A stretch of 35,078 nucleotides of DNA, from IMG/VR virus record IMGVR_UViG_3300030389_002571, positions 1-35,078 of that record; one strand, written 5' to 3'. The stretch's first letter is position 1; each line of letters starts with the position of its first letter. This stretch comes from a virus. Below, piece after piece: positions 1 to 35,078 of the stretch. The notes beneath the pieces are model-generated. The model was given only the letters and a program-made list of their open reading frames with translations. It searched no databases and was not told where the DNA came from. The position numbers and the translations under genes are program-made.

Positions 1-3000
1 CCAGGCTCTTGAGCCTCTAGTTCTTCCAACTTAGACTGCTGCTCTAACCCACTCATATTAAATAGGCTAGGATGATCGCTTTTGAATATAGTGCTTTTTC
101 CACCCCTTAAAGCTTTAAGATCATCCTCTGTAATATCAGAATCAATTAAAGCTTGTATATTCTTTTTAGCAATGACAAGTTTTTCTATATCAGTTGATAC
201 AGTCTCAACATCCCTGTCTTTTATTCTAAAGTATTGCTTCTCCTCACCTGGCTCAAAGTCTGACAAGCCAGTATAAAGATTAATATTTTTTTCACTGTTG
301 CTCCATAAATCTCCCACCTCTTCCATGAGAACAGACCTTTGTTTAACAAGCTCATCGGTAAGATCTTTTTCTTCAACCCTTAACCTTTTTTGTCTTTGGT
401 TAAACGTCTCAAACTCAGGGACTTTCATCTCCATAATATTGCCTCGGCTATCTACCTTAGGTTTAGGCGCTCTAATATTATATTTAACCCCATCTCTAAT
501 AACATACATATCTTCCATGAGATTTGGAGCTTCGCCATTACCTGTTAGTTTAGCATATAAATTTTTAAAGTGCCAATAGTCATTTACCTTAATAGAGTTT
601 TGAAACACATTAGAGATAACGTCAATCCCATCAGCCCTTGTGCGCGACAGGACTCTTGTAAAAAATATTTCTCCACCCCCGTCAGACAGAAGTTCCCAGG
701 TATTTTTAGGTTTAGCTCTTCTTGAAGCTACATCAGCCGTAGGCGCGACAGAATCTTGATCAACAGAGGGGTCTGCTTCTATCTCCATTTCCTTACCAAA
801 CTTAGAAGCTTCTCTAAACTTTTCAGCCATGTCTAATAAAGAGTCGTTAAAGTTTATTACATTAGACGGAAGCTGTCCTGCTCGGATCTTACCTCTAAAT
901 AAGTTTTTAATCGCTTCAAATATTCTAGCTATAAATCCTTTATCTCTAGGTTTGCCAAAATTATTTGGAGCTTCAGCATAGTTTACTAAAAATCCTATAA
1001 TAACTTCTTCTTCAAAAACACCTTGATTTTGAGACTGATAGTCGTCAACTCTTTGTGCAATTAAGTTTCCAACAACTCTATTAGGGTTGGTTATAGATGA
1101 GTCTTTTATAGGTCTTCCATTTTGACCAACTTTATAACCACCTAAAACTAAAAGCTCATTGTATATTCTTCCTCTTGTATTTGGGTCTTGAGCTAACAGA
1201 GGTATAAGGAGAACGTGAGCTATTTCTTCCATTGCATCCCTACCCTCAGCATTAGGATTAAGTAATATCTCGTAACTACCATCAGCTTTTTTAAACACCT
1301 TACCATAGGTAACAGCATCATCCTTTAAGTCAAGCTCTAAAACGGCTCTCATTCTTGCAGAACTATTGTAAAAATCTTCTTCGCTGCTGAATGTTTTTAT
1401 AGTGGTGTTTGTTCCAGCAAGAGAAGTTCTAAATGCTTTGTTTAAATTATTAACAGTTCTTGCAACTTCAACCTGCCTTCTTGTCATATCAGGAGTAATC
1501 GGGATTATATCACCCTCTTGACCTAATGTGTACTCAGCTGAAGGCTGTGCTACTGGTTGCTCTGGTTGAGGCGCTTGTTCTTGAGCTGCTTCCTCTTGAG
1601 TTTGCTGGCCCTGCATATCTTGAATAGCCTCAACGGAAACTCTTCTACCTTTCTCTAAGTTGTCAAGGATGTCAACCCATGTTCCTTTTTCTATTCCAGC
1701 TTCATATGCAATCTTTCTAGCTTGAGACTGCAGACTACTGTGCGAAGTAATATATTTACCAGCATTTTTTGGGTCAGATTTTGCTTTTTTTCTTTGCTCT
1801 TGAGCTAAATCTAAAAGCCTGTAAATTTCTTGCAAAGCTTCTGCGTCTTGAAAGTCTGGCAAAGATTCTGATGGGGTTTCCGTATGTCCTGTTACATCTG
1901 GATCTTGATTAATTAACTCCTCAATAGCAACACCTGTCCTCAATCCGTATAGTTTATCTACGTTTGGATTTGTTTTACCAGCCTCTAATACTTCTTCTTC
2001 AGTCATAACTGAAGTTTCTACATCTGACTTAAGCTTATATATTCTTTTAAACTCTTCTGTTAAAGCAGCTTTATCTTTGCCTTTTGCATTATTAATTTTA
2101 TCTCTAAGAAGAGACAAATCCTGATTATATTTTAAAACTTCTTTTTGTTGTTCTTCCGATAGTCTATCGTAAGTAGTATACCCAATAGAGTGTAGCTTAC
2201 GTAGTTTGTCTTGCTGCTTCAGTAAATCAACTCTTAATTCTTTTCTTTTAGATCCATCAGGAAGTTGATCAATTCTATCTTGAAGTGCGTTAATTACAGC
2301 TTCTTGTTTTTCAATGCTTTTAATGTATTGAGAGTGACCTATATTACTAGCAAGGTTGCCTAAACTTACTCCACCAGCCCCCATAACACCGCCTAATACA
2401 AACCCATCAGCTACTGCATAAGGATTAAAGTCATGCCTCATTGTTTGATTATTAGCAAGAGAGTATAGATTCTCTATTGACTCTTGAAACAAACCTTGAA
2501 AACCTTCTTCTAGAGCCTCTGATCTCATCCCTTTAAAAATAGAAGCGGAGGCATCTTTGGATGTTATGTCTTTAACCGCTTGCTTTAATCTAGACTCAGT
2601 AGCAATAGCAATTTTTGTAGGTTTCTTTATAAACGATTTTGCAACTGTAGACTCCATGCCACGAAATATTCTAGCCAGTGCAACTTCACTTACGCCAACC
2701 AGCAAGGCTAAAGATTTTTTTTCAACACTAGACAAGTCAGATCTATTTTCATTTAAGTTTCTAAGCATTGACGATGTGCCTCTTGCTCCTAAGGTTGTAA
2801 GATATGCTGCTTGAGCTCTGTTAGCTCTTTTAGCTAGCGTTCTTGCACTCATAGTAACTCCTTTTCTAGCAACAGTCGCAGTTCCTACGGTTCCTATGGC
2901 TGCAACTACGTCTGGAGCAAGTTCAATTGTACTAGAAAGAAGCGTAGCAAATGCTTGACCTATATTTTCTTGTGTCGGGTTTTGCATCATTTCACTCCAA

Positions 3001-4088
3001 ACTTCAGTAACTCCCATTTGTTTAGATCTCTCGCTAACTCCAAGAATATTCTTACTGGCATCCCGCATTCCCTCTACGTAAGAATTTCTTTTATCTAAAA
3101 ATCTTCTAAATCTGTTGCTATCAACGCCTAAGTATTCATTTGCAACAGTACCAAGACCTACAAGAGTATCAGCACCCCAAGCTAATGTAGAATTTACAAG
3201 CGCAGACAGGCCCCTACCAACGCCCTCAACAGGAGCAAAAACTGCAGAAGTTTCTCCGACTTTATCTAAATAATACTCATCTGAATCTAATATATTAGAA
3301 CCATTTTCAAAAGCTTGATCAATTCCAGTTCTTCTCTCTATGTCAGAATAAATAAAGCTTAAATCTGAAGGAGACTGATAATCAAAAACTTCTTGAAAAC
3401 CGAGTGCAGAATTTATTTTATTTTGAATTTCAACTTGAGATTTAAGTTTTTCTGAACTTGATTCCCTCACACTCAAAAGACCTTGCAAGGTTGCATTAAA
3501 ATCCTCATCACTATATAAAGCGCTTGGAGGCTTATAAAAATCGTTAGTTAAACCTTGACCACCTGAACTTAAATTTGCATCTTTTGATTCAGCATCCTGT
3601 TCTAAATTTGCACTATATACAGATGTAACAACTCCATTGTTTGCTAAAAACTCATTATACATATCTAAATCTCCAGTCTTTATAAACTCACCTGACTGTA
3701 ATTCTTGTATGTATTGGTCTGCTTTTGTTTTGTTTAAAAAAGCATTCCTAAAATTAATATCTGATTCAACTAAAAAGTCTTCATACTGATACTCATCAAA
3801 CACTTTTTCCCTAGCCTCTTGTGTTTTTTGCTGTATACGAAACTCTCTTAACTCCTCTAAAGCTTTTTTTCTTTCTTCCTCTTGCGTTTGTTTTGCTGTC
3901 TCTATTCTGTCAGTTAAGTTAAGCTCAATCATGTTAGAATCATACCCTTGGGCATTAGCAAGCCTTGCCATTTCATTAGCATTATACCCTCTTCTTTCGT
4001 ATGAATCTAAAAGAAAGTTTAAATCATCCTCTTGGTACTGCTGATTGTTATTAGCTAATGGATCGTTTTGATTCAATTCGTCCTGCAT
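1..4088 (-). CDS. Giant internal virion-type protein, 3' end outside window
   Basis: I read this frame codon by codon from ATG at 4088 to the left edge: 1362 codons with no stop, so the C-terminus lies outside the window. The start is MQDELNQNDPLANN. Glu/Lys-rich helical stretches are followed by two hydrophobic Gly/Ala-rich segments (about residues 373-409 and 557-583), a Gln/Pro-rich linker (about 830-853), and EEIAH at 954-958, which looks like an HExxH metallopeptidase site whose first His has become Glu. Large proteins of this kind, with helices, membrane-like segments and decayed enzyme motifs, are typical of proteins carried inside the capsid or tail and ejected with DNA in short-tailed phages. 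Its place after the tail genes supports that. The function is inferred, not recognised by family. It follows the 856-residue gene with a 20-base gap lacking a promoter box. Confidence 0.85.
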   Translation of the reverse strand, partial: MQDELNQNDPLANNNQQYQEDDLNFLLDSYERRGYNANEMARLANAQGYDSNMIELNLTDRIETAKQTQEEERKKALEELREFRIQQKTQEAREKVFDEYQYEDFLVESDINFRNAFLNKTKADQYIQELQSGEFIKTGDLDMYNEFLANNGVVTSVYSANLEQDAESKDANLSSGGQGLTNDFYKPPSALYSDEDFNATLQGLLSVRESSSEKLKSQVEIQNKINSALGFQEVFDYQSPSDLSFIYSDIERRTGIDQAFENGSNILDSDEYYLDKVGETSAVFAPVEGVGRGLSALVNSTLAWGADTLVGLGTVANEYLGVDSNRFRRFLDKRNSYVEGMRDASKNILGVSERSKQMGVTEVWSEMMQNPTQENIGQAFATLLSSTIELAPDVVAAIGTVGTATVARKGVTMSARTLAKRANRAQAAYLTTLGARGTSSMLRNLNENRSDLSSVEKKSLALLVGVSEVALARIFRGMESTVAKSFIKKPTKIAIATESRLKQAVKDITSKDASASIFKGMRSEALEEGFQGLFQESIENLYSLANNQTMRHDFNPYAVADGFVLGGVMGAGGVSLGNLASNIGHSQYIKSIEKQEAVINALQDRIDQLPDGSKRKELRVDLLKQQDKLRKLHSIGYTTYDRLSEEQQKEVLKYNQDLSLLRDKINNAKGKDKAALTEEFKRIYKLKSDVETSVMTEEEVLEAGKTNPNVDKLYGLRTGVAIEELINQDPDVTGHTETPSESLPDFQDAEALQEIYRLLDLAQEQRKKAKSDPKNAGKYITSHSSLQSQARKIAYEAGIEKGTWVDILDNLEKGRRVSVEAIQDMQGQQTQEEAAQEQAPQPEQPVAQPSAEYTLGQEGDIIPITPDMTRRQVEVARTVNNLNKAFRTSLAGTNTTIKTFSSEEDFYNSSARMRAVLELDLKDDAVTYGKVFKKADGSYEILLNPNAEGRDAMEEIAHVLLIPLLAQDPNTRGRIYNELLVLGGYKVGQNGRPIKDSSITNPNRVVGNLIAQRVDDYQSQNQGVFEEEVIIGFLVNYAEAPNNFGKPRDKGFIARIFEAIKNLFRGKIRAGQLPSNVINFNDSLLDMAEKFREASKFGKEMEIEADPSVDQDSVAPTADVASRRAKPKNTWELLSDGGGEIFFTRVLSRTRADGIDVISNVFQNSIKVNDYWHFKNLYAKLTGNGEAPNLMEDMYVIRDGVKYNIRAPKPKVDSRGNIMEMKVPEFETFNQRQKRLRVEEKDLTDELVKQRSVLMEEVGDLWSNSEKNINLYTGLSDFEPGEEKQYFRIKDRDVETVSTDIEKLVIAKKNIQALIDSDITEDDLKALRGGKSTIFKSDHPSLFNMSGLEQQSKLEELEAQEP

Positions 4089-4108
4089 ATTATAGTGTTT
4101 TTGCTATA

Positions 4109-6679
4109 TTAGATGTACCTGCTTAAAAGTTCCTGTTCTTCTTCTGTTCGATCTTCACTATTTTTAGCTAATATTTTATTAACTTCCTTTATCTCTTCAG
4201 CTTTTTCCTCAGGGTCGTAAATAATTAAGCTGTCATTAGCTACGTAGAAAACTTTATTATCTTCAAGAGCTTTTGTTATTTTTTCTTTTTCTTGTTCAGG
4301 GTTGGGGTGAGATTCAAGATAGTTAATAATATCCGCAAGATCATTATTAACATTAATTTCTAATGAATTTTCATCAAGCTTAGATGCTGCCTCAAGAGCT
4401 GATTCAATCCTCCTTTGAAAAGCTAATTCAGCAGCGCCTTCAGCAGCACCTTCAGCAATAGGAGCTTCTTCTACTGGCTGAGGAGATATAATGTTTTTAA
4501 CTATACCACCTTCAATTACGCTGTCAATAGCTTGATTAATTTGCTTTCTCATTCTTGGGTAAGCGCCCCCTCCTATAAGCTCAGCAGCTTTTTGAAGCGA
4601 TGGACCACCTACTGCAGACACATCAAAACCAAACTGTTTAAGAGCTCCTTCAAGCTCAGGAGAGGTCAAAATAACATTTATTTCATCACTGCTTAATTCA
4701 TTATCAAGCTTTCTAGTTAAAACATCTTTTGCGTAGTTTTTCATTTCTTCGCCATGTCTTAACTCAAAGGCTCCTCGATCTCCAAAAGACTCTCTTCCTC
4801 CCGATATTCTTTGGCCCCAAATATTAAACTCTGGAGCCTGTTCTCCTGGAGCTCTGTAAAACTGCTTGTCTTTATCGGAAAGTTGATTGTAAAATAATTG
4901 ATATTGAGCGTCTCTAATTTTTTCAGCTTCGTTTTTTTCTGTTATCTTATTTTCAGCCTGCATCTCTTCAATGTCTTTTATGGCCTCTTTATTTACTGCT
5001 TCAACATTAATATTTGGATTATCAGCTTCTTTAAGCTCTGCATCTATTTTTTCTTGCTCTTGTCTAAGTCTTGCTCGATCAGCTTTTTCTTGAGCTATTA
5101 TTTCACTTCTTTCTTTTAATCTGTTTTGTGATTCTACAATAAGTTGATTGTAAGCACTGTTGTATTCTATTAAAGCTCTGTTAATGTCATCAATACGTGG
5201 GTCTACATCTCCAGCATCATTGAGAGATTGAGGAGTAGTTAAGTTAATTCTTGTTCGTATAGTTCCGCCTTTTGAAGCACCAGGCGTGCCTGGAGGAACT
5301 ACTTTATATTCACCAGCTGCGTCCTTCTTTACAAACTCTACCTCCTCTATAATAGCATACCTATCACCATTGTCTCCAGCAGCAATGGATACAATTTTAT
5401 AATCACCGTATTGACCTCCAGTCATTTCTATTGGCGATATACCTCTAGAAAGACCCATATAATCTATAAGCTCTCCTTCTGCAGTTCCTATTGGATCTTC
5501 ATCGCTATAAGTAACAGCGTCAGGATCTCTGTCTCTACCCTCTACATCAAGATTCTGTTCTGGGGCAGGACCAGTAAGAGAAAAGTCTTGAGGTGATCCA
5601 GTAAACATATCCTTTCCATCAGACCTTTTGTTTCCATCGGTTGTAGTTTCCTGTGACCCAAATGTAGCAGACTTAATAAACTCTTGTTTAGATTTATTTA
5701 TAGCGTCTTCAATTAAAATCTTTTTATTCCCTTCTAAAGTACCTTCTTGATAACCTTTAATATCTTCATTTGTAATATTAACACTAGCATTAGCTTTAAT
5801 CATGTCCCTTTGGAACTTGGTATTATTTAATATTTCATTATCAAAATACTCAGCGCTAGACTCCTCAATAGTAAAGTTTGTCCTGCTCTGCATAACCTGT
5901 ATGTCTTCCTTATTATTTTTGATATAATCAAATATTGTTGTAGTGTCTTCTACAAGAGCTGGCATAAATGTTTGATTACCAACTTGTCTATCTTGCATTT
6001 CTACTATAGGCATCTCATCACCTACGATATGATCTCCATTATCTTGGTACGTAAGTGTTCTTGCTACAAGTACGCCATTTTCATTTACACGCACGCTATT
6101 AGGTGCATACCCACCCATCTGTCTAAATGATAATGTTTTTTGAGCCTGATCAAATGGATCAACATTAGGATCGTACTTCATCCCTTGGTCTTCAAATGGG
6201 TTTTCTATCCCTTGGGTCTGGTTGTATACCATGTCTCTGTACGTAGTGCCTGTACCGTCAGCTGCGCTTGTGCCGTAAGTTTCTGTGTAGAAATTTGTAA
6301 ACCCAGAAATAAGAGAGTTAAGCTGTGCTACATCTTTTTGATACTGCACAGGGTCATTAGTATACGCTCCGCTTTCATAGTTATTGTATATGTAATCACG
6401 ATATACCTGGACAGCCTCTCTATCTCCGTCATACATCTCACCCAATGTAGTCCCATAAACCGCTTTAGCGGCTTCATGATCTCTTTGCTGTTTAGCTAGA
6501 ACCTGTTGCTTAGCAGCAACGACCATGCTCTCTAAATCCTTTTGAGAGTCTGCTATCTCTTGCTGGTAAGTGCTTAATATACCACCTTGCCCTGTTGCGC
6601 CTTGTACGTTGTAATCCTCTGAGCTATACGTAGCTAATTCTGGAGTGTATCTATTTGATCTTCTAGTTCCGTTAGACAT
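4109..6679 (-). CDS. Large virion-associated protein, function unknown (856 aa)
   Basis: The 856-residue protein has no signal peptide. Its N-terminal third is polar with many Tyr, Gln and Asn. A middle part (about 180-260) has beta-rich character, and a long charged helical stretch (about 505-600) is rich in Glu, Lys, Arg and Gln and likely coiled-coil. An Ala/Glu patch follows near 750. The start ATG overlaps the stop of the upstream 373-residue gene by one base (TAATG), so the two are probably translationally coupled. Its position between an Ala-rich virion protein and the giant partial protein suggests a second internal or ejected protein. I do not recognise the family. Internal virion cargo is an inference from position and composition; a tail-associated protein is the alternative. 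Confidence 0.85.
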   Translation of the reverse strand: MSNGTRRSNRYTPELATYSSEDYNVQGATGQGGILSTYQQEIADSQKDLESMVVAAKQQVLAKQQRDHEAAKAVYGTTLGEMYDGDREAVQVYRDYIYNNYESGAYTNDPVQYQKDVAQLNSLISGFTNFYTETYGTSAADGTGTTYRDMVYNQTQGIENPFEDQGMKYDPNVDPFDQAQKTLSFRQMGGYAPNSVRVNENGVLVARTLTYQDNGDHIVGDEMPIVEMQDRQVGNQTFMPALVEDTTTIFDYIKNNKEDIQVMQSRTNFTIEESSAEYFDNEILNNTKFQRDMIKANASVNITNEDIKGYQEGTLEGNKKILIEDAINKSKQEFIKSATFGSQETTTDGNKRSDGKDMFTGSPQDFSLTGPAPEQNLDVEGRDRDPDAVTYSDEDPIGTAEGELIDYMGLSRGISPIEMTGGQYGDYKIVSIAAGDNGDRYAIIEEVEFVKKDAAGEYKVVPPGTPGASKGGTIRTRINLTTPQSLNDAGDVDPRIDDINRALIEYNSAYNQLIVESQNRLKERSEIIAQEKADRARLRQEQEKIDAELKEADNPNINVEAVNKEAIKDIEEMQAENKITEKNEAEKIRDAQYQLFYNQLSDKDKQFYRAPGEQAPEFNIWGQRISGGRESFGDRGAFELRHGEEMKNYAKDVLTRKLDNELSSDEINVILTSPELEGALKQFGFDVSAVGGPSLQKAAELIGGGAYPRMRKQINQAIDSVIEGGIVKNIISPQPVEEAPIAEGAAEGAAELAFQRRIESALEAASKLDENSLEINVNNDLADIINYLESHPNPEQEKEKITKALEDNKVFYVANDSLIIYDPEEKAEEIKEVNKILAKNSEDRTEEEQELLSRYI

Positions 6680-7800
6680 TATGCTTCGTCTTGAAATTGA
6701 GGCTGGCTAAGAAGTTTTCTCATAAACATCATGAGCATTTCCTCATCACCTCTGTTAGTTAATTCTTCTATAATTGCTACGTGCTCATCATTAAATATAA
6801 GAGCCTCTTGTCCTGTCATTTCTCCTTCTTTAATACCTGTCTCTTCATCAATGATTGCTTTCTTGTTTGTTTCGTGGCTAAACTCTCCATCAGTAACCAG
6901 CATATCTCCTCCGTCGCGGAACTCATATCTACCGCCTGCAGCAAACTCAAATCCTTCTTCTTCTTCAAATTGAGTTGGATCAGAGTATCCTTGTGATTCA
7001 GCGTAAGCTTGGTCAGCAGCTAACTCCTGTTGGTCTGGAGTAAGACCACTAAGAGTGTTTCCTGTTGTGTATTGAGCTAGTTGACCTTGCGCTTTAGCTT
7101 GGGCTCCTGCACCCTCAAGTAAACCTGCACCACCACCAGCTTTAGTAAGACCAAGAGCACCCATAGCTCCTTGAGCAATACCACCAATAATGGCTTGTCT
7201 TTTTTGTCTATCTGCTTCAAGCTCTGCATCTTCAGCAGCTCTTTGACCTAGCTGCGCAGCTCTAGCCATTTGATCTGCTTGACTAAATTCTGCAGCAGCC
7301 TGTATATTAAATGCACGAGTATTTGCTTGGTCTATGGCTTGCTCCTGCTTACCTAGACTTTCAATAGCAGAAGCCCTACCTGTTAATCCAGCAATAGCAT
7401 CTTTTCTAGCTTGATCTCCAAATAAATCAACAGCGCCTGCAATATTACCTCCTTGCAGATTTGCACTTGCTAAAGCCTGCTCTCTAGATTCTGCAGCTAC
7501 ATCTTCAGCAGCCCTAGACATCTTAGTATCAAAAGCTTCTGTCAATCTGTTAGACATCTTAAATTCTTCAGGCTGGAATCTTAAATTACCTTGCTCAATC
7601 ATACGCATTCTTTTTGCAGCTTCTGCTGCATCTTCACTAGCTCTTTCTCCAGCTCTTTCTGCTGCTTCTTTTGCAGCGTTTGCGGCGCTGACTCCTTTAC
7701 CTATAGCAACTGCGGCTTGACCTGCGACTAAAAGCAAGGGTATAAACGCGTGGTTTACATCCCCTGCGCCTGCTATATTTAATAAGATATAATCTAACAT
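6679..7800 (-). CDS. Ala-rich internal virion or tape-like protein (373 aa)
   Basis: A hydrophobic N-terminal stretch (about residues 1-36) is followed by a very Ala/Glu/Arg-rich helical region (about 38-210), then Gly/Ala-rich segments. The C-terminal region ends with a Gly-rich turn and TGQEALIFN (329-337), which resembles the T-G-G-E-x-(V/I)-(F/I)-N ending I associate with cargo or tape-like proteins of marine phages. No enzyme motif is visible. A Bacteroidota-type box, TAACTTTG, sits 13 bases upstream of the ATG at 7800, which supports this start. The gene follows the giant tail gene and overlaps the next gene by one base. Likely an internal virion protein, perhaps membrane-interacting during ejection. 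This role is inferred from composition and position. Confidence 0.85.
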   Translation of the reverse strand: MLDYILLNIAGAGDVNHAFIPLLLVAGQAAVAIGKGVSAANAAKEAAERAGERASEDAAEAAKRMRMIEQGNLRFQPEEFKMSNRLTEAFDTKMSRAAEDVAAESREQALASANLQGGNIAGAVDLFGDQARKDAIAGLTGRASAIESLGKQEQAIDQANTRAFNIQAAAEFSQADQMARAAQLGQRAAEDAELEADRQKRQAIIGGIAQGAMGALGLTKAGGGAGLLEGAGAQAKAQGQLAQYTTGNTLSGLTPDQQELAADQAYAESQGYSDPTQFEEEEGFEFAAGGRYEFRDGGDMLVTDGEFSHETNKKAIIDEETGIKEGEMTGQEALIFNDEHVAIIEELTNRGDEEMLMMFMRKLLSQPQFQDEA

Positions 7801-7813
7801 GTGCGTATTTTTA

Positions 7814-7821
7814 CAAAGTTA
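7814..7821 (-). promoter_or_regulatory. Bacteroidota -7 box (TAACTTTG) for the Ala-rich gene
   Basis: The box TAACTTTG matches the Bacteroidota sigma-ABfr -7 consensus TAnnTTTG and lies 13 bases upstream of the ATG at 7800, in a 26-base gap. No clear -33 TTTG is visible at the usual distance. It would give a very short leader. Confidence 0.5.
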
Positions 7822-7826
7822 CAAAA

Positions 7827-10800
7827 TTATGAGCTAGTATCTAGTTTAGAACCTGAAACTTCTAAGTTTACTGAATATAGCTCAGCTTCTGCTTGTGAAT
7901 TATTTAATAACATTACCGTTGCGTATTTATCTCTAAGGCTGTCCCCGTGCGTTGCTGAGTTACCTACGTGAAGTATTGTTGATCCTATTGGGATTGGGTT
8001 GTTAACTAATATTGCACCTTGAGCAAGATTAAAAGTGTATGTTATTGTGTGACCATCTATTTTTTCAACAGGAGTAAGATCAATGTTTTCTAATATGCTA
8101 CCGTTAGACACAACTTTCGCAATTGTGCCATCCCCTAAAGCAAGTGAAGTAGACACTGGAGAAACAAATTTAATGTTTATAGAACTAAGAGATTCAATTA
8201 AAGTTTCTTCAACAACACCTATTGATTTAACATTAGAGGTAGAAAGACTTTTAGATCTAGGCATAGAAGCATACCTCGTCCCTTCATAATTAGTAAACGT
8301 AGGTATAGTAGCAGTTTCAGTATTTGTTTTAACAATAGCTGGCCAATCGTAATAACTTTCCAAACCTAAAGATTTATAAACTTTTGTCATTGAGCCATCT
8401 CCGCCAACAGAAACGGATTTTACCATAGACATATAGTTAGAACCATGAAAGTTGTTTCTATTATCGTTCTTACCATGATCCCATACCTGATTGTTTTTAA
8501 AAGATATTAAGTTGTTATTTACATGAGAGTAAGAAGATGAGTTAAAACTATACCTAGTTTTCCAAGCCTTTCCTCCGCTGTGATCAAACGATGTGGTATT
8601 TACAAAAGGCTCCTCGCTTGATATTTCTAAATCTGCTAAGCTGCTAGATAAAGGCGTATTTATAGATAACCCTTCTTGCACCTCTGTGTTTATATCCTCA
8701 GGTCTTAAGAAAGAAACTATAAATTCATTTTCCATAGGATCAAATCCACCAACAATTCTTAAGTCTGATTTATCTAAAGTATTTGAAGAGTTTAGCAGTC
8801 TGTTAAACTGTCTTCTAAAATATTCTTCCATACCTAAGTTAGAAATATTCTCTACAGTCTGTCCTCCTGGGTCTAGTCTTGAAATTCTTTTATTGTGCTT
8901 ATCAGCAAAGTAAATGTACCCATCTATTTCCACGACAGATTCTGGATTACCTGCTGGTCCACCTTCTCCGAAATAAAACTTAGCTGAATTAAGCACCTTG
9001 TCAGAAAGATTAACTGATTCTGCACCCTGGGCAGTAGAAGTTATTGACCTATCAACTGGAATAATAGCAGCTTTATTTTCTTGAAGTGTTGTAATATATT
9101 CGTCTTCTCCAGCTATGTAGTTTAAATCTCCATGCTTTTCAGGTAAATTAAATGAGTTTTGTTCTTGATCGGAAAACGATGTATGACGTAATCTAAATTG
9201 ACTTGACTCAGTTTTATCTGAAAATATTACTGAAGCTTCCATGCGCTTTCTAAAAGCGTCATTGTCAATAAAGTTAGGTTTACCATAGCCTTTAGCTACT
9301 GTTCTATACAAGTCTGTAAGTGCTTCAGTTTCAAGATAATAAGGTAAAAATCTAGATTGAGAGTTGTCATTACCCTCCTCATCGACGGCAATTAAATCTA
9401 CAAACTCGTTATTTACGTACTCCCTTGTATTTAAAGGCACCGATCTAAAGAACACATCACCTTCTTCAATTAAATGCCCTCCAGGAGGCTGTTCATGCAC
9501 ATAAATTTCTTCGTCCGCAATCAAAGATTCGGCAGAGCTAAAGACAACTCTACCTCCATAGCTTGTTTCAAAGTACGGCTGAGTCTCTTCATCAGATTCT
9601 TTTAAAGGAGATACGATTTCAAATATACATCTCTTAGCCCAATTAGATGTTTGTGAAGCAATATCTAATCCAGTAAATCCGTTTGCGTTAGCATTGTCTG
9701 TAAGAACTACAAACTGACCGTTTCTTTTTAACTTTTCCACATCTTCGTTTACACCAGATAAACCGCCATCAGAATACAATGGGTGATCCTCTAACAAGTC
9801 ATTTAATGTTTCTACACCAACAACTGTAAACTCATAAGATGGAGGAAGAAACACTCTTTCTGTTTCATTTTTGTAATAGCTTATAACTCTAAGCTTATCT
9901 CCTTTAGAATATCTGTATAAAGTAGGCTCGTCTGTATCTTTATCCCTAGCTCCATACGAATTAGAGTAAGACATTCTAGCTCCTTGCAAATAATTTAAAG
10001 AAACATAAATTTTGTTTTTCCCAGAGTCGGTATTTTTTTCTATAAATGCATCGCCAGCTACATACTGTATAAATCTTTTAGCTTCATTCCTGTTGGAATA
10101 AAAAATCTTATAACGATCAGCCCATTCTGGAGCTTTGTGTTTAAGATCTATATTAATAGAAACAGCACCTTTAGGCTCTCCTGGTCTTTCTTCATCAGAA
10201 TACCCAGGAACATACACACTATCAAGCTTGTTTACCGAACTCCTTCTACCTCTTTTATCATAATATACTACACCAAAGTCATGAGAAGCCCTTGTTTTAA
10301 ATGAAAGCTCTGTGTCTCCAAGAACAGCAAAATTTGAATCTACAGTTATGCTGTCAAAAACAGGAGCATCAAAGGCCCCCTCTTTAACTGGAGACAAAGA
10401 CGCTGCATCTTCTGCAGCAGATACAGATAAATAGTTTCCAACTAAGTCTATATAAGGCATGTTAGTTACAAGACCCAAAAGAGTGGTGTTCCATACACTT
10501 CCAAATCTGTTATGTACAGGCACGCTACCCGTAGGGCTTTCACTTAGACCCTCAGTAGGATACACTCCATACGGAACCCCAGAACTTTCTGCTTCATTAG
10601 CTGATACAATATTAACAGCTCCTGAAGTAACTCCCGTAGTGTCACTATATATAAATGTTGTAGTAGCACCATCAGGAGTGTATGACAACACATCTCCAAG
10701 ATTAAATGCTGGTGTAACAATATTTTCTAACTCTCCATCAATACCAAGAGTAGAGTTAGAAAAAGGATTGTTCGGCGACATTTGCCCGCCAGGACCGCAA

Positions 10801-13250
10801 TCTCCATCAACTACACATAAATTAAGAGATGCAAATCCACCAACTCCCTGGTAATCAAAAGAAGTTACATACCCTCTCCATGTTTTAGAAAGAGTTCCCT
10901 CTGTGTTCATTCCAGTTCCTCCATTAAAGCTAATAATTTTTCTCCCTAAAAAGTGAGCAAAGCCATCGGAAAAATCATTAAAGTTTCCATAGTATTCAAT
11001 GCCAAAATTATCAACTTCACCATAGGGCGCAGCTGAAAATTGAGTTCCTGGAGGGCAATTTGAAAAATTTATCGTAGCGCTGTACCATTGATCAAATGCA
11101 TTTGAGTTCACTCCATCAGAATCTAAAGCTAACCAAGATCCAATTCGATAAGGCACAGCGTCCTCCCGAACTTGATTTTCGCCAAATTCATCCTCAATAG
11201 AGTTATCCATTCCGTCTGGCAAGGCGTACATAGTACCCTCGGTATAAGCTTGACTAAGATATAATCTACTCCCATTAAAGGTTTTAAATCTTGAGCCCCT
11301 TACGTATGGCCAAAAAATATTTCTTTGTGTGCCGCCAGATACAGCACCTCTATTATCAAAAATTCTCCAAGGAGTGTCAGGTTTAAACGTAACACGCTCT
11401 CCATCAGAACCCACCTCTCCTCTACCCATAGCGGGCTTAGGGAAGCAGCTAAAAAAAGAGTTGTCATAATCCGCATCTATATCATAGATTTGAAAGAAAT
11501 AACCCTTTTTAGTTCCTGTTTGTGTTACGCATTCACCTGGATCTGAAGATGCTTGTGATCCTCCAACGGAAAACCCATCTTCAAATCCACTAGTTGGAAC
11601 TCTTCTCATCCTAAACTTAACGTCAGCTTTATTAATTATAAAAAATCCTCCACACCCTCCAGCTGATTGGCCTACTTCATAAGGATTTATTACACACACA
11701 AGCTCTGCAAAAGATGACGTTTGATCAAACTCTTGCTCGTTAGTTAATCCTAAATCTAGTTCTATAATTGGCTTTATCGGTCTGTTGTTTTGTGAATCAA
11801 TTGCATTGATAAGAACAACATCAAACTGAGATAAAATTAAATCTGATACATTGTTTGGCTCACTAGAAAAAGAACTGCCAGAAGCAATTAAAATATCTAT
11901 AATGTCGCTAACATCACTGTTTGTGATAGAGTTTTGAACTTCAAAAGTAAAACTAATGGGTATTTCTTTTATGCCAAGTATTAGAGGAGCTGCTGGGTTT
12001 GTACCTATCCTTACCTCAGATGCTCCATTTTCCACATCGTTCCAAGTCAGAACACCTACATCTGAATTCTGGTCAATACTATCCCCTGAAACCCCATCGT
12101 TATTAAAATCACGGAACAGATTTAAGCAGTATTGTTGTGTTGTGTTGCCTCCGCCAAAAACATTTGAATTATTAACTAGTTCATCTGTAATCATAGCAAA
12201 ACCACCAAATGAATTCGAGGGTTGCCACTCATCATCAAAGCTGGTTATTTCATTAACCGTCCTGTGCTGAGAGCCTATGTAAGAACCCTTTTCGTTGTAA
12301 ACATGAATATTTCTTGTTGGTTTAAATTTTATATTTACTTCATATACACCAGGTGATATTATTTCAGGCAGACCCGCTGTATCAACAACAAAGGCTGATA
12401 GCTTTCCTCTATATATAATTGACTTACAATCAATATCAAATGTTTTAAGATCTGCGAATCTGTCTTTGTAAACTACCGTTGAGTTGGAGCTTGTTGGGAC
12501 TTTATCAAATCCTTCTTGATAGTTACCGTACATTAACCTATTGCCAGACACAGCTTGTGACTGAGCTATAGCTGGAAGTTTGTCAAAGTTTTTAGATGAT
12601 TCTTTTAAAGGTATGACAGGGTAGATTCTTTCTTTATAAAAGCTGTATACACCCGCAGTTTCTTCATCCCCTACAAACGTGTAATTAATGTTATTAAAGT
12701 CTTCATTAGCGCCTACCTGATCGATTAGTTTCCATACACCTCCATCACCTTCTTTATATAATATTCTTATATCCCTAACTTCGTTGTTTTGTTTAGGTAT
12801 AGTTAAAAGCATATTATTTGATATAGATACTTCTTCAGGAGTTCTATTTCCAAGCGTAGCTATAGCTGGAGGGTATGCAACTTTAGAGAAAGAAGATAAG
12901 GAACTTACGTACCCATTTTTGTATACATTCTGATATGCAAAGATTAAACCCTCTGAGCTTTTAAAGTTGCTTTCAAGCTCTATGCCATTTTCATTAGTAA
13001 CCGTCTGAAAACTAAACTGTATTGGTTCTACTGGGACTCTTGGGCAAGCATTAATAAAATCTCGTAACTCTTGTCCAGAGTAATTAAAAGGGTTTCCTGT
13101 AAACTCCTCGTCAGTTTCAATACATCTACGCACATTAATAGACTTCGGCTCATTTTTATTATCCGTAAAGAATAACATAATGTCCGTTTCAGGATCGTCA
13201 CCTGCAAAAGGATAAACTAATGTTTCTAGTTGTTCTGTATTAAAAGGCAT
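7827..13250 (-). CDS. Giant tail (stabilization/nozzle-type) protein, 1807 aa
   Basis: This is the largest complete gene in the window. The protein is beta-rich with few long helices. Near the N-terminus is MLFFTDNKNEPKSINVRR (residues 25-42), a 'display of translated values' strand pattern I associate with long tail stabilization or nozzle proteins of crAss-like phages. Further on come YDKRGRRSS and SNRNEAKRFIQYVAGDAF segments, which recur in that group. A dockerin- or EF-like acidic loop, DFNNDGVSGDSID, lies at 381-393. A late region with IDGYIYFADKHNKRISRLDP looks like a beta-propeller blade. It is expressed just after the 391-residue dockerin-loop protein, which looks like the missing N-terminal part of the same architecture. 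The tail role is well supported by position and size; the exact part is inferred. Confidence 0.88.
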   Translation of the reverse strand: MPFNTEQLETLVYPFAGDDPETDIMLFFTDNKNEPKSINVRRCIETDEEFTGNPFNYSGQELRDFINACPRVPVEPIQFSFQTVTNENGIELESNFKSSEGLIFAYQNVYKNGYVSSLSSFSKVAYPPAIATLGNRTPEEVSISNNMLLTIPKQNNEVRDIRILYKEGDGGVWKLIDQVGANEDFNNINYTFVGDEETAGVYSFYKERIYPVIPLKESSKNFDKLPAIAQSQAVSGNRLMYGNYQEGFDKVPTSSNSTVVYKDRFADLKTFDIDCKSIIYRGKLSAFVVDTAGLPEIISPGVYEVNIKFKPTRNIHVYNEKGSYIGSQHRTVNEITSFDDEWQPSNSFGGFAMITDELVNNSNVFGGGNTTQQYCLNLFRDFNNDGVSGDSIDQNSDVGVLTWNDVENGASEVRIGTNPAAPLILGIKEIPISFTFEVQNSITNSDVSDIIDILIASGSSFSSEPNNVSDLILSQFDVVLINAIDSQNNRPIKPIIELDLGLTNEQEFDQTSSFAELVCVINPYEVGQSAGGCGGFFIINKADVKFRMRRVPTSGFEDGFSVGGSQASSDPGECVTQTGTKKGYFFQIYDIDADYDNSFFSCFPKPAMGRGEVGSDGERVTFKPDTPWRIFDNRGAVSGGTQRNIFWPYVRGSRFKTFNGSRLYLSQAYTEGTMYALPDGMDNSIEDEFGENQVREDAVPYRIGSWLALDSDGVNSNAFDQWYSATINFSNCPPGTQFSAAPYGEVDNFGIEYYGNFNDFSDGFAHFLGRKIISFNGGTGMNTEGTLSKTWRGYVTSFDYQGVGGFASLNLCVVDGDCGPGGQMSPNNPFSNSTLGIDGELENIVTPAFNLGDVLSYTPDGATTTFIYSDTTGVTSGAVNIVSANEAESSGVPYGVYPTEGLSESPTGSVPVHNRFGSVWNTTLLGLVTNMPYIDLVGNYLSVSAAEDAASLSPVKEGAFDAPVFDSITVDSNFAVLGDTELSFKTRASHDFGVVYYDKRGRRSSVNKLDSVYVPGYSDEERPGEPKGAVSINIDLKHKAPEWADRYKIFYSNRNEAKRFIQYVAGDAFIEKNTDSGKNKIYVSLNYLQGARMSYSNSYGARDKDTDEPTLYRYSKGDKLRVISYYKNETERVFLPPSYEFTVVGVETLNDLLEDHPLYSDGGLSGVNEDVEKLKRNGQFVVLTDNANANGFTGLDIASQTSNWAKRCIFEIVSPLKESDEETQPYFETSYGGRVVFSSAESLIADEEIYVHEQPPGGHLIEEGDVFFRSVPLNTREYVNNEFVDLIAVDEEGNDNSQSRFLPYYLETEALTDLYRTVAKGYGKPNFIDNDAFRKRMEASVIFSDKTESSQFRLRHTSFSDQEQNSFNLPEKHGDLNYIAGEDEYITTLQENKAAIIPVDRSITSTAQGAESVNLSDKVLNSAKFYFGEGGPAGNPESVVEIDGYIYFADKHNKRISRLDPGGQTVENISNLGMEEYFRRQFNRLLNSSNTLDKSDLRIVGGFDPMENEFIVSFLRPEDINTEVQEGLSINTPLSSSLADLEISSEEPFVNTTSFDHSGGKAWKTRYSFNSSSYSHVNNNLISFKNNQVWDHGKNDNRNNFHGSNYMSMVKSVSVGGDGSMTKVYKSLGLESYYDWPAIVKTNTETATIPTFTNYEGTRYASMPRSKSLSTSNVKSIGVVEETLIESLSSINIKFVSPVSTSLALGDGTIAKVVSNGSILENIDLTPVEKIDGHTITYTFNLAQGAILVNNPIPIGSTILHVGNSATHGDSLRDKYATVMLLNNSQAEAELYSVNLEVSGSKLDTSS

Positions 13251-13261
13251 ATGTGTTTAAT

Positions 13262-14437
13262 TTAATCTGAGTCTTCAACAGTAAAGCCATAGACAGCCAG
13301 CAGTGCAAGCATATCAGCATTTGATACAAATCCATCTTGATTAAAGTCCCCTAAAAGATCATCTCCAATAACTCCAAAGTTTTGCAAAAAGTCAAGGAGA
13401 TCCTGTGCACTTATACTACCATCATCATTAAGGTCAAAAATAGGATCAGCAAGATTTATTGAAACCCCTTCATCTGAGGCATCAGTGTCGGCATCAGAAT
13501 CAATATCAGAGTCGACATCAGGATCGGGATCAGGGTCAGGAGGAGGTGGCGGAGTATAAGGACATCCAAAATTTTGTATTGGGATATTAAGGAATTGTAA
13601 CACTTGGCCAGTGCCTGAAACGGAACCATAATTTGTTCCAGCAATATCGCCAAAAACATTTTCATACGGAACAGAAAATACAGGAATCTCGTAAACATTA
13701 CCTAGAGTATCTTGAATGTACCAAGTTGTTTCTGCTCCAACATTAGGAAATTCTATTTCAGGTATAGGAGGATAAATAGCATTTGTCGAACCAATAGGCC
13801 CTGACTGTTGCTGTAAAAGCTCTGTCAAAGGTTCTTGAAGGGCAAAAATAAAAGAAGCATTTGTTATTCCATTAGGAGAGTTTTCTTCTGTTACATAGTC
13901 ACAGAAATTAAATACCGTAGCGTTTGCAATTGCATTTTGTATTGCGAGTTCTTCATCTATTTCAAACTCAATCTCTTGATCTTGATCAATTGTACTATCA
14001 CCCCCCAAAACAGCCTGATCAACCTCAATAACAGCTTCTTCTTCTGGGTTTGTTTTAACCCTAATCACATCACCTTTGACAAAACCATTCCTGTCAAAGT
14101 TTAACTCAGGTGTTTGAAGTATTAATCTGTATGTATTTGTTATTGCGCTGTATGCAAAAACACTGTGGTTGTTATTTTCATTCCAAACAAAAAAGTACAC
14201 AACACCTAAAGTTTCATCCTTTGTGCTGCCTATAACTACATTCTCCCCTGCTGGGAATCCAGCTGACTCATGTGCTACTAAAACTTCATTAGTCCCTTTA
14301 ATATTTTTAAGAACTCCAGCTCCACCCTCCTCATCACCTGTAACGGTAATGTTGAGAGCATCAAGCATTTCTGTTGGAGCCATTGCTCTAAAATCCTTAG
14401 AAGTTTGTAGTATGCGTGGTGTTAACTTATCTATCAT
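13262..14437 (-). CDS. Tail protein with C-terminal dockerin-like calcium loops (391 aa)
   Basis: The N-terminal part starts MIDKLTPRILQTSKDFRAM and continues with segments about knowing and displaying values (VVYFFVWNENNNHSVFAY), the kind of beta strand set that begins the tail stabilization protein of crAss-like phages. After a Pro/Asp-rich linker (296-323) come two loops, DLNDDGSISAQD (335-346) and DFNQDGFVSNAD (364-375). Both fit the D-x-N/D-x-D-G-x-I/V-x-x-x-D pattern of type I dockerin repeats, which bind calcium and pair with cohesin partners. The ATG overlaps the upstream stop (ATGA). The 1807-residue gene follows after 11 bases and appears to continue the same fold. Dockerin identity is by motif only; EF-hand-like calcium loops of another family are the alternative. 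Confidence 0.88.
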   Translation of the reverse strand: MIDKLTPRILQTSKDFRAMAPTEMLDALNITVTGDEEGGAGVLKNIKGTNEVLVAHESAGFPAGENVVIGSTKDETLGVVYFFVWNENNNHSVFAYSAITNTYRLILQTPELNFDRNGFVKGDVIRVKTNPEEEAVIEVDQAVLGGDSTIDQDQEIEFEIDEELAIQNAIANATVFNFCDYVTEENSPNGITNASFIFALQEPLTELLQQQSGPIGSTNAIYPPIPEIEFPNVGAETTWYIQDTLGNVYEIPVFSVPYENVFGDIAGTNYGSVSGTGQVLQFLNIPIQNFGCPYTPPPPPDPDPDPDVDSDIDSDADTDASDEGVSINLADPIFDLNDDGSISAQDLLDFLQNFGVIGDDLLGDFNQDGFVSNADMLALLAVYGFTVEDSD

Positions 14438-15276
14438 ACCTTAGGAGACTGTCTAAAGTTCTTTTGTATTACTTGTAATGCTTCTTCTTTGGTGAAGTTG
14501 GTTAGCCTTGCATTTGCTTTACGGCGCTCATTATAGTACTCTGATCTAGCTCTTGCTTTTTCACCCATAGGAACTTGAGACTTTCTTTCAATAAGCTTAT
14601 AGTATATGTAAGCTCTTAAAGCTTCTTCTGCATACACGTGCACTTGAGGGTCAGAAGATCTAGCTTCGTCAGCTATATACTCAATAACAACTTCAGTGTA
14701 AGCTGTCGATGTGTCTATATCTATTCTGTTTTGATCTAAATTTAACCTGTAAGATCCTCCTCTATGCCCGCCTCCAACTCCGTAAAGTCTACCATTACTT
14801 GTTCCGTGGACAAAGTTCCTAAACACAAAAGAATTAAATGCGTCATCTAAATCAGTATCTTGTGAAGCTCCAGCTGTAGAAGACTTTGAATCTACCCTGT
14901 CAAAAACACCATCACCATCTGAATCAGCAGCTGATGCAGAAGTTCCAACAGCCGTACCAGAACTATTAGCGTAAGATTGAGAGTAGTTAATATTTTTATT
15001 TTCAGTAAAGACTACAACAGATCCATTTTCCCCAACGACACCTAGCTTAATTAAATCTACAAAATCGTCAGGCAACTCAACAGTATTGTTTGATGTTGTT
15101 ACATCTAGTTTTAAGGATTTGATTGTTTTACCTAAATCAAAACCAATTTCTCTCAACCCTCTTAGAGCAAAGTTATGTATAGCAACTTGAGAAGAATTAG
15201 ATGAATAATCTCCTTCTTCTTGCGTTAAGATAAAATCTCCTACTATTTGACTTAATAATACTTTATTTCTTGCCAT
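14434..15276 (-). CDS. Head-tail connector / tail tubular-type protein (280 aa)
   Basis: An N-terminal helical and strand region (about 1-100) leads into a loop with DSDGDGVFDRVD (118-129), which resembles a thrombospondin type 3 calcium repeat. The C-terminal part, with VVIEYIADE, a helix containing EEALRAYIYYKLIERK, and a final Arg/Asn-rich helix (about 245-275), resembles the P22 gp4-like or tubular connector proteins seen next to ring proteins in crAss-like phages. Position between the 234-residue ring-like protein (one-base TAATG overlap upstream) and the large tail genes fits a connector. The calcium-type loop looks like an insertion in an otherwise conserved connector fold. Family assignment is from memory of sequence style; a structure prediction would decide. 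Confidence 0.85.
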   Translation of the reverse strand: MARNKVLLSQIVGDFILTQEEGDYSSNSSQVAIHNFALRGLREIGFDLGKTIKSLKLDVTTSNNTVELPDDFVDLIKLGVVGENGSVVVFTENKNINYSQSYANSSGTAVGTSASAADSDGDGVFDRVDSKSSTAGASQDTDLDDAFNSFVFRNFVHGTSNGRLYGVGGGHRGGSYRLNLDQNRIDIDTSTAYTEVVIEYIADEARSSDPQVHVYAEEALRAYIYYKLIERKSQVPMGEKARARSEYYNERRKANARLTNFTKEEALQVIQKNFRQSPKV

Positions 15277-15980
15277 TATGCTTGAGTTTCTTCAGTTGTA
15301 CCATAAACCTGTACTTGCTGATCTCTAAGGTTAATCCCTATCATCTTTGCTATTTCTGCAATAAGCTCCTGCTCATAGTGCTTTGGTAATTCAAAGTCTT
15401 GACTTGCTGTTTCATTAAATGCTTCAACGGTAACATTGTTAATATCAACAGTGTTTACTTGATAACTAGGCACCAAAGGAGTTCTTAAGTATGTCAATAT
15501 CACTCTACTTATTGCCGTTGGAAAAACCTCTATATCCTCTGATATTAAAGCCACTGGATACTCTCTAGTCGGAGCCGACAGATTACTAGATAGAAGTTGG
15601 TTTACTTTATGTTCGTCATACAATAAGTGTATGTTTGTTTTTGCTCTACCTCTAGCTCCTGTTAAACTACAAGAAACAGCAAAAGAAAAATCTATAGGCT
15701 TTTCAAAAACACCAGTAGTGTTGTTCTTAATAAGTTCTTCTTTTCTTCTTAATACAGACAAATCAGATTTAGAACGAGTAACCATAGACAAGTGTGCAGC
15801 CCCATCAGCATTCATCCTTCTTAACTTTTTACCGTTGTAAAGATCTTCAAATATTTCGTTAAAGATGTTAAGCTGAGCAATCCTAGCGAAGTCATTAAAA
15901 ACCAAAGGAGAGACAAATCCCTTTTGGTCTTTATTAACTAAATTCTTTACTGCATCATATACCGACTGTACACTTATCAT
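15276..15980 (-). CDS. Ring / connector-type structural protein (234 aa)
   Basis: The protein starts MISVQSVYDAVKNLVNKDQ, followed by GFVSPLVFNDFARIAQLNIF, a helix-turn-helix opening that I associate with ring or connector proteins of crAss-like and related Bacteroidota phages. The middle is beta-rich and ends in a short helix with HYEQELIAEIAKMIGINLRDQQ (about 200-222, given as its two ends). A Bacteroidota -7 box, TATATTTG, lies 16 bases upstream of the ATG, and a terminator closes the preceding transcript, so this gene heads a tail operon running to the left edge. The stop overlaps the next start by one base. Role inferred from position and N-terminal pattern. Confidence 0.85.
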   Translation of the reverse strand: MISVQSVYDAVKNLVNKDQKGFVSPLVFNDFARIAQLNIFNEIFEDLYNGKKLRRMNADGAAHLSMVTRSKSDLSVLRRKEELIKNNTTGVFEKPIDFSFAVSCSLTGARGRAKTNIHLLYDEHKVNQLLSSNLSAPTREYPVALISEDIEVFPTAISRVILTYLRTPLVPSYQVNTVDINNVTVEAFNETASQDFELPKHYEQELIAEIAKMIGINLRDQQVQVYGTTEETQA

Positions 15981-15996
15981 ATTATAATATTTACAA

Positions 15997-16004
15997 CAAA
16001 TATA
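15997..16004 (-). promoter_or_regulatory. Bacteroidota -7 box (TATATTTG) for the ring/tail operon
   Basis: TATATTTG lies 16 bases upstream of the ATG at 15980 and directly after the terminator at 16007-16030, so termination and restart are packed into about 35 bases. It would drive the ring, connector and tail genes. A -33 element is not visible, because the terminator hairpin occupies that position. Confidence 0.6.
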
Positions 16005-16006
16005 CG

Positions 16007-16030
16007 AAAAAGGCCAGCACTGGGCTGACC
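16007..16030 (-). terminator. Intrinsic terminator after the 281-residue gene
   Basis: On the minus strand GGTCAGC, loop CCAGT and GCTGGCC form a 7-pair stem with one G-T pair (16012-16030), followed by five T (16011-16007). It lies 28 bases after the stop at 16058 and ahead of the box at 15997-16004. Confidence 0.75.
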
Positions 16031-16057
16031 TCCTTGTTTAGCATGAACTACGCAGTA

Positions 16058-16903
16058 TTAAGCTAACCCTTCTAATTGTGTTTCAATATCTGCTAGCACT
16101 AATGATCCCTTATCTGTCATGCAGAATCTAGATAAGATATCAATGCTGTCTTGTCCGTGAGGTACTGAAACTATAATACTATTTGAATCATACCATCTAA
16201 CAGAATCTCTTGAGTCTTTAATAATCTGATAATCTAAAGCTTGTTTTATAATTGCCTTGCACTTAACAATAGGGTCATTAAAAGATTCTATAAAAGATTT
16301 AGGGCTTTCTTTCGCCTTCATTAAAAGATCTCTTTTGATCTCAGTCATTTGGCGATTTATATTCATTCTGTAGAATAAAGCAACAGCTAGCAAATCATTT
16401 GTGCTTGAGTTCTTAACTAAAGAAATAGCATCAAACATTTCAAATTCTTTATCTACTACATCTTGAGCTTCAAGACCTTTATCCATCAGTTTAAACTGAT
16501 TGCCTCCATTTGCTACATTAGAGGGGTGTATCTCTAAAAACTTTTTTAGGTTAGGTTTATTATGCATTACAGTTAAATAACCATCTCTAAAAATTATAGG
16601 TTCAGACTTACTGTTTTCAGACTGCTCATCTTGCCATATAGAATTTTCATTTGGGCAGTAACGAGCTGTTCTAATACTGTCAGTTTCTGGATCATACACC
16701 GACAGCTTCCTACTCATAAGCATGTAAGCTGGACCTTTATTAGTAAGAGACTCATACACTTGGTTTGAGTTGTTGTCTAAAGATCTTTTAAATGTAGTTG
16801 GTTGTTTTTTTGGTTGCGGCTTAGGCGCTTCCATTACCACCTCTTTTGCTACAGCATCCTGAGGTTTAGACTGTCCTCCAGTCCTTCTTGTTTTCTTTTC
16901 CAT
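16058..16903 (-). CDS. Conserved basic phage protein, function unknown (281 aa)
   Basis: About 40 N-terminal residues are Lys/Arg/Gln/Pro-rich and likely disordered. The rest starts with GPAYMLMSRKLSVYDPETDS, and then has a region with PNENSIWQDEQ and IIFRDGYLTVMHNKP followed by KFLEIHPSN. I recognise this pattern as recurring in structural regions of crAss-like and other marine phages, but do not know its function. The C-terminal half is helical (about 150-250). A TATATTTG box is 29 bases upstream of the ATG at 16903, and a hairpin terminator lies at 16007-16030 after the stop, so it may be a single-gene transcript. Its abundance-type promoter and place between fibre-like and ring genes suggest a virion or assembly role; this is inference. 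Confidence 0.82.
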   Translation of the reverse strand: MEKKTRRTGGQSKPQDAVAKEVVMEAPKPQPKKQPTTFKRSLDNNSNQVYESLTNKGPAYMLMSRKLSVYDPETDSIRTARYCPNENSIWQDEQSENSKSEPIIFRDGYLTVMHNKPNLKKFLEIHPSNVANGGNQFKLMDKGLEAQDVVDKEFEMFDAISLVKNSSTNDLLAVALFYRMNINRQMTEIKRDLLMKAKESPKSFIESFNDPIVKCKAIIKQALDYQIIKDSRDSVRWYDSNSIIVSVPHGQDSIDILSRFCMTDKGSLVLADIETQLEGLA

Positions 16904-16932
16904 TAGTATTAAATATTAAATTAAAATCGTAA

Positions 16933-16940
16933 CAAATATA
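16933..16940 (-). promoter_or_regulatory. Bacteroidota -7 box (TATATTTG) for the 281-residue gene
   Basis: TATATTTG lies 29 bases upstream of the ATG at 16903 in a 56-base gap. No clear -33 TTTG is seen. The AT-rich leader has no Shine-Dalgarno sequence, as is usual in Bacteroidota. Confidence 0.55.
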
Positions 16941-16959
16941 ACAATAAATGCTATACGTT

Positions 16960-18003
16960 TTAAGAGTCCTTAACCTCTGACGATCCTGTGTATCTAGTAG
17001 ACCAATCCATTTCAATAATAACATTAACAAACCAGTTGGCACTACCACTTAGGTCGGCATCAGCTTGAATGCTTATTGCCATATTATCTCCAACATTTAA
17101 AGCAGCGTTATCAAAATTAAAGTATGCAAGATGGTTGTCGTCTGTAGAAGCTATTGCTAGTGTTTCAGACTCAACAGATGTAGGACTAAGACCAGGAGGT
17201 TGGTTGATTGGAGTTTTTTCTACAGTAAGTGTAAGATTTCCGTTACCCGTAGTAGCGGCAGGCAGTTTAATAATAACACTTTTAACCACTATGTTACACG
17301 GACAAAGCCAATCTGTTAAAGTATTACCGTCTGACGTTGTTTCTTGAGGAGGGTCTGCTAACGGGAGATAGTGCTTAGTAGTGCCTATATCATCAAAAAA
17401 TTGACAGGTAATAAAATGCATTGTTTTAGCCGTAAGAGAGCCATCAACAGTTAACTCCCCAGTGCTAGAATTAAAAGAAAGATTACTGCCAGTTTTAGGA
17501 GCTAGATCACCAGTTGCTGCAGTAACAAATAATGGGAAGCAAGTAGTGTCTGATGATTCATCAGCTACTGTTACTGTGGTAGGAGTTCCAGTAGGCACAG
17601 TCTGAAAACTGCATGTTCCATCTCCATCTTCTCTTAAAAATTTTGTTCCTCCAGTCTCCCCAGTAGAAGCAACATTTACCCCCTCTATTGAATCTGTTGT
17701 TGTAGTTACAACTATAGAAGAAATGGCGGTTACGTTTTTTGTAAAGAACGTATCGTTAATATCATCATACTTAAATACTGTAGCATTTGAGTTAGCTATT
17801 TGAGATGAAATAGCAGTAATAACATCTGTTGCTTTACCAGAAGTGACGGTTAATGTAACAACCGTTGTAGCCTCCTTTCCATCTTTATGTGTTTCAAATC
17901 GTAAGGATACTGAAGTGTCACTTGTGTACTCAACAATCTTAAGTGCAGAAGCTGGTATAGTATAAACCTCTGTAGACCTTCTTATAAATAGAAACTGTTT
18001 CAT
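16960..18003 (-). CDS. Virion fibre- or appendage-like protein (347 aa)
   Basis: The protein is Thr/Ser/Val-rich and almost wholly beta-strand in character. The middle contains VTAATGDLAPKTG and SNLSFNSSTGELTVDGSLT, the 'G-S-N-L-x-F-N-x-S-T-G-x-L' repeat that appears in phage fibre and appendage proteins, sometimes several times; here I see one clear copy at about residues 172-192. The last third (about 230-335) resembles a jelly-roll-like end domain with SVIIKLPAATTGNGNLTL. A UUCG-type terminator and a TATATTTG box 6 bases upstream of the ATG separate it from the gene before, so the mRNA may be leaderless. Its position between the capsid-linked protein and the ring genes favours a head or collar fibre; a receptor-binding role is possible but unsupported. 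Confidence 0.8.
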   Translation of the reverse strand: MKQFLFIRRSTEVYTIPASALKIVEYTSDTSVSLRFETHKDGKEATTVVTLTVTSGKATDVITAISSQIANSNATVFKYDDINDTFFTKNVTAISSIVVTTTTDSIEGVNVASTGETGGTKFLREDGDGTCSFQTVPTGTPTTVTVADESSDTTCFPLFVTAATGDLAPKTGSNLSFNSSTGELTVDGSLTAKTMHFITCQFFDDIGTTKHYLPLADPPQETTSDGNTLTDWLCPCNIVVKSVIIKLPAATTGNGNLTLTVEKTPINQPPGLSPTSVESETLAIASTDDNHLAYFNFDNAALNVGDNMAISIQADADLSGSANWFVNVIIEMDWSTRYTGSSEVKDS

Positions 18004-18009
18004 TGCTTA

Positions 18010-18017
18010 CAAATATA
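18010..18017 (-). promoter_or_regulatory. Bacteroidota -7 box (TATATTTG) 6 bases before the 347-residue gene
   Basis: TATATTTG is followed by six bases (TAAGCA) and the ATG at 18003, so transcription would start at or next to the start codon. It follows the terminator at 18029-18046, the same design as at 15997-16030. The two sites also share CG directly before the box. Confidence 0.6.
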
Positions 18018-18023
18018 CGACAA

Positions 18024-18046
18024 AAGAAAAAGGCCCGAAGGCCTTT
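18024..18046 (-). terminator. Intrinsic terminator with UUCG tetraloop
   Basis: On the minus strand AAAGGCC, loop TTCG and GGCCTTT form a perfect 7-pair stem (18029-18046) closed by C(UUCG)G, a very stable tetraloop. A T-rich tract (TTTTTCTTTT) overlaps and follows its 3' arm. It ends the capsid transcript after the 121-residue gene and precedes the box at 18010-18017. Confidence 0.85.
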
Positions 18047-18070
18047 CTCGTGTAGTATGAATAATCACTA

Positions 18071-18436
18071 TTATCCAACAGTAGGTGTATCCATAGCTCC
18101 TGTCTCATTACCTAGTTCTAAGATCTTCCAATAAGATCCTGTCCACTGGCAAATTGCGTAGTCTCCAACAGTTGTCATTCTAATAACATCTAAAGAAGCT
18201 GACTCAGCATTTGTAAGAGTTACATCAACATCATCACCACTAGCGCTTTCGGCAACATACTGAATCTTTTTTAGTTGACCTGTTTTAAGGCCAGCTGGTA
18301 AAGAAGCTTTGTCGTCTGCGTTAGCACCAGTAATTTTTGTTAAATAATTAGTGACAGATATTACTGTATTTGTTCCAGATACTGTAATAGCATCTGCCGA
18401 TCCGTCTGGGATTAAGGGAAATAAAAATTCTGCCAT
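18071..18436 (-). CDS. Small beta-rich head-associated protein (121 aa)
   Basis: A 121-residue beta-rich protein with no signal peptide and no recognised family. It contains DGSADAITVSGTNTVISVT near the N-terminus and a strand pair ending ICQWTGSYWKILELGN near the C-terminus, which reads as a fold of short strands closing on Trp residues. Comparable small proteins follow the capsid gene in many phages and decorate or brace the shell. It lies 62 bases after the major capsid gene, with a strong hairpin in the gap, and is followed by an intrinsic terminator at 18029-18046, so it is the last gene of the capsid transcript. Decoration or head-fibre base is an inference from position only. Confidence 0.8.
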   Translation of the reverse strand: MAEFLFPLIPDGSADAITVSGTNTVISVTNYLTKITGANADDKASLPAGLKTGQLKKIQYVAESASGDDVDVTLTNAESASLDVIRMTTVGDYAICQWTGSYWKILELGNETGAMDTPTVG

Positions 18437-18457
18437 GATTAAAAGTATTAAAGATCA

Positions 18458-18483
18458 GAGAGAAGGGCCTAAGCCCAACTCTC
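18458..18483 (-). promoter_or_regulatory. Long hairpin after the major capsid gene
   Basis: On the minus strand GAGAG, TT, GGGC, loop TTAG, GCCC, TT and CTCTC form a 9-pair hairpin with a T-T/T-T internal loop. It is not followed by a clean T tract, so it may be a partial terminator, an RNA-stabilizing end or a processing site that raises capsid mRNA relative to the next gene. Confidence 0.5.
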
Positions 18484-18498
18484 ATCACTTAGTTAATA

Positions 18499-19935
18499 TT
18501 ATGCTCCACGTAATACAACGTGCTGGTTAGCAGCACGAGTTACTAGCTGACACTCAGAACGGTAGTGGAACTTAGCAACGTCAGAATCATCTGTCTTGTT
18601 ACCAATTACAGCACCACCAGTTACCCAGTGCTCTAGCTCACGAGAGTATCCGTTTGACTCTTTGTATAACATCTCAAGAGCTGGTGCAGAAACACCAGAC
18701 TGAGGATCTACATAAGATGCCATTGGAACCATAGCCCCTCTGTACTCTGCAGCAGTCATACCTCCAGCAAGCTGTGGATCATTCATAAGCTTCCAATCGT
18801 GCTTGTGGAATGTGTATCCACCACGAGTGAACGACTTGAATCCAAGCTTTACGGCCATATCAACATCGTTGTTGAATGCTCCGAACTGTCCAGCAAGACC
18901 AGCAGTATTTTGAGTTGCAACCCCATTAGCAAGCATATCATCAATATCTAAAGAAGTACGACGGTCAATGTACATAGCGTACTCAGCTGGCGCTCCTTCT
19001 TTATCTAGCTCGATAATAATGTTGTCTAGTGTTCCCATCTCATCAAAGATTCTAGTAGTAGCATCTCCTGTAGCAGTGATACCACGTGCAGCTACTGCTG
19101 CGAAGTATCCTTCTGAACCAGCTACTGCTCCTGGTAGGGCGCTGATATCTCCTGAAGTAGCTTGCTTAGCAGAGAAAAGCATCATCATCTCACGCTTATC
19201 CATAAAGCGAGCACGAGTTTCTTGCTCACCCTTGATGTACCAACGGTAGTCTCCGTTACCAACATTTACATAACCAATGTTAGTAGCTTGAGAACCGCTT
19301 ACTTCGTACATATCTTTTAGGATATTGTATGAGTTACGGAAACGTAATAGCTCCGCAGTTTTTGATACTACTCTTTCTCCAGCAGCTCCGCCTTGAGCAT
19401 GAGCGCTACCAATGATAGCTAGCTCTTCATCGTCAACAATTTGTCCAGTAGCATAAGCTGTTCCATCCATACGGTGAACCTGGAACGTAAGATCCGAGTT
19501 AGATACAACATCTACAAGGAAAGTATGCCCTGAAGTAAGACCTAAAAGAACGTCACCTACATTGATAACCTCATCAGCGTTAGATACAGCAGTAGGTAAA
19601 GAACCTACAGCAACTCCGTTAACTAAGTCAAATGTAACTACAGCGTGAGTTCCTCCGTCAGATGGAGCTCCATTTACTGTAATCTTTGTGTGACGACGAC
19701 CTTCTTGGTACCACTCGATGAAGTCTTGATTACCTCCAGAACGAACAGCTCCTGTCATCTTTAAGAAACCAGTAATACCTTGGTCCCCGTATGTTTTGAT
19801 TAGTTCTTCACGAACATCTCTTTTGTTACCGTTAAGTAGCTCCTCAACAGTAGTATATTTTTCAGGCGTGTTAAATAACCCACCTCTAATCGGTGCAACG
19901 TCGGCTTGGTTGCCCGATGCAACATCTATTGCCAT
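18499..19935 (-). CDS. Major capsid protein, HK97-type fold (478 aa)
   Basis: The length (478), position directly after an acidic Gln-rich scaffold, and sequence style support a major capsid protein. The N-terminal region (to about 80) contains TVEELLNGNKRDVREELIKTYG, shown here in part, then TGAVRSGGNQDFIEWYQEGR, a pattern I recall in capsid proteins of crAss-like phages. A beta-rich insertion with a GDVLLGLTSGHTFLVDVV segment (about 125-160) follows, then a long helix-rich core. The end, HYRSECQLVTRAANQHVVL, also resembles that group. The start ATG at 19935 lies 13 bases after the scaffold stop. A hairpin at 18458-18483 follows the stop. Codon use in the region is even and shows no sign of transfer. 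Confidence 0.9.
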   Translation of the reverse strand: MAIDVASGNQADVAPIRGGLFNTPEKYTTVEELLNGNKRDVREELIKTYGDQGITGFLKMTGAVRSGGNQDFIEWYQEGRRHTKITVNGAPSDGGTHAVVTFDLVNGVAVGSLPTAVSNADEVINVGDVLLGLTSGHTFLVDVVSNSDLTFQVHRMDGTAYATGQIVDDEELAIIGSAHAQGGAAGERVVSKTAELLRFRNSYNILKDMYEVSGSQATNIGYVNVGNGDYRWYIKGEQETRARFMDKREMMMLFSAKQATSGDISALPGAVAGSEGYFAAVAARGITATGDATTRIFDEMGTLDNIIIELDKEGAPAEYAMYIDRRTSLDIDDMLANGVATQNTAGLAGQFGAFNNDVDMAVKLGFKSFTRGGYTFHKHDWKLMNDPQLAGGMTAAEYRGAMVPMASYVDPQSGVSAPALEMLYKESNGYSRELEHWVTGGAVIGNKTDDSDVAKFHYRSECQLVTRAANQHVVLRGA

Positions 19936-19948
19936 GTTTTCTTAGTTT

Positions 19949-21013
19949 TTAAATTTTAACATTCATAATACCTCTATTGCCTAGCTGTTGTTTTAATTGC
20001 TCTGCAACAGAGTTTACGTTTTGATTATTAGGAGTCTGTGCTGTGTTGACATTTACATTCGCAGCTTTGTCTACTAGACTTCTTTGACCATCTCCTAACC
20101 CCTGCCTATAAGCACTGGCTACAATACTATCAATGTTATCTAAAACAACTCTGTGAGAATTTAAAGTGTCAAAATCCCAGCTGCCATCCTCTCCAATATA
20201 GCGGTCAAAATAGCTATCTAAATTTGAGTTAGAATCCTTTACACTTGATCTAAGATTATCATCCATACCGTATGTAAAAGATTTTCCATTACCTAAGTCA
20301 AATTCAATACCAGTCATGGCATCAACTTCATTAGACATTTCACTAACCCAATCTTCGTTAACTATAGACTGCGGTGAAACTGATGGATCAGGAGCATTGT
20401 ATTTCTGTCGAATCTCTTCAATAGATTGCTTTGCTTTCTGAGCATCAATTTTTAATTGCAACTTCGAAAGTTTTAACTCGTCCTCTGAATAAAGATCAGA
20501 GTCTAACTTATACTTATCCTTGATGAGCAAGTTAATTTCTTCTGGAGCTAAGTTTGGATATTCCGCGGCAAGATTAACTCTTACTGCTGTCGCATCATCC
20601 ATTTCGGATGGGTTAAGCGACTGGTATGCAAACCAATCTCTAGGCGAGCGACCTGTCGTTTCGACAAAGTCTGCTATTGCTTTAACTCTTTCATCACTGA
20701 AAGCTTCTTGTTGCGCTGGAGTTAGATCATCAAAACTCGAAACTTCTCTGCCCAGCCTTTCGCTGAGAAAACCAAGGACTCCCGATTCAACGTCTTCATC
20801 ACTGTATTCTTCATAAGATTCGACACCCGTCGGTGCAGATTCTTGCTGAAAATCTTGAACCTCTGGTTGAGTCTGTGCTTCTGGTTGAGCAGGCACAGTC
20901 TCTTGAGGTTGTTGTTCTTGTTGTGGCTGACCCTGCAGGTCAGACTGAATTGACTCCTGAAGCTGCTCAGGAGTGTCGACAAATTCTACTTTGTCAAAAG
21001 TTTCTTCACTCAT
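19949..21013 (-). CDS. Capsid scaffold / assembly protein (354 aa)
   Basis: An acidic, Gln/Glu/Pro-rich N-terminal third (about residues 15-75) is typical of scaffolds, and is followed by a helical core (about 75-230) and a C-terminal region ending with an Asn/Gln-rich tail. The protein has no signal peptide and no enzyme motif. Position immediately upstream of the capsid gene with a 13-base gap is the usual place for a scaffold, which assembles the procapsid and is lost or cleaved later. I see no protease domain or protease gene in the window, so if processing occurs, the protease must be elsewhere. The scaffold role is inferred from composition and position; an internal head protein is the alternative. 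Confidence 0.8.
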   Translation of the reverse strand: MSEETFDKVEFVDTPEQLQESIQSDLQGQPQQEQQPQETVPAQPEAQTQPEVQDFQQESAPTGVESYEEYSDEDVESGVLGFLSERLGREVSSFDDLTPAQQEAFSDERVKAIADFVETTGRSPRDWFAYQSLNPSEMDDATAVRVNLAAEYPNLAPEEINLLIKDKYKLDSDLYSEDELKLSKLQLKIDAQKAKQSIEEIRQKYNAPDPSVSPQSIVNEDWVSEMSNEVDAMTGIEFDLGNGKSFTYGMDDNLRSSVKDSNSNLDSYFDRYIGEDGSWDFDTLNSHRVVLDNIDSIVASAYRQGLGDGQRSLVDKAANVNVNTAQTPNNQNVNSVAEQLKQQLGNRGIMNVKI

Positions 21014-21035
21014 ATTATATTAAATTAATTTATTT

Positions 21036-21395
21036 TTATTCTCCGAAGTATGCGATTACACCTCCGTCAGCATCAGCATCAATAGTAAATGATGCCCATC
21101 TACCATAGATAGTCATTCCCTCTGGAAAAGATGTTAGGTTAGAGTCGGAACCAGCATTGATAATCTGACCTCCAGAAGATGCGTTACCCTTTTCATCTGT
21201 GCCATCACCAAAAGATAAGCCTGAAGTTCCTCCTACTGGAGAAAGCTCATCAAAAGTAGTGTTAGCTAAAAACTGAATAGCTACAATTACATGACCTGCT
21301 GGTGGTAATACCTGTGTGTTTGCGTTTGTGAACGAACAACCAAACTGACCAAAAGCCATCTTGTTTGCTTTACCGTTATTTGATAATTTACTCAT
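21036..21395 (-). CDS. Small conserved marine-phage virion protein (119 aa)
   Basis: A 119-residue beta-rich protein. It has AGHVIVAIQFLANTTFDEL (about 33-51), then a Gly-rich loop and FPEGMTIYGRW (about 90-100) before an acidic Asp/Ala end. This pattern recurs in small proteins encoded near capsid genes in marine phage metagenomes, as I recall, but I cannot name a function. The start ATG at 21395 overlaps the stop of the upstream gene by one base (TAATG). It is the last of three consecutive small genes before the scaffold. Capsid decoration or minor head protein is plausible by position. Confidence 0.78.
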   Translation of the reverse strand: MSKLSNNGKANKMAFGQFGCSFTNANTQVLPPAGHVIVAIQFLANTTFDELSPVGGTSGLSFGDGTDEKGNASSGGQIINAGSDSNLTSFPEGMTIYGRWASFTIDADADGGVIAYFGE

Positions 21396-21799
21396 TATGA
21401 TAATGTTACTGCTGAGCTATCTAATCCGAACACAGCAAATTCAACTAGGCTGTCTACTCGTGTAGCGTACACCTTGTATGTTTTATCCACTGCAACTGGA
21501 ATAAAAGCAAACTCATTTCCTGGAATTTTAGCAACAAGAGCGTCTGAGTCGGTGTCGTTGTATATGTAAACGTAATTTTCTCTTTCTACTTCTAAATTTT
21601 TTACATAGAGATTTGCATTCACGAGCTTGTCGTCAGCTTTATACACTACCAATGCATCATTATGGACTGCAGTCTTTAAAACTTTAGCACGCCCAATAGA
21701 TCCACCATCAGCAACAATAGATGCAGCTGTAGTAATATCGACAGCTGTAGTTAATACATCTGAAGATGTTAGCCTTAATGAAGCTCGTATGCTACCCAT
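21395..21799 (-). CDS. Small virion-type protein, paralogue-like A (134 aa)
   Basis: The N-terminal strand ASLRLTSSDVLTTAVDITTA aligns by eye with ATLTLSSADLTGDALSLSTT of the next upstream gene: both show a short beta strand, an S-S/A-D-turn and a second strand. Both also carry a conserved 'N-x-Y-V-K/R-N' type strand in the middle (NANLYVKNLEV here) and a late strand with FIPVAVDKTYKV. No signal peptide and no enzyme motif are visible. The gene is coupled on both sides by one-base start/stop overlaps, so the three small genes are probably made together. A small virion decoration role is inferred from position next to the scaffold and capsid genes. Confidence 0.78.
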   Translation of the reverse strand: MGSIRASLRLTSSDVLTTAVDITTAASIVADGGSIGRAKVLKTAVHNDALVVYKADDKLVNANLYVKNLEVERENYVYIYNDTDSDALVAKIPGNEFAFIPVAVDKTYKVYATRVDSLVEFAVFGLDSSAVTLS

Positions 21800-22218
21800 T
21801 ATGCTTCAAAAATTAGTAAGTACTCTACAGTTAATGCAGTGCTTACACTAGGAGTAACACAGATGTCGTTTGCTGCATCGTGAGCAGACCAAGGAATAAA
21901 CATCCAGTCTCCTGCGTAAAGTCTACCAATCTCTTCTGGTGTTCCTCCAGAGTCTCCGATAGAAATAGTAACGTATTCAGTAGCTACTGTGCTAGTATTT
22001 CTAATGTAAAGCTTGTGAGCTCTAGCAGCTGTGTACTCACTACCTTCGAATAAATTAACTAAAGATGTAGAAGAAAATGTTTTTCTACCAACACCAGTAG
22101 TTTGGTCTAATCCAGTTACCGTACCAGCTTTTGTAAGTGTTGCCGTTGTAGACAACGATAGAGCGTCACCAGTTAGGTCAGCGCTCGAAAGTGTTAATGT
22201 TGCAGTTGTTGTTGCCAT
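21799..22218 (-). CDS. Small virion-type protein, paralogue-like B (139 aa)
   Basis: A 139-residue beta-rich protein with ATLTLSSADLTGDALSLSTT at the N-terminus, then strands with HKLYIRNTSTVATEYVTISI and GRLYAGDWMFIPWSA. I recall this arrangement (first strand, KLYIxNT, GRLYAGDWxFxPW) in small proteins of marine phages close to capsid genes. It resembles the next gene, so the two look like diverged tandem copies. A TATATTTG box lies 18 bases upstream of the ATG at 22218, making it the first gene of the capsid transcript. No enzyme motif. The likely role is head decoration or a minor structural protein, by position. Confidence 0.8.
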   Translation of the reverse strand: MATTTATLTLSSADLTGDALSLSTTATLTKAGTVTGLDQTTGVGRKTFSSTSLVNLFEGSEYTAARAHKLYIRNTSTVATEYVTISIGDSGGTPEEIGRLYAGDWMFIPWSAHDAANDICVTPSVSTALTVEYLLIFEA

Positions 22219-22236
22219 AATTAATAGTTATTTATG

Positions 22237-22244
22237 CAAATATA
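22237..22244 (-). promoter_or_regulatory. Bacteroidota -7 box (TATATTTG) for the small head genes
   Basis: TATATTTG begins four bases after the stop of the Lys-rich gene and 18 bases upstream of the ATG at 22218. It would start the transcript that carries the small head proteins, scaffold and capsid genes. No -33 element is clear. Confidence 0.55.
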
Positions 22245-22248
22245 GTTA

Positions 22249-22578
22249 TTATTTCTTTTTCTTCTTTTTACCTCCACCAGCTCTAATCTTAGCCGCTTCC
22301 TTTTTTCCGAAAGCACTTTTCACACGAGCCATCGCCCATGCATGTTGAGATGTCTTAGGTCTGTTGCCAGAGCTCATATAAGCAGCAAGGCCTCGCTTGT
22401 ATACTTCTTTCTCCGCAGCATCAAGCCCAGACATACCGCCGCCTTTCTTGCCTCCTTTCTTAAATACTCCTCTTCCTTTAAGAATGTCAGCTTGAGTTAT
22501 CTTCCCGTCTTTATTAAGATCTGGAAACTTCTTACCACCTTTTTTGTACTCTGGTTTCTTTTTCTTTTTTACCTTCAT
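22249..22578 (-). CDS. Lys-rich small protein with EF-hand-like loop (109 aa)
   Basis: The protein is flanked by Lys runs at both ends (residues 3-8 and the last six). It has FPDLNKDGKITQADILKG (about 18-35), whose loop DLNKDGKITQAD (20-31) matches the acidic calcium-type loop of EF-hand or dockerin repeats. The second half contains EKEVYKRGLAAYMSSG and TSQHAWAMARVKSAF, a region I recall in small proteins of marine phages near capsid genes. The strong positive charge suggests nucleic-acid contact or packaging inside the head. Its start overlaps the stop of the 48-residue gene by four bases (ATGA). It is the last gene of the overlapping chain, just before the TATATTTG box of the next transcript. 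Function unknown. Confidence 0.82.
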   Translation of the reverse strand: MKVKKKKKPEYKKGGKKFPDLNKDGKITQADILKGRGVFKKGGKKGGGMSGLDAAEKEVYKRGLAAYMSSGNRPKTSQHAWAMARVKSAFGKKEAAKIRAGGGKKKKKK

Positions 22579-22721
22579 AGCTTATCTCTTTCTTTCATTA
22601 AAGCATCCAAATTTTTTGGATACGGTTTACCTTTTTTATATATAGCAGCAATCTTACGAATAAGCTCAGCCCTTCGTTTAGGGTTCTTACTACCTTTAAG
22701 ATATTTTTTATTTATCTTCAC
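22575..22721 (-). CDS. Very small basic protein, GTG start (48 aa)
   Basis: I found this by reading the bases between its neighbours. A GTG at 22721 opens a 48-codon frame: MKINKKYLKGSKNPKRRAEL, then IRKIAAIYKKGKPYPKNLDA, then LMKERDKL and TGA at 22575-22577. The protein is highly basic with one predicted helix and no enzyme motif. The start overlaps the stop of the 63-residue gene by four bases (GTGA), and its stop overlaps the next ATG by four bases (ATGA), so both ends fit the coupling of the chain. The tight overlaps on both sides and a compact conserved-looking composition make it likely to be a real gene. Function unknown; nucleic-acid binding is possible from the charge. Confidence 0.72.
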   Translation of the reverse strand: MKINKKYLKGSKNPKRRAELIRKIAAIYKKGKPYPKNLDALMKERDKL

Positions 22722-22909
22722 GACTTTGGGTGGTCTGCCATCTTGAACTTAGCTTTAGCTACAGCTCCAGGATGCGGTTTATAATCACCTTTCATGAGGT
22801 AGTACCTACCAGATTCCTCCATCCAGTGAAAACCTTTAGGCGGATCAATAGATTTTGTTTTATTTACAATAGTAAAATTTTTAGTTTGTTTTCCTTTTAC
22901 TGTTTTCAT
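22718..22909 (-). CDS. Small basic protein, KGFHWM type (63 aa)
   Basis: The ATG at 22909 is chosen over a GTG at 22915 because it gives a one-base TAATG overlap with the upstream stop, the pattern used throughout this chain. The protein contains KGFHWMEESGRYYLMKGDYK and a short basic tail AKAKFKMADH. I recall a similar 'H-W-M-x-x-G-x-x-Y-x-L-M' pattern in small proteins of marine and SAR11 phages, but with no known function. It is basic, with one predicted strand pair and no signal peptide. It is part of a run of four small basic proteins after the membrane and periplasmic genes. Function unknown. Confidence 0.78.
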   Translation of the reverse strand: MKTVKGKQTKNFTIVNKTKSIDPPKGFHWMEESGRYYLMKGDYKPHPGAVAKAKFKMADHPKS

Positions 22910-23223
22910 TACCACTTTACTTTATTAGCCCACCATGCAGCAGACATTTTACCTTTTGCTATATTTTTACGATGCCTTGCTTTAAATGATTTGCGTTTAG
23001 CTTTCATTCTTGCAGACTCACCAGACTTTGCTTTTCCTGCAGTGCCTTTTAACTGCCCTACCTTTTTCCCCTGTTGTCCAAACCTTATTAATTTAATTTT
23101 ATCCCCTTCCTTAGCTACAACTACGTGAGACTTTGTTGGGTGGTTAGGAGTACGCTTAGCTTTATTGTAGCCAGATACACCAGCTCTAGCCAACCTAGGA
23201 TCTTTTTTCTTTTTTGCTTTCAT
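22909..23223 (-). CDS. Small basic conserved marine-virus protein (104 aa)
   Basis: The 104-residue, Lys/Arg-rich protein contains AGVSGYNKAKRTPNHPTKSH, then VVVAKEGDKIKLIRFGQQG, then SFKARHRKNIAKGKMSAAWW ending ANKVKW. I recognise this as a widespread family in marine phages and some large marine eukaryotic viruses, without a known function that I can name. Its arrangement (basic arms around a small beta strand region) is compatible with nucleic-acid contact or a packaging role. The start at 23223 overlaps the upstream stop by one base (TAATG). It is the longest of the four small basic proteins of this block. Confidence 0.85.
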   Translation of the reverse strand: MKAKKKKDPRLARAGVSGYNKAKRTPNHPTKSHVVVAKEGDKIKLIRFGQQGKKVGQLKGTAGKAKSGESARMKAKRKSFKARHRKNIAKGKMSAAWWANKVKW

Positions 23224-23561
23224 TAGAACGCACTCATTATAATTTCATCAACCGCCTCTTGTACATCATCTTGTGTAGCTTCAAGCTGCATCATAATGTT
23301 TGCTTGGAATCTTTCTACCTCTTCTCCGTCATTAAATACAATAACTGTTGGGACCACAACGATCTTATGTTCTTTTTGCAGGTCTGGTTCAGCAGCTATG
23401 TCTACACGACTTCCCTTACAATCACTTAAGTCGTCAATCCAATCTACACTATTAGCAGAGTTAAAACTTGCGTTAAACTCAACAACACATACTCCTGAAT
23501 CTGGTATACCCATACCAAAAGACGTGACCGCAAATAAACATATGTAGATTAAATTCTTCAC
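23223..23561 (-). CDS. Periplasmic thioredoxin-fold protein lacking CxxC (112 aa)
   Basis: The start is a GTG at 23561 with a GTGA overlap. An N-terminal signal-like segment (about 1-18) is followed by VCVVEFNASF (24-33) in the place where thioredoxins have a strand leading to WCGPC. Here the site reads SFNSANSV, so both active cysteines are missing. Later VVVPTVIVFNDGEEVERF (68-85) matches the thioredoxin strand with the cis-proline (Pro71) and the following 'f-x-d/n-G-x-x-v' turn. The fold is thus supported, but redox activity is not expected. A cysteine remains at 25 and 48, which are not in CxxC. Export to the periplasm is likely. Its role could be a binding or chaperone-like part of the envelope chain around it. 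Fold by motif; function inferred. Confidence 0.8.
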   Translation of the reverse strand: MKNLIYICLFAVTSFGMGIPDSGVCVVEFNASFNSANSVDWIDDLSDCKGSRVDIAAEPDLQKEHKIVVVPTVIVFNDGEEVERFQANIMMQLEATQDDVQEAVDEIIMSAF

Positions 23562-23842
23562 TGTAGCTTATCTATTTTTTCTTCGATGCGGTCAAGATCT
23601 TCTTTAAGTTCTGACACATCTTCTTGCGTAGTCATAATAGTCTGTCTCACTAATTGATCCTTCATATCAAACTCCATACGTGTAATCTCTGGATCTGCTG
23701 GTTCTGGTAATTCTTTAGCTAAAGCTATATCAGCCTGTAAAGTAAAGTACATGCCTATTAAGGCTGCAAGGCCAGCCGCACCCATCCCTATTGTTTTTAG
23801 GTCTAGCGTTACTTTAGTATCTTCTCCAATTTGTTTAGCCAT
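23558..23842 (-). CDS. Single-span membrane protein with coiled coil (94 aa)
   Basis: I choose the ATG at 23842, which overlaps the upstream stop by one base (TAATG), rather than the farther start at 23896, which would overlap the barrel gene by 55 bases. The protein has a soluble N-terminus with DTKVTLDLKT, one transmembrane segment (about 16-38; MGAAGLAALIGMYF in it) and a C-terminal charged helix (about 66-94; SELKEDLDRIEEKIDKLQ), likely coiled-coil. That arrangement is shared by small phage membrane proteins such as spanin or holin-accessory proteins, but also by others. It has no lipobox and no signal peptidase site. Its place between a barrel and a periplasmic protein suggests an envelope role. 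Lysis is possible but not shown. Confidence 0.75.
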   Translation of the reverse strand: MAKQIGEDTKVTLDLKTIGMGAAGLAALIGMYFTLQADIALAKELPEPADPEITRMEFDMKDQLVRQTIMTTQEDVSELKEDLDRIEEKIDKLQ

Positions 23843-24915
23843 TACAATATCACATAATTTAATCCAACAGAGAAATCGTGCCATTCTCGATTCCAATACT
23901 TATTGTATTTACCTTCTAAGAATACACCAAGACTCTTATTTATTCTCCATCCAAAGATAAGGCCTGCACCGTAATCTAACCATTGCCCTCCTTCGGTAGT
24001 CTCAAAGTAAGAATACTCATCGTCTGTTTTAAGATGATAAGGCATTACGCTTACCCAGTTATGCATCCAAAACTCCTTAGAGTACTTGTAGTAATCATAT
24101 CCTACAACTAAAGAGTAGTTCCAAACATTCGGGAGCTCACTTCTTTTTCTAGCAACATAGTCGTCAATAACCTGAGGTATAACAACCTGCTCCCACACAT
24201 CAACGCTATTGGCTACAAGTGTACCATCAGGCGCAAAATATTCTCCACCTTGCACATCTACAGTATAACCTTCTTGTAAGGCAAGACTTGTGTAATGTAT
24301 ATTATTATTTGATAACACCCACTCTTCTAAAGGATTGTATCCGTATGGTTCAGATATACGCTGAGCCACTCCAATATTAAAACTAAGACGATCATTTACA
24401 TTGAGTCTCAATCTTTGAGATCCTTCAAAATATTCTACATCAGCAAAACCATCTTGCAAGTATTCAGCTTTAGCTATCCAGTTTTTAGCTACATAACGCA
24501 AGAAGTAGTCTTGATCTAAAAAATTTCTACCCTGCTGTCTACGCCAGTCAGCTTCAAACAAAAACTCAAATCCTTTTACTCTACCTATAGTAGCAGCATC
24601 ACTGTATGATTTTTCTGTACCATCATAGAATACGTTAGCTCTGTTTTCATAACCAAACCTAGCGATCTTACGAACACCTGCTGTAAACGAATAATCAAAA
24701 GGCGTTTCTAATACATCCGTTTGCAATCCATTAGTAACAGAATAAATATTATCATCAGCTACAGAATTACCCCCACTAAAAGCTGTATAGAATGTAGCAA
24801 ACTTAAATGTCTTTTTTAGAGTCTGTCCTTTTACTTCTAATGATGTACCTAGCATAAACACTAGGATCATTATAGCAATATAAATTATTGGAGTAAGATC
24901 TCTTTTATGCGTCAT
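23842..24915 (-). CDS. Outer-membrane beta-barrel-like protein (357 aa)
   Basis: The ATG at 24915 overlaps the stop of the 49-residue gene by one base (TGATG); a GTG at 24918 is the alternative. Residues about 10-32 form a signal-peptide-like hydrophobic stretch ending near VKGQ. The rest alternates polar and aromatic residues in short strands, such as GFEFLFEADWRRQ, LRLNVNDRLSFNIGVAQRI, YSLVVGYDYYKYSKEFWMHN and DYGAGLIFGWRINKSLGVFL, the pattern of an outer-membrane barrel with Tyr/Trp girdles. It ends DFSVGLNYVIL, close to a barrel end though without a final Phe. It follows the secreted T9SS protein in the same chain, so both are aimed at the envelope. A phage-encoded outer-membrane protein could change phage adsorption; this is inference. 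Confidence 0.8.
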   Translation of the reverse strand: MTHKRDLTPIIYIAIMILVFMLGTSLEVKGQTLKKTFKFATFYTAFSGGNSVADDNIYSVTNGLQTDVLETPFDYSFTAGVRKIARFGYENRANVFYDGTEKSYSDAATIGRVKGFEFLFEADWRRQQGRNFLDQDYFLRYVAKNWIAKAEYLQDGFADVEYFEGSQRLRLNVNDRLSFNIGVAQRISEPYGYNPLEEWVLSNNNIHYTSLALQEGYTVDVQGGEYFAPDGTLVANSVDVWEQVVIPQVIDDYVARKRSELPNVWNYSLVVGYDYYKYSKEFWMHNWVSVMPYHLKTDDEYSYFETTEGGQWLDYGAGLIFGWRINKSLGVFLEGKYNKYWNREWHDFSVGLNYVIL

Positions 24916-25064
24916 CACACTTCAAATCCAAGGTTTAATATCATAAATCTGAACTTACTTCCAAAGCTAACTTCTAATATCGTAAGCGTTCCTAGTCTAA
25001 AAGAAAGCTCATACACTTCTTTTTTGTTGCCAGCTTTCCAGCTATTTATCCAATTAATCTTCAT
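24915..25064 (-). CDS. Small unknown protein between T9SS and barrel genes (49 aa)
   Basis: I found this by reading the bases. An ATG at 25064 opens a 49-codon frame: MKINWINSWKAGNKKEVYEL, then SFRLGTLTILEVSFGSKFRF, then MILNLGFEV and TGA at 24915-24917. The ATG overlaps the stop of the secreted protein (ATGA), and the stop overlaps the ATG of the barrel gene (TGATG). The protein has two short strands (SFRLGTLTILEVSF and FRFMILNLGFEV) and no signal peptide or membrane segment. It lies exactly in the overlap pattern shared by the whole chain, which supports it as a real gene. Function unknown. Confidence 0.7.
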   Translation of the reverse strand: MKINWINSWKAGNKKEVYELSFRLGTLTILEVSFGSKFRFMILNLGFEV

Positions 25065-27535
25065 GACTTAATAATTTTCTTTTTTATAATTCTAGAGTTA
25101 TGTTGTATTACCATTTCATACACACCATTGGAAAGATGTGAGAGGTCTATAGTTTTATTAGAAGTTTGTATAACAGATTGACCTAAATGGTTATACAAAG
25201 ATATCACTGCTGTTGATGGAGCTTGTATGTATAGTAATCCGCTTGTTGGGTTTGGGTATACATTATATATATCATCTATATCGTACACACCTTGCGGCCA
25301 TCCTTGCTCACAGTACGAGTACAAATCCATACACGTTTCATCCCATGCAACCTCGCAGCAGTATGGGTCAACATCTATGATCCATGCGTAACACCCGTCA
25401 TTCAACCAGTAAGGTTCTCCAGGCCCACCTATACAACCTGCATCATACAAACAAGCTTCTTCGTCAGAAGTATTAGCCAACTCATTGTAATTGAATGCAT
25501 CAGGGTCCATACAGTCAACTAAAACTTCAATACACGAACCGTTGTCTGTATTAGCCAGCTCATCATAATTAAGAGCATCAGGATCAGTACAACCATAAAT
25601 GTAAGGTATACAGCTAAAATCTTCTGTGTTAGCGGATGAGTTATAGTTAAGCATGCTAGGATCAGTGCAGCCATAGATGTAAGGCTCACAATTAGAAGGG
25701 TCGTACTCAGCATTTGCAGCGGGATTATAATTAAACATGCTGTTATCGGTGCACCCATAAACAAAAGGCTCGCATTCCCCATCATCTATATTTGCATTAG
25801 GATCATAATTGTAAGCTAATGGATCCATGCAACCATATATATAAGGTATACAGCTATCATCATCTACATTTGCAGATGGCAAGTAATTAAATGCTAGTGG
25901 GTTCATACATCCTAAAACTACAGGTATGCAACCCTCATTATCTACGTTTGCATCTTCATTGTAGTTAAACGCCTCCTCATCCATACAGCCGAACACCGCT
26001 ACTGTTTCACAGCTACCATCATCATAGTCAGCCTCATACCCCTGAGTATAATACTCTAGATAGCCAGCCTGTAAACATCCAGCCTGGTAATAACAGCTAC
26101 CATCTTCTGTGTTAACATTGCTATCATAGTTTTGCGCAGCTTCGTCTGTACATCCGTATGTGTAAGGCTCGCAGTAGTTACCGCATCTTAAGTAAGGGGT
26201 ATACACTTCATCAGGATCTATTGGATTTAACCAAGGATTAGTTCCCTTTTCAAAAACTATGTTACCGTTAGGACTTATTAGTTTAAATCCACATTGAGAT
26301 ACATCAGTGCTTGTGCCACCCTCACCAAAGAAGCTACCAAACTGAACTTCGTAAAACTTAAACTCTACGTGTGTTTGAGAACTTACTGTTATATCATAGA
26401 AGGCTTGCTCTTCTGTGCAGGTAAACGCACCAATAGGTTCACCATCTTGCACAACACCTAGATAAGATCCATCCCAGCCGTCACCACCTCCATCAAATAA
26501 CATGAGGGTATATTCACACTCAGGGATGTAGTCCATGATATTTGCTTCTGGATCATAGTTAAATGCATTCTCGTTAAGGCATCCTGGAACAGCAGTAGTT
26601 ACACATAAACTAGAATCATTGTTTGTAGCAAGAGAGTTAAACTCTAAGTAGTCTGGATCTAAACAACCAAATGGCGGATTGTCTGGAGGACATGGGTTTA
26701 GTAGGTTAGGTTGACTGATAGCTTCATATCCGTAGTCAGGGTTTTGACCTTCAAATGGCAATATGCTGTATATTGTGTTACCACACTCCGTGTACACTAA
26801 AACATCTCCATCAGTAAATCCTCCTGTTGTAGATCCTGCGAGTCCGTCTCCAAACGTGTCATATATGTTAAATGTAAATTCTACACCAAGGGGTATGCAA
26901 TATTCTGTTGTCACAGTAAGTCCCTCTGTCTGGTAAAAACCTACTTCTTCGCTAGCCAATACTATTGGTATACTATCCGTAGTAACTATTTCCCAACTTG
27001 TCTCCCACTGAGAATATGTATCTGCTGTAATGCTCACATAAACTTTTTGTGTAAACAAATCTCCACACTCTGATACTTCGCCGTACTGACAAGATTCTCC
27101 AAACTCACTTTCTATACCAGCAAAAGGGTTGTAGTTTGTAGCTAAAGAATCTAAACAACCTATACCGCAGTTAGGGTTTTCAATAATTAGTGTGTCCATA
27201 ATCTCACCAGGAGATTCTACTATAAAATAATATTCATCATTTGATACAGGTGAAGATGGAACACCTCCATAAAAACTATTAAAAAACCATTGACCGTATG
27301 GCACAAACTGCAGATTGTCTAAGTCGTCGCCTCTGTAAAATCCTATTGGTTCACAACCAGGACCAGAAGGCTCCCACATAACTTGAAGCTGTCCCTGGTT
27401 TGGCGCAAATGGAAAACAATCAATCTGACCTTGAAGGTCCTGAACGCCACAAGGCAAAGGAGGTAAGCTATCAGTAGGTGGTTGAGCAAAAACTAAACAC
27501 GGTAAAATAAAAAGCGTAAATAAAAGTTTCTTCAT
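25061..27535 (-). CDS. Secreted repeat protein with T9SS C-terminal sorting domain (824 aa)
   Basis: The signal peptide is clear (residues 1-17, cleavage after LVFA). Two beta-rich regions follow, with NIYDTFGDGLAG (223-234) and MLFDGGGDGWDGSYLG (345-360), a style seen in surface proteins of marine flavobacteria. About twelve cysteine repeats of the form G-C-x-D/N-x-x-A-x-N-Y-x-P-x-A-N-x-x-D-x-x-C are present, nine of them in a near-tandem block (461-699). The end (about 750-824) is a type A T9SS sorting domain: VYPNPTSG (759-766), then SLYNHLGQSV and LSNGVYEMVI and a Lys-rich tail. Known: this domain directs proteins through the Bacteroidota type IX system to the cell surface, where it is usually removed. 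A TATCTTTG box lies 4 bases before the ATG. The gene heads the envelope chain. A surface role in an infected cell is inferred. Confidence 0.92.
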   Translation of the reverse strand: MKKLLFTLFILPCLVFAQPPTDSLPPLPCGVQDLQGQIDCFPFAPNQGQLQVMWEPSGPGCEPIGFYRGDDLDNLQFVPYGQWFFNSFYGGVPSSPVSNDEYYFIVESPGEIMDTLIIENPNCGIGCLDSLATNYNPFAGIESEFGESCQYGEVSECGDLFTQKVYVSITADTYSQWETSWEIVTTDSIPIVLASEEVGFYQTEGLTVTTEYCIPLGVEFTFNIYDTFGDGLAGSTTGGFTDGDVLVYTECGNTIYSILPFEGQNPDYGYEAISQPNLLNPCPPDNPPFGCLDPDYLEFNSLATNNDSSLCVTTAVPGCLNENAFNYDPEANIMDYIPECEYTLMLFDGGGDGWDGSYLGVVQDGEPIGAFTCTEEQAFYDITVSSQTHVEFKFYEVQFGSFFGEGGTSTDVSQCGFKLISPNGNIVFEKGTNPWLNPIDPDEVYTPYLRCGNYCEPYTYGCTDEAAQNYDSNVNTEDGSCYYQAGCLQAGYLEYYTQGYEADYDDGSCETVAVFGCMDEEAFNYNEDANVDNEGCIPVVLGCMNPLAFNYLPSANVDDDSCIPYIYGCMDPLAYNYDPNANIDDGECEPFVYGCTDNSMFNYNPAANAEYDPSNCEPYIYGCTDPSMLNYNSSANTEDFSCIPYIYGCTDPDALNYDELANTDNGSCIEVLVDCMDPDAFNYNELANTSDEEACLYDAGCIGGPGEPYWLNDGCYAWIIDVDPYCCEVAWDETCMDLYSYCEQGWPQGVYDIDDIYNVYPNPTSGLLYIQAPSTAVISLYNHLGQSVIQTSNKTIDLSHLSNGVYEMVIQHNSRIIKKKIIKS
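25439..26155 (-). repeat. Cysteine repeat array coding for nine units in the T9SS protein
   Basis: Nine units of about 26 codons encode the form G/D-C-x-D/N-x-x-A/M-x-N-Y-x-x-x-A-N-x-x-D-x-x-C. At DNA level the copies have diverged, but share stretches for the start of each unit, such as codons for YGC and NY. It is a coding repeat and explains local self-similarity in this part of the gene. Confidence 0.85.
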
Positions 27536-27539
27536 AAAG

Positions 27540-27547
27540 CAAAGATA
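27540..27547 (-). promoter_or_regulatory. Bacteroidota -7 box (TATCTTTG) for the secreted T9SS gene
   Basis: TATCTTTG lies only four bases (CTTT) before the ATG at 27535, in a 19-base gap, and would make a leaderless or nearly leaderless mRNA for the envelope chain. No -33 TTTG is visible upstream, inside the end of the concanavalin-like gene. Confidence 0.55.
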
Positions 27548-27554
27548 TTAATTG

Positions 27555-28688
27555 TTACGGAAGATATTTTTCACCTAAAAGTCTGCCAAGAGCTTTTGAC
27601 TTTTGATCCCCTATGTCTTTATTAAACGCACCTAATGCAGCTACATAAACTCCTTTACCGTCAGCAAAGTTCTTATTATGAAGAAGAGAAGAACTAAAAA
27701 TAAAAGAGCCTACATACTGTTTTTGTCTACCAAATCCATCCATATCTACAGTAAATGATATGGGATTTATTCCAACTCCCGCTGAATCATCTGTCCCTCC
27801 TGATATAAACCCAACCTGACTCCCAATGCCATTATATATAAACACATCGCCTGATGTTGCTAATTTTCTAACTACAAAAACTTCTGGAGTACCTGAAGTA
27901 AAAGGTTCTGTTATATCAAGTTTAAGATCAAAAGTTTCACCTGGATCTGAAGCAGCTCCTCCAGTGGTTCCTGTTGCTGTGTCTTTATCTACAATAGTAA
28001 ATTTATTTACACCTCCATCACTCCAATTTGCTACGCTAGGATCACTGGTAGGAGTTTGAAAAGACATAACATAACCGTGATGAGTTTCTGAATTAACATC
28101 TACTCCAGATCCAATCGGAGGGTTAAGCCCGTCCGAGTTAGATACATCAATAAAAGTTTCTATAATTGTAGGTGGCTTACTAGGCATAAAGCCATCTTCA
28201 TAAGCTGCCACTACATAAAGAGTCATATCATTCTGAGCAGAGTATCTGTTAGATAAACTTAAAAAGTGAGAAGATGAAGGGTTGCCCTCGCTGCCTTGAG
28301 CTTGATCGTCTTCAAAATATATAGCTCCTGTAGTTGTAAAAGGATTAGAAGCGTCGTCGGTATCGTAGATAGGATCTCTAGAAGCATCACCACCACTTAC
28401 AGCATCATGAGTGGAGCCTTTTGTTCCGTTATTAGTCCATGTAGACACAGAGCCTCCATTGGTAAATCCTTGTCCATCAGCCTGAAAAGCTATCTCTGCA
28501 TCTGCAAGTATAGTGTTTAATTCAAAAGCATCATTAGGTGAAGATAATGTAAATCCCTGAGGTTTCTTTACTTCAAGTGTAGTAACACCTCTTTCTAAAG
28601 AAGATGTAAGGGTTGCTAAAATATCAGTGCTAGACGTAAATGATAGATCTACATTTTTTCTTTTAGGTGCTGTAAAGTTTATAGCCAT
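27555..28688 (-). CDS. Concanavalin-like beta-rich virion protein (377 aa)
   Basis: After about 50 residues of linker, a region with QADGQGFTNGGSVSTWTNNG (about 70-90) and a later aromatic-rich strand set with NDMTLYVVAAYEDG look like the concanavalin/LamG-type jelly roll, a fold that carries carbohydrate-binding or structural roles in many phage proteins. The last part, SKALGRLLGEKYLP, ends in a helix. No signal peptide. The start overlaps the upstream stop by one base (TAATG), so it is made with the 133-residue protein. Placed between the portal and the secreted T9SS protein, it could be a head fibre, a collar protein or a receptor-binding part. Fold by eye; role inferred, and the lectin assignment is not certain. 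Confidence 0.8.
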   Translation of the reverse strand: MAINFTAPKRKNVDLSFTSSTDILATLTSSLERGVTTLEVKKPQGFTLSSPNDAFELNTILADAEIAFQADGQGFTNGGSVSTWTNNGTKGSTHDAVSGGDASRDPIYDTDDASNPFTTTGAIYFEDDQAQGSEGNPSSSHFLSLSNRYSAQNDMTLYVVAAYEDGFMPSKPPTIIETFIDVSNSDGLNPPIGSGVDVNSETHHGYVMSFQTPTSDPSVANWSDGGVNKFTIVDKDTATGTTGGAASDPGETFDLKLDITEPFTSGTPEVFVVRKLATSGDVFIYNGIGSQVGFISGGTDDSAGVGINPISFTVDMDGFGRQKQYVGSFIFSSSLLHNKNFADGKGVYVAALGAFNKDIGDQKSKALGRLLGEKYLP

Positions 28689-29089
28689 TACGCATCGTAA
28701 TCTGTGATATCAGCATTAACAGTAAACTGACCAAAAAACCAAGTTTGATAAAAAGATGTTTCTGCTTTAAAAGACTGTATGTCATAAACATAACTTCCCT
28801 CCTGTATATTATCCATAGCTATAACACCACCCTCAATAGTCAAAGTACCATCAGCAGCTCCTGTTGCAGTAAGACCACCTGGTATTCCAGCAGAACTTAA
28901 TATAACATTATCTCTAGTGGATCTATCCGTAGACGTCCTAACATCCATATTAAATGTATAGTTAGCTGGGTTAATATCAACGGCATCTCCATTTGAATCT
29001 TTAACAGTAACAGTAAAAGAAAAATTATCTCCTTTACGAACAGTAATGTCAAGCTCTTGAGCTATATCTAAATTTAATGTAGTAGCCAT
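28688..29089 (-). CDS. Ig-like or baseplate-type small structural protein (133 aa)
   Basis: A 133-residue beta-rich protein with DITVRKGDNFSFTVTVKDSN (about 14-33), NYTFNMDVRTS and SYVYDIQSF. This order of strands resembles the N-terminal immunoglobulin-like fold of the BppU family and similar phage parts that hold receptor-binding proteins; I rate it as resemblance only. No signal peptide and no enzyme motif. It follows the portal gene after one base and overlaps the next gene by one base, so the three are probably made together. It may bind the concanavalin-like protein next to it. Function inferred. Confidence 0.78.
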   Translation of the reverse strand: MATTLNLDIAQELDITVRKGDNFSFTVTVKDSNGDAVDINPANYTFNMDVRTSTDRSTRDNVILSSAGIPGGLTATGAADGTLTIEGGVIAMDNIQEGSYVYDIQSFKAETSFYQTWFFGQFTVNADITDYDA

Positions 29090-29090
29090 T

Positions 29091-31544
29091 TTACTCTGAT
29101 AATAATTGTGTTATAGTTTGTTCTAAAGGATCTTCTGCTTGGTCTTGTAATTCACCTCTTCTATCCCTCCTTTGAGATATCAACTTTGATTGTTGAACAG
29201 CCTGTTTAGTAACACGCTCATCTTTTCTATCCTCTTTAAGAACTTCAATCTTTTCTTTAAACTCCTGATCGTCAGTTTTAAATCCTAACGTAGCCTGAGC
29301 TCTAATCATCTCTATCTCTTTACGTTGCTCATGAGTTATTTTACTCACCTCTATTTCTGCTTGAGCTTTAGCTTGAATCTTCTGCATTTCAATCTGAGCT
29401 TCAGCTTGAATCTTCTGTGCTTCCATCTGCTGCTTCATTTGCTCAGCTTGCATAGACATCTGTTGTTGCTGCTGCTGCATAGCCATCTGCTCTTGCTGTT
29501 TTTTTGCTTGTCTCTTTTTTCTTCTTACCATGAGAAGTCTTTGAGCCTGATTAATATCTTTAAGATCTCTTATAGCTAATACGTCCTCTAAATCTATTTC
29601 TTGCTGCCCTAAAGAAACTTGTATCATTTGTTCTAAAGACTGTCTGTCTTGAGCTTCCATATCTTTTACAACCTTAACGCCAAAGTTATACATAGATAAA
29701 TCATTAAAAGAAGACAAAACTTTCATGTTATTCTCTCCAATAGCATTCGAGTAAACCCTATACACAACAGACTCTTCAGGTAAAATCTGCAAACATTTTA
29801 CAATGTCAGAGCAAACCTTTTTAAATAACATCATAGATGCATTAGTAATATTATAAATAGCGTTATTACTAGCCCTCATAGCTTGTTCTCTAACACCAAC
29901 TAAAGAATCCGCTTTAGGAGTAGAAGCATCCATAACTTCATTAATTCCTGTAGCATCTCTAATCAAACGTAAGTAATGGTTGTACAGGCCTATAAGTTCA
30001 TTAATATTTCTAATACTATTACCTATTTCTCTTACTGGTGGATTCTGAAATCCTCCTTCTGGGTTTTTACTTCTGTAATAAAATACACCAGTTTGTTCAT
30101 ATATGTCGTGCAGCTCTAATGGTTGAAGCTCACCCCCTTTACCTAACTGTACATTTTCTAAGCCTTCAATGTCAATAATCAAACCATCAGGTTTAGCCTT
30201 AGCTATAGCTTGCTGTATTTTAAGGTGTGTTATTTGAAGCATATCTGCAAAACCTATACAACTATCTACTAATGACTTAGGACACATTTCTTGCATGTTT
30301 ACTGCAACTGCAGAGTAAGACATTTTAGCTTTCGATATATCATGAACATTCTTAGGAATGTTTTTCTTTCTGCCGTAGTCAAATAAGTAATCACAACCTA
30401 AAACATAGCTACCCCCATAAACAGTTTCTACATTCATCTGATGGGCTGTTCTGTCATACACAGACCCATGCTTTTCTTTATAAGAATACCCCTTATAGTA
30501 AAAACCTACATTCCCATGCTTGCTTTCTTTTTCTTCAAAGTGTATACAATCAACACCAAGGAACTCAAAGTCAAGAACATCAACCATATACTCGTCATAA
30601 CCATACCCAGTTACTCCATTTACTTCATTGTAAAAGCTATAATTAAGTATAGAAGAATCATTACCATACTTTCCAGAAACTTTTTGAGCAATTTTTTCAT
30701 ACTCCTTTTCTGTAAGCTGATCTCCTGCAATTCTTTTTAGTTCTTGTATACTTATTCTTTTAACGTGACCTGCATAAACAAGATCATTCATACCAGGGTC
30801 TTCAGTATAACTATGTACAAAGTTTGCTGGATCTACATAATCTGTTTTAATTCCGTAGTTAGGATCGTTATTTCTTTTAACAACAGCCATCCCGCACGCT
30901 ACTAAATCATTTACACATCTACGAAGAATATTATCATTAAAGTCATTCCACTCTAATGTCATCATTGTTCCTACCTGAGCAGCTATCTCAGCATCAGTCT
31001 TAACGCTGGTCCCCATAAAAATTTCAGCCTCCTCTAATGTTTCTGGAATATCGTTTGGATCTCCATTTATTTCTAAGCCATTTTCCTTAAGCTTCATTAG
31101 CTCCTTTTTAGCCATAACAGAAGCTTCTATTTTTTTCTTTTCAATATCTTTCTGAGAAGATGAAAGAGGATCTATTGCTTCTACGTTTGGCTGAGGGTTT
31201 CTAGATAGTATATTATTTACTACTATCTTAGCAAACTTAGGTAGTATTGGTACTGGAGTATAATCTAAATTTAATAAAGTACCTGTGTTGCCATTAGGGT
31301 CTAAAGATGTTAAAAGTTTTTTATATGGGGTTGTATCTTGAGTTCCGTTTGCATATTTCCTACTTCTAACAAAAGTATCTTTTTTGTTTTTAAAGACAGA
31401 TCTTGAATCAGAAGCGCTTCCCCATTGATTTTCAATAGCTTTTGCGAACTGCTTCCCATATTCCTGCATAGCTTTTTCTTCAGCTTTTGCTAAGGGATCT
31501 GGAAACCCTTTGGTATTTTTCCCTTGTTTATTACTGCTATACAT
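29091..31544 (-). CDS. Portal protein (817 aa)
   Basis: The length and position just after the large terminase are those of the portal, the ring through which DNA enters and leaves the capsid. Near the N-terminus is KNKKDTFVRSRKYANGTQD (about 52-70), and then NNILSRNPQPNVEAIDP (about 112-128), which I associate with crAss-like portals. The core carries long helices and strands (about 200-620). The C-terminal part (674-817) is a Gln/Met/Lys/Glu-rich helix with repeated AEAQ and KIQA units, likely a long coiled-coil barrel or internal crown. A TATATTTG box lies 25 bases upstream of the ATG at 31544, so it begins its own transcript. No truncation is visible. Confidence 0.9.
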   Translation of the reverse strand: MYSSNKQGKNTKGFPDPLAKAEEKAMQEYGKQFAKAIENQWGSASDSRSVFKNKKDTFVRSRKYANGTQDTTPYKKLLTSLDPNGNTGTLLNLDYTPVPILPKFAKIVVNNILSRNPQPNVEAIDPLSSSQKDIEKKKIEASVMAKKELMKLKENGLEINGDPNDIPETLEEAEIFMGTSVKTDAEIAAQVGTMMTLEWNDFNDNILRRCVNDLVACGMAVVKRNNDPNYGIKTDYVDPANFVHSYTEDPGMNDLVYAGHVKRISIQELKRIAGDQLTEKEYEKIAQKVSGKYGNDSSILNYSFYNEVNGVTGYGYDEYMVDVLDFEFLGVDCIHFEEKESKHGNVGFYYKGYSYKEKHGSVYDRTAHQMNVETVYGGSYVLGCDYLFDYGRKKNIPKNVHDISKAKMSYSAVAVNMQEMCPKSLVDSCIGFADMLQITHLKIQQAIAKAKPDGLIIDIEGLENVQLGKGGELQPLELHDIYEQTGVFYYRSKNPEGGFQNPPVREIGNSIRNINELIGLYNHYLRLIRDATGINEVMDASTPKADSLVGVREQAMRASNNAIYNITNASMMLFKKVCSDIVKCLQILPEESVVYRVYSNAIGENNMKVLSSFNDLSMYNFGVKVVKDMEAQDRQSLEQMIQVSLGQQEIDLEDVLAIRDLKDINQAQRLLMVRRKKRQAKKQQEQMAMQQQQQQMSMQAEQMKQQMEAQKIQAEAQIEMQKIQAKAQAEIEVSKITHEQRKEIEMIRAQATLGFKTDDQEFKEKIEVLKEDRKDERVTKQAVQQSKLISQRRDRRGELQDQAEDPLEQTITQLLSE

Positions 31545-31564
31545 GTATTTTTAATAAGCGCATT

Positions 31565-31574
31565 ATTTGCAAAT
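31565..31574. promoter_or_regulatory. Palindrome ATTTGCAAAT overlapping the portal promoter box
   Basis: A perfect 10-base palindrome covers the downstream half of the TATATTTG box. A second short inverted repeat, ATGATTATCAT, lies just upstream at 31586-31596. Such elements can bind a repressor or activator, but AT-rich palindromes are common, so the call is weak. Confidence 0.25.
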
Positions 31575-31577
31575 ATA
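31570..31577 (-). promoter_or_regulatory. Bacteroidota -7 box (TATATTTG) for the portal gene
   Basis: TATATTTG lies 25 bases upstream of the ATG at 31544 in a 51-base gap. It overlaps the palindrome at 31565-31574. The leader has a TTAAAAATAC segment before the ATG, of the A-rich kind found before Bacteroidota start codons. Confidence 0.6.
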
Positions 31578-31595
31578 CTAAACGTATGATTATCA

Positions 31596-33731
31596 TTAGT
31601 AAGCCTTAAATCTTCTAAGAAAAACTTTTTCAGAGTAATCAGACTTTTTAATTTTAGGTTTTACTTTTTGAGCTGCAAGTAGACACAATCCTGAACTTAT
31701 GGTCAAGTCAAACTTTGTTCTATTTGTTATTTGATATCCAATCCAATCCTCTAAAGTTTTATTAAAATACATCTTACCCATCTCTCCAGTATCGTAATTA
31801 ATACCAACATGATTATGTATATAAGATTCAATCGCATGAGCGTGAGATTGAATAACATCCTGAGAGTTAGAAGGTATACCTTTTGTTTTTGATTTTATTG
31901 TTGATGAATTAGCAGCTAATAAATGCCTGGGTCTATCCATTAAATAACCATCATAACCTCTTGATTCAAAGTGTCTTGCAATACCATACTTATTGTTTTC
32001 AATTAATATAGGGTACCCGTAAAAAACAGCAGCCATAAGAACATCTTCATAAAAGATTTTTGCTAGAGGTGGGCGGGATGCATACTCAAGTACAAATGTA
32101 TTTGATGGGTACTCCATATGAAATTTATTGTACAGGTGTAGCGCTCCCTTAGACCCTCGTCCATCGACGGTGGCATCAAGGTCGTAAGAGTCGACCCCGC
32201 CTACTCCTAGCTCTGCATTAGGTGCAATCTTTTTTCCTTTACTTAATAGCTTTTGATTTCTTAATTCTGCTGGAGGCATCCAAGCAACTCTGAACCTTCC
32301 ATTAGGATCTGGAGTAAAGATTACCTCAGTATCTTTTTCTCCTCCCTTCCAATGAAAGTTGCCAGTTACTATAGGATTGGGAAATAGATCGTCGTTAAAC
32401 TGTATCTGCTCGTATATTTTTCCTATATTAAATAAGCTGCCCTGTATGCTGTCTCTAAAAGCTTCATCTGTTGTAAAGGGAAACTGTCTAACTATTTCAT
32501 TCAACTCAGAAGCGTCGTGCTTGAGACTGTCCCTCTCATTTTTTAAATACTGCTTAGCTCCAATAGTTATCATTTCTCCATCTAGTCCTTTGACTTCATG
32601 TTCTGGAGTATTAACTACAGGCATGCCGTACCTATCAAAAAAACCCTCTAGTGATTCTTGAGCTGGTATAAATAATCTATAAAGTCCAGTTCTAGTCCTC
32701 CCATTCGCATTCCTCTCCAAGGGATTCGAATCCTTCCACAGATCCTTGTATTCTTTTCCACCCTTGTCCATTGGATTTACGGTGCTTCCTACTAGAGCTT
32801 TTCCGACGATTTTTCTTCCGACGATCAAACAAGTCCTCTGAATCCTCCAAGCGTCTCTTATGTCTGTTGGTTTTTCCCATTTTCCTGCTTCATCTAAATA
32901 CAACATGTGTAGCTTTTCACCGTCGTATGCGTTGTTAGTTGTGTTTTTCCAATTAATAACTGTGTTTAGCGCTTCACCTACTTGAGATGTTTTATTGTTT
33001 TTAGTAATGCGCTTTGATGGTTCTCTAAAAGCTAACTCCATTCTTGGATTCGTTGTACCATCTTGTATGGGTTTAAAGAAGAAAGGATAGTTTCTAAACA
33101 TATAAACTACCTTCTTCATAAAAATATTCTCCTGAGCGTCCTTACCAGTCTTTGACTGTATGCCCATAAGCTTGTCTTTAACCTGCGTAGCTTCATCCAC
33201 AAGAACAGAACTACAGATATTAGTGTACCCAGAACGGCGACACTTAGTATATAGCTGACCGATACAACGAGAATCAAACTCGCACGCAGCCATGTGTAAA
33301 AATATTTCACGTTGAAAATTTAAAAAGTATGGATATCCTATGTCTAATTTAGTCCATTGAAGCATCATGTAATGCCTCCCCGTAATATATGTAGGTGAAC
33401 CGTTGTTATAAAACCAAAAACCCTCACGCCTACGCCTAAACTCTTCCTCGATATATGGACGAAACTTTTCTCTAAACTGTCTTGGCATTTCCGCCCACTC
33501 ATCCATAGATTTAATACGAGACAGTTCCTTGGGCATAGGTGTCCTCTTCCACACCTGCATGTCGTTTGATTTTTTATATCCGATAATGTCTTTCTTCGGC
33601 GGCCTTTTTGGAAGGCAAATGAGTAACCCACCGAGTTCGATAAGCTCACCTTCCGTACCGTTGGGACAAATCTTAACAGCAGGTTCTTCATATTCTTCTA
33701 TGTCTAATAAATTATTCAAAGTCCTCTTCAC
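31596..33731 (-). CDS. terL: Terminase large subunit (711 aa)
   Basis: The ATPase part shows a Walker-A-like loop TKCRRSGYTN (162-171), atypical because Arg-Arg replaces the usual Gly-Lys end, as in several crAss-like terminases I recall. Walker B is MLYLDEA (276-282), and a coupling motif GSTVN lies at 315-319. The nuclease part has GGVDSYDLDATVDG (511-524; Asp514 and Asp519) and ILIENN (575-580; Glu578), fitting the RNase H-type nuclease that cuts the DNA at headful or site. Length 711 is large but within the range of this group. The start overlaps the HNH gene end by 20 bases. The next gene (portal) follows after 51 bases. The protein packages the genome with the portal; the ATPase fold and nuclease are well supported. 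Confidence 0.93.
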   Translation of the reverse strand: MKRTLNNLLDIEEYEEPAVKICPNGTEGELIELGGLLICLPKRPPKKDIIGYKKSNDMQVWKRTPMPKELSRIKSMDEWAEMPRQFREKFRPYIEEEFRRRREGFWFYNNGSPTYITGRHYMMLQWTKLDIGYPYFLNFQREIFLHMAACEFDSRCIGQLYTKCRRSGYTNICSSVLVDEATQVKDKLMGIQSKTGKDAQENIFMKKVVYMFRNYPFFFKPIQDGTTNPRMELAFREPSKRITKNNKTSQVGEALNTVINWKNTTNNAYDGEKLHMLYLDEAGKWEKPTDIRDAWRIQRTCLIVGRKIVGKALVGSTVNPMDKGGKEYKDLWKDSNPLERNANGRTRTGLYRLFIPAQESLEGFFDRYGMPVVNTPEHEVKGLDGEMITIGAKQYLKNERDSLKHDASELNEIVRQFPFTTDEAFRDSIQGSLFNIGKIYEQIQFNDDLFPNPIVTGNFHWKGGEKDTEVIFTPDPNGRFRVAWMPPAELRNQKLLSKGKKIAPNAELGVGGVDSYDLDATVDGRGSKGALHLYNKFHMEYPSNTFVLEYASRPPLAKIFYEDVLMAAVFYGYPILIENNKYGIARHFESRGYDGYLMDRPRHLLAANSSTIKSKTKGIPSNSQDVIQSHAHAIESYIHNHVGINYDTGEMGKMYFNKTLEDWIGYQITNRTKFDLTISSGLCLLAAQKVKPKIKKSDYSEKVFLRRFKAY

Positions 33732-34182
33732 TAAAGTTTAAAAACAATTCTAGTTGTTCTACTATAGGAACGCAATCTTCTTCTATTATACTTTCAGCAT
33801 ATTTACCAGCACCCCACTCTCCAGATCTTCTTTCATCATAATGGTGTATAGAGTGGCAGTTTGCACAAATAACGTCGCACTTTTCTACTTCAGCCTTTAC
33901 AGTTTTAAAAATATACCCTTTACCTATAAGCTGAGCAACACTAGATTTTTTTTCGTCTCTATCTCTGTGGTGTAACTGTAAACACCTTTTATCTTTTATT
34001 CCACACTCACAACAGCCTTTTTGTTCTTTATACTTATCTACCCACTCGTATATCTTTCTTTTTTGCTCTGCTACATTTTTAGCTCTGCAAGGTATACAAG
34101 ACTTAAAATATGTATTATTATGAGCCCTATAATAAAACTCAGTTAAAGGCCTTACTCTTTGACAAGTGTGACATCGTTTCAT
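33712..34182 (-). CDS. HNH endonuclease with N-terminal zinc ribbon (156 aa)
   Basis: Residues 4, 7, 29 and 32 form two CxxC pairs of a zinc ribbon, as in many HNH homing or packaging enzymes. The HNH part has a second CxxC pair (57 and 60), then LQLHHRDRD (68-76; the catalytic His pair 71-72), then ICANCHSIHH (105-114) with CxxC and His residues at 110, 113 and 114. The order fits a complete HNH domain, so activity is expected. HNH enzymes beside terminases are known to help cut packaged DNA in some phages; others are homing enzymes that spread into neighbours. Its start overlaps the small gene before it by four bases (ATGA) and its end overlaps the terminase start by 20 bases. Which role applies here is not shown. 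Confidence 0.88.
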   Translation of the reverse strand: MKRCHTCQRVRPLTEFYYRAHNNTYFKSCIPCRAKNVAEQKRKIYEWVDKYKEQKGCCECGIKDKRCLQLHHRDRDEKKSSVAQLIGKGYIFKTVKAEVEKCDVICANCHSIHHYDERRSGEWGAGKYAESIIEEDCVPIVEQLELFLNFSEEDFE

Positions 34183-34472
34183 TTTGAGAATCTTTCAGCA
34201 AAGCCTCCGCTATAGTCTTTTGACCCCTCTATTTCTCCTGTTGTTTTTAAATCTTTAATCATCTGTTCAAGTCTTTGCCTTTCTATGATTAACTCTTTAC
34301 AATCAGTTGCTGTTTGTTTTATAGACTGAAGCTCAGCCTTTCGTGCCGAACCATTAATTTCTGGATCCACAGGCTTTTTAACCTCATCAATCATATTATT
34401 AATAGCCGCCTCCATGCTTTTCATAAGTCTTTCGGCAGCACTAATAGTTGTAAATTTATTCTTCGATGACAT
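34179..34472 (-). CDS. Small helical protein before the terminase genes (97 aa)
   Basis: The protein is mostly helical, with one charged coiled-coil-like stretch (about 45-75) containing SIKQTATDCKELIIERQRLE and a short polar tail. No helix-turn-helix motif or zinc site is visible. Position just upstream of the HNH and large terminase genes is the usual place of a small terminase, but the length (97) is at the low end and no DNA-binding part is seen, so I leave this open. Its start overlaps the GroES-like gene by 17 bases and its stop overlaps the HNH start by four (ATGA), which fits close coupling. Confidence 0.8.
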   Translation of the reverse strand: MSSKNKFTTISAAERLMKSMEAAINNMIDEVKKPVDPEINGSARKAELQSIKQTATDCKELIIERQRLEQMIKDLKTTGEIEGSKDYSGGFAERFSK

Positions 34473-35040
34473 ACAAGAAGTCTTCTGATCTTGTTCGGTA
34501 ATATTCTACGTCGTCTATTTTTATTCTATAGTCTCTGTTTTTACCAATACCGACAACGTCCCCTACTTTAACTCCGAGATAATCGCAGTTACTACAAGCA
34601 TGAGTAATCCTACCTTGTGTTGGGTTTTCTTTTTTATACTCAACAACCTCTATAACATCTGAAGTTAAATTATCTTCTTGATCAACAGGCTGAAGAAGAC
34701 ACCAAGTAGATAGTGTATTTATCTCTCCAGTTTCCTTACACTTATAAGCAAAAGCTTGAGAGTTCATAGCAACTTCAGGATCATAGAGTACACTATAGCA
34801 ATCTTCTAATCCTGGTATAGGTTTACCACCTTGAACTACAACATGGTGATGAAAATAAAGAGTATCACCTTCTTTTACTGGGGTTTCAAACTTAAGAGGT
34901 GTTGCAACAACTTCCCCACCCATTACTCTATGACGAAATTCGTCATACTTAGTTTCCATGTAGATCTCAGATTCTCCGATCTTCACGGTATCATTAAACT
35001 TCTTAGGAAGCTTAATGATAAAATTATACATACCTTTCAT
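34456..35040 (-). CDS. GroES-like co-chaperonin, two-domain form (194 aa)
   Basis: The C-terminal part contains GVKVGDVVGIGKNRDYRIKI (156-175) followed by DDVEYYRTRSEDFLYVIEE, which matches the end of GroES: VKVGD-I/V, a Lys-rich turn, ID-x-E-x, S-x-x-D-x-L-x-x-I/V-E. The N-terminal part has RHRVMGGEVVATPLKFETPV and KEGDTLYFHHHVV, the same 'G-E-V-x-A ... V-K-E-G-D-x-x-x-F' order, so the protein may hold two GroES-type folds (about 5-95 and 112-194). Phage T4 gp31 is the known precedent: a phage co-chaperonin that works with host GroEL to fold the capsid protein. A mobile loop is not clearly seen in the sequence. The gene sits before the packaging genes and its end overlaps the next start by 17 bases. 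Confidence 0.82.
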   Translation of the reverse strand: MKGMYNFIIKLPKKFNDTVKIGESEIYMETKYDEFRHRVMGGEVVATPLKFETPVKEGDTLYFHHHVVVQGGKPIPGLEDCYSVLYDPEVAMNSQAFAYKCKETGEINTLSTWCLLQPVDQEDNLTSDVIEVVEYKKENPTQGRITHACSNCDYLGVKVGDVVGIGKNRDYRIKIDDVEYYRTRSEDFLYVIEE

Positions 35041-35050
35041 TATATTTTAT

Positions 35051-35078
35051 TTAATACCCTCCTCCGCCGCCACCACCG
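35051..35078 (-). CDS. 3' end of an upstream gene with poly-Gly tail
   Basis: Only 28 bases lie in the window. Read on the minus strand they give seven Gly codons, a Tyr codon and TAA (stop at 35051-35053), using the mixed codons GGT, GGC, GGA and GGG, which argues for selection on the Gly tract rather than a simple DNA repeat. The stop lies 10 bases before the ATG of the GroES-like gene. A C-terminal (Gly)n-Tyr tail is common in single-stranded DNA-binding or flexible phage proteins, but nothing here identifies the product. The rest of the gene is outside the window. Confidence 0.5.

Follow-up and report, generated by a model that had tools for sequence, protein, structure and literature searches.

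A phage gene for a protein with a complete type A sorting domain of the type IX secretion system (T9SS) forms part of a conserved operon of overlapping envelope genes, and the encoded protein exchanges modules between phages and is under purifying selection. The gene lies in the window, the whole 35,078-nt stretch of DNA analysed here (IMG/VR record IMGVR_UViG_3300030389_002571, positions 1 to 35,078), to which all coordinates refer. We tentatively propose, with a confidence just short of even, that the overlapping block is an undescribed mobile envelope-remodelling or exit system of uncultivated Bacteroidota phages, to which one clade has added a T9SS-using surface protein, referred to as the cargo. 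The functional unit reaches beyond the cargo gene at 25061-27535, down to position 23223, with the following features:

25061-27535 (-): T9SS cargo gene, ATG start, 824 aa, with signal peptide (residues 1-17), exchangeable head (~18-460), Cys-repeat stalk (~461-750) and type A sorting domain (759-823)
25064-25261 (-): T9SS type A sorting domain (TIGR04183/PF18962), by profile and fold matches
24915-25064 (-): small gene, 49 aa (MKINWINSW...), overlapping the cargo stop by 4 bases and the barrel start by 1 base
23842-24915 (-): outer-membrane beta-barrel protein, 357 aa, with signal sequence and ~12 strands in the model
23558-23842 (-): strongly conserved 94-aa protein with one transmembrane segment followed by a coiled coil, by sequence inspection
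23223-23561 (-): thioredoxin-fold protein with signal sequence and NxxN replacing CxxC, by profile

The cargo protein and its phage

An initial annotation had described 25061-27535 as a late phage gene for a protein addressed to the host T9SS, and the 824-aa minus-strand ORF with its ATG start was found at exactly these coordinates. The proposed signal peptide and twelve Cys repeats were borne out as well: the N-terminus, MKKLLFTLFILPCLVFA followed by QPP, reads by inspection as a hydrophobic Sec signal peptide cleaved before Q18, a residue that directly follows the cleavage site and is invariant in 45 relatives, and a pattern count gave exactly twelve Cys units between residues 126 and 695. 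According to the Bacteroidetes Q-rule, mature proteins start with Gln (PMC5837995), which has also been noted for proteins of Porphyromonas phages (PMC10367356), and the signal peptides of both the cargo (Q18) and the barrel (Q31, invariant among the relatives of the barrel) obey this rule. Signal peptides, transmembrane segments and lipoboxes were assessed by visual inspection throughout.

The sorting domain at the C-terminal end exceeds the curated cut-offs of both profiles, TIGR04183 (25067-25261, E 3.9e-14, 48 bits, cut-off 23) and PF18962 (residues 759-822, profile positions 1-75 of 75, 45.2 bits, cut-off 27), and contains VYPNPTSG and LSNGVYEMVI, the two motifs from which it had originally been recognised. 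It is kept in 44 of 45 diverse relatives (TIGR04183 at E 0.01). Furthermore, the predicted structure of this C-terminal domain (CTD) is a seven-stranded Ig-like beta-sandwich (pLDDT 81-90) which matches the solved CTD of RgpB (Z 9.1, rmsd 2.0, 66 residues aligned) and 8glk_D, a CTD solved while bound to the T9SS (Z 8.8, rmsd 2.0, 69 residues), and T9SS CTD-type chains were also retrieved when solved structures were searched with the cargo sequence. Outside the CTD the model is poor (mean pLDDT 62, pTM 0.26), and no binding fold or adhesive domain was recognised in the head. The original reading as a phage gene for a T9SS-addressed protein is supported, and export of the cargo by the T9SS appears to be the well supported step, which its role is not; display on the infected cell would follow naturally from the sorting domain.

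The contig belongs to a tailed phage with relatives among the phages of Flavobacteriia. PHROG matches were obtained for TerL, portal and other virion families. Portal and capsid proteins share ~23-35% identity with their counterparts in isolated Flavobacterium elemo phages, Cellulophaga phages (Pervagoviridae, Pachyviridae) and a Maribacter phage, with two Tenacibaculum phage matches in addition for the portal. As these relatives infect Cellulophaga, Flavobacterium, Maribacter and Tenacibaculum, the host is probably T9SS-competent. Bacterial genomes gave only three matches from which a host might have been read, short contigs in bins named Maricaulis and Woesearchaeota that look like stray viral contigs; the 94-aa gene in such bins (L118, L119, L120) lies on viral-looking contigs, which are probably misbinned. 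Elsewhere in the window, a putative virion protein at 13262-14437 (-) ends in a dockerin-like calcium-loop pair, with EF-hand matches below the cut-off and an end similar to that of an M43 peptidase in L109, and a phage GroES-like co-chaperonin is encoded at 34456-35040 (-), close to an HNH endonuclease gene at 33712-34182.

With the cargo gene located between phage genes for portal and capsid and found again in ~100 viral stretches, chance or host contamination was rejected as its source. Its strand and its place between the portal and major capsid genes would fit a late gene. In the isolates that were compared, no more than two genes separate the portal gene from the scaffold-like gene and capsid gene that come after it; the window has about eleven between its portal and scaffold-like genes, the cargo among them. 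The type A sorting domain and the 94-aa protein are absent from all four isolates examined. This position within the structural region would also suit a virion or fibre protein whose CTD merely mimics a T9SS substrate, e.g., by binding the translocon during adsorption, and the same Cys repeats are present in cyanophage fibre-region proteins that lack sorting domains. We nevertheless consider such a protein very improbable: tailed phages assemble the parts of their virions in the cytoplasm, whereas the relatives of the cargo keep a cleavable Q-rule signal peptide, the cargo has no PHROG match, and it is linked to envelope genes and not to fibre genes. The cyanophage proteins with these repeats are L205:3598-5142:+ and L206:2572-4122:+, the former without a T9SS sorting domain on reading.

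The overlapping envelope block and its distribution

The initial annotation treated the cargo as a single gene, and while its T9SS address stood, the conserved, horizontally moving envelope operon and the exchange of heads had been missed. In the window, the cargo, 49-aa, barrel, 94-aa and thioredoxin-fold genes each overlap the next by a few bases, and across loci most block genes are separated by overlaps or gaps of a few bases, with a spacing of -1 base from barrel stop to coiled-coil start in 38 loci, and of -4 bases both from coiled-coil to thioredoxin-fold gene and from cargo to barrel in 15 loci each. Promoter and terminator matches were no more frequent than in shuffled sequence. Beside the operon lie genes for two small Lys/Arg-rich proteins (22249-22578 and 22909-23223, both -), and related basic proteins recur at other loci. 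The place directly upstream of the cargo is taken in the window by a 377-aa protein with no family match (27555-28688, -) and in other phages by different proteins, including a collagen-like one in L069.

The 49-aa protein has longer relatives of ~60 aa at other loci. The barrel model (~12 strands, mean pLDDT 74) retrieved only generic barrels among solved structures and one viral protein as a likely relative in BFVD (E 3.9e-25, 22% identity). The barrel has no Pfam match, and its assignment as a T9SS component (PorV, PorP/SprF) found no clear support, the fold searches giving generic barrels only and the T9SS chain 8gl6_F appearing as one among many barrels at E 5e-3. A thioredoxin fold of the last protein is suggested by PF00085 at E 6e-4, which is below the Pfam cut-off, and by a match of its family profile to solved thioredoxins (E 7e-7). 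At the CxxC site, 172 of 174 relatives carry NxxN and none carries CxxC, the register being uncertain for the first set, where HMMER aligns the site as a gap, and resting on a gap-free alignment by eye in the second (FWAKFNEAN).

The cargo adjoins the block of barrel, coiled-coil and thioredoxin-fold genes in ~85 IMG/VR stretches. Four or more phage backbones unrelated to one another are represented, as labelled from gene clusters and not from full genome classification, each with different neighbouring genes. Among 109 stretches with at least one of the four main genes, the order was cargo-barrel-coil-thioredoxin in 49 and barrel-coil-thioredoxin-cargo in 27; many others were cut by contig ends or had one gene unrecognised, and because one contig can be represented by several overlapping stretches, independent contigs are fewer. 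The contigs are metagenomic and mostly incomplete, and as loci were included for their resemblance to the window or to a single distant relative, these frequencies are not population estimates. Two scans of IMG/VR with the 94-aa protein matched 520 stretches in one set and at least 573 in the other, with some overlap between the sets and the best 80 of each being examined. Neither the barrel nor the 94-aa protein had a match in 50,697 phage records.

The core of barrel, coiled-coil and thioredoxin-fold genes is commoner than the core with cargo and also occurs without it, as in 83 loci of the second set. A search of 44 contigs from the cargo-less clade gave no type A sorting domain at any position, and therefore the core works without the cargo. 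In a barrel tree, built by a quick method with SH-aLRT support only, every one of the second set's 13 cargo-less rows falls on the same side of a branch with a support of 100, and the podovirus-backbone label must change at least five times to agree with the supported branches. Cargo-less rows inside the cargo clade are few and near contig ends, except for L103, which branches at the base of the clade. The tree and the label changes thus indicate that the core moves between phage lineages, with the cargo tied to one core clade. In four loci (L104, L109, L113, L116), a type B T9SS protein (CHU_C/TIGR04131) and an M43-family metallopeptidase gene lie on the opposite strand just after the operon, e.g., L113:8654-9559:- and L109:1846-3597:-.

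Cargo modularity and possible roles of the block

Comparing cargo proteins between loci, we found that heads are 30-40% identical across pairs while stalks are mostly 75-100% identical; among such pairs, as between L020 and L062, the first 450 residues share 29-44% and the following stalk 78-100%. The head of the window's cargo resembles that of L020 despite their different backbones. The sorting domain varies separately, since the cargo body is 94-95% shared between the window and L006 or L012 with a CTD of only ~60%, and the CTD is 95% shared with L005 from another backbone. As judged from these comparisons, the cargo is modular, with an exchangeable head, a conserved Cys stalk and an independently mosaic sorting domain. 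In pairs with the same head type, dN/dS is ~0.04-0.11, and the cargo is thus maintained by selection. CTDs can be incompatible between species (PMC11285876), so their independent variation may reflect fitting to different hosts, and the exchange of heads on a conserved stalk is what would be expected of a surface protein engaged in an arms race.

Our preferred reading, held tentatively and with slightly less than even confidence, is that the cargo is a late surface protein displayed via the host T9SS which, with its operon partners, remodels the envelope of the infected cell; it is favoured because head exchange and envelope partners fit. Late in infection, the modular cargo would be made and cross the inner membrane by Sec, and the host translocon would recognise its CTD, leaving the protein anchored on, or released from, the infected cell. 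Co-made with the outer-membrane barrel, the inner-membrane coiled-coil protein and the periplasmic thioredoxin-fold protein without redox motif, it would act with these partners on the host envelope. The head would most likely bind or cover surface molecules, so that superinfecting phages or released progeny would be kept from adsorbing to infected cells or debris. From the patterns described above we infer that the cargo is actually exported and expressed late, that the operon genes act together and that receptors are masked, the last being the most plausible, if unproven, role of the cargo.

The stalk-and-head build of the cargo could also be that of an adhesin, by which infected cells or debris would stick to particles or to each other, making the block an ecological or host-benefit cargo and not a means against adsorption. 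The Cys repeats are common to other fibre-like proteins, and some relatives carry the type B T9SS protein and M43 peptidase gene; yet no adhesive domain was recognised in the cargo, and a lytic phage gains only briefly from a benefit to its host, which leaves this explanation quite unlikely.

The neighbouring genes could point to another function, namely an apparatus for outer-membrane rupture or exit with the coiled-coil protein as i-spanin, the barrel as its partner in the outer membrane, the thioredoxin-fold protein as a periplasmic adaptor and the cargo as an accessory on the surface, weakening or releasing the outer layer. On three of four backbones a lysis gene is found next to the block or not far from it, of a different family each time (holin phrog_3427, M15 endolysin, Amidase_2), and in 50 of the 83 cargo-less loci the thioredoxin-fold gene is followed, in most cases directly, by an M15 endolysin gene. 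Moreover, the topology of the 94-aa protein, with one transmembrane segment and, on sequence inspection, a periplasmic coiled coil, is i-spanin-like, and phages of Bacteroides and Croceibacter that lack spanins have been described (PMC6139136). However, 26-34 kb separate the holin gene from the block on the window's backbone, none of the contigs checked had both a holin and an endolysin gene close to the block, and because of these distances a plain lysis cassette was given less weight. The window contains no clear lysis cassette, with no M15, holin or Amidase_2 match, and the 94-aa protein has no profile match to a spanin. The block also includes no lipoprotein partner, the mark of an o-spanin, the neighbours being the barrel and a thioredoxin-fold protein without lipobox (by inspection), and a spanin role leaves the strong conservation of the cytoplasmic tail of the 94-aa protein unexplained. 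Overall, we regard a rupture or exit apparatus, the main competing explanation, as rather unlikely and rank surface remodelling above it, its exact benefit at low certainty, because the holin is so distant on the window's backbone and holin and endolysin are never both close in the contigs checked.

Relation to known systems

To our knowledge, use of the T9SS by phages has hardly been described, and the block provides a concrete gene set for testing such use as well as outer-membrane change or breach in Bacteroidota phages. This conserved envelope block of four to five genes is common in metagenomic viruses and was not found in the phage records searched, and the almost invariant NxxN in a thioredoxin fold is a clue to a non-redox periplasmic role. 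In the literature searched, in which subscription journals are thinly covered, we found no description of the linked operon, of an NxxN thioredoxin-fold protein or of movement between backbones, and the operon may, with fair probability, represent a new system.

Phage-encoded T9SS cargo itself has already been published (PMC7468147, PMC6949934); as far as the accessible text of these reports goes, it is the operon that appears to be new. Genes with type A T9SS sorting domains were described in Cryophage (2020) and called a unique occurrence there (PMC7468147). Like the cargo described here, they vary between phage variants and were proposed to have a surface effect, but they encode an endoglucanase, a GH39 protein and a PA14 protein in variable islands, and the accessible part of that report describes no linked barrel, coiled-coil and thioredoxin-fold operon (PMC7468147). 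In gut phages (2019), T9SS sorting-domain proteins occur beside crAss-BACON ORFs (PMC6949934); these also lie near head genes and in phages with predicted Bacteroidota hosts, but carry BACON domains, with no Cys-repeat stalk or envelope operon in the accessible text (PMC6949934).

Bacteroidota T9SS type A cargo proteins, such as RgpB, NucA and FspA with their solved CTD structures, share the signal peptide and the C-terminal Ig-like domain with the cargo, but are chromosomal, whereas the gene described here is phage-borne and has an exchanged head. The thioredoxin-fold protein resembles thioredoxins in its profile match to the fold and differs from them in being exported and in carrying NxxN instead of CxxC. 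Finally, two-component Rz/Rz1 spanins combine a small inner-membrane protein having a periplasmic coiled coil, which the 94-aa protein resembles on sequence inspection, with an overlapping gene for an outer-membrane partner; in the block, however, this partner is a beta-barrel and not a lipoprotein, a thioredoxin-fold protein and a T9SS cargo are added, and on the window's backbone the whole set lies distant from the holin.
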